From positions 903,372 to 935,910 of the forward strand of contig CP070765.1 of NCBI GenBank assembly GCA_020345645.1: a stretch of 32,539 bases of DNA, given 5' to 3'. The position numbers and the translations under genes were made by a program. This DNA is from Candidatus Bathyarchaeota archaeon. GTDB taxonomy: Archaea; Thermoproteota; Bathyarchaeia; Bathyarchaeales; SOJC01. The notes under the pieces are model-generated. The model ran no database searches. It was given only the letters and a program-made list of their open reading frames with translations, and was not told where the DNA came from. Shown here piece after piece: positions 1 to 32,539 of this stretch; within the stretch, counting starts at the first letter, position 1, and each line of letters begins with the position of its first letter.

Positions 1-143
1 GTTCGCATAATTCCCTCCAACCAAGATCCTCCTCTGAAGACTACTCCGATGACTGTGCACTTACCGGGCTGATGCGGAACAAAGAATCCATCGTCAACTC
101 CTAGGATTCTGATCTCCGGCTTCACCGCCCTGAGCTTCCTCAA
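1..143 (-). CDS. DUF99 / endonuclease dU-like protein (N-terminal fragment)
   Basis: Only the N-terminal part is present; the rest lies beyond the left edge. Read on the minus strand it encodes KPEIRILGVDDGFF followed by a stretch ending CTVIGVVFRGGSWLEGIM. This matches the usual start of the archaeal DUF99 family, whose members have been described as endonucleases acting on deoxyuridine-containing DNA. I chose the TTG at 143 because AAGGAG lies 9 nt upstream (153-158) and a TATA-like GGTATAAGAGA at 191-201 predicts a transcript start near 170. An in-frame ATG at 179 would lie upstream of that start, so it is less likely. The gene is divergent from the RNase III-fold gene. The family call rests on the short motif only. 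Confidence 0.6.
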   Translation of the reverse strand, partial: MRKLRAVKPEIRILGVDDGFFVPHQPGKCTVIGVVFRGGSWLEGIMR

Positions 144-176
144 CTGTTTTCGCTCCTTAGCTAGGGCTGAGATGTA

Positions 177-201
177 CATATAATACACACTCTCTTATAC
201 C
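177..201. promoter_or_regulatory. Bidirectional promoter, DUF99 / RNase III-fold gene
   Basis: A plus-strand TATA-like CATATAATAC (177-186) predicts a start near 207, just before GGAGG (208-212) of the plus gene. A minus-strand TATA-like GGTATAAGAGA (191-201) predicts a start near 170. The two boxes lie within 25 bp. Confidence 0.5.
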
Positions 202-223
202 GTTGCAGGAGGACCTCTGCTCA

Positions 224-622
224 ATGTCACTAAGGAAAAAACTACTTGCATTTACACCTGTCCATAGAACTGTCCAGGAAGTTCTCGCTGACACAGCCCT
301 CGCAAGGCTAGGTGACGCCTACACGAACTTCATCTACTCTCTCTACTTATCTATCCAGAAAGGGAGCCCCACGGGGAAGAAGACTGGGGGAGCGATTCTA
401 TCTGAGGCTTTAAAACAAGTTGGTCTGAAATCTGCTACGCCATCAAGGATGGATCGGCATGGACTGGCAGATGCTGCTGAATCACTAATAGTCTATGTTT
501 GGTTAACTGGCTTAATGACTATTGGAGAAAGCGTAGAACTTATGGTGAAACACAAAGATTCTAGTGACGCTTTTGGGGCCCGTCTATCTAGGGCTAAGGA
601 ACGCGTTGAATCCTGCTTATGA
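224..622 (+). CDS. Small RNase III-fold family protein
   Basis: This 132-residue protein has two motifs placed as in the RNase III catalytic domain. ARLGDAYTNFIYSL (about 28-40, Asp31) resembles the FLGDAVL signature. LADAAESLIVYVWL (about 81-94, Asp83 and Glu86) resembles the second D-x-x-E helix. There is no double-stranded-RNA-binding domain, so it is about the size of the archaeal RNase III family proteins rather than bacterial Rnc. A role in structured-RNA processing is an inference from fold. I placed the start at ATG 224, behind GGAGG at 208-212; a TTG at 203 is upstream in frame. The 3' end overlaps the convergent rpoL stop by 6 nt. Confidence 0.6.
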   Translation: MSLRKKLLAFTPVHRTVQEVLADTALARLGDAYTNFIYSLYLSIQKGSPTGKKTGGAILSEALKQVGLKSATPSRMDRHGLADAAESLIVYVWLTGLMTIGESVELMVKHKDSSDAFGARLSRAKERVESCL

Positions 623-913
623 TTTCTGTTCAGGAAACGCTTTAGCTAAAGCTTTCTGGAATGCCTCAGTCTGCTTCTGCACTTCTCCTACAGCGTCCTC
701 AAGCACCTTTTCGGGGGTAATCCTAGTTCTACGAGCTGTTCGAACATAGACGCGCGGAACTGGAGTAAGAGGATGCGGGATATCGTACCCTGCAAAGTCT
801 ACTCGTTCATCACTGATTAGTGCTTCCTGAAGCACATTGCAGAGGGGGTGTCCCTCGCCTTCGATCTCAATCTCAAGTTCTTTCTGGTTTCTGCGCAGGA
901 CCTTTACTTTCAT
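617..913 (-). CDS. rpoL: DNA-directed RNA polymerase subunit L (Rpo11)
   Basis: This 98-residue protein is the archaeal homologue of eukaryotic Rpb11, which pairs with Rpo3/RpoD in the polymerase assembly platform. The diagnostic stretch is EIEGEGHPLCNVLQEALI (the GE-x-HTL-x-N-x-L type motif), followed by a YDIPHPL segment. Both are typical of Rpb11/RpoL, and the length is normal. I took ATG 913 as the start because GGTGA lies 5 nt upstream; a GTG at 922 is also in frame. The start overlaps the 3' end of csl4 by about 40 nt, so the gene is probably translationally coupled as the last member of the L10e operon. It ends tail to tail with the RNase III-fold gene. Confidence 0.93.
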   Translation of the reverse strand: MKVKVLRRNQKELEIEIEGEGHPLCNVLQEALISDERVDFAGYDIPHPLTPVPRVYVRTARRTRITPEKVLEDAVGEVQKQTEAFQKALAKAFPEQKS

Positions 914-1511
914 ATTCTTCACCTAAATCGGAGATGTTTGTTTCCCCGTAGTCTTCAGCCGTTTTGCGTTTCTCGACTTTGCCACAGTTGGCACACTGCA
1001 TCTTATAGCGTTTTTGCTCAAGCAAGTGACAACATTGTGAACAGAATGCATATAGTACTCCTAGACGTCGTTCAGCCATGGAGAGGTGGTTAAGTCGGTT
1101 TGTCTGGCTGATTACTTTAGCACGTATGATGTCTCCAGCCTTGCACACGTCGTAGATCGAATCCACGTAGGATTGGCTTGCATCTGAAATGTACACAAGT
1201 CCTGTGAAAACACCTGAGAGTAGATCCTTCCCAATTTTTAATATTCGAATGATAGCGGTCTTACTTTGCAGTTTCGAGACCTGACCAACTACGTATGAAC
1301 CGACTTGTGGAACTTTTACCCCTTTTTTCGCGGGGAAGATTGAAACCGTTCGGTTTTGCATATCAAGCAACGTTCGTCCACTAACTTTTGCGAAGATTTT
1401 CCCTTTGTCCACATACGTGCCCGATCCTGCTGTGAATTCTTCGATGACTCCTAGGAAACTCCCCGGGACAACCCATTGTCCACTTCCCCTAGAAGGGGAC
1501 TCGTTTTTCAT
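873..1511 (-). CDS. csl4: Exosome RNA-binding subunit Csl4
   Basis: This 212-residue cap subunit of the archaeal RNA exosome binds RNA and recruits it to the Rrp41/Rrp42 ring. Order of domains: an N-terminal beta domain (about 12-60), an S1 domain (about 65-145, including GDIIRAKVIS), and a C-terminal zinc ribbon with CSQC and CANC about 11 residues apart. All match archaeal Csl4. The extra tail after the ribbon (about 25 residues) overlaps rpoL. The ATG at 1511 overlaps the stop of a 41-codon ORF (ATGA). AAGGAG at 1523-1528 is a possible ribosome site, though its 11-nt spacing is long. Linkage to rpoL, dph2 and a METTL5-like gene is a recurring archaeal arrangement. Confidence 0.92.
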   Translation of the reverse strand: MKNESPSRGSGQWVVPGSFLGVIEEFTAGSGTYVDKGKIFAKVSGRTLLDMQNRTVSIFPAKKGVKVPQVGSYVVGQVSKLQSKTAIIRILKIGKDLLSGVFTGLVYISDASQSYVDSIYDVCKAGDIIRAKVISQTNRLNHLSMAERRLGVLYAFCSQCCHLLEQKRYKMQCANCGKVEKRKTAEDYGETNISDLGEEYESKGPAQKPERT

Positions 1512-1633
1512 ATTTTTCTTTGCTCCTTTAATACGTGTAATATCAGGAACCGACCTTCTTGAAGGCTCGTTTGATGATGTAGTCTTTCAACGGTGTTCAC
1601 TTCAATAAATCTTTTTACAGCTTGACTAACCAT
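1508..1633 (-). CDS. Unrecognised 41-residue small protein between METTL5-like and Csl4 genes
   Basis: This small ORF fills the otherwise empty gap of the operon. It starts with ATG at 1633, has GGTGA at 1642-1646 (spacing 8 nt), and its first codons overlap the METTL5-like stop. Its TGA overlaps the csl4 ATG as ATGA. The product begins MVSQAVKRFIEVNT, ends VLKEQRKI, and is basic and probably helical. I do not recognise a family. Both junctions have the geometry of translational coupling, which is the main argument that it is real. Alternatively it is a chance reading frame used only to carry ribosomes to csl4. Confidence 0.45.
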   Translation of the reverse strand: MVSQAVKRFIEVNTVERLHHQTSLQEGRFLILHVLKEQRKI

Positions 1634-2330
1634 GTGCATCGTCACCGCCCGCCTCTATGATATAGAGATCAACGAAGAATTCGTGTTTAGGTTTCGTGTG
1701 GAAGTCGAATATGTGTGGAATCGCTGTCTTCACGGCGTAGACTGCTTTGATTGAGGCTCCGGCTTTCTCAACGAATCTTTCTATGAAGGATGATGGTGGA
1801 ACTAATGTGAGAGAAGGTGTTTGCTTACGACTTGTTCTCTTAAGTGCCATGATGTTTGCCCTGCTGCTTCTGTGTAGCGAGTAGATTCTGTGACCGACTT
1901 CCAAGGCTTTCTTGAGAAAAACTCGGTCGGCCTTTGCTCGTTGCACTCCAAAAGGAGGATTTTGGACCACAGTATCGAAGTACCCCCTTAGAGCTGAGAG
2001 CTCTGCTGTTATCCATTGAACGCAATCCCTCTGGAGTTGTTTCGCATTATTAACGGCTGCTTTTATGGCGACTCTATCAACATCTACTGCTACCACGTTT
2101 GCTGCTCCCAGTATCACTGAACCAATGGCTAATCTGCCTGTTCCGCACCCTAAATCAATCACGGTCTTCCCAATGATGTCTCCATAGGTGTACGCTGCAA
2201 GATACAATATTTCGGTGGCTGTTTCAACGGGTATTGTATACTGTTCTAAGTGGGCTCGTGGTTGTGGGTGGGGTGCGATTTTCGTAAGCAATATTTCTAA
2301 ATCTCGCTTTCGAACCAGCCTTCTCTGCAT
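1626..2330 (-). CDS. METTL5-like RNA N6-adenine methyltransferase
   Basis: This class I SAM-dependent methyltransferase of 234 residues has motif I VIDLGCGTGRLAIG, an acidic strand AVDVD, and the catalytic NPPF motif (VVQNPPFG), which is typical of N6-adenine methylases. Human METTL5 methylates 18S rRNA; an rRNA substrate for the archaeal relative is an inference. EQYTIP before motif I is also typical of this family. The start at ATG 2330 is preferred because GGGAGA lies about 6 nt upstream; ATG 2342 is four codons earlier. Either way the start lies inside the 3' end of dph2 (overlap about 34 nt), and the stop overlaps the 41-codon ORF. Confidence 0.85.
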   Translation of the reverse strand: MQRRLVRKRDLEILLTKIAPHPQPRAHLEQYTIPVETATEILYLAAYTYGDIIGKTVIDLGCGTGRLAIGSVILGAANVVAVDVDRVAIKAAVNNAKQLQRDCVQWITAELSALRGYFDTVVQNPPFGVQRAKADRVFLKKALEVGHRIYSLHRSSRANIMALKRTSRKQTPSLTLVPPSSFIERFVEKAGASIKAVYAVKTAIPHIFDFHTKPKHEFFVDLYIIEAGGDDAHG

Positions 2331-3304
2331 AGCGTCTCCCATTCCAATCGGTCAAACGCGACAAGTACTTCTCGTGGTGTAAGCACAGGTTTGTGAAATG
2401 AGTTATCTAGGGCAAGTCTTGGGCAAGCTGTGTTAATAAACGCGTTTAATGTGGGAAACTGCTGTAAGCCGTTTTCCGTGATCTCCCGCAGGACAAGGAT
2501 GGTAGCTTTCTTTCCCGAGTCTTCTACCAGTTTCTTGAGTTGCACAGCTCGGGCAAGTCTTTTCTGTCCGATCTTCAAGCCGACTATAACGCCGATCCGT
2601 TTCGCCTTCCTGAATTCGTGGATCTCTGCGAACCGCCTTCTCCACACTCTTTGAACTTCATCTTTTAAGAAGGCGACTTCTCCCGTGTACGGGTTCGCTG
2701 CAATTGTAGGGCGCGTAGTGGATAGTGCCACACCTAAAGCGTGGAACCTTCCCCCTCCTATGAACAGGAAGCCATCAACTTGGTCTACAATTGCTGTTAC
2801 ATTGTGTAGATTGCAGCCGGTTACTTGTCCTGGATACTTCAGAACCCCTGTGTCAGCCACAATTGCTTCTTTTCCTACTTCGGTGAGGACGACCTTTGCA
2901 TCCTCAAGAGCACGTGCATGTTGAAGTGTTGTCACCAAGCCTACTCTCTGCCATTCCTCAATGTAGTTGGATGCGTTTTTCACGACTTTCGAAACCGATT
3001 GCGTGGCTTTAGCGTCGATGAAGATAACTGGGATAGTGAACTGGGTATCCGTTTTACTGTGTCCAAAATGGACGATTAGATCTATTGCCAAGTTCTTTGC
3101 TTCATCGACCGTTACGTCGCAGGCTCCGTAGCACGGGTCAGCAGAGATGATGGGAAGTGCTCCTGTTCTTCCGAGGATCTCAGCTAATTGTGGACCGTGT
3201 TTCTTCAAGCCTTCAGGAAGCTGGATTAGAACCCTTTTCGCCTTTCTTTGTAAAACCTCGTTTATAATTCGTTTTTCTTCCAGATCGAATCCAGAGAATA
3301 ACAT
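2297..3304 (-). CDS. dph2: Diphthamide synthase Dph2 (2-(3-amino-3-carboxypropyl)histidine synthase)
   Basis: This protein catalyses the first step of diphthamide formation: a 3-amino-3-carboxypropyl group from S-adenosylmethionine is moved to a histidine of elongation factor aEF2 by noncanonical radical chemistry. The 335-residue length is typical of archaeal Dph2. The three cysteines that hold the 4Fe-4S cluster are visible: Cys58 in DPCYGAC, Cys164 in TGCNLHN and Cys294 in NTACPRL. The N-terminal VLIQLPEGLKKHG segment is also family-typical. The ATG at 3304 lies 26 nt after the PEP synthase stop, without an obvious Shine-Dalgarno. Its neighbours are other translation and RNA genes, which fits. 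Confidence 0.92.
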   Translation of the reverse strand: MLFSGFDLEEKRIINEVLQRKAKRVLIQLPEGLKKHGPQLAEILGRTGALPIISADPCYGACDVTVDEAKNLAIDLIVHFGHSKTDTQFTIPVIFIDAKATQSVSKVVKNASNYIEEWQRVGLVTTLQHARALEDAKVVLTEVGKEAIVADTGVLKYPGQVTGCNLHNVTAIVDQVDGFLFIGGGRFHALGVALSTTRPTIAANPYTGEVAFLKDEVQRVWRRRFAEIHEFRKAKRIGVIVGLKIGQKRLARAVQLKKLVEDSGKKATILVLREITENGLQQFPTLNAFINTACPRLALDNSFHKPVLTPREVLVAFDRLEWETLCREGWFESEI

Positions 3305-3330
3305 GTGAAGATAGCGCTCTATTGCGTTGC

Positions 3331-5757
3331 CTACTTTCTCTTGAAGTCTTTGATGGGTTGCAGATTGAATTCTGATGTGATTTTTTGGCTTGCGGTTGAG
3401 TGTTCAAGCAGAATCTTCTGCTCGATACTCGCTACTAATCTTCTCGTTGTAATGAGTGCATCGTTGTTGACTGAGATACTATCTATCCCACATCTCACTA
3501 GGAACTCGGTGAAGTCTGGGAGGTTAGACGGACCTTCACCGCAGATCGAGACCGTTACTCCATGTTCGTGTGCTGTTCTGATCAAGTGGGCAAGTATGCG
3601 CTTGATGGCAGGATCGCGTTCATCGAAGTAGCCCATTTGCCCGAGTCGTTCAGAGTCTCGATCTATCATTAGGATGCCTTGGGTCATGTCGTTTGAACCG
3701 ATTGAGAATCCGTCGCAGAGTTGTGAGAACTCGTCTGCCATTATGGCAATGGATGGGGTTTCCGCCATGAACCATACTTGGAAGTCTGCTGTGCTCTCCA
3801 AGCCTTCTTCTTTCATTATTCCTAGGCACTTCTTTGCTTCCCAAAGGGTTCTGATCACTGGGAGCATTACCCATATGTTTTTCAGCCTCCATTCGTCTCG
3901 GCATCTGCATATGGCTTTGCATTCTAGCCTGAAGGCTTCTTCATACCACGTGCTTATGTAGCGGCTTGCTCCTCGCCAGCCCAACATTGGATTGGCTTCT
4001 TCGATCTCATGTTTCTCCCCACCCTTGAGGTCTCGGTACTCGTTTGTCTTGAAATCGCTGAATCGAACCACTACAGGTCTTGGCTGAATTGCCCTGGCGA
4101 CTTTTGCTATGCCATCCGCTAGCCCTTCCACAAACTTCTCTCCTTCTCCTTTCTCAAGGAGATGTAGCGGATGCTCCCCGATGTGGCTGGCGAGGATGAA
4201 TTCTATACGCATTAGCCCGATGCCATCGAATGGAAGGTTACGGTATTCCTCGATTTTTTCAGGGATCCCTAGATTCATGAGGATTTTAGTGGCAGTGATC
4301 GGCGGACTTCCTATTGCAGTACCTTGTACAAGCGAAATAGGTGCATCTAAACGCACACCACTAGCTACAGCTCCCTTGTAGACAACGCCATTTCTGGCGT
4401 CAACCGTATAGGTTTGACCTGAAACCATTTTTTCCGTAGCGTTAGTTGTACCGACAATACAAGGGATTCCGAGTTCTCGGCTTACAATAGCAGCGTGGGC
4501 GGTGACACCTCCTTTGTCGGTTACGATGGCGTTGGCGAGTTTCATAAAAGGGACAAAGTCGGGGGTCGTCATTGTGGTGACAAGAACGTCTCCTTTTTTC
4601 ACTTCACTTGACGCCTCATCTGGAGTCAGTACGACCTTTGCGACTCCAATTCCAATGTCTCGCTTTCCAGCTGCTAAGCCTGATGTAACTACTTCCATCT
4701 GCTCGGTTTGGGATACTGTTTGACTCTCTTCTTCCTCTTTCCGTTTCTTCGTATATACTGTCTCTGGTCTGGACTGGACGATGAAGATGTTTCGGGGGCT
4801 TGCTAGATCACGGTCGACAGCCCACTCAATATCTTGTGGTACACCATAGTGGTCGCTTATCAAGCTTCCAAGTTTAGCTAGTCGGTGAATCTCTTCATCA
4901 GTAAGGCATGGCGTTTTCTGCCTCTCAGAGGGTACAGGTATGTGTTCCGTTTTCCCCGTCTTCTGATCACGCTTATATTCGGTGGTCTTCGCTGCGATTT
5001 TTCGCTCAATGATCTTTAGGTTCTTTTTATTTACCACAAAATGATCTGGTATGATTGCTCCTGATACAACGGCTTCACCGAGACCCCATGAGCCTTCGAT
5101 CACTATTTGGTCTCGATCTCCGGTGACTGGGTTAATTGTGAACATTACTCCTGCTGTGCGCGCGTTTACCATCTTCTGTACTCCAACACTGATGAGCACA
5201 TCTTCGTGTTTGAAGCCTTTCTCAGTTCGATAGAAGATCGCTCTCGGTGTGAAAAGGCTTGACCAGCATTTGGTGGTCCTGTCAATTAAGTCGTGTTCAC
5301 CTGTAATATTCAGGAAAGTCTCTTGTTGTCCGGCGAATGAAGCATCTGGGAGATCCTCAGCTGTAGCGCTAGATCGAACAGCTACAGGCACATTTGGAAT
5401 CTGAGTTCTCTTCTCAAGTTCATGATAAGCTGCTTGGATTTCTTTGACGATAACTTCTGGAACCTCTGTCTCCTCGATCAACTTTCGAATCTTTTTTGAG
5501 GCTTCTCGGTAATGGGTTGGGTTCCTAGGATCAGTAACGGTATCTTCGATGATCTTGTAGATCCGTAGGTCGATTTCCATCTCGTTGATGAACTTGTTAT
5601 ACGCTTGGGCTGTTATTGCGAATCCAGGAGGGACTGGAATCTTAGACTTCATCATCTCTCCTAGATTCGCATTTTTTCCTCCAACAAGTGGTATGTCGTC
5701 TTTTGACAAGTCTTCAAGCCAGATGATAGTGGCGTCTTCCATTTCTTGAGGATTCAC
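3331..5757 (-). CDS. ppsA: Phosphoenolpyruvate synthase
   Basis: It converts pyruvate and ATP to phosphoenolpyruvate, AMP and phosphate, the entry to gluconeogenesis. At 808 residues it is close to the usual 790-820. Order of domains: N-terminal ATP-grasp part (LVGGKNANLGEM near 25, AVRSSATAEDLPDASFAGQQ near 130), the phosphohistidine domain with GGVTAHAAIVSRELGIPCI (catalytic His near 420), and the C-terminal barrel with GSNDMTQ and SICGEGPSN (catalytic Cys near 740). The start is GTG 5757, sharing GTGA with the L10e stop; ATG 5742 is an in-frame alternative. Its place between L10e and Dph2 is unusual because it ties carbon metabolism to translation genes. Confidence 0.95.
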   Translation of the reverse strand: MNPQEMEDATIIWLEDLSKDDIPLVGGKNANLGEMMKSKIPVPPGFAITAQAYNKFINEMEIDLRIYKIIEDTVTDPRNPTHYREASKKIRKLIEETEVPEVIVKEIQAAYHELEKRTQIPNVPVAVRSSATAEDLPDASFAGQQETFLNITGEHDLIDRTTKCWSSLFTPRAIFYRTEKGFKHEDVLISVGVQKMVNARTAGVMFTINPVTGDRDQIVIEGSWGLGEAVVSGAIIPDHFVVNKKNLKIIERKIAAKTTEYKRDQKTGKTEHIPVPSERQKTPCLTDEEIHRLAKLGSLISDHYGVPQDIEWAVDRDLASPRNIFIVQSRPETVYTKKRKEEEESQTVSQTEQMEVVTSGLAAGKRDIGIGVAKVVLTPDEASSEVKKGDVLVTTMTTPDFVPFMKLANAIVTDKGGVTAHAAIVSRELGIPCIVGTTNATEKMVSGQTYTVDARNGVVYKGAVASGVRLDAPISLVQGTAIGSPPITATKILMNLGIPEKIEEYRNLPFDGIGLMRIEFILASHIGEHPLHLLEKGEGEKFVEGLADGIAKVARAIQPRPVVVRFSDFKTNEYRDLKGGEKHEIEEANPMLGWRGASRYISTWYEEAFRLECKAICRCRDEWRLKNIWVMLPVIRTLWEAKKCLGIMKEEGLESTADFQVWFMAETPSIAIMADEFSQLCDGFSIGSNDMTQGILMIDRDSERLGQMGYFDERDPAIKRILAHLIRTAHEHGVTVSICGEGPSNLPDFTEFLVRCGIDSISVNNDALITTRRLVASIEQKILLEHSTASQKITSEFNLQPIKDFKRK

Positions 5758-6263
5758 GGGTTACTCTTCCGCTTTTCGATTGTAATGCGACATGGGATCG
5801 GGAGCTTGGCTCCTCCACGTTTCAATGCCTGCTTTGCGGTCTCTATGGCGGTCTCATTGACTCCTACTTCGATTATAGGTTGCTGAACTTTCACTCGAGC
5901 GGCTGTCCCTATTGGTTTGCCGAATGCTCGACGCATTCCATCTTGTAGCCTATCTGCGTGTGCGCCGAAGATCATCTTGTTCTCTCTTAGAATAACGTGC
6001 GGATAAGGTAGAATTTTAAGGAAGTAGGCTTCTCCGAGATTGGTAGACAAGTGGCGATTTGAAGCTATTCTCGCAGCTTCAAGAGCATTATGGCGGATTT
6101 GAGCACTTTCCAAGGCGATGAGTTCCGCTTTAATAGGAAATTCAGTCTCCGTATCCCCCATGGTGAATTTCACGATCTTTGAGGGAGGAGCACTCTTCGC
6201 ATACTTCTTTCTCGTATATGATTGTCCCTTGACCTCGCGATAATTTTTCGCTTTCATCGCCAT
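5754..6263 (-). CDS. rpl10e: Large-subunit ribosomal protein L10e (uL16 family)
   Basis: This structural protein of the 50S subunit is the archaeal/eukaryotic L10e (bacterial L16 equivalent) near the tRNA-binding corridor. Family-typical stretches are KNYREVKGQSYTRKKY at the N-terminus, ENKMIFGAHADRLQDGMRRAFGKP in the middle, and a basic end. Candidate starts are ATG 6275, 6263 and 6257. A TATA-like TATTTAAATG at 6291-6300 predicts a transcript start near 6267-6272, which disfavours 6275. ATG 6263 gives the usual spacing to the conserved YR-x-x-KG. It is the first gene of the operon running to rpoL. Confidence 0.93.
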   Translation of the reverse strand: MAMKAKNYREVKGQSYTRKKYAKSAPPSKIVKFTMGDTETEFPIKAELIALESAQIRHNALEAARIASNRHLSTNLGEAYFLKILPYPHVILRENKMIFGAHADRLQDGMRRAFGKPIGTAARVKVQQPIIEVGVNETAIETAKQALKRGGAKLPIPCRITIEKRKSNP

Positions 6264-6290
6264 TTCCTTGACCATAGCCAGGATCGCCAG

Positions 6291-6300
6291 TATTTAAATG
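6291..6300 (-). promoter_or_regulatory. TATA box of the L10e-to-RpoL operon
   Basis: On the minus strand this reads CATTTAAATA, centred 31 nt before ATG 6263, so transcripts should start almost at the start codon. It is the only clear promoter I see before the seven-gene block; later junctions are overlaps or short gaps. Confidence 0.5.
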
Positions 6301-6423
6301 TTGATTGGAAAGGCGGTTAGGTTACTGTCCTATAATGTGAGTTAAAAACCATGATAACTTACTATTCTGCATCGAGAGTTTCTAATGTGGAGACCGTACT
6401 GAGCCTAGGTGGCTGTGTTATCC

Positions 6424-6981
6424 TTACGAGCGCTTAGAATCAGCAACCTCTTCTAATTTCTCTCTCCAATCAGTCTCCTCTTGAATCAGTAATTCCTTGA
6501 GATCTTCTAGGCTGTACTCTTTTTCTCCAACCCCTTCTTCTCTCATGTAAACCTTTTTCAAGCCAGCATTGATGATCTCTTTCCTACAGATGATACATGG
6601 TCCATAAATTTCGTTGTTTTTCTCCCCATTGCTGTAGGCATCCCTGACTTTTTCACTTGAAATATACATCTCACCATCAACTATTCTGGCTCCGGTTCTA
6701 GCTGCGTTTATTATGGCGTTTTGTTCTGCATGAACGCTTCTACAGAGTTCATAGCGTTGCCCTGAAGGTATACTCAGTTGGGTTCTCAGGCATTTACCAG
6801 TTTGAAGGCAATGAGCCATCCCCCTTGGGGCACCTGAATAGCCATCGCTAATTTGGACACCTTCTTTGTCTATAATGATTGCACCCACCTTTCTTCTCAG
6901 GCAAGTTGATCTTTCAGCGACCACTCTTGCCCGGTTCATGAAATGTTCGTGCTTATTAGGTCGTGATCTTTTATGACTCAC
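6424..6981 (-). CDS. Deoxycytidylate (dCMP) deaminase family protein
   Basis: This zinc-dependent deaminase is predicted to turn dCMP into dUMP for dTMP synthesis. The 185-residue sequence has the catalytic HAEQNAI (His84, proton-shuttle Glu86) and PCIIC (Cys129, Cys132). The N-terminal FMNRARVVAERSTCLRRKVGA and YSGAPRGMAHC segments are typical of dCMP deaminases rather than cytidine deaminases. An insertion of about 14 residues (roughly 110-127, KVRDAYSNGEKNNEIYG) precedes the PC-x-x-C motif, where most relatives are shorter. The start is GTG 6981; the next in-frame ATG is inside the conserved N-terminus. A TATA-like box at 7041-7050 gives a leader of about 40 nt. Confidence 0.88.
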   Translation of the reverse strand: MSHKRSRPNKHEHFMNRARVVAERSTCLRRKVGAIIIDKEGVQISDGYSGAPRGMAHCLQTGKCLRTQLSIPSGQRYELCRSVHAEQNAIINAARTGARIVDGEMYISSEKVRDAYSNGEKNNEIYGPCIICRKEIINAGLKKVYMREEGVGEKEYSLEDLKELLIQEETDWREKLEEVADSKRS

Positions 6982-7040
6982 CGTTTTTCCCCATCTTTAT
7001 GTCGCATTATGGAATTATGAAAAACATACTTACAAGGATT

Positions 7041-7050
7041 GCTTTTATAG
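7041..7050 (-). promoter_or_regulatory. TATA box of dCMP deaminase gene
   Basis: The minus strand reads CTATAAAAGC, predicting transcription from about 7020, roughly 40 nt before GTG 6981. I see nothing else of note between 6982 and 7157. Confidence 0.45.
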
Positions 7051-7157
7051 GATAGCCCTTTTCACACGTGCACTCGTAATCTACGATCACGAGGTCCATA
7101 GTAATAGGTTGAAATGAAAAATCTCGATGAGCTGTCTCTGTTAATAAAGTGGGGCCC

Positions 7158-10100
7158 TTAACCAGCATTATTTTCGAAGACTTGGTCTTTCTTAGGAGAT
7201 AACTCGGTTTCTAGATATTGTTGGTTGTACAACTTCTCTACCTTCAGGACTCTCTCGGGTCCATCTACCCCTTCTCTTTCCAAAATAGTGATTTCTCCGT
7301 CAAACAATCCTAGAATACCTTGTACTTCTTCTGAAGAATGCATGTGCGGATTCATTACTGCAAGAGTCGTGAAACCCTTTGATTTGAGCTCTGGAATTAA
7401 CGAGTTCAGCCATCTTCGGGTATTCACTATTTTATGTTGAAGAAGTACATCTGAGACAATTTCGATGCAAGCTCTTCTCGGACCTTCGTCTTGTGTCAAC
7501 CTGCGAAAGGTAGAAGTCAATGCGATATTAATGCTAGTGAGGTTGTCCACGCCTTTCAGCCTAATTACGTTTGATGGAGCTTTCAATAAAGCAGCTTGAG
7601 GGTTGCATAAGAAAAGGAAAAAGGTTGATTGGAAACCTTCTGCGAGGTCTTCCATCCCCATCTTCGTACTCACATAGAAGGTTGTTTGCCCTTCCTTGAC
7701 TCCCACCTCCATGAACCTCTTTACCAACTGATCTCTTTCGTTGCATGAGATCGACGTCAATATTACTGAATAGTGCTCAGGTATTCCACCTAAGAGGATG
7801 CTGTCCAGCTTTTGTGAACCTGTACTAATTCGACTTGGGAGACGGACTTCTTCGATACGGATTGAAGCCACGTCGAGTTCTGAAGTCATCTGCTGACCTC
7901 TTTCGTTCAGATAGACTAACTGTGGTCTTAAGTTGAAAACACCTTCTTGGAACGTCCTTAGTATTAAGGCCATCTCTTCAGTCTCGAGTGGGGCAAGGCG
8001 TTTCCCCTTGATCCCTAGATTCACGTCTTCAGCCATACAAAAACTCGGAGCCTTGACGAGACTAACTCCTTCTGGTAGAAACTCTTTGACTCTTGTTAAG
8101 AGAACCGCTTCCTTACCGACGTTTGAGATCTGGAGTATTATTTCAAAATCTTCTCCCATTTTTCCTTTTTCATGCTGAAATTTCAAACTGGCTTGAACAC
8201 TTGCTTTCTCAAACTTCTCCAGACCTACGGCGGTTTCTTCACGTGTTGTAGGCGTGATAAACCCTGCGGTTGAAGACGCAATACTTGGGGCGTGAAGAAC
8301 TTCGCTCAGTGAAGTTGCGAGTTCCCTTTCTTCTTTAACAGTTTCGAGAAGTTTCTTTACCTGTTCACTTTTCTCGGGATGATTCGCTTCTAAGAAAGAT
8401 CTCTGTGAGATCTGTAGCACTTTCTCTGCCATAAGAAAATACCGTGCACGTTTGTTTGGATCAACCTCCTTCTTCCCCGTGTCCATATACACGTAGGCGT
8501 CGAATAGTCTCTGAGTACCTTTTGCGTATGCTGACGCCGCAGTGAACTCTGCCCGTGAGTAATAGTTTGCTGCGTTCTCTAGGTGTTGTATCGCAGCTAG
8601 GTACAGGGCGGTGTCTCTGGTGTTGGCGAATGCTGTCCCGGACTTCAGGGCTTTACAGTAGCTACAATTCGCTAGTGCTAACAAACTTGTTTGTTCGTCG
8701 ATAGCGTAGTCTTTCGCTTGCTCAAATAGTTCTGCTGCTTCTCCAAACTTGGATGAAGACTCCTTCGCCTCTGCTTCCATCATTTTTTGCCAGGCTTGGC
8801 AGAGAATGATTATCGGTTTCAGCTCTTCCTGCATCTTACTTGATCCTGAAGAAGCTGCTTCTTGGAAGGTGCTTGCAGCAAGTTCGTATTTCTCAGAACT
8901 TGACGCATGCTCTCCTTGTCTATCGAGAATACGAGCTTCTTCTAGGTAGATTCTTCCTATGCAGTACTGCTTTCTCGAATTGGAGACCTGTGCTAAGGTG
9001 GTTATGAGTCGACCTTCATCATTATCTGTTGAAATTTGGCGTCTTCGTTTTCCTAATCTAAGTTGGAGTCTTCTTTCTGTTTCTGAAAACAAGTCTGCCG
9101 CGTTTTGAAAATTGTGTATCGCTTCGGGACTTAGTTCGCTTCTACTCACGTCTTCAGCGAGTTCTAACTGAGCCCAAGCTCGGTAGTTGGGAGCAAGAAA
9201 TTTCCAAGTGTTCGTCGACTCATGGAGATCTGCAGCTCTCTCGTAGTTTTTCTTAGCCTCGTCAAATTCAAGTCTTGTATGACTGTGTCTTGCATTCTCG
9301 ATTTCATACCAGGCTTCCATGTAACGTGCATGTTCGCTATAGAACTCTTGAAGTTGCGGGATTTTCTTTGCTGAAGACTGATATGCTTCTGCGGCATTCA
9401 TGAAATGAGTCGCGGCCATCTGGTGATTTCCGATTTCTTCGTATCTACTGGCGATTTTCCATTGCACTTCAGCTGCTCGAGTTGGCATGTTTGCGTTGAG
9501 GAAGTTTTTTGCAGCCTTCTCATAGACATTGACCTCTTTTTTTAGGGCACTTTCCTCCCCTGTAGCTTCGTAATACTCATTGAGTACCTTACCGAGTTGT
9601 TCCTCGAAGTTGCCAACTGCTGCAACTCGAGGGAGCATTTCAGGATTTGCATGGATGTCCCTTTCTGTCATAGTGATCCCCTTCTCCATGTCTAATATTG
9701 CGGTTTTTAGAAGGGGCTCTTGGTTAACTCCTCCTGTGTGAACTCGAGCTAACTCTGCCTTAACTACCCCTTCGTAATATTTTCCGACCCCTTGGGGCCA
9801 AGACTCGAAATGGAACGCTTTGTTAACGATATCGTTGTATCGTTTTCTATGAATTAATGCTTCTTCGACTAGTTTCTTTCTTTCATCGTTAGTTGTCTTC
9901 CACTCTGAGTATGAATGGAGGGCTTTACTGAGGGCGTGAAGTGTAGAACCTAATGCGTCTGGTGAACCTGAACGCTTGGCATGTTCTAAGCCTTTTCGTC
10001 CAAGGTTCACAGCCTTCTCTAGTAAGGCTTCTTTTTCTTCTTGACTTGCATCTGTGATTTTTGATAGGTTGGAGTAACTTTCGGCGTAGAAAAGATATGT

Positions 10101-11111
10101 TTCGGCTATATAGAAATCCTGTGAGACGAGTTCTAATCGCCTTATTGCTTCCTTTGCTCCCTCAATCGCTTTCTCGTGTCCCTCTCTTCTCTTGTCTGGA
10201 TCTCCTTCTCGGAGTGCCATCCAGTTTGTGGCAAACGCTAGAAGATAATTGGCGACTCCTATTAAGTAGTTATCTCTGGTGAGAATGCTGTTCTTCAGCA
10301 TCACAGTAGCATGTTCAATCGCAGACTCGACGTCTCCTTTGAAAATGAGTGTGCTATAAGCTGCTGCCCATCTTGACATCGCACTATGGTAAGGTCTCTG
10401 CGTAGTTTCACAAAGTTCGAGTGCCTTATCCACATAATTTAGCGTTTTTTCTATTAACATCTCTCGGGTTTCTTCGTCACCGAGTAGATTGGCAATATAT
10501 GCACTGTAGTGGCCGGCTATGAAGTAGGTACGTAATATGCTGTCTTGTTGACCGGTCTTTGTAAAAACATCTAACGCCTTTTCAGTCAGACCTGCTCCTT
10601 CTTCACCGATAATCTCCTGCTCCTTCCAATCCTCTGCGGTATAAAGCGACTCCAATAGGTAGGTCAACATATCGAGAATTAACCTTCCATAGGCACTTTG
10701 GTTCTCACCCTTAATGCAGGCTGAAAGACCTTTCTTGACGTAGGATATACAACTCTTGAGACGCTTTCTTTTTTCTTCGGGATCGGAAGGTAGCCAGGAC
10801 TTCATATAATGAGCTAGAGCATCGCATCGACTGCCTTTGCATCTCCCTATGGAGCCATTGGCTTTTTCGAATAGTCGAGCAGCATCCGCGTAACTCTCTG
10901 ACGCTTTCAACCTAAGGTTCTTGAATCTGCTTTTTGTGGTTGCTTGGGTTGAGGCACGACTGTAACAAAATCCTATTCTCTCTACTATTTCCGCCTTAGC
11001 GGCATTTGATGAGTGCTGAGACTGAAGTAGCTTCTCATAGCTCTTGGCTGCTTCCATCCACTTGAACTCTTTTTCAAGTGCCCCGATTTTCCCTTGTAGA
11101 ACCTCAGTCAT
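7158..11111 (-). CDS. Giant TPR-rich protein with C-terminal beta domain and P-loop-less KaiC/RecA-like domain
   Basis: The 1317-residue protein has no signal peptide or membrane segment. Residues about 1-940 are almost wholly helical, with recurrent TPR-like pairs such as AAKSYEKLL, AADLFSETERR and YELAASTFQEAA. Residues about 970-1085 form a predicted beta-sandwich (EIILQISNVGKEAVLLTRV). Residues about 1095-1310 look like a KaiC/RAD55 core: STGSQKLDSILLGGIPEHY precedes the place where GGPGTGKT should be, but the sequence there is LTSISCNERDQL, so ATP binding is doubtful. The same beta plus KaiC-like pair ends the winged-helix protein at 20632-21987 (shared: TSISC, CNPQA, LKGV-x-NLT, GEITI). 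I infer a signalling scaffold; function unknown. ATG 11111 has no clear Shine-Dalgarno. Confidence 0.8.
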   Translation of the reverse strand: MTEVLQGKIGALEKEFKWMEAAKSYEKLLQSQHSSNAAKAEIVERIGFCYSRASTQATTKSRFKNLRLKASESYADAARLFEKANGSIGRCKGSRCDALAHYMKSWLPSDPEEKRKRLKSCISYVKKGLSACIKGENQSAYGRLILDMLTYLLESLYTAEDWKEQEIIGEEGAGLTEKALDVFTKTGQQDSILRTYFIAGHYSAYIANLLGDEETREMLIEKTLNYVDKALELCETTQRPYHSAMSRWAAAYSTLIFKGDVESAIEHATVMLKNSILTRDNYLIGVANYLLAFATNWMALREGDPDKRREGHEKAIEGAKEAIRRLELVSQDFYIAETYLFYAESYSNLSKITDASQEEKEALLEKAVNLGRKGLEHAKRSGSPDALGSTLHALSKALHSYSEWKTTNDERKKLVEEALIHRKRYNDIVNKAFHFESWPQGVGKYYEGVVKAELARVHTGGVNQEPLLKTAILDMEKGITMTERDIHANPEMLPRVAAVGNFEEQLGKVLNEYYEATGEESALKKEVNVYEKAAKNFLNANMPTRAAEVQWKIASRYEEIGNHQMAATHFMNAAEAYQSSAKKIPQLQEFYSEHARYMEAWYEIENARHSHTRLEFDEAKKNYERAADLHESTNTWKFLAPNYRAWAQLELAEDVSRSELSPEAIHNFQNAADLFSETERRLQLRLGKRRRQISTDNDEGRLITTLAQVSNSRKQYCIGRIYLEEARILDRQGEHASSSEKYELAASTFQEAASSGSSKMQEELKPIIILCQAWQKMMEAEAKESSSKFGEAAELFEQAKDYAIDEQTSLLALANCSYCKALKSGTAFANTRDTALYLAAIQHLENAANYYSRAEFTAASAYAKGTQRLFDAYVYMDTGKKEVDPNKRARYFLMAEKVLQISQRSFLEANHPEKSEQVKKLLETVKEERELATSLSEVLHAPSIASSTAGFITPTTREETAVGLEKFEKASVQASLKFQHEKGKMGEDFEIILQISNVGKEAVLLTRVKEFLPEGVSLVKAPSFCMAEDVNLGIKGKRLAPLETEEMALILRTFQEGVFNLRPQLVYLNERGQQMTSELDVASIRIEEVRLPSRISTGSQKLDSILLGGIPEHYSVILTSISCNERDQLVKRFMEVGVKEGQTTFYVSTKMGMEDLAEGFQSTFFLFLCNPQAALLKAPSNVIRLKGVDNLTSINIALTSTFRRLTQDEGPRRACIEIVSDVLLQHKIVNTRRWLNSLIPELKSKGFTTLAVMNPHMHSSEEVQGILGLFDGEITILEREGVDGPERVLKVEKLYNQQYLETELSPKKDQVFENNAG

Positions 11112-11256
11112 TGGGGATGCAGCCTTCTCGTGCCCATTTACCGGTTACGCTTTCCACTATGAAACAGTTTCGTATTCTGAATTACTTGTATTTTATTGGG
11201 TCGTTGTAATGGTTTCTGTGAATGATTATCTCGGGTGAGTTACACTAGAAACAATC

Positions 11257-11266
11257 TTTATCTATA
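11257..11266 (+). promoter_or_regulatory. TATA box of tRNA-Leu
   Basis: TTTATCTATA is centred about 60 nt before the tRNA, so the precursor should carry a 5' leader of about 30 nt. That leader contains a small hairpin, CTCAG/CTGAG (11294-11308). Confidence 0.4.
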
Positions 11267-11320
11267 CAACGTCAGTAGACCCTAATCAGGTTCTCAGTCG
11301 TGCTGAGTCGGAATAATGAG

Positions 11321-11405
11321 CAGGGGTTCCCAAGCTAGGTCAAAGGGGTGAGGTTCAGGTCCTCATGGTGTAGGCCTTCGTGGGTTCAAATCCCACCCCC
11401 TGCAC
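11321..11405 (+). tRNA. tRNA-Leu (anticodon CAG)
   Basis: Acceptor arms GCAGGGG (11321-11327) and CCCCTGC (11398-11404) pair fully, with discriminator A at 11405. The anticodon arm is TGAGG-TTCAGGT-CCTCA, giving CAG, which reads CTG codons. A long variable arm, typical of class II tRNA-Leu, precedes the T arm GTGGG-TTCAAAT-CCCAC. Length is 85 nt; the 3' CCA is not encoded and I see no intron. Confidence 0.95.
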
Positions 11406-11454
11406 TTATATGCATACATGTACTGAATTCAATAAACACTCTTCTACCATGAAG

Positions 11455-11503
11455 GGAAAAAAGAAAAGGAAAAAGAGATTGGTGAGGGTTCTAATCCCTC
11501 GCC
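11455..11503 (-). terminator. Stem-loop plus pyrimidine tract after the membrane protein gene
   Basis: An 8-bp stem with one wobble position (11481-11503) overlaps the stop codon. On the minus strand it is followed by a run of about 24 pyrimidines rich in T (11455-11478), as expected for an intrinsic-type stop. Confidence 0.45.
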
Positions 11504-11895
11504 ATAGCTAGGACACTTTTTATAGCAATTATGACTGCGGCAGGTGCAGCGAAAGCCACAATATAGCTGGTAATTGCTGTGGCCCAATAGTATAATAGTT
11601 CTAGTGCTCCGATTCGGCTCAATGGAGCCCAGACATCCCCTATGCCTGCAACCATCAACGCTATTGTAGCTATGAGAAATGGCGTGATTTCTCGTGTAGT
11701 TATACTTCCAGCAATCCCAATGATGATTCCTAGGATTAACATAATTAGTGTAACCCAGCCATCGGCATCCCGTACTCCTGCATCCGCCCAGTGCGTATCT
11801 GCAGCGTACGCCATGTAACCTACGGCGAGTCCAGCAACAATTGCTATCACAAGGAAGGCAATGTAGGCCCATCTCGCTATTTCTTCGGTTTCCAT
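11491..11895 (-). CDS. Small four-helix membrane protein of unknown function
   Basis: This 134-residue protein has four predicted membrane helices, about 9-29, 46-64, 70-86 and 104-127. Charged residues sit only in the short ends and loops (METEEIAR, DTHWADAGVRDADG, TTREIT). I do not recognise a family, and no catalytic or transport motif is visible. The start is ATG 11895, about 13 nt after the transcript start predicted from CTTATAAA at 11931-11938; there is no Shine-Dalgarno. It is monocistronic, divergent from the CBS-pair gene, and ends in a terminator-like hairpin. A shifted frame on the same strand also stays open but gives a Cys/His/Tyr-rich nonsense protein. Confidence 0.7.
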   Translation of the reverse strand: METEEIARWAYIAFLVIAIVAGLAVGYMAYAADTHWADAGVRDADGWVTLIMLILGIIIGIAGSITTREITPFLIATIALMVAGIGDVWAPLSRIGALELLYYWATAITSYIVAFAAPAAVIIAIKSVLAMARD

Positions 11896-11930
11896 TACAA
11901 ACCCAAAGTTCTAGTAATCTGAAGATACAT

Positions 11931-11938
11931 TTTATAAG
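11931..11938 (-). promoter_or_regulatory. TATA box of the four-helix membrane protein gene
   Basis: The minus strand reads CTTATAAA, centred about 40 nt before the ATG, implying a leader near 13 nt. Confidence 0.5.
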
Positions 11939-12024
11939 TCTTGTGCAAGATAGAAAAACACAAGCCCTTTTTTTAAGCGGATTTTAAGAAATTGCCCCAA
12001 TATTCCGTTTATTGTGGGATAAAG

Positions 12025-12045
12025 GCGATAAAAAAGCTTAATCGC
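12025..12045 (+). promoter_or_regulatory. Promoter of the CBS-pair gene, TATA box flanked by GCGAT/ATCGC
   Basis: The A-rich GATAAAAAAGC (12027-12037) is the likely TATA box, predicting a start about 25 nt before ATG 12084. It is flanked by the arms GCGAT (12025-12029) and ATCGC (12041-12045), which could be a regulator site but are short enough to be chance. Confidence 0.4.
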
Positions 12046-12083
12046 TTCGGTTGGTAGTATAGTAGAAAACGGACTGTGTAGAA

Positions 12084-12509
12084 ATGGCTGGGATAGTTTC
12101 AGTCAGAGACATCATGTCGAAAGCGGTCAAGGTGGTAAGACCCGATACTTCCATGAAAGAGGTAGTTGCCACAATGAATAAATTCAGCATCGGTTCCATA
12201 GTCGTAGTTCAGTCAGAGCGTCCTGTAGGCATTATCACCGAACGTGACATACTCAGAAGACTCGTTGAACCGTGCCTTGCGCCTGAGACGCTACGTGCCC
12301 GAGAAGTCATGACAAGTCCGGTGATATCAATCTCGGAGACTGCTAGCATCGATGAAGCTGCACAACTAATGACCAAGAAAAGAATCAAGCGACTACTTGT
12401 AGTTAATAACGGACGACTAGTAGGAATCTTAACATACACAGACATCGTAACTCAGGTTCCAAAAATGCTAGTAATACTCGAAGAACTGGTAAGACCCCAA
12501 CACCGTTGA
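12084..12509 (+). CDS. CBS-domain-pair protein
   Basis: This 141-residue protein is made of two CBS domains (about 7-62 and 72-128). Each shows the repeated pattern: VRDIMSKAVKVVRPDTSM / GIITERDIL in the first and VMTSPVISISETASIDEAA / GILTYTDIV in the second. Such Bateman modules bind adenosyl ligands (AMP, ATP, SAM) and act as sensors, usually on a partner. There is no fused enzyme or DNA-binding domain here, so the partner is unknown. It lies 83 nt upstream of the E1/E2 operon on the same strand; the TATA box between them suggests separate transcription. No Shine-Dalgarno is visible. Confidence 0.9.
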   Translation: MAGIVSVRDIMSKAVKVVRPDTSMKEVVATMNKFSIGSIVVVQSERPVGIITERDILRRLVEPCLAPETLRAREVMTSPVISISETASIDEAAQLMTKKRIKRLLVVNNGRLVGILTYTDIVTQVPKMLVILEELVRPQHR

Positions 12510-12540
12510 ACGATCTGCTCAGGAACCGCCTCTGAAGATG

Positions 12541-12550
12541 CTTTATAAGC
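12541..12550 (+). promoter_or_regulatory. TATA box of the E1/E2 dehydrogenase operon
   Basis: CTTTATAAGC matches the archaeal consensus well. The predicted start is near 12571, inside the spacer of the inverted repeat 12557-12588. Confidence 0.6.
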
Positions 12551-12556
12551 CAAATA

Positions 12557-12588
12557 CCATTCCTCTTCAAAGCACCTGAGAGGAATGG
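12557..12588. promoter_or_regulatory. Operator-like perfect inverted repeat at the E1/E2 operon start
   Basis: The arms CCATTCCTCT (12557-12566) and AGAGGAATGG (12579-12588) are exact reverse complements with a 12-bp spacer. Arm centres are 22 bp apart, about two helical turns, as for a dimeric regulator. The repeat starts 6 bp after the TATA box and straddles the expected transcript start, so bound protein should block transcription. The right arm also supplies the likely ribosome site (AGAGGA). Confidence 0.55.
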
Positions 12589-12592
12589 AACC

Positions 12593-13573
12593 ATGGGAAA
12601 TCCACACTTAGATCCTGACAGGTTGCTTGAATTACACGAGAAAATGCTAATTATCCGCGTCTTTGAGGAACGTGTCTTTGAGATATATGGACAGAACCTC
12701 GTACCCGGTACCATCCATCTATACGCTGGGGAAGAAGCAGTCGCAGTTGGCGTCTGTTCCCATCTGCATGATGACGACTATCTAGTAAGTACTCACAGAG
12801 GGCACGGTCACTGTATCGCCAAAGGTGCTAGATTAGATAGGACGATGGCTGAGATCCTCGGAAAGAAAGATGGTTATTGCAAGGGGAAAGGGGGCTCCAT
12901 GCACATAGCAGACTTCAGTAAAGGAATGTTAGGCGCCACCGCCGTTGTAGGTGCAGGTATCCCAATCGCCACTGGTGCTGGGCTTTCAATAAAACTAAGA
13001 GGAACCAAACAGGTAGCTGCTTGCTTCTTCGGTGATGGAGCCTCAAATCAAGGAACGTTTCATGAGGGGATAAATCTGGCAGCAATTTGGCGACTACCTG
13101 TACTCTTCATCTGCGAAAACAACCTTTACGCGATGGGTACACGTCAAAGTCAAGCCATGATCGTAGCCGACATTGCAGAAAGAGCACATGCCTATGGAAT
13201 CCCCGGGGTTTCAGTCAACGGAAATGACGTCCTAGAGGTTTACCGGGTAACTGAAGAAGCGGTCGCACGTGCCCGAGAAGGAGGAGGTCCCACGCTCATC
13301 GAGTGTAAAACCTATCGACGAATGGGTCACTCTCGAATGGACCCAGCTCATTACCGACCGAAAGACGAAGTCGATGAATGGTTCAGAAACGATCCTATTC
13401 GCAGATCAGAGAAAGAGCTCTTACGAAGAGGAATCTCGTCAGCTGAACTGGCTAATATCAAAGCAAGAGTTTCCAAAGCAGTCGACGATGCAACCGAATT
13501 TGCCCTCAACAGTCCATTTCCGAACGTAAAGGAAGCGTATGAAGGCGTCTACGCTAGGAAGGAGCGTGAATAG
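12593..13573 (+). CDS. Thiamine-dependent 2-oxoacid/acetoin dehydrogenase E1 alpha subunit
   Basis: This 326-residue E1 alpha decarboxylates or cleaves its substrate with thiamine diphosphate and passes the acyl group to lipoyl-E2. The ThDP/Mg motif runs from GDGASNQGTFHEGINLAAIW (Gly near 147) to ENNLYAMGT (near 177). Near the N-terminus, HLYAGEEAVAVGVC and STHRGHGHCIAKG, then KGKGGSMHIADFSKGMLGA, are strongly like bacterial acetoin dehydrogenase AcoA, though ENN-x-YAMGT is also common in pyruvate dehydrogenases. The substrate is therefore open. The start is ATG 12593 after AGAGGA. The stop TAG directly abuts the GTG of E1 beta. Confidence 0.93.
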   Translation: MGNPHLDPDRLLELHEKMLIIRVFEERVFEIYGQNLVPGTIHLYAGEEAVAVGVCSHLHDDDYLVSTHRGHGHCIAKGARLDRTMAEILGKKDGYCKGKGGSMHIADFSKGMLGATAVVGAGIPIATGAGLSIKLRGTKQVAACFFGDGASNQGTFHEGINLAAIWRLPVLFICENNLYAMGTRQSQAMIVADIAERAHAYGIPGVSVNGNDVLEVYRVTEEAVARAREGGGPTLIECKTYRRMGHSRMDPAHYRPKDEVDEWFRNDPIRRSEKELLRRGISSAELANIKARVSKAVDDATEFALNSPFPNVKEAYEGVYARKERE

Positions 13574-14548
13574 GTGAAGGAAGTAACGTACCGAGACGCG
13601 CTTCGTGAAGCCCTAGTAGAAGAAATGCAAAGAGACGAATCTGTTTTCATCTTAGGAGAAGACGTGGGTCGCTATTGGGAAGGGGCCTTCAAAGTCACCA
13701 AAGGTCTTGCTGAAATATTTGGCGAAGAAAGAGTGCGGGATACACCGATCAGCGAATCCGCCATCATAGGTGCTGCAGTTGGTGCCGCAATCACTGGTAT
13801 GCGGCCTATTGCAGAGATCATGTTTGGCGACTTGACAACCCTCGCCATGGATCAAATCGTCAATCAAGCAGCAAAAATCCACTACATGTTCGGTGGACAA
13901 GCAAGTGTGCCCTTAGTGATAAGGACACCATTTGGCGGGGGTGTCAACATCGCCGCCCACCACTCCCAAAGTTTGGAAGCATGGTTTATGCATGCCCCCG
14001 GGCTACTCGTGGTCGCACCTTCAACTCCATACGATGCCAAAGGATTGCTCAAGACAGCCATAAGGGATGATAACCCCGTGTTTTTCTGCGAACATAAACT
14101 CCTATATCCCATCAAGGGAGCGATCCCTGAGGAGACCTATACTGTCCCACTTGGCTCAGCTCGAGTTGTAAGGGAGGGTGCTGACATAACAATAATCGCG
14201 ACGATGCTTATGGTCCACGAAGCCGTAAACGCAGCCGATGCACTTGAGAAGGAAGGTGTGAGTGCTGAGGTTCTTGATCCTCGTACACTTATTCCATTAG
14301 ATACTGATGCGATAGTCACCTCTGTTAAGAAAACAGGACGGGCAGTTGTCGTGTGCGAAGGCTGTAAAACCGCTGGAGTTGGTGCTGAGATCGTCGCAGT
14401 GATTGCTGAAGAGGCAATAGACTACCTTGATGCTCCTTTAACGCGAGTGGCAACGCCAGACACGCCTATTCCCTTCAGTCCACCGCTTGAGAAAGAAGTT
14501 CTACCCAACAGGGACACCATAATTAAGGCTGTACGTACTATAACGTGA
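13574..14548 (+). CDS. Thiamine-dependent 2-oxoacid/acetoin dehydrogenase E1 beta subunit
   Basis: This 324-residue partner of the preceding gene forms the alpha2beta2 E1. Typical beta features are VTYRDALREALVEEM at the start, ILGEDVGRYWEGAFKVTKGL (conserved Glu of the ThDP site), DTPISESAIIGAAVGAA, IRTPFGGGVNIAAHHSQSLEAW with the conserved histidines, and a C-terminal transketolase domain (DADITI-like ADITIIATM, EVLDPRTLIPLD). Length and ends are normal. The start is GTG 13574 immediately after the E1 alpha stop, with AAGGAG 9 nt upstream inside the end of E1 alpha. The substrate is unresolved, as for E1 alpha. Confidence 0.94.
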   Translation: MKEVTYRDALREALVEEMQRDESVFILGEDVGRYWEGAFKVTKGLAEIFGEERVRDTPISESAIIGAAVGAAITGMRPIAEIMFGDLTTLAMDQIVNQAAKIHYMFGGQASVPLVIRTPFGGGVNIAAHHSQSLEAWFMHAPGLLVVAPSTPYDAKGLLKTAIRDDNPVFFCEHKLLYPIKGAIPEETYTVPLGSARVVREGADITIIATMLMVHEAVNAADALEKEGVSAEVLDPRTLIPLDTDAIVTSVKKTGRAVVVCEGCKTAGVGAEIVAVIAEEAIDYLDAPLTRVATPDTPIPFSPPLEKEVLPNRDTIIKAVRTIT

Positions 14549-14560
14549 GGGGGAGTTGAT

Positions 14561-15685
14561 TTGCCAACTGAGATTCAGATGCCTCGACTCAGCTTGACAA
14601 TGAAGACAGGCAGCGTTGTCCAATGGCTGAAGAAAGAAGGTGAACTCGTGAAGAAAGGTGAACCTGTTGTTGAGGTTTTATCGGAGAAAGTCACCTGCGA
14701 TGTTGAGGCACCTGCAGAGGGCGTACTTCGACGAATCCTTGCTGAAGAGGGGATGGAGATCCCTGTAGGGCAAGCGATCGCTATTATCGGAAAACCTGGC
14801 GAAGGAATTCCCGATGAACCAGTTGACCTTCCCAAACCTGCACCGCTCGTAATGGAACAAGCAGTGGACGCAACCGACCACTCAAAAAAGATTGTTCGTG
14901 CTTCGCCTGCTGCACGAAGGCTAGTGAAAGAACATAATCTAGATTTGACTGAGATACTAGGTTCTGGACCAGATGGACGCGTCGTTGAAGAAGATGTGAA
15001 ACGACACATAGCCCAGATGGCTCAAACCAGCCCTCGAGTCAAGCAAGTTATTCCATTGAAGGGCATTAGAAAAGTAACAGCGGAACGCGTCGCATCCAGC
15101 TTTCAAACTGCTCCTCACAGTTTCCTAGTGATGGATGTGGATATGACTAAGGCATTGGAGAAAAGAGAAGAAAGCGGTTTTTCCTATACGGCGATCGTAG
15201 TTCATTCGGTAGCCAAGGCCTTACGAGAGCATCCGCAGGTCAATTCTGCATTACTACGCGACATGATTCAGGTTTACGAGGATGTCAATGTTGGTGTTGC
15301 GATGTCAACAGATAGAGGGCTTCTCGTCCCTGTTATACGAAATGCAGGTGAGAAGAGCCTTAGTGAGGTCTCTCAGGAACTAGAAGCACTGATTCAAAAA
15401 ACTCGAGAAGATCGCCTTTCGCAAGATGACGTTGTAGCTGGCACCTTCACAGTCACAAACTTAGGTATGTTTGATGTGGACATGTTCCTGCCAATCATCA
15501 ACCCTCCTGAAGCAGCAATTCTAGCTACTGGGCGAATCGTTCAGAAGCCCATATATCTTAAAGGAGTATTCACCGCCAAACCAGTTATGACACTCACTCT
15601 AGCCTACGATCATAGGATAATTGATGGTGCTCCTGCAGCAACATTTCTAAAACGAATAAAAGAAAACATTGAGAATCTTCAATAG
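14561..15685 (+). CDS. Lipoyl acyltransferase E2 of the 2-oxoacid/acetoin dehydrogenase complex
   Basis: This 374-residue protein takes the acyl group from E1 onto its lipoyl arm and moves it to CoA. It has one lipoyl domain (about 3-78; VLSEKVTCDVEAP with the lipoylated Lys43), an E3/E1-binding domain (about 110-147; RASPAARRLVKEHNLDL and GPDGRVVEEDVKRHI), and a catalytic domain (about 165-374) with the active-site DHRIIDG (His near 350). The start is TTG 14561, preceded by a strong purine site GAGGGGGAG ending 5 nt upstream. No lpd (E3) or lipoate ligase lies nearby; E3 must come from elsewhere. Confidence 0.94.
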   Translation: MPTEIQMPRLSLTMKTGSVVQWLKKEGELVKKGEPVVEVLSEKVTCDVEAPAEGVLRRILAEEGMEIPVGQAIAIIGKPGEGIPDEPVDLPKPAPLVMEQAVDATDHSKKIVRASPAARRLVKEHNLDLTEILGSGPDGRVVEEDVKRHIAQMAQTSPRVKQVIPLKGIRKVTAERVASSFQTAPHSFLVMDVDMTKALEKREESGFSYTAIVVHSVAKALREHPQVNSALLRDMIQVYEDVNVGVAMSTDRGLLVPVIRNAGEKSLSEVSQELEALIQKTREDRLSQDDVVAGTFTVTNLGMFDVDMFLPIINPPEAAILATGRIVQKPIYLKGVFTAKPVMTLTLAYDHRIIDGAPAATFLKRIKENIENLQ

Positions 15686-15710
15686 ACCCTGAATAGACAC
15701 GACGATTGGG

Positions 15711-15720
15711 CGTAAATAAA
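15711..15720 (+). promoter_or_regulatory. TATA box of the tandem dehydrogenase genes
   Basis: CGTAAATAAA is centred 37 nt before ATG 15753, giving a predicted leader of about 10 nt. The pair thus probably has its own promoter apart from the E1/E2 operon. Confidence 0.45.
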
Positions 15721-15752
15721 TTCTTTAATCAGATAGGGCCTCTCAAAACCAG

Positions 15753-16787
15753 ATGAGTTCCATGAAAGCCGCCATCTACTATGAACTCGCTAACGTTCCC
15801 ATTGAGGAGATTCCTACGCCAAAGATAACACCAGATGACGTGCTTGTGAACATGAAAGCCAGTGGAATCTGCGGGTCAGATCTAATGGAATGGTACCAAA
15901 AACCGCGTGCACCAATCGTACTCGGGCACGAACCATCCGGCATCATAGTAAAAGCAGGGAAAAAGGTTAAAGGGTTCTCCGTTGGCGACCGGATCTTTAC
16001 TCATCATCATGTTGCTTGCCTGAATTGTTATTTCTGCCAACGAGGAGCTTTCACTCTCTGCACTCGATTCCAAGAAACTCATTTGGATCCTGGTGGCTTC
16101 GCTGAATACTTCCGTGTTCCTTCTGCAAATCTCTACGTTGACACATTGCAGATTCCTGAGAACGTGTCTTTTGAAGAAGCAACACTAATCGAACCAATCG
16201 CATGTGGTATCCGGGCTCTAGGCAAGTGTAATATCCAGCCATCGGACTCCGTCCTCGTCTTCGGAGCTGGTCCATCCGGTCTGATACTGACGAAACTTCT
16301 CCGAGCGTTTGGTGCCGGAGAGATAATTGTAACCGACCCCATCGATTACAGGCTGAAAGCAGCCAAACGTTTTGAAGCGGACCTCACAATCAACCCTGAG
16401 AAAGACAGCTTGATCGATGCAGTTAAAGGCGTGACTGCTGGAAGAGGAACCGATCAAGTAATCGTCACAGCCCCCAGCTTAAATGCATACATTTCGGCGA
16501 TAGAACTGTGCCGTAAAGGCGGGGCAATCTGCGTCTTCGCCCCAACAAACCGCGAAGACTTCCTAAAAATCAGCCCTCATAAACTCTTTTTCTCTGAGGT
16601 GAAAATCACCTCGTCTTATTCAGCTTCACATGTTGAAACTAGAACTGCCTTGAATCTAATTAAAAGTGGAAGACTTCGAGCTAAGGAGTTGATAACCCAC
16701 ACGTTTCCACTCTCCCAAACTTCAAACGCCCTGCAGAAGGCCTCAACAAAAGAGTGCATCAAAGTGGTGATCGTGAATGAATACTGA
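15753..16787 (+). CDS. Zinc-dependent medium-chain dehydrogenase, copy 1
   Basis: This 344-residue NAD(P)-dependent alcohol/polyol dehydrogenase belongs to the threonine/sorbitol dehydrogenase branch (COG1063 type). Catalytic zinc ligands are in GICGSD and LGHEPSG. The structural zinc cysteines are all present in CLNCYFCQRGAFTLC. The nucleotide fold has VLVFGAGPSGLILTKLL followed by EIIVTDP. An extra histidine run THHHVAC precedes the structural site. The substrate cannot be read from sequence. The start is ATG 15753; ATG 15762 (MKAAIYY) is the position used by most relatives. The stop overlaps the second copy by 11 nt, so the two are an operon. Confidence 0.9.
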   Translation: MSSMKAAIYYELANVPIEEIPTPKITPDDVLVNMKASGICGSDLMEWYQKPRAPIVLGHEPSGIIVKAGKKVKGFSVGDRIFTHHHVACLNCYFCQRGAFTLCTRFQETHLDPGGFAEYFRVPSANLYVDTLQIPENVSFEEATLIEPIACGIRALGKCNIQPSDSVLVFGAGPSGLILTKLLRAFGAGEIIVTDPIDYRLKAAKRFEADLTINPEKDSLIDAVKGVTAGRGTDQVIVTAPSLNAYISAIELCRKGGAICVFAPTNREDFLKISPHKLFFSEVKITSSYSASHVETRTALNLIKSGRLRAKELITHTFPLSQTSNALQKASTKECIKVVIVNEY

Positions 16788-17820
16788 AAAGATGCAAGCT
16801 GCCCTCCTTTATGGAGAAAGGGATCTCCGCATAGGATTCGTCAACAAACCTCAGATTGATGACGATGAAGTTTTAGTTAAGATCCGTGCTGCAACAACGT
16901 GTGGAACGGACCTCAAGATCTTTCAGAGAGGATACGTAAATAGGGTGATCGCACTTCCAACGATTTTTGGTCATGAATGGGCTGGGGACGTTACAGAAGT
17001 CGGAGACGACGTGTCAACCATGAGTAATGGCATGCGTGTCCGTGCAGGAAATAGTGCTCCTTGCTTGAGATGCAGGATGTGTCAGAAGGGCAGGTTCAAC
17101 CTTTGTGAAGACATGCTGTGGCTCTGGGGTGCATACGCGGAGTATATCCGTGTGCCAGCTCGCACAATTCTCGTGAATTCACAAGAGATTCCTGAGAACG
17201 TTACATACGAAGAAGCAGCTTTAGCCGAACCTCTCGCATGCGTTCTTCATGGCGTCGAAGAATCAGACATGGCTTTAGGTGACACAGTAGTTATCATAGG
17301 GGCTGGCCCAATCGGGCTTCTCCATCTACTCTTAGCGAAGAGGATCGGGGTAGAGAAAACCATCATGTGCGATATAGCTGAAGAACGGCTCATTTTCGCC
17401 GAGAAACTCGGAGCAGATGCAACAGTCAACAGCTCTATGACTGAACCGATTGACGCCATTAGAGCACTCACTAACGATAAGGGTGCAGACGTTGTAGTTG
17501 AAGCCATAGGCTTACCCGCGACATGGAAACAATCCCTTAAAATGGTGTCAAAAGGTGGCACTGTCCTTGAGTTTGGCGGGTGCCCTCCCGGCTCTCACAT
17601 ACAAGTTGATGCTGAACTACTTCATTACGATGAAGTGACTATAATGGGCACATTCCATGCAACGCCGACACACTTCAAGAACGCTTTGAACCTCATATCT
17701 TCGGGGACTCTCAATGTGAAACCATTAATCACTAAAAGAATGCCGTTAACTCGTATCAAAGACGCCTTCACCGACCTCATATCCTCAAAATCTGATCTGA
17801 AAATAGCGATCATCCCTTAG
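16777..17820 (+). CDS. Zinc-dependent medium-chain dehydrogenase, copy 2
   Basis: This 347-residue paralogue of the preceding enzyme has catalytic zinc ligands in TTCGTD and FGHEWAG, structural zinc cysteines in CLRCRMCQKGRFNLC, and a Rossmann segment VVIIGAGPIGLLHLLLAKRIG with DIAEERL downstream. The two copies share the same layout but differ in most surface residues, so they probably act on different substrates or in sequence. ATG 16777 overlaps the end of copy 1 and has GGTGATC 4 nt upstream; ATG 16792 (MQAALLYG) matches the usual family start and is an alternative. Nearness to the acetoin-type E1/E2 genes raises the possibility of butanediol or acetoin turnover, unproven. Confidence 0.9.
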   Translation: MNTEKMQAALLYGERDLRIGFVNKPQIDDDEVLVKIRAATTCGTDLKIFQRGYVNRVIALPTIFGHEWAGDVTEVGDDVSTMSNGMRVRAGNSAPCLRCRMCQKGRFNLCEDMLWLWGAYAEYIRVPARTILVNSQEIPENVTYEEAALAEPLACVLHGVEESDMALGDTVVIIGAGPIGLLHLLLAKRIGVEKTIMCDIAEERLIFAEKLGADATVNSSMTEPIDAIRALTNDKGADVVVEAIGLPATWKQSLKMVSKGGTVLEFGGCPPGSHIQVDAELLHYDEVTIMGTFHATPTHFKNALNLISSGTLNVKPLITKRMPLTRIKDAFTDLISSKSDLKIAIIP

Positions 17821-17837
17821 ATCCCGTCTCAACAGAC

Positions 17838-17883
17838 TTCGTTTGATCGCTAACGAATTTAGTTCACACAAAGAGCTTAAAAG
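17838..17883 (+). promoter_or_regulatory. pyrG promoter with upstream inverted repeat
   Basis: The TATA-like GCTTAAAAG (17875-17883) predicts a start near 17905, 24 nt before ATG 17929. Upstream lies the inverted repeat TTCGTT (17838-17843) / AACGAA (17852-17857) with an 8-bp spacer, placed where an activator would sit. Six-base arms could be chance. Confidence 0.4.
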
Positions 17884-17928
17884 TCGAGTTTCAAGTATGC
17901 TTCTGTTATTGCGAGGCCCGCCATCAAC

Positions 17929-19536
17929 ATGGTGAAATACGTTTTCGTAACCGGTGGCGTCCTTTCTTCTGTTGGAAAGGGAATCGTCACCTCTTCGATT
18001 GGAAAGATGCTTCAGGCAAGAGGGGTGAAGATTACTGCAATCAAGGTTGATCCGTATGTAAACGTAGATGCAGGAACAATGAATCCCTACATGCATGGGG
18101 AAGTCTACGTCACGGAGGATGGTGGAGAGACCGATCTGGATTTAGGGTGGTACGAACGTTTTCTGGATACCAACCTAACGATGGGAAACAACGTTACAAC
18201 AGGTATGGTTTATCGCGAAGTAATTGAGAAAGAACGGAGAGGCGACTACCTAGGTCACTGTGTTCAGATTGTCCCTCATGTCACCGATGAGATAAAGCTT
18301 CGAATTCGGGCCGTCGCCGAGAAATCAGACACAGACGTTGTTTTAACCGAATGTGGTGGCACCGTTGGCGACATTGAGGGTTTACCCTTTCTTGAAGCTA
18401 TTCGTCAGATGCGCCTAGAACATGGATATGAAAACACCCTCTATGTTCATGTGGCCTTGGTGCCAATTTTAGACGTAACAAACGAAATGAAGACGAAGCC
18501 TCTCCAACACAGCGTGAATGAACTGAGACGTATAGGTATCCAACCTGACATTATACTCGCTCGATCACCCAAGATGATTGATCATGAAGCACGACGGAAG
18601 ATCGCGTTATTCGGTACAATTCCTGAAAACGCCGTATTTTGCTCGTACAACGTGAAATCTATCTACGAGGTTCCCCTGATCTTGGACGAGCAGGGAATGG
18701 GGGCATTCATTCAGACTCGTCTCAAAGTCAATGTAGAAAAACCAGACTTTGCCGGATGGCGTCAATTCGTCTCTGCTTTGGCAAATCCTAAACACCGAAT
18801 AAAAATCATCCTCGTCGGGAAGTATGCGGGTTTGGCGGACAGTTATGTCAGTATGAGTGAGGCTTTCAAACATGCTGGTGCTAACCTTCAGACTGAGGTT
18901 GAATTAGATTATGCTGGTGCTGAAAGATTCGAAAAGAAACCCCAAGCTCTAAAAGAACTTGAACAATTCGACGGAGTCTTTGTACCTTATGGCTTCGGTT
19001 CTAGAGGAGCGGAAGGTAAAATCCGCGTTATCCAGTTCGTACGAGAAAACGACATCCCGTTTCTCGGTATATGCTACGGTTTTCAACTCGCCGTTATTGA
19101 GTTTGCACGAAATATCTGCGGTCTTGAAAAAGCAGATACTGCAGAAAACGATCCTGCGTCTCCCCAATTGGTGATCGATTTTATGCCTGAACAAAAAGCC
19201 ATCTCTATGATGGGTGCTACAATGAGGCTAGGTGCCCATAAAATCATCATCACCAGAGGGAGTTTGGCTCACTCCTTGTACGGTACTGAAGAGATATACG
19301 AGCGTCATAGGCATCGGTATGAGGTCAACCCCGAGTACCGCCATGTTCTAGAGAAGTCAGGCTTGATGTTTTCAGGTAGAAGTGTCGATGGTAGAAGAAT
19401 GGAGATCTTGGAGTTGCCCAAGCAGTCTTTCTTTTTTGCGAGTCAATTTCACGGAGAGTTCCAGAGCCGTCCAAGGAAACCTGACCCAGAATACTATGGC
19501 TTTGTCCAAGCATGTTTAAGAAGGAAATTACATTAA
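17929..19536 (+). CDS. pyrG: CTP synthase
   Basis: It makes CTP from UTP, ATP and glutamine, the last step of pyrimidine nucleotide synthesis. At 535 residues it has the standard layout: an amidoligase domain with GGVLSSVGKGIVTSSIG (about 8-24) and a C-terminal class I glutaminase with the nucleophile Cys382 in GICYGFQ and the His/Glu pair in QFHGEF. Two catalytic-region substitutions stand out. The usual PGGFG oxyanion segment reads PYGFG, and QFHPE reads QFHGE. The fold and nucleophile are intact, so it is probably still active. ATG 17929 has no Shine-Dalgarno, consistent with a short leader. Confidence 0.96.
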   Translation: MVKYVFVTGGVLSSVGKGIVTSSIGKMLQARGVKITAIKVDPYVNVDAGTMNPYMHGEVYVTEDGGETDLDLGWYERFLDTNLTMGNNVTTGMVYREVIEKERRGDYLGHCVQIVPHVTDEIKLRIRAVAEKSDTDVVLTECGGTVGDIEGLPFLEAIRQMRLEHGYENTLYVHVALVPILDVTNEMKTKPLQHSVNELRRIGIQPDIILARSPKMIDHEARRKIALFGTIPENAVFCSYNVKSIYEVPLILDEQGMGAFIQTRLKVNVEKPDFAGWRQFVSALANPKHRIKIILVGKYAGLADSYVSMSEAFKHAGANLQTEVELDYAGAERFEKKPQALKELEQFDGVFVPYGFGSRGAEGKIRVIQFVRENDIPFLGICYGFQLAVIEFARNICGLEKADTAENDPASPQLVIDFMPEQKAISMMGATMRLGAHKIIITRGSLAHSLYGTEEIYERHRHRYEVNPEYRHVLEKSGLMFSGRSVDGRRMEILELPKQSFFFASQFHGEFQSRPRKPDPEYYGFVQACLRRKLH

Positions 19537-19550
19537 AACACCCACCAAGA

Positions 19551-19560
19551 ATCTAAATAC
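19551..19560 (+). promoter_or_regulatory. TATA-like box before the flippase-type gene
   Basis: ATCTAAATAC predicts transcription from about 19580-19583, almost exactly at ATG 19584, which would make a leaderless message. Confidence 0.35.
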
Positions 19561-19583
19561 CTAGTCCGATGGCGGACACTTCA

Positions 19584-20654
19584 ATGAACGAGAAACCGAG
19601 AGTTCTGATGAAAGTCATTCCCTTTCTCCTAATCGGAATTCTAGCTTTCATTCTCTACCTGTATCTCTTTGTAGACATTCCGCAGATGATTCAAGTAATC
19701 CAAAACACTAACCTACTGATCTACTCGGTAGCTACCTTAATGCTATTTGTAGAAGCCTTCTTATTCACCTTGAGTTGGCGATATCTCCTGCTTCCGCTCT
19801 CAGTAAAAGTCCCTTTACGAAGACTGCTGGCCTACATGTGGATTGGTGTCTTTGCTGATCTTCTCATTCCTGCAGAGTCAATAAGTGGAGAAATCGCCAA
19901 AGTCTACCTTGTTTCACAGGAACCGGACGCCAGTCCGGGGAAAGTTCTCGCGTCTCTTGTTGGTCAAAGGATGTTGGGGACAATTGCTACTATGGTAACT
20001 CTTCTGATTGCTTTTACAGCCCTAGTAATGTTGAACTATCCACTAACGACGCTGGTACTTCATGTACTCTTGATAATCGCTTTCGCCAGTGTGATTGCTC
20101 TTGTTTTTCTCATAGTAGTTTGCATTCAGGAGGACTGGACGAAGCGGTTGATAAATAAGATTCTGCGTTTCTTCGAACTCATTTCGAGAGGGAGATTCAA
20201 AGCGATCGAATTTCGCTCCCGAATTGTCGAAACCTTGAAGGCTTTCTATAATTCTTTACGGACGTTTGCGTCAGAACCATCCAAACTATTAGCTCCATCC
20301 TTTTTCTTTGCCTTGACGTGGTTGGCAAGTATTATGGTTGTCTTTCTCGTCTTCGCAGCAATAGGATATTTACAGCCAAGTATTCCTATCCTATTCTTGG
20401 AGGTTGCAGTAGTCTCCACTCTCTTAGTTGGGATCAGGTCCATCCCCCTCGGCATTCCCGCCGAAGTTGGGCTTCCAGACATAGCTATGGCTGGTTTGTT
20501 CACATTATTTGGGATACCCCTTGACATAAGTGCTGCTGCAACAATTCTCACAAGGATTTTAACTGTCTGGATCAGATTTCTTATCGGCTTCATTGCGATC
20601 CAATGGCTCGGATTCAAGAGACTAGCGGAAAGTGGGGTATTTGGCAAAACGTAG
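19584..20654 (+). CDS. Lysylphosphatidylglycerol synthase/flippase-type membrane protein (UPF0104, AglD-like)
   Basis: This polytopic protein of 356 residues has about eight hydrophobic helices and no soluble catalytic domain. It matches the transmembrane region family shared with MprF flippases and archaeal AglD. Typical features are the PAESISGEIAKVYLVS and GKVLASLVGQRMLG stretches in the first half and GIPAEVGLPDIAMAGLFTLFGIP late in the protein. A role in lipid or glycolipid handling is inferred from the family. ATG 19584 is chosen because the TATA box at 19551-19560 places the transcript start there; ATG 19569 is in frame and possible if pyrG transcripts read through. It overlaps the next gene by about 20 nt. 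Confidence 0.8.
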   Translation: MNEKPRVLMKVIPFLLIGILAFILYLYLFVDIPQMIQVIQNTNLLIYSVATLMLFVEAFLFTLSWRYLLLPLSVKVPLRRLLAYMWIGVFADLLIPAESISGEIAKVYLVSQEPDASPGKVLASLVGQRMLGTIATMVTLLIAFTALVMLNYPLTTLVLHVLLIIAFASVIALVFLIVVCIQEDWTKRLINKILRFFELISRGRFKAIEFRSRIVETLKAFYNSLRTFASEPSKLLAPSFFFALTWLASIMVVFLVFAAIGYLQPSIPILFLEVAVVSTLLVGIRSIPLGIPAEVGLPDIAMAGLFTLFGIPLDISAAATILTRILTVWIRFLIGFIAIQWLGFKRLAESGVFGKT

Positions 20655-21987
20655 GACTCGATACGAGATCTATGCAGATCTCCTAGACATCGTAGCTAGA
20701 AAAGGAGCTTGTAGGCTCACGAGAGCCTCCTACGGTGCCAATCTGCCCGTTGATAGAGCAAAGAAGTCTATGCGGTTTCTTGCTCTTCGCGGGTTTCTTA
20801 AAGCAGAGGATTTTGAGGATTCAAAACTCTATAAAATTACAAAACGTGGTCTTGAGTACTTAGAAACCTTCAGACAGATGCGCCGCCTTTTCGCTGCACT
20901 CGATGAGAAGATAATTCCTACACCTCCTACGATTTCTTCACCACCAATAAACATCCATGTACAACTTTCCTGTCCATCCATCGAAGTAACTGCGGGTGAA
21001 GACGTACCCGTTTTGATCGAGATCTCTAACGTTGGGGAAAAATCGGTTGTTATATCTAGAATCGAAGACGCTGTTCCTCCTGGCTTTGGAGTTTCAGAGA
21101 AACCTGATTTTAGCCAAATTCAAGGGGGGACTCTTGACTTAAAGGGAAGAATGCTCCCTCCACAGTCCGTACAGGAGATCAAGCTTATGGTGAGAAGCTA
21201 CACGAAAGGGACCTCAACAGTAAACCCGAAAGTCATCATCGAGGACGATGCAGGGCGACACACAATATTGGAACCAGAACCAGTTGCCCTGCAAGTCCTT
21301 GCAGGTTTATCTCACCGTGTTGGAACCGGATATAGCGACCTTGACCGTCTGCTCAATGGTGGAATCCCCGAACTATATGCAGTCATTTTCACATCAATTT
21401 CGTGTGACGAAAAAGACCTCCTTCTCAGACGGTTCTTGGAAGACGGAGTCAAGAACGATCAGAAGACTTTCTATCTAACAATCGAAGCAACTAGTGTCAA
21501 AGATCTTGTAGAGAATTTCCCATCCCGTTTCTGCCTATTTATCTGTAACCCTCAAGCTGACAACTTGATAGAGAACGCTCCCAACGTTTTCAAATTAAAG
21601 GGCGTTCAGAACCTAACGGAAATTAACATCGCTTTACGGTCCGCTTTCCGTGCCCTACCTCCATCGCAATCCAAACCGAGACGAGCTCACATCGAGATAA
21701 TCTCGGATATCTTACTCCAACATGGGGCGACTCGGGCACGAAGGTGGTTGACTGGGCTCCTGCCGGAATTGAAATCTAACGGATTCACCGTGACCGCAAC
21801 CGTTAACCCCCAAATGCATCACCCTGCGGATGTTCAAGCAATCCTTGACCTCTTTGAGGGAGAGATCACGATACATGAGAAATCGCAAAAGGGACGGGTA
21901 AAGAGGTATCTGAAGATAAAGAGAATGTACAACCACAGATATGTGGAAGACGAACTCCTACTTGTGAAGAACGCACTTGAACTGTAA
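20632..21987 (+). CDS. Winged-helix protein with beta domain and P-loop-less KaiC/RecA-like domain
   Basis: This 451-residue protein is predicted to be cytoplasmic. Residues about 5-82 form an archaeal winged helix (RRTRYEIYADLLDIVARKG, then ANLPVDRAKKSMRFLALRGFL and YKITKRGLEYLE), suggesting DNA binding. Residues about 100-220 form a beta-sandwich (VLIEISNVGEKSVVISRIEDAVPPGF). Residues about 225-440 form a KaiC-like core in which the P-loop position reads TSISCDEKDLL instead of GGPGTGKT. The last two domains match the C-terminus of the 7158-11111 protein. It could be a nucleotide-independent or ligand-sensing regulator; its target is unknown. The start is GTG 20632, or TTG 20641 (MAKRRTRYEIY); both overlap the preceding gene. 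It is convergent with the intact KaiC-like gene, 2 nt apart. Confidence 0.8.
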   Translation: MGYLAKRRTRYEIYADLLDIVARKGACRLTRASYGANLPVDRAKKSMRFLALRGFLKAEDFEDSKLYKITKRGLEYLETFRQMRRLFAALDEKIIPTPPTISSPPINIHVQLSCPSIEVTAGEDVPVLIEISNVGEKSVVISRIEDAVPPGFGVSEKPDFSQIQGGTLDLKGRMLPPQSVQEIKLMVRSYTKGTSTVNPKVIIEDDAGRHTILEPEPVALQVLAGLSHRVGTGYSDLDRLLNGGIPELYAVIFTSISCDEKDLLLRRFLEDGVKNDQKTFYLTIEATSVKDLVENFPSRFCLFICNPQADNLIENAPNVFKLKGVQNLTEINIALRSAFRALPPSQSKPRRAHIEIISDILLQHGATRARRWLTGLLPELKSNGFTVTATVNPQMHHPADVQAILDLFEGEITIHEKSQKGRVKRYLKIKRMYNHRYVEDELLLVKNALEL

Positions 21988-21989
21988 AG

Positions 21990-22748
21990 CTACTTATCGC
22001 CAAACAACGGCATCGTCGGATAGATTTCAATACCATTTTGGTCAATCGAGTATGGCACTAAACTCGGGTTGACCTTTGCTCCCCTCATCTTTTCAACTTG
22101 AATTGCTCTAGTTGTTGTCGCTCCTGAGAATAGTGTCTGCATCATTATTACTCCATGTACAAGGAACTCCTCCTCCAACGCCTTTCTCTGGAGTCCCAAA
22201 TACCCGAGTTCAGTCGTCACAAGGCTTGTTACACCCAAGTCTGATAGAGACTCAATTAAATCCGTCATGGCCGACCTTCTCTCCACAGGATCTGGGAATC
22301 TAAAGGTCAATGCAGCTAAAGTATCAACAGCAACTCTCTTCGCACCTACAGCAGAGATCTTTGCTTGCAGATCCTCCACAAGCGTGTCTATCGGTAGTTG
22401 CTTTCCTCTGAGGCTACGGGATTCTTCTTTGTATAACTTCTCTTTTAACATGCTTACTCTTGAAATTCTGGTGGCGTCGACTAAGGCGAATTTTCTTTCA
22501 TCCTGAGCTTTCTGGAAATCCCAGCCGAATTGCTTCATCTCTGAAAAGAAGTGTTCTTTGCTTTCGTCTAATGTTACAAAAACCCCATTCTCTTGACCAT
22601 TGTAGATTCCGCTGTGTAAGAATTGTCCACATAAAATGGTCTTACCGGTTCCTGGACCACCAATTACTAGGATTACTCTTCCTTTGGGGAGACCGCCGTC
22701 TACTAACTCATCCAATCCAGGAATCCCTGAAATAACTTTACCAGACAA
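21990..22748 (-). CDS. KaiC/RAD55-like RecA-superfamily ATPase
   Basis: This single-domain 252-residue ATPase has SGIPGLDELVDGGLPKGRVI leading to an intact Walker A, GGPGTGKT (about 30-37). A Walker B-like VAVDTLAALTF follows, and the C-terminal RAIQVEKMRGAKVNPSLVPY is typical of archaeal KaiC-like proteins. These are usually signalling or regulatory ATPases, not clock proteins. The start is TTG 22748 with GGTGAG about 6 nt upstream. A TATA box at 22782-22791 gives a leader of about 13 nt. It lies tail to tail with the P-loop-less KaiC-like gene, so a functional link between an active and an inactive form is possible. Confidence 0.9.
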   Translation of the reverse strand: MSGKVISGIPGLDELVDGGLPKGRVILVIGGPGTGKTILCGQFLHSGIYNGQENGVFVTLDESKEHFFSEMKQFGWDFQKAQDERKFALVDATRISRVSMLKEKLYKEESRSLRGKQLPIDTLVEDLQAKISAVGAKRVAVDTLAALTFRFPDPVERRSAMTDLIESLSDLGVTSLVTTELGYLGLQRKALEEEFLVHGVIMMQTLFSGATTTRAIQVEKMRGAKVNPSLVPYSIDQNGIEIYPTMPLFGDK

Positions 22749-22772
22749 AGTATCTCACCGACGACTTACATA

Positions 22773-22791
22773 AAATACGTCGTATTTATAG
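22773..22791 (-). promoter_or_regulatory. KaiC-like gene promoter with palindrome over the TATA box
   Basis: The minus-strand TATA box CTATAAATAC (22782-22791) overlaps a perfect 7-1-7 palindrome, AAATACGTCGTATTT (22773-22787). A protein bound there would compete with TBP, suggesting repression or autoregulation. Confidence 0.5.
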
Positions 22792-22890
22792 ATTATGCAC
22801 CTGCCTTTGAACCATAAAAGCTGACGAAAATCACCATTTAGACCACAGCGTCATAAGTGCGAGTACTTTCTTACGAGTATTCAATTTAGA

Positions 22891-22909
22891 TAGTCACAAC
22901 TTGTGACTA
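22891..22909. promoter_or_regulatory. 19-bp perfect palindrome upstream of the bactofilin-like gene
   Basis: TAGTCACAACTTGTGACTA is a perfect 9-1-9 palindrome centred at 22900, about 43 bp before the bactofilin-gene TATA box. A weaker dyad GATAC-GT-GTATC (22911-22922) follows directly. Position suits a dimeric activator or a shared regulator of both divergent genes. Confidence 0.55.
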
Positions 22910-22937
22910 CGATACGTGTATCTTGCATGTGCGTAGC

Positions 22938-22973
22938 CTTTTATACCCGCCGTTTCCCTCCTTCATTTGAAGG
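22938..22973 (+). promoter_or_regulatory. Promoter of the small ORF/bactofilin-like operon
   Basis: The TATA-like CTTTTATACC (22938-22947) predicts a start near 22969. The dyad CCTTCATTTGAAGG (22960-22973; 6-bp arms, 2-bp spacer) straddles that start, as an operator would. Confidence 0.5.
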
Positions 22974-22985
22974 CAGGTGGACAAA

Positions 22986-23063
22986 ATGCAGCATCGTCAA
23001 AGCGAATCGCTATGTAGATGGCTGAATCCTTCTATTACCTCGAAGGAGGATAGAACGAGATGA
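22986..23063 (+). CDS. Leader-type 25-residue small ORF coupled to the bactofilin-like gene
   Basis: The ORF starts with ATG 22986, has GGTGG 5 nt upstream (22976-22980), and ends with a TGA that overlaps the next ATG as ATGA. The peptide begins MQHRQSESLCRWLNPS. It has no recognised family. Its end contains GGAGG (23045-23049), which is the ribosome site of the following gene. A ribosome on this ORF would therefore cover or open that site, so it may act as a leader peptide. It could also be a chance ORF. Confidence 0.4.
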   Translation: MQHRQSESLCRWLNPSITSKEDRTR

Positions 23064-24280
23064 GTGGAAGAGCTGTTGCTCCTGAAAGCAAGGTTACATT
23101 AAGTAGAGTTGAAGGGGATTTAGAAGTCGGTAGGCGAGCCGTAATTCAGGGTGAGGGGTCGCCGCCTAAGATCTCCGTCTCTGGAACAGTATACACCGAA
23201 GAAGATACTATCTTCAAATGCAGTTTGTACGCGGAAAACCTTGATGGTGAGGGCGATTTAACTATAGAGGGCGATCTTCACCTTCAGAATAAGGCGAGTC
23301 TTGACGATGGACGCCTCGATGTTCGAGGAAATATGACTGCACAGAGAATAGACATAGGTAAAAGTCTGCAATTAGACGGGAACCTTGAAGCCAACTATAT
23401 CGATGTTGGAGGCAAACTTGAGGTGGGTGGTGAAACAGTTACGAAGAAAATCGATGTCGGTGGCGCATTTTCCAGCAGAGGGAAAGTGAAAGCTGATAAC
23501 ATTGATGTTGGAGGCTCAGTTGAGGTTGAATCAACTGTTGATGTAGAGGACATCGATGTTGGAGGAAAAGTAGAAGTCGATGGAGGTAAGATCGGCAAAC
23601 TCGATGTTGGAGGCAGCTTCATCTCGCATGGTCCATTAGAATTCGAAAGAATTGATGTCGGAGGAACCGTTAAACTCACACGTGGGATAGGTGGCAACAT
23701 TGATGTCGGTGGCTCATTGAAAGTCCAAGAAGACTTGAAATTCGATGATATTGATGTCGGTGGCCTCGTTTCCTTCTCAGGGACCAGCGAAGGCTCAAAC
23801 CTAAACGTGGGCGGGCAGCTTAAGGTGGATGGTGATTTGAACCTTTCTGGAACATTCGACGTTGGCGGAATTGCTGATGTAAAAGGGAAACTGAGCGGGA
23901 AAGACGTTAGTGTCGGTGGGCGACTTCGTGCAGGGAAAATCGTTGCTCAGAGTCGCGTTTCCGTCGGCGGTTCAGTTGAAACAACTGAAGGAGTACACAC
24001 AGCTCACTTCCAGATTGGAAGAAGAGGCAAAGTTGTCGGGTTCGTAAAAGCTGAGGAAGCATTAATCGGCAGAGGTGCACACGTTGCTGACATCTTCGCG
24101 AAAACTATGACGCTGGAACGAGAAGCGAGAGCAGAGAGCCTTTATGGTGAGAGAATAAGGTTAGAAAGAGGTTGCAGAATAAGTGGCGAAGTTCAATACG
24201 TTGAAGAACTAAGAACTGAACGAGACGTGTCCTTCGCTCACGAACCGAGAAAGGTTAGCGAGCTACCAAAGAAACCTTGA
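23060..24280 (+). CDS. Bactofilin-like polymer-forming beta-helix protein
   Basis: This 406-residue protein has no signal peptide or membrane segment. Residues about 110-305 carry about twelve repeats with the core I-D-V-G-G (variants LDVGG, LNVGG, VSVGG) every 16-18 residues, each followed by short alternating hydrophobic strands. That period matches one turn of the right-handed beta-helix of bactofilins, which polymerise into cytoskeletal filaments without nucleotide. Flanking parts (LSRVEGDLEVGRRAVIQGEG at the start; GRRGKVVGFVKAEEALIGRGAHVADIFA later) also look like bactofilin rungs. It is about two to three times longer than most bactofilins. ATG 23060 has an ideal GGAGG 10 nt upstream. 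Filament formation is inferred. Confidence 0.75.
   Translation: MSGRAVAPESKVTLSRVEGDLEVGRRAVIQGEGSPPKISVSGTVYTEEDTIFKCSLYAENLDGEGDLTIEGDLHLQNKASLDDGRLDVRGNMTAQRIDIGKSLQLDGNLEANYIDVGGKLEVGGETVTKKIDVGGAFSSRGKVKADNIDVGGSVEVESTVDVEDIDVGGKVEVDGGKIGKLDVGGSFISHGPLEFERIDVGGTVKLTRGIGGNIDVGGSLKVQEDLKFDDIDVGGLVSFSGTSEGSNLNVGGQLKVDGDLNLSGTFDVGGIADVKGKLSGKDVSVGGRLRAGKIVAQSRVSVGGSVETTEGVHTAHFQIGRRGKVVGFVKAEEALIGRGAHVADIFAKTMTLEREARAESLYGERIRLERGCRISGEVQYVEELRTERDVSFAHEPRKVSELPKKP
23395..23980 (+). repeat. Tandem ~17-residue VGG repeat block inside the bactofilin-like gene
   Basis: About twelve degenerate repeats of roughly 50 bp share a GATGTTGGAGGC-like core (for example ATTGATGTTGGAGGC and ATTGATGTCGGTGGC). 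The first eight are the most alike, with the core DVGG nearly invariant; later ones drift to NVGG and SVGG. The spread suggests expansion by duplication. Confidence 0.75.
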
Positions 24281-24317
24281 CTCCCAAATCTTCCATGTTC
24301 CACCTAGTTTCGCTGGA

Positions 24318-25073
24318 CTAATAAGTAGGTTGTATTCTTCCTCTCAGTTGTGGAAGCGTACGCCACATGATCTTCGTGATAGGTAGTGCGATGGCGGCTC
24401 CTACTATCATTTGACCAACATTTATCGGCACTTCAGCAAATGCTACTGCTGGAATATTGAAGAGTGGGTAAATTAGGAAGTGCTGATATAGAAAGTAACC
24501 CAAAACCATAACAAACCCACCTATGATTACTGAGAGAACAGTCCAACCGAACTGGGGATCAGTAATTATACCTAAGACTGCAATTGAGAAGGCCAACGCG
24601 GATCCTATGGCGATCCAGACCCATTGTGGAACGTATAGGGTGAACGTACCTAACCCTAAAGAGAGTTCTACTTCCCCACTGTAGAAGAGTGCGCCGATCC
24701 ACGCCAACAAAAATCCCACGATAGTTCCCAACACTAGCGTCAGTAGCTTCCAACTGTACTCGGTATGGAATTCAACCTTCTTTCGGTTGAGTACTCCTAC
24801 CACCCATCCTTCACCGCCTTTTATGACCAGAGTAGCAAGAGCATAATGTGGATAACCTAAAAGCAAATCTGCCAACATCGACCCTACACCTCCGGCAAAG
24901 GATCCTACAAAGGGTCCGAATAGTATTGCTGAAAGAAAAACAATGGACTCTCCGATATTGAAGAAACCTTGGGTTGAAGGAACATAGATGGAGAACGTAA
25001 TTGTAGCGACGCAGACCAGTGCAGTAAATATAGCTGTTGCCGCCAAGTTTGAGGCGGACCAAATAGTACTCAT
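24318..25073 (-). CDS. ECF-type transporter S (substrate-binding) component
   Basis: This 251-residue membrane protein of about six helices has the family-typical segment GESIVFLSAILFGPFVGSFAGGVGSMLADLLLGYPHYALATLVIKGGEGWVVG... spread over about residues 37-93. Such S components bind a vitamin or other micronutrient and work with the EcfA ATPases and EcfT; none of those is in the window, so a shared ECF module elsewhere is assumed. The substrate cannot be told. Helices in the second half (about 125-145, 150-168, 180-200, 215-235) are longer than in the shortest S components. ATG 25073 lies close to the transcript start predicted from a TATA-like sequence at 25104-25113. Confidence 0.82.
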   Translation of the reverse strand: MSTIWSASNLAATAIFTALVCVATITFSIYVPSTQGFFNIGESIVFLSAILFGPFVGSFAGGVGSMLADLLLGYPHYALATLVIKGGEGWVVGVLNRKKVEFHTEYSWKLLTLVLGTIVGFLLAWIGALFYSGEVELSLGLGTFTLYVPQWVWIAIGSALAFSIAVLGIITDPQFGWTVLSVIIGGFVMVLGYFLYQHFLIYPLFNIPAVAFAEVPINVGQMIVGAAIALPITKIMWRTLPQLRGRIQPTY

Positions 25074-25103
25074 TTCCAGTCACAGTCTCTATTTGTGTCT
25101 ACG

Positions 25104-25167
25104 CATAATAACTGCTCCGCCTTAGTGAATTAACGCGAGTAACATCTCGCTAGTATGCTTAAAAATA
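25104..25167. promoter_or_regulatory. Divergent promoters of the ECF and AIR-synthase genes with a GCGAG dyad
   Basis: The minus-strand TATA-like AGTTATTATG (25104-25113) serves the ECF gene, and plus-strand GCTTAAAAAT (25158-25167) serves the AIR-synthase gene. Between them lies the inverted repeat GCGAG (25135-25139) / CTCGC (25146-25150) with a 6-bp spacer, a possible shared regulator site. Confidence 0.4.
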
Positions 25168-25207
25168 CGTGCATATACACACTTCTAATCGTCGCGTGAA
25201 CATAACT

Positions 25208-26236
25208 ATGAAACTCCGTTGTGGCAAAGTGCCAAAGCACATCTTACAAAATACTGTTTTTTCCCACTTAGGGGTAACTCGGAAGGAAGTGGTTGTCGGA
25301 CCAACTTTCGGAGTTGATGGAGCTGTCATAAAACTTGGAGAGAAGACGCTGATCACATCTATGGATCCTATCACTGGGGCTATTGAGAGAATAGGATGGC
25401 TTGCTGTCAACATCAGTGCCAATGATGTCTCAACTTTTGGCGTTGAGCCAGCTTTCTTCTCTTCATGTCTCCTGCTTCCTGAGACTTCATCAGAGGAAAC
25501 CATAGCCACTGTCTGCAGGCAAATGGATATAGCGGCGAAGAAGCTGAACACATCAATAACTGGGGGACATTCAGAAGTCACACCGAGGCTTACGTTTCCA
25601 ATCGTTGTCGGTTGTTGCATAGGTGTTACCGAAAAAGAGCGTTACGTTACTTCGAAGGGTGCAAAACCCGGTGACTTGCTGATTCTCACCAAGTCTGTTG
25701 GTATAGAAGGCACAGCCATCTTGGCTACGGATAGGTTCAATCAACTTTTAACAAAGTTACCAAAATCAACTCTTTTAAGAGCACAGAGGTTTTTCGATGA
25801 CATAAGCGTAGTGAATGAGGCTATTCTCGCCTTCAAGACAGGGTGTGTCACTGCGATGCATGATCCAACAGAAGGCGGAGTCGTCGGTGGAATTATTGAG
25901 ATGGCAGCTGCTTCAGGAGTCGGCTTCCGCGTCTTCGAAGACGCTATCCCGATCACTAAGGAGACTAAGAAAATAAGTAAATTCTTTGGAATTGATCCGC
26001 TTCAGCTCATAGCTTCCGGAAGCCTGCTGATTTCCACAGGTCGTACACATGGCGAGAGAGTACTGACGGTTCTCAGGGAAAGTGGGGTCGAAGCCGCAGC
26101 CATCGGCGAGTTCCTGCCTTCTATCGCAGAACGTGAGATCGTGCGATATGATGGTAGAATCGAGCAACTCACACTTCCACTCTGCGATCATCTTTGGCTA
26201 GCTTTAGAGAAGTCAGGAGATTCGTCGGAACCTTAA
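25208..26236 (+). CDS. AIR synthase-related protein, HypE/SelD-like fold
   Basis: This 342-residue protein of the PurM/HypE/ThiL/SelD superfamily uses ATP to activate small carbonyl or phosphate substrates. The N-terminal FGVDGAVIKLGEKTLITSMDPITGA holds the metal/ATP aspartates, and MHDPTEGGVVGGIIEMAAASGVG resembles the DPTRGG motif of HypE more than the DVTGFG of SelD. It lacks the C-terminal cysteine-ending peptide that HypE uses to carry cyanide, and no other hyp or hydrogenase gene is near, so hydrogenase maturation is unlikely for it. The natural substrate is unknown. ATG 25208 fits the family start; upstream GTG 25169 lies at the TATA box and is rejected. Confidence 0.85.
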   Translation: MKLRCGKVPKHILQNTVFSHLGVTRKEVVVGPTFGVDGAVIKLGEKTLITSMDPITGAIERIGWLAVNISANDVSTFGVEPAFFSSCLLLPETSSEETIATVCRQMDIAAKKLNTSITGGHSEVTPRLTFPIVVGCCIGVTEKERYVTSKGAKPGDLLILTKSVGIEGTAILATDRFNQLLTKLPKSTLLRAQRFFDDISVVNEAILAFKTGCVTAMHDPTEGGVVGGIIEMAAASGVGFRVFEDAIPITKETKKISKFFGIDPLQLIASGSLLISTGRTHGERVLTVLRESGVEAAAIGEFLPSIAEREIVRYDGRIEQLTLPLCDHLWLALEKSGDSSEP

Positions 26237-26279
26237 TTTTCGTGGATATCGCGATTGAATGTCTTTCCTACTATGCTAG

Positions 26280-27017
26280 TCAGGCATTCACCCTCATTAA
26301 ACCCCTCAAGACTTGGTAGAAGAAATAAGCTACATAGAACCCATATGAAGGAAGTAATTTCGGATACTTGTAAAGTAATCCATGCTTAATTTCATCTGTA
26401 GCGATACTTATCGCCGAACTTGTCTTCCAGACACTCAACGGTCTCCGATGGATACAATAAGGATCATATGTTGAAACAACTTTATACCCCTCGTTCTCGA
26501 TCCAATTCTTGATGTGTGTATCTTCAAATACGTGAAGTCCATCAGGGATTTTCATCCTCCTTACTGCATCATAGCGGACTAGGAGATCGTGGGTCCCGCC
26601 TCTCGTCTCAAAGATTTTCATCGTCATTCTCTTGAATATCTGTAGGACTGCCGGGTTTCGGATGACTGACCATAATTCGATACCCCAAATTGCACCTACA
26701 TCTTTACATATGAACTTCTGGGCCTTCTCAAACCAATTGTCACACAGGATCGCATCGCTGTCAACAAACATGAACCATTCAGTTTCCACATGTTCAAGCC
26801 CTATTTGTCGGGCTTTCCCTCGCTTCGCCAAATCCCGAATAAATAACACGTTATGGAACTTCTCATCGAAGGCTTTGACTATTGCAGATGTATGGTCAGT
26901 GGAAAATCCATCTACTACGATCAGCTTGTTCACCGGAACGTTCCGGTAAATTGATGCCAAGCTTTCTCTAAGTGTCTCCTCGCTGTTTTTTGTCAGCATG
27001 ACCACGTCTACTTTCAT
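26280..27017 (-). CDS. Family 2-type glycosyltransferase
   Basis: This 245-residue GT-A enzyme starts with VDVVMLTKNSEETLRESLASIY and VVDGFSTDHTSAIV and has the metal-binding DSDA (in VDSDAILCDNWFEKA, near 90). It lacks membrane helices apart from a hydrophobic C-terminal stretch (YGFYVAYFFYQVLRG) that might lie on the membrane. Sugar donor and acceptor cannot be told. A perfect GGAGGTGA (27026-27033) 8 nt before ATG 27017 fixes the start; an upstream GTG at 27029 lies inside that site and is rejected. It is divergent from the radical SAM gene. Confidence 0.88.
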   Translation of the reverse strand: MKVDVVMLTKNSEETLRESLASIYRNVPVNKLIVVDGFSTDHTSAIVKAFDEKFHNVLFIRDLAKRGKARQIGLEHVETEWFMFVDSDAILCDNWFEKAQKFICKDVGAIWGIELWSVIRNPAVLQIFKRMTMKIFETRGGTHDLLVRYDAVRRMKIPDGLHVFEDTHIKNWIENEGYKVVSTYDPYCIHRRPLSVWKTSSAISIATDEIKHGLLYKYPKLLPSYGFYVAYFFYQVLRGLMRVNA

Positions 27018-27067
27018 CGAGGGAGTCACCTCCGATCAGCATCCTTGGGTCATTCAGAAATGAAACC

Positions 27068-27090
27068 CTTTTAACGCTTATGCTTAAATA
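27068..27090. promoter_or_regulatory. Back-to-back promoters of glycosyltransferase and radical SAM genes
   Basis: The minus-strand CGTTAAAAG (27068-27076) and plus-strand GCTTAAATA (27082-27090) lie 5 bp apart. They predict starts near 27046 (leader 29 nt) and 27112 (leader 23 nt). TBP could scarcely bind both at once, so the two genes may compete. Confidence 0.45.
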
Positions 27091-27134
27091 AAAGACTGCT
27101 CTTGCTTAGAGTCACCGCGAAAAGGGGGTTTCAG

Positions 27135-28169
27135 ATGAGGTTCTCGCTCCGTAAAGCTCTCCGATTATCTAGGCAATCCTTCGCCCTCAGAAAACCTCAT
27201 CATGTACAATGGATGCTTACACGTCGATGTAATTATCGATGTAGAAGCTGCGATGTGTGGCGCGATGAACGACCTGTCACAGAACTTTCCACTGAGGAAG
27301 TGAAAGCTGGATTGGATGTTCTTCGTGACCTTGGTGCAATGGAGCTTGTTCTCTCTGGCGGGAACCCTCTTTTACGTGAAGACATCAAAGAGATCATTGA
27401 TTACGCCTCTAAGTATTTCATTACGACAATTTACGATAATGGCAGCCAAGCTGTTAACAAAATCGACTCGTTGTATAACGCGGACTTTGTAGCAATCTCA
27501 CTTGACACTCTTAACTGCAAGAAATACGATTACCTGAAAGGTGTTGCCGGCGCGTGGAAGAACGCGTTGAACGCTGTCACAACTCTTCATAACAACGGGA
27601 TCTCAGTAGGCGTTTCTCCAACAATCTCACAGCTCAACATCAATGAGATACTGAGATTCACCGACCACTTCACAAATAGAGGGGTTCCAGTTCTATACTG
27701 CCTATATCAGCACGATTCACTAACTGACCCAATGTTTCAGATTGGGAAGAAGAACAATGAGCTGGAGATCGTTGATAAAATAGGTCTAGCCTCCCTCTGT
27801 GATGATTTGATTAAGAAGAAGGAAAGACATAACGGGATCCTAATCACGAAAAAAATGCTTCAAGCTCTGAAACATCTTTATTTGACTGGTGAAAGAGAAT
27901 GGACCTGTCAAGCTTTGCAGTCTTTTTTCACTATCGATCCAAGTGGCCGAGTTGCTGGATGCCACCTGCAGAAGCCTGTAGCTAGCATCTTTGACCTCCC
28001 AAGGTTGTGGAGGAGTGACAACTTCGAAGCCTTAAGGAAGGAATACCGTCGATGCGGTAAATGCTCCTACATGTGTTACATGTTCTACTCAATGCATGCA
28101 GATGTTCAGGGAAATCTGGAAATTATGCGAGATCAGTGGAAGAATGCTAGAACATTGATCGCAGGATGA
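27135..28169 (+). CDS. Radical SAM protein with cysteine-rich C-terminus
   Basis: This 344-residue protein has the cluster motif CNYRCRSC (Cys32, Cys36, Cys39), the GGNPL segment (LSGGNPLLREDI) and a (beta/alpha) barrel. The C-terminus holds more cysteines (WTCQALQ, GCHLQKP, CGKCSYMC), suggesting a SPASM/Twitch-like auxiliary cluster. Such proteins modify peptides or other molecules, or act in lipid and cofactor pathways; no substrate is evident here, and no small peptide precursor gene is visible nearby. The start is ATG 27135 with GGGGG 5-6 nt upstream; TTG 27102 is in frame but lies before the expected transcript start. Confidence 0.87.
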   Translation: MRFSLRKALRLSRQSFALRKPHHVQWMLTRRCNYRCRSCDVWRDERPVTELSTEEVKAGLDVLRDLGAMELVLSGGNPLLREDIKEIIDYASKYFITTIYDNGSQAVNKIDSLYNADFVAISLDTLNCKKYDYLKGVAGAWKNALNAVTTLHNNGISVGVSPTISQLNINEILRFTDHFTNRGVPVLYCLYQHDSLTDPMFQIGKKNNELEIVDKIGLASLCDDLIKKKERHNGILITKKMLQALKHLYLTGEREWTCQALQSFFTIDPSGRVAGCHLQKPVASIFDLPRLWRSDNFEALRKEYRRCGKCSYMCYMFYSMHADVQGNLEIMRDQWKNARTLIAG

Positions 28170-28208
28170 AAAACTACCTTAATCTTGAAACATATCCCTG
28201 TATTGCAG

Positions 28209-28228
28209 TTTTTTTAGTTTTCTTATTC
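28209..28228 (+). terminator. Oligo-T terminator after the radical SAM gene
   Basis: Seven T residues (28209-28215) then AGTTTTCTTATTC lie about 40 nt after the stop codon, matching the U-tract terminators of archaea. No stem precedes it. Confidence 0.45.
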
Positions 28229-29380
28229 TCAGCTGAGGTGGGTCAAAGGTGATATTCCTCTAAGTCGTTCCACAACCTTCGCGAGTTGCTGCGCTGTGAA
28301 CTCAATCTCTTCTGCTGAATTCTTCTTTCCCAGCGAGAGTCTTAGGCTTCCTCGCGCTTCTTGGGGTCTCAATCCAATCGCGAGTAGCACATGACTTGGA
28401 TCATTGGACTTCGTTGAGCAGGCTGAGCCTGAGGAGGCAGCAATGCCTTCAGCGTCCAGGTCTAACACTATTGCTTCCCCTTCAAGGTGGGAGAATCGAA
28501 GACTCACGTTATTAGGCAACCTCTTTGTAGGATGAACGTTAAGGTATGTATCCTCAATCTCCAAAGCTGCTCTTATCAGCCGATCACGCAAACGGCAAAG
28601 TCGCACACCCTCTGCATCCATTTCTCTTTCTCGTAATTCAACAGCCTTCGCGAACCCAACAATACTGGGGATGTTCTCAGTTCCCGCCCTTTTCCCGAAC
28701 TCATGAGAACCACCATGAATTAACGGCGTGATTTTCAGGGTGCGATCAATGTAAAGTGCACCGACCCCTTTTGGTCCATACATTTTATGTGCATTTATCG
28801 TCATAGAATCAATACCAATTAATTCTACGTCAATCGGAAGCTTTCCAAAACTCTGGACAGCGTCAGTGTGGAAGAAAGAACCGTTTTCATGACACATTTT
28901 CGCGATTTTCTTAATATTTTGAACGGTGCCAATCTCATTGTTCCCATGTACCACAGATACTAATGTGACATCCTCTTCCAAAACTTTCTGAAGTGGGTCA
29001 ATTCTGAGGAGTCCATAGGAATCAACGGGTAGATAGCTGATTCTGAACCCCTGTTTCTCCAGCCATTTAACTGTGTTCAAGACACAGTCGTGATCGATTG
29101 TGGAAACTGCAATGTGGCAGTGACGTTTTCCAGCTCCAAAGGCATGTCCCTTCAAGATGAGATTATTCGCTTCCGTGGCGCTTCCTGTGAAAATCAGTTC
29201 TTCAGGATCGGCGTTCATGAAATCAGCGATTTTTCTTCTGCTCTCTTCAAGAGCTTCCTTTGCATCTTTACCGAATGAATTCATCGATGAGGCATTTCCA
29301 TAGGAATCCGCGAAGTATTGTAGCATCGCCTCTAGAACGCGTGGATCAGTAGGTGTAGTCGCTGCGTTGTCGAGATACAC
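28229..29380 (-). CDS. Cysteine desulfurase (NifS/IscS family)
   Basis: This pyridoxal-phosphate enzyme takes sulfur from cysteine for iron-sulfur clusters and tRNA thiolation. The 383-residue sequence has YLDNAATTP at the start, the PLP-contact HGNNEIG, the lysine in INAHKMYGPKG (near 198), and the loop cysteine in SSGSACSTKS (near 320). A short loop of this type suggests the NifS/IscS class. The annotated start is GTG 29380, but AGGAGGA (29396-29402) lies 15 nt upstream, too far. An ATT codon at 29389 is 6 nt from that site and would add the usual N-terminal residues before VYLDNAATTP, so ATT may be the true start. No scaffold gene (IscU) is adjacent. Confidence 0.92.
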   Translation of the reverse strand: MYLDNAATTPTDPRVLEAMLQYFADSYGNASSMNSFGKDAKEALEESRRKIADFMNADPEELIFTGSATEANNLILKGHAFGAGKRHCHIAVSTIDHDCVLNTVKWLEKQGFRISYLPVDSYGLLRIDPLQKVLEEDVTLVSVVHGNNEIGTVQNIKKIAKMCHENGSFFHTDAVQSFGKLPIDVELIGIDSMTINAHKMYGPKGVGALYIDRTLKITPLIHGGSHEFGKRAGTENIPSIVGFAKAVELREREMDAEGVRLCRLRDRLIRAALEIEDTYLNVHPTKRLPNNVSLRFSHLEGEAIVLDLDAEGIAASSGSACSTKSNDPSHVLLAIGLRPQEARGSLRLSLGKKNSAEEIEFTAQQLAKVVERLRGISPLTHLS

Positions 29381-29547
29381 TTTCTGAATGAATAGTCCTC
29401 CTAGATCAACAGATCTGAGGTCAGCCCTTTACGTCTTTTGGCAGATTCTCTGAATGATACGCACAATAAATAACTGATTGCCGAAGATGACACACTATGA
29501 GATAGTATGAGAACTCTTTCTTTAGAGACTGCATCATAAATCGCAAG

Positions 29548-29622
29548 CGGGCCCGGGGGGATTTGAACCCCTGATCTCCGGCTCCGAAGGCCGGTGCCTT
29601 ATCCAGACTAGGCTACGGGCCC
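29548..29622 (-). tRNA. tRNA-Arg (anticodon TCG)
   Basis: On the minus strand the acceptor GGGCCCG pairs with CGGGCCC, with discriminator G. The anticodon arm is CCGGC-CTTCGGA-GCCGG, giving TCG, which reads CGA codons. The T arm is AGGGG-TTCAAAT-CCCCC, with one weak pair at its outer end. Length is 75 nt with no intron and no encoded CCA. A weak A/T-rich box at 29644-29654 may be the promoter. Confidence 0.95.
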
Positions 29623-29753
29623 GATGTACGGTTTTGACTCAACTATCTATCTTTCAATCTCCTGTTGATATTATTTCCTAGAATGCTTCGTATGTGGATA
29701 TCTAAACGTATTCTGTCTAGGGCTTTTTTCTGTGATGTAGTGATAATTTGGAA

Positions 29754-29763
29754 AGCTTATAAC
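29754..29763 (+). promoter_or_regulatory. TATA box of tRNA-Ile
   Basis: AGCTTATAAC is centred about 35 nt before the tRNA, giving a leader of roughly 9 nt. Confidence 0.55.
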
Positions 29764-29793
29764 AAGAAACTGCTCTATTTTTGCTGTTGCTTT

Positions 29794-29871
29794 GGGCCGG
29801 TAGCTCAGCTTGGCTGGAGCGTTCGGCTGATAACCGAAAGGTCGAGAGTTCAAATCTCTCTCGGCCCACCA
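29794..29871 (+). tRNA. tRNA-Ile (anticodon GAT)
   Basis: Acceptor GGGCCGG pairs with TCGGCCC (one G-T pair), discriminator A at 29868. The anticodon arm TTCGG-CTGATAA-CCGAA gives GAT. T arm: GAGAG-TTCAAAT-CTCTC. Unlike the other two tRNAs here, CCA is encoded (29869-29871). There is no intron. Confidence 0.95.
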
Positions 29872-29962
29872 ACGCCCATAAGGTTGAAGTGACTCCTAAC
29901 CTTTCGCAGTAGCTTAAGAACTTTCAATTAAATATTTACACAATCGTTGGATTGCGTTGAGA

Positions 29963-30634
29963 ATGGCTGATTTAAGCCCAATTTGGCTACTCACCATCCT
30001 TAAACCTCGTGCTTTACTTGTTGTTACCCATGCAGATGATGAGACAATATTCGCTGGTGGATTAATTCTTTCTTCTAGGGAAACTGAATGGACCATAATA
30101 TGTGCGAATCCAAAAAGTGAAGAGAGGGAACAGGAATTTTTTTCGGCATGCAATTTTTTCGAGAATAATTCGTCTAACCCCATTCACCCTGTTGTATTCA
30201 AACCCGTCCTTGATCAGAAAGGCATCCTGAATCTTGATTGGCTCGTTCAGGAACTGAGACCTTACCGTTCTAGCTACGACTTTGTAGTTACTCATAACAG
30301 GGAAGGGGAATATGGGAACACGAATCACCAAGTAGTGCATAGGGCAGTTATGAAATCCTTGGCGGATTCCAATGTTTGGGTCTTCATTTCTCCCGGATCG
30401 ACTGGAGTTGATCAGGAAAACCTCAAGAGCAAACACCCTGAAGGTAATCTTACGCTCAAACTTACACCCCGGGTTCGGGCATTGAAACTCGAGGCTTTTC
30501 AAGTATGTCATCAAAGTCAAGCATCCCTTTATGGGTACGATCCTGCTTTGCAGGAACTCAAAGACACCTACCTCAAAGGGACATTACAGTGGGAATTTGA
30601 GTCAGGAAAGGAACAATATACATTTCACATCTAA
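29963..30634 (+). CDS. PIG-L/LmbE family deacetylase
   Basis: This zinc hydrolase of 223 residues is of the type that removes acetyl groups from N-acetylglucosaminyl lipids or thiol cofactors. The zinc motif is VVTHADDETIFAGG (His23, Asp25, Asp26, Glu27), and the third ligand region is REGEYGNTNHQVVHRA. The length is normal. The substrate is not evident; archaeal members may act in glycolipid or glycan synthesis. ATG 29963 is preferred over TTG 29957 because the A/T-rich box at 29927-29936 puts the transcript start near 29957. It is monocistronic downstream of tRNA-Ile. Confidence 0.85.
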   Translation: MADLSPIWLLTILKPRALLVVTHADDETIFAGGLILSSRETEWTIICANPKSEEREQEFFSACNFFENNSSNPIHPVVFKPVLDQKGILNLDWLVQELRPYRSSYDFVVTHNREGEYGNTNHQVVHRAVMKSLADSNVWVFISPGSTGVDQENLKSKHPEGNLTLKLTPRVRALKLEAFQVCHQSQASLYGYDPALQELKDTYLKGTLQWEFESGKEQYTFHI

Positions 30635-30741
30635 AATGCAACACTTCTCTATTCTTTTCGGCGAAAGCGTTCTTGTGAACCTTAAATGAAAGACTATTAG
30701 GAATCAGGATTTCACTATGCATTGTGAAGCTGGTCTGATGG

Positions 30742-31362
30742 CTATTTTCTCACGATATTTAAAAAATTCTTGATTATAGTTAGCCCTTCGCTGTAGACTT
30801 GATCGCCAATCCTTATACGTTCTGGATGAAACTGGACACCGTAAAAAGCACTCTTTTTATGTTTCACGGCTTCAACCTCGCATGAAGGTGAATCAGCGAG
30901 TAGAATAAGACCTGCTGAATCAATACTGTCTTTTACTACGTAATCGTTGTGCGATTGCACTAAGTGAACTATTTGGCGTTTCTTGAAGCCTTGAAAAAGG
31001 TCATCGGTTTCGAGTACTCTCACATCTTCAAACTTATCTATTACTGGTTCTCTGAGAGATGCTACTTGGCAACCAAGCGACCAGCATACCATTTGGTAGC
31101 CGAAACAGATGCCTAATTTCGGTATGTCGATACGCTTGAGTAACTCGACTGTTTCTTTGAAGTGGTTTCGGTGGGAAACTTCAACTATTCGAGCTTTGGA
31201 CCCACTCAACACAACTGCGTCGATGTCTCCTGCAACCTCATAGTAAGGGTTGATATCTCTGAATCGAACCTCAGCTACTTTGCTGAACGTACTCATCGTC
31301 TGCACTAATTCTTGGATCTTCCCCAGCTTGTTCATTGAGCAATTGATGACCAAACATTTCAT
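30742..31362 (-). CDS. Class I glutamine amidotransferase domain protein
   Basis: This stand-alone glutaminase domain of 206 residues has the nucleophile elbow GICFGYQ (Cys86) and the His/Glu motif VQFHPER (near 178). It resembles the GuaA small subunit and other GAT1 domains, but the N-terminal half is not typical of archaeal GuaAa. It should release ammonia from glutamine for a partner that I cannot name. ATG 31362 (MKCLVINCS) fits the fold; the longer frame to 31416 would overlap the upstream gene. It follows a nucleotidyltransferase gene after 17 nt, so the two are probably co-transcribed. Confidence 0.8.
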   Translation of the reverse strand: MKCLVINCSMNKLGKIQELVQTMSTFSKVAEVRFRDINPYYEVAGDIDAVVLSGSKARIVEVSHRNHFKETVELLKRIDIPKLGICFGYQMVCWSLGCQVASLREPVIDKFEDVRVLETDDLFQGFKKRQIVHLVQSHNDYVVKDSIDSAGLILLADSPSCEVEAVKHKKSAFYGVQFHPERIRIGDQVYSEGLTIIKNFLNIVRK

Positions 31363-31379
31363 TCTACAACACTGCCAAA

Positions 31380-32135
31380 TTAAGCATTTATAACATTCAT
31401 AACTTCGTGGAACCACTCGCTTGCTTCCCGATACTTTTCAAGCAGATCTTCTTCGTTTCTCACAAAACTGAGGTGTCTCAGTCTCTCTATCGTCTCTGTC
31501 TTGAGTTCGCGATGGATGTATCGCATTTTGAAATTATGGTGAAATGGATTTTCCTTGATCCGCAGGGCTTCGATTACAATTGCCAGGGTGATGGCATAAT
31601 AGAGATCTAACGCTTCAAGGTAGTTCCCTCTGTTAATCTCCTTTTGAACAAAGATATTGAACATACTGAATTTTGCACGTAATTTCTCAATTCTCTGTGC
31701 TATTTTTTTCCTGAGTCTAGATTTATCCACGTGAGGAATGACGATTTTCCCTCCTTTATTAAAGTGGAACACGGCGTTTCCATGTACTTCTGGTTCAAGA
31801 TACATCTCAGGGCTCTTGGGAGTCAGGATAGCTAGATCAACAATGTGGAATGCATCCGCATCTTCCAGTCTATAGAATGCTTGGAAAAGACGTAGTTGCT
31901 TAGGATGTTCCACTTCATACTTCTGTTTGATGCAGGACAGTTGTGCTAAGGTTTTCTCAACTGCACGGAATGTTCCATCGACTTGATCTTCTTCAGCAAC
32001 TATGTATAAGTCCATGTCGGACCACCGGTCCACTCGGTTAAACGCAATAGCCCCTCCCTCCCAAAAAGCGTAAACGAATTTCAAAGGCTTCAGACTTTTC
32101 ACTAGAGTATCTACAATTTCACTACGAGTTAACAT
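31380..32135 (-). CDS. Nucleotidyltransferase-fold protein (DNA polymerase beta superfamily)
   Basis: The 251-residue protein has the aspartate pair in WSDMDLYIV (Asp40, Asp42), preceded by FWEGGAIAFNRVDR in the place of the usual GS motif, with a further Asp in HIVDLAIL (near 118). The rest (about 140-251) is helical, like aminoglycoside nucleotidyltransferases. It may transfer a nucleotide to a small molecule or tRNA-like target; the substrate is unknown. The glycine-serine pair is Gly-Gly here. ATG 32135 has GGTGAT 8-9 nt upstream. It is paired with the glutamine amidotransferase gene. Confidence 0.72.
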   Translation of the reverse strand: MLTRSEIVDTLVKSLKPLKFVYAFWEGGAIAFNRVDRWSDMDLYIVAEEDQVDGTFRAVEKTLAQLSCIKQKYEVEHPKQLRLFQAFYRLEDADAFHIVDLAILTPKSPEMYLEPEVHGNAVFHFNKGGKIVIPHVDKSRLRKKIAQRIEKLRAKFSMFNIFVQKEINRGNYLEALDLYYAITLAIVIEALRIKENPFHHNFKMRYIHRELKTETIERLRHLSFVRNEEDLLEKYREASEWFHEVMNVINA

Positions 32136-32267
32136 TCCCTCTAATCACCTAGCATCCTCTGAAAGTGAATACATGACCCGAATTGCTCCCACGCAGTTCA
32201 ACTTCTTCAAGACTCGATGCATGACGTGGTCGTAACCACAATTACCAGAAGAAACCAATGATTGAAA

Positions 32268-32539
32268 TTATTGAAGATCGATGTTTTGACTAGGGAAGCC
32301 TATGTCTACGAGGAAAGTTCTCACTCGATCTCTATGATCTCCTTGAAGAATGATTTTATTGTTCTTGGCTGTTCCTCCACATGCACAAAACGCCTTCAGT
32401 TTCTTTGCAAGTTTACTGAGATCTTGGTCTTTATCGTCGATGCCTTCTATTACCGTCGTCGGCTTTCCCCACTTTCGTGTTTCCCGCCGTATCTTCACCC
32501 GCTGTTGTTCTTTGCTGATTTCCGTGCAGACACAGATGT
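32268..32539 (-). CDS. Translation initiation factor aIF1/SUI1 (5' end missing)
   Basis: The gene runs off the right edge. The last 90 codons are present: they read in frame to the window end and include ICVCTEISKEQQRVKI, then KWGKPTTVIEGID, KLKAFCACGGTAKNNKIILQ and GDHRDRVRTFLVDIGFP. These match aIF1/eIF1, which guides start-codon choice on the small subunit. A GTG at 32498 is inside the family domain and is not the start. About 10-15 residues are missing. The gap 32136-32267 holds only a small stem (GTGGT/ACCAC, 32226-32239) and no clear promoter. Confidence 0.93.
   Translation of the reverse strand, partial: ICVCTEISKEQQRVKIRRETRKWGKPTTVIEGIDDKDQDLSKLAKKLKAFCACGGTAKNNKIILQGDHRDRVRTFLVDIGFPSQNIDLQ

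Follow-up and report, generated by a model that had tools for sequence, protein, structure and literature searches.

A KaiC-family module with a lost ATP site closes diverse Bathyarchaeota proteins and is paired with an intact KaiC gene

We found a KaiC-family domain that has lost the usual ATP site, here called psi-KaiC, at the C-terminus of two otherwise different proteins (P0001 and P0002) in the window, the 32,539-nucleotide stretch analyzed here (positions 903372 to 935910 of an archaeal genome assembled as one contig of 1.51 Mb). Psi-KaiC is probably an adaptor or docking module that couples many sensors to one KaiC hub. The data on which this proposal builds are the fold, the loss of four ATPase elements, the conserved residues in their place, selection, a single origin, a mobile architecture and the pairing with KaiC. 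The most informative clue is an intact KaiC gene 2 bp from the P0001 gene, which was not part of an earlier, sequence-only reading of this DNA. KaiC-type ATPases have been proposed as central signaling hubs in archaea. A conserved dead KaiC module on many receptors, together with a fixed KaiC partner, is a concrete and testable candidate for the connection between sensors and such hubs, and the host lineage consists of abundant archaea whose signaling is otherwise little studied.

The P0001 gene (20632..21987, plus strand) encodes 451 aa with a winged helix (wHTH), a beta-sandwich and a dead KaiC core. The P0002 gene (7158..11111, minus strand) encodes 1317 aa, in which a TPR/SNAP-like helical repeat array precedes the same sandwich and core; the SNAP match of this helical part (E 0.0012) is below the Pfam cut-off. 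Both reading frames are open over these coordinates. The sequence-only reading had proposed that the two proteins share a C-terminal module. BLASTP bore this out with 288 bits, 39% identity and 59% similarity over 414 aligned columns (E 2e-90), and the sequence patches quoted for it (CNPQA, IEI[IV]SD[IV]LLQH and GEITI) are present. The shared module of about 330 residues consists of an Ig-like beta-sandwich followed by a KaiC-type RecA core. In P0001 the sandwich spans about residues 107–224 (20950..21303, plus strand) and the core about residues 228–443 (21313..21960, plus strand). In P0002 the module spans about residues 967–1308 (7188..8213, minus strand). Pfam PF06745 (KaiC) scores over cut-off on both proteins (P0001 residues 230–432, E 1.5e-9; P0002, E 3e-8). 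The winged helix of P0001 (residues 7–86; 20650..20889, plus strand) is matched by PF14947 (HTH_45, E 9.7e-14) and appears Sso10a-like; the NCBIfam model Sso10a_fam gives E 2.5e-11, which is under the cut-off of that family.

An AlphaFold model of P0001 built with 74 homologs has a mean pLDDT of 93.4 and a pTM of 0.70, so the packing of the domains is less certain. The model shows the winged helix at residues 10–69, a long helix at 71–94 (secondary structure by DSSP), the sandwich strands at 108–223 and a RecA-type core. The top Foldseek matches in the PDB are KaiC-family ATPases, namely 2dr3, 2w0m and KaiC CI, with E of about 1e-12 to 1e-10 and TM scores by target of about 0.7 (0.73 to 2dr3 and 2w0m). 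PF06745 and the predicted structure agree on a RecA/KaiC-like core, and the model places a beta-sandwich before it, as had been read from the sequence.

We aligned 78 non-redundant psi-KaiC cores with the 28 intact KaiC partners described below (residue numbers are those of P0001 unless the partner is named). The partners show little or no variation in the P-loop GGPG[TA]GKT, in D63-E64, in the Walker B D144 and in a K-M-R finger with R224. In the psi-KaiC cores the P-loop, D63, the catalytic Glu (E64), the Walker B Asp (D144) and the finger Arg (R224) of the partner are absent or variable; partner K222 is kept as K or R. No core has the Walker A motif GxxGxGK[TS], and the consensus at its place is S-P-S-C-D-E-R-D, or [TS]-S-P-S-C-D-E-[RK]-D when the variable positions are included. 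P0001 carries TSISCDEKD here (residues 254–262; 21391..21417, plus strand) and P0002 carries TSISCNERD (residues 1119–1127; 7731..7757, minus strand). A conserved TSISC-[DN]-E-[KR]-D had been proposed for this site. Both proteins do carry it and C-D-E-[RK]-D is kept in Bathyarchaeota, but only a minority of copies has TSISC to the letter. The consensus of 83 non-redundant copies, which is also the commonest form, is TSPSCDERD (D 90%, E 98%, C 84%; Ile in the third place 12%). A normal ATP site would speak against the proposal and was not seen: the cores keep neither the glycine-rich loop nor the catalytic Glu, the Walker B Asp or the finger Arg. The absence of TSISC from other homologs, also named as counter-evidence, was found in part. 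The word is rare, while C-D-E-[RK]-D is kept in the class and replaced in two distant relatives from outside it (L191 and L192), which read FSDNSTLS at that segment and retain SD-x-LL-x-H, TRRWL and MH. Since even C-D-E-[RK]-D is replaced there, there is probably more to the functional center than the TSISC site.

The psi-KaiC cores also have conserved residues of their own. D359, W372 and H396 are found in 100% of the psi-KaiC cores, C305-N306-P307, S358, H364 and R370 are each above 90%, and D259-E260 and N/D392-P393 are conserved as well; the motifs CNP, SD-x-LLQH, RRWL and NP-x-MH are kept. The strand-end edge of RecA folds is their nucleotide-binding side. In the P0001 model four conserved motifs come straight after the core strands 250–255, 300–305, 350–354 and 385–391, so this edge of the sheet seems to have been rebuilt, and the replacement residues may line a pocket. 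We calculated dN/dS for four close pairs (the L029/L036 comparison was left out). The P0001 copy of the window and a 94% identical copy in its own genome give 0.063 (dS 0.44), and the other three pairs give 0.14, 0.052 and 0.34. Since the ratio is low in three of the four comparisons, the module is not decaying. Decay of a pseudogene is rejected by these values (0.05–0.14 in three pairs, 0.34 in one) and by the residue conservation. With the P-loop lost, its replacement conserved and purifying selection acting, a new function as suggested before is still the likeliest reading.

That new function could be the binding of another small ligand, for instance a metabolite, a metal or a nucleotide in modified or cyclic form, in a rebuilt ATP pocket, which would make the module itself a sensor domain instead of a docking plug. 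In the model C258, D259, E260, C305, N306, D359 and H396 lie just past the core strands at what would be the ligand-binding edge. In one relative (L111) the core is followed by a class III cyclase domain, matched as an adenylate/guanylate cyclase catalytic domain with E 3.9e-16, which may be a link to cyclic nucleotides. Against this, many copies already have a sensor-type domain ahead of the core, and L191/L192, like several copies from Bathyarchaeota, carry other residues at the Cys and P-loop positions. We consider the ligand explanation unlikely, though the best of the alternatives to an adaptor.

Residual, non-canonical binding of ATP or ADP in a slow or non-hydrolyzing nucleotide switch is more doubtful still. 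It would use the basic residue kept at the Walker A Lys place (K/R261; R 63%, K 27%), although this place is Thr in 8% of cores, all loop glycines are gone, two acidic residues sit in the phosphate site and neither the Walker B Asp nor the catalytic Glu is conserved. Elp4, Elp5 and Elp6 of Elongator are P-loop-less RecA-like folds that act in a ring, and nucleotide binding has been discussed for such folds. PAXNEB/Elp4 is matched weakly at the sequence level (E 0.0024), and the scores for P0001 and P0002, 17.4 and 15.6 bits, fall short of the Pfam cut-off of 28. The Elongator proteins differ from psi-KaiC in partners and architecture.

The genome of the window encodes nine copies of the core and one further protein with the sandwich only. 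Thus the sharing noted between two proteins is correct for both, but the two are part of a set of nine. The 84,980 named genomes scanned gave 64 loci, each under the title Bathyarchaeota or miscellaneous Crenarchaeota group. In a sample of 251 genomes of the class, matches with E below 1e-100 occur in the order of the window and in one genome outside the order, and weaker matches occur elsewhere in the class. A sample of 398 genomes of the phylum added distant core relatives from outside the class (L191 and L192), in two genomes that belong to a single genus. All cores, including these two, group together in one clade (support 100/99) apart from active KaiC. This clade is deep, and a recent duplication of the neighboring KaiC is rejected as its origin. 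No match was found in a plasmid collection by tblastn. Two IMG/VR contigs (L189 and L190) encode psi-KaiC cores and may be virus-borne or host fragments; with only these two, a viral role cannot be argued.

Some 80 non-redundant Bathyarchaeota copies of the core cap very different N-termini. The companions include a winged helix with or without the sandwich, a TPR-type array with the sandwich, an AAA_16 STAND-type ATPase with TPR, and ATP-cone, FIST, CBM96 and WD40 domains. By eye we also noted a membrane region in L114 and a CBS-like region with the sandwich in L087, and L030 has two tandem cores. A regulatory unit read out by different partners, as the sequence-only reading had put it, is the likeliest interpretation of a module found with such different partner domains. 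L010 combines a TPR array and the same beta-sandwich with a C-terminal region in place of psi-KaiC that by eye resembles a carbon-nitrogen hydrolase.

The gene next to P0001 (21990..22748, minus strand) encodes an intact KaiC-family ATPase of 252 aa with the P-loop GGPGTGKT (PF06745, E 4.9e-58). The two genes are arranged tail to tail, the KaiC gene ending 2 bp from the stop codon of P0001. This genome has only two strong KaiC genes, and both lie tail to tail with a psi-KaiC gene, so that psi-KaiC and KaiC stand at 9 to 2. The second pair (G000:C1, about 1098269–1099636; L002 and L124) is 98% identical in KaiC and 94% identical in psi-KaiC, with dS near 0.4, and its psi-KaiC is interrupted upstream by a run of N. 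Defined by at least 61% identity, orthologs of this KaiC are found in 28 of the 251 class genomes. A psi-KaiC gene adjoins the ortholog in 24 of the 28, tail to tail in 23 with ORF ends 8–103 bp apart, and on the same strand in one. The remaining four are a gene at a contig edge (G117), a genome with KaiC alone and psi-KaiC elsewhere (G200), and two in which KaiC has no psi-KaiC neighbor and the genome no strong psi-KaiC (G181 and G242). In G242 a TPR protein akin to the N-terminal half of P0002 follows KaiC. Conversely, psi-KaiC occurs without this KaiC ortholog in G179, G238, G245, G247 and G121, though some of these genomes are incomplete. Unpaired genes of either kind count against the adaptor reading.

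By our estimate, with nine psi-KaiC genes among roughly 1500 genes, chance would place a tail-to-tail neighbor of this kind in far fewer than 1% of genomes. These genomes do not count as independent cases, because conserved gene order is partly shared ancestry (vertical inheritance). The pair persists in other families of the order, where flanking genes such as CTP synthase and the flippase are not seen next to it. The N-termini of the paired psi-KaiC proteins vary (wHTH with or without sandwich, TPR) while KaiC is the same ortholog; thus the core is the element common to the paired neighbors. In L191 and L192 a canonical KaiC is the tail-to-tail neighbor of a distant psi-KaiC in a frame of 690–700 aa, and the stop codons of the two genes overlap. 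In G225 a second KaiC copy also has a tail-to-tail psi-KaiC gene, 656 bp away. Three points suggest selection on the pair: it is kept where its flanks are lost, KaiC is constant while the N-terminus of the partner changes, and the arrangement recurs in L191/L192. These points also weigh against a generic oligomerization domain unrelated to the neighboring KaiC, the gene order being simply inherited. That explanation takes in the facts that the paired genes are convergent rather than in one operon and that most psi-KaiC copies are not adjacent to a KaiC. It is improbable, as the pair outlives its other neighbors and recurs outside the class, and as G225 repeats it with a second KaiC.

A bactofilin-like gene (23060..24280, plus strand; PF04519, E 5.9e-14) is a frequent third neighbor. 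Most of the long loci in the order have it beside the pair, as a rule on the KaiC side, and in L034 and L040 it lies before psi-KaiC; it is a possible third partner.

The adaptor reading can be put as follows. Psi-KaiC would be a KaiC-family pseudo-ATPase, with the usual ATP binding and hydrolysis gone, that serves as a common transmitter or docking module at the end of different sensors and effectors (winged helix, TPR, STAND-TPR, FIST and others). It would link them, presumably by direct contact, to one shared active KaiC ATPase, whose gene has one of the psi-KaiC genes as its tail-to-tail neighbor. The nucleotide state of KaiC may then set the DNA binding predicted for P0001 through its Sso10a-like winged helix, and P0002 and the other copies may feed signals into the same hub; the direction of signaling is presumed. 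More tentatively, Bathyarchaeota could have a signaling network with a single hub, in which as many as nine different receptors read, or feed into, one type of KaiC through a plug of dead KaiC, perhaps in mixed rings of live and dead subunits. With the finger Arg lost, it is less likely that a dead subunit completes the ATP site of its neighbor in such a ring. No KaiC/psi-KaiC fusion protein was found around the unusual KaiC frames L196–L201. In L198 (1110–2994) a canonical KaiC directly follows a same-strand KaiC-like protein with the intact P-loop GDPGTGKT, and the pairing of KaiC with one of its relatives may be more widespread.

Makarova, Galperin and Koonin reportedly proposed in 2017 that inactive KaiC homologs are also part of hubs. 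Dead KaiC domains in archaeal signaling are an idea already known, under the name iKaiC. PMC5847659 gives this name to KaiC-like domains of archaeal signaling that are inactivated, and cites Makarova et al. 2017 for KaiC-like ATPases as signaling hubs. Among the open-access papers searched we found none that describes the psi-KaiC clade. Like iKaiC, psi-KaiC has a KaiC fold with lost ATPase motifs, is fused to signaling input and output domains (wHTH, FIST, TPR, STAND and cyclase) and is proposed to be part of KaiC hubs. It differs in being almost wholly confined to Bathyarchaeota, in its own signature (S-C-D-E-R-D, CNP, SD-LLQH, RRWL and MH), in the beta-sandwich that often precedes it and in its conserved tail-to-tail KaiC partner gene. 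With PH0284 (2dr3), SSO2452 (2w0m) and cyanobacterial KaiC it shares the fold, the lead-in TG-x-x-x-LD-x-x-L-x-GG-x-P and PF06745, whereas it is without the Walker A, catalytic Glu, Walker B Asp and finger Arg of the active family. MEDS/DUF835 was rejected as the family, as neither P0001 nor P0002 gave a Pfam match to it up to E 1.

The Pfam domain of unknown function DUF7504 (PF24336) covers the cores of part of the clade. It scores over cut-off on L108 (1.5e-8), L047 (1e-8), L008 (9.3e-8), L106 and L041 and on three copies of the window's own genome, with P0001 and P0002 below. DUF7504 relatives share with psi-KaiC the His after strand 5 and eroded P-loops, but the psi-KaiC clade stands apart from them in the tree. 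The DUF7504-type KaiC relatives of the phylum (L169–L187) have P-loops at many stages of erosion (e.g., GPPIAGKR, GDPGSGND, GDPWSSKR and GETGSHYE) and form a natural series for P-loop loss.
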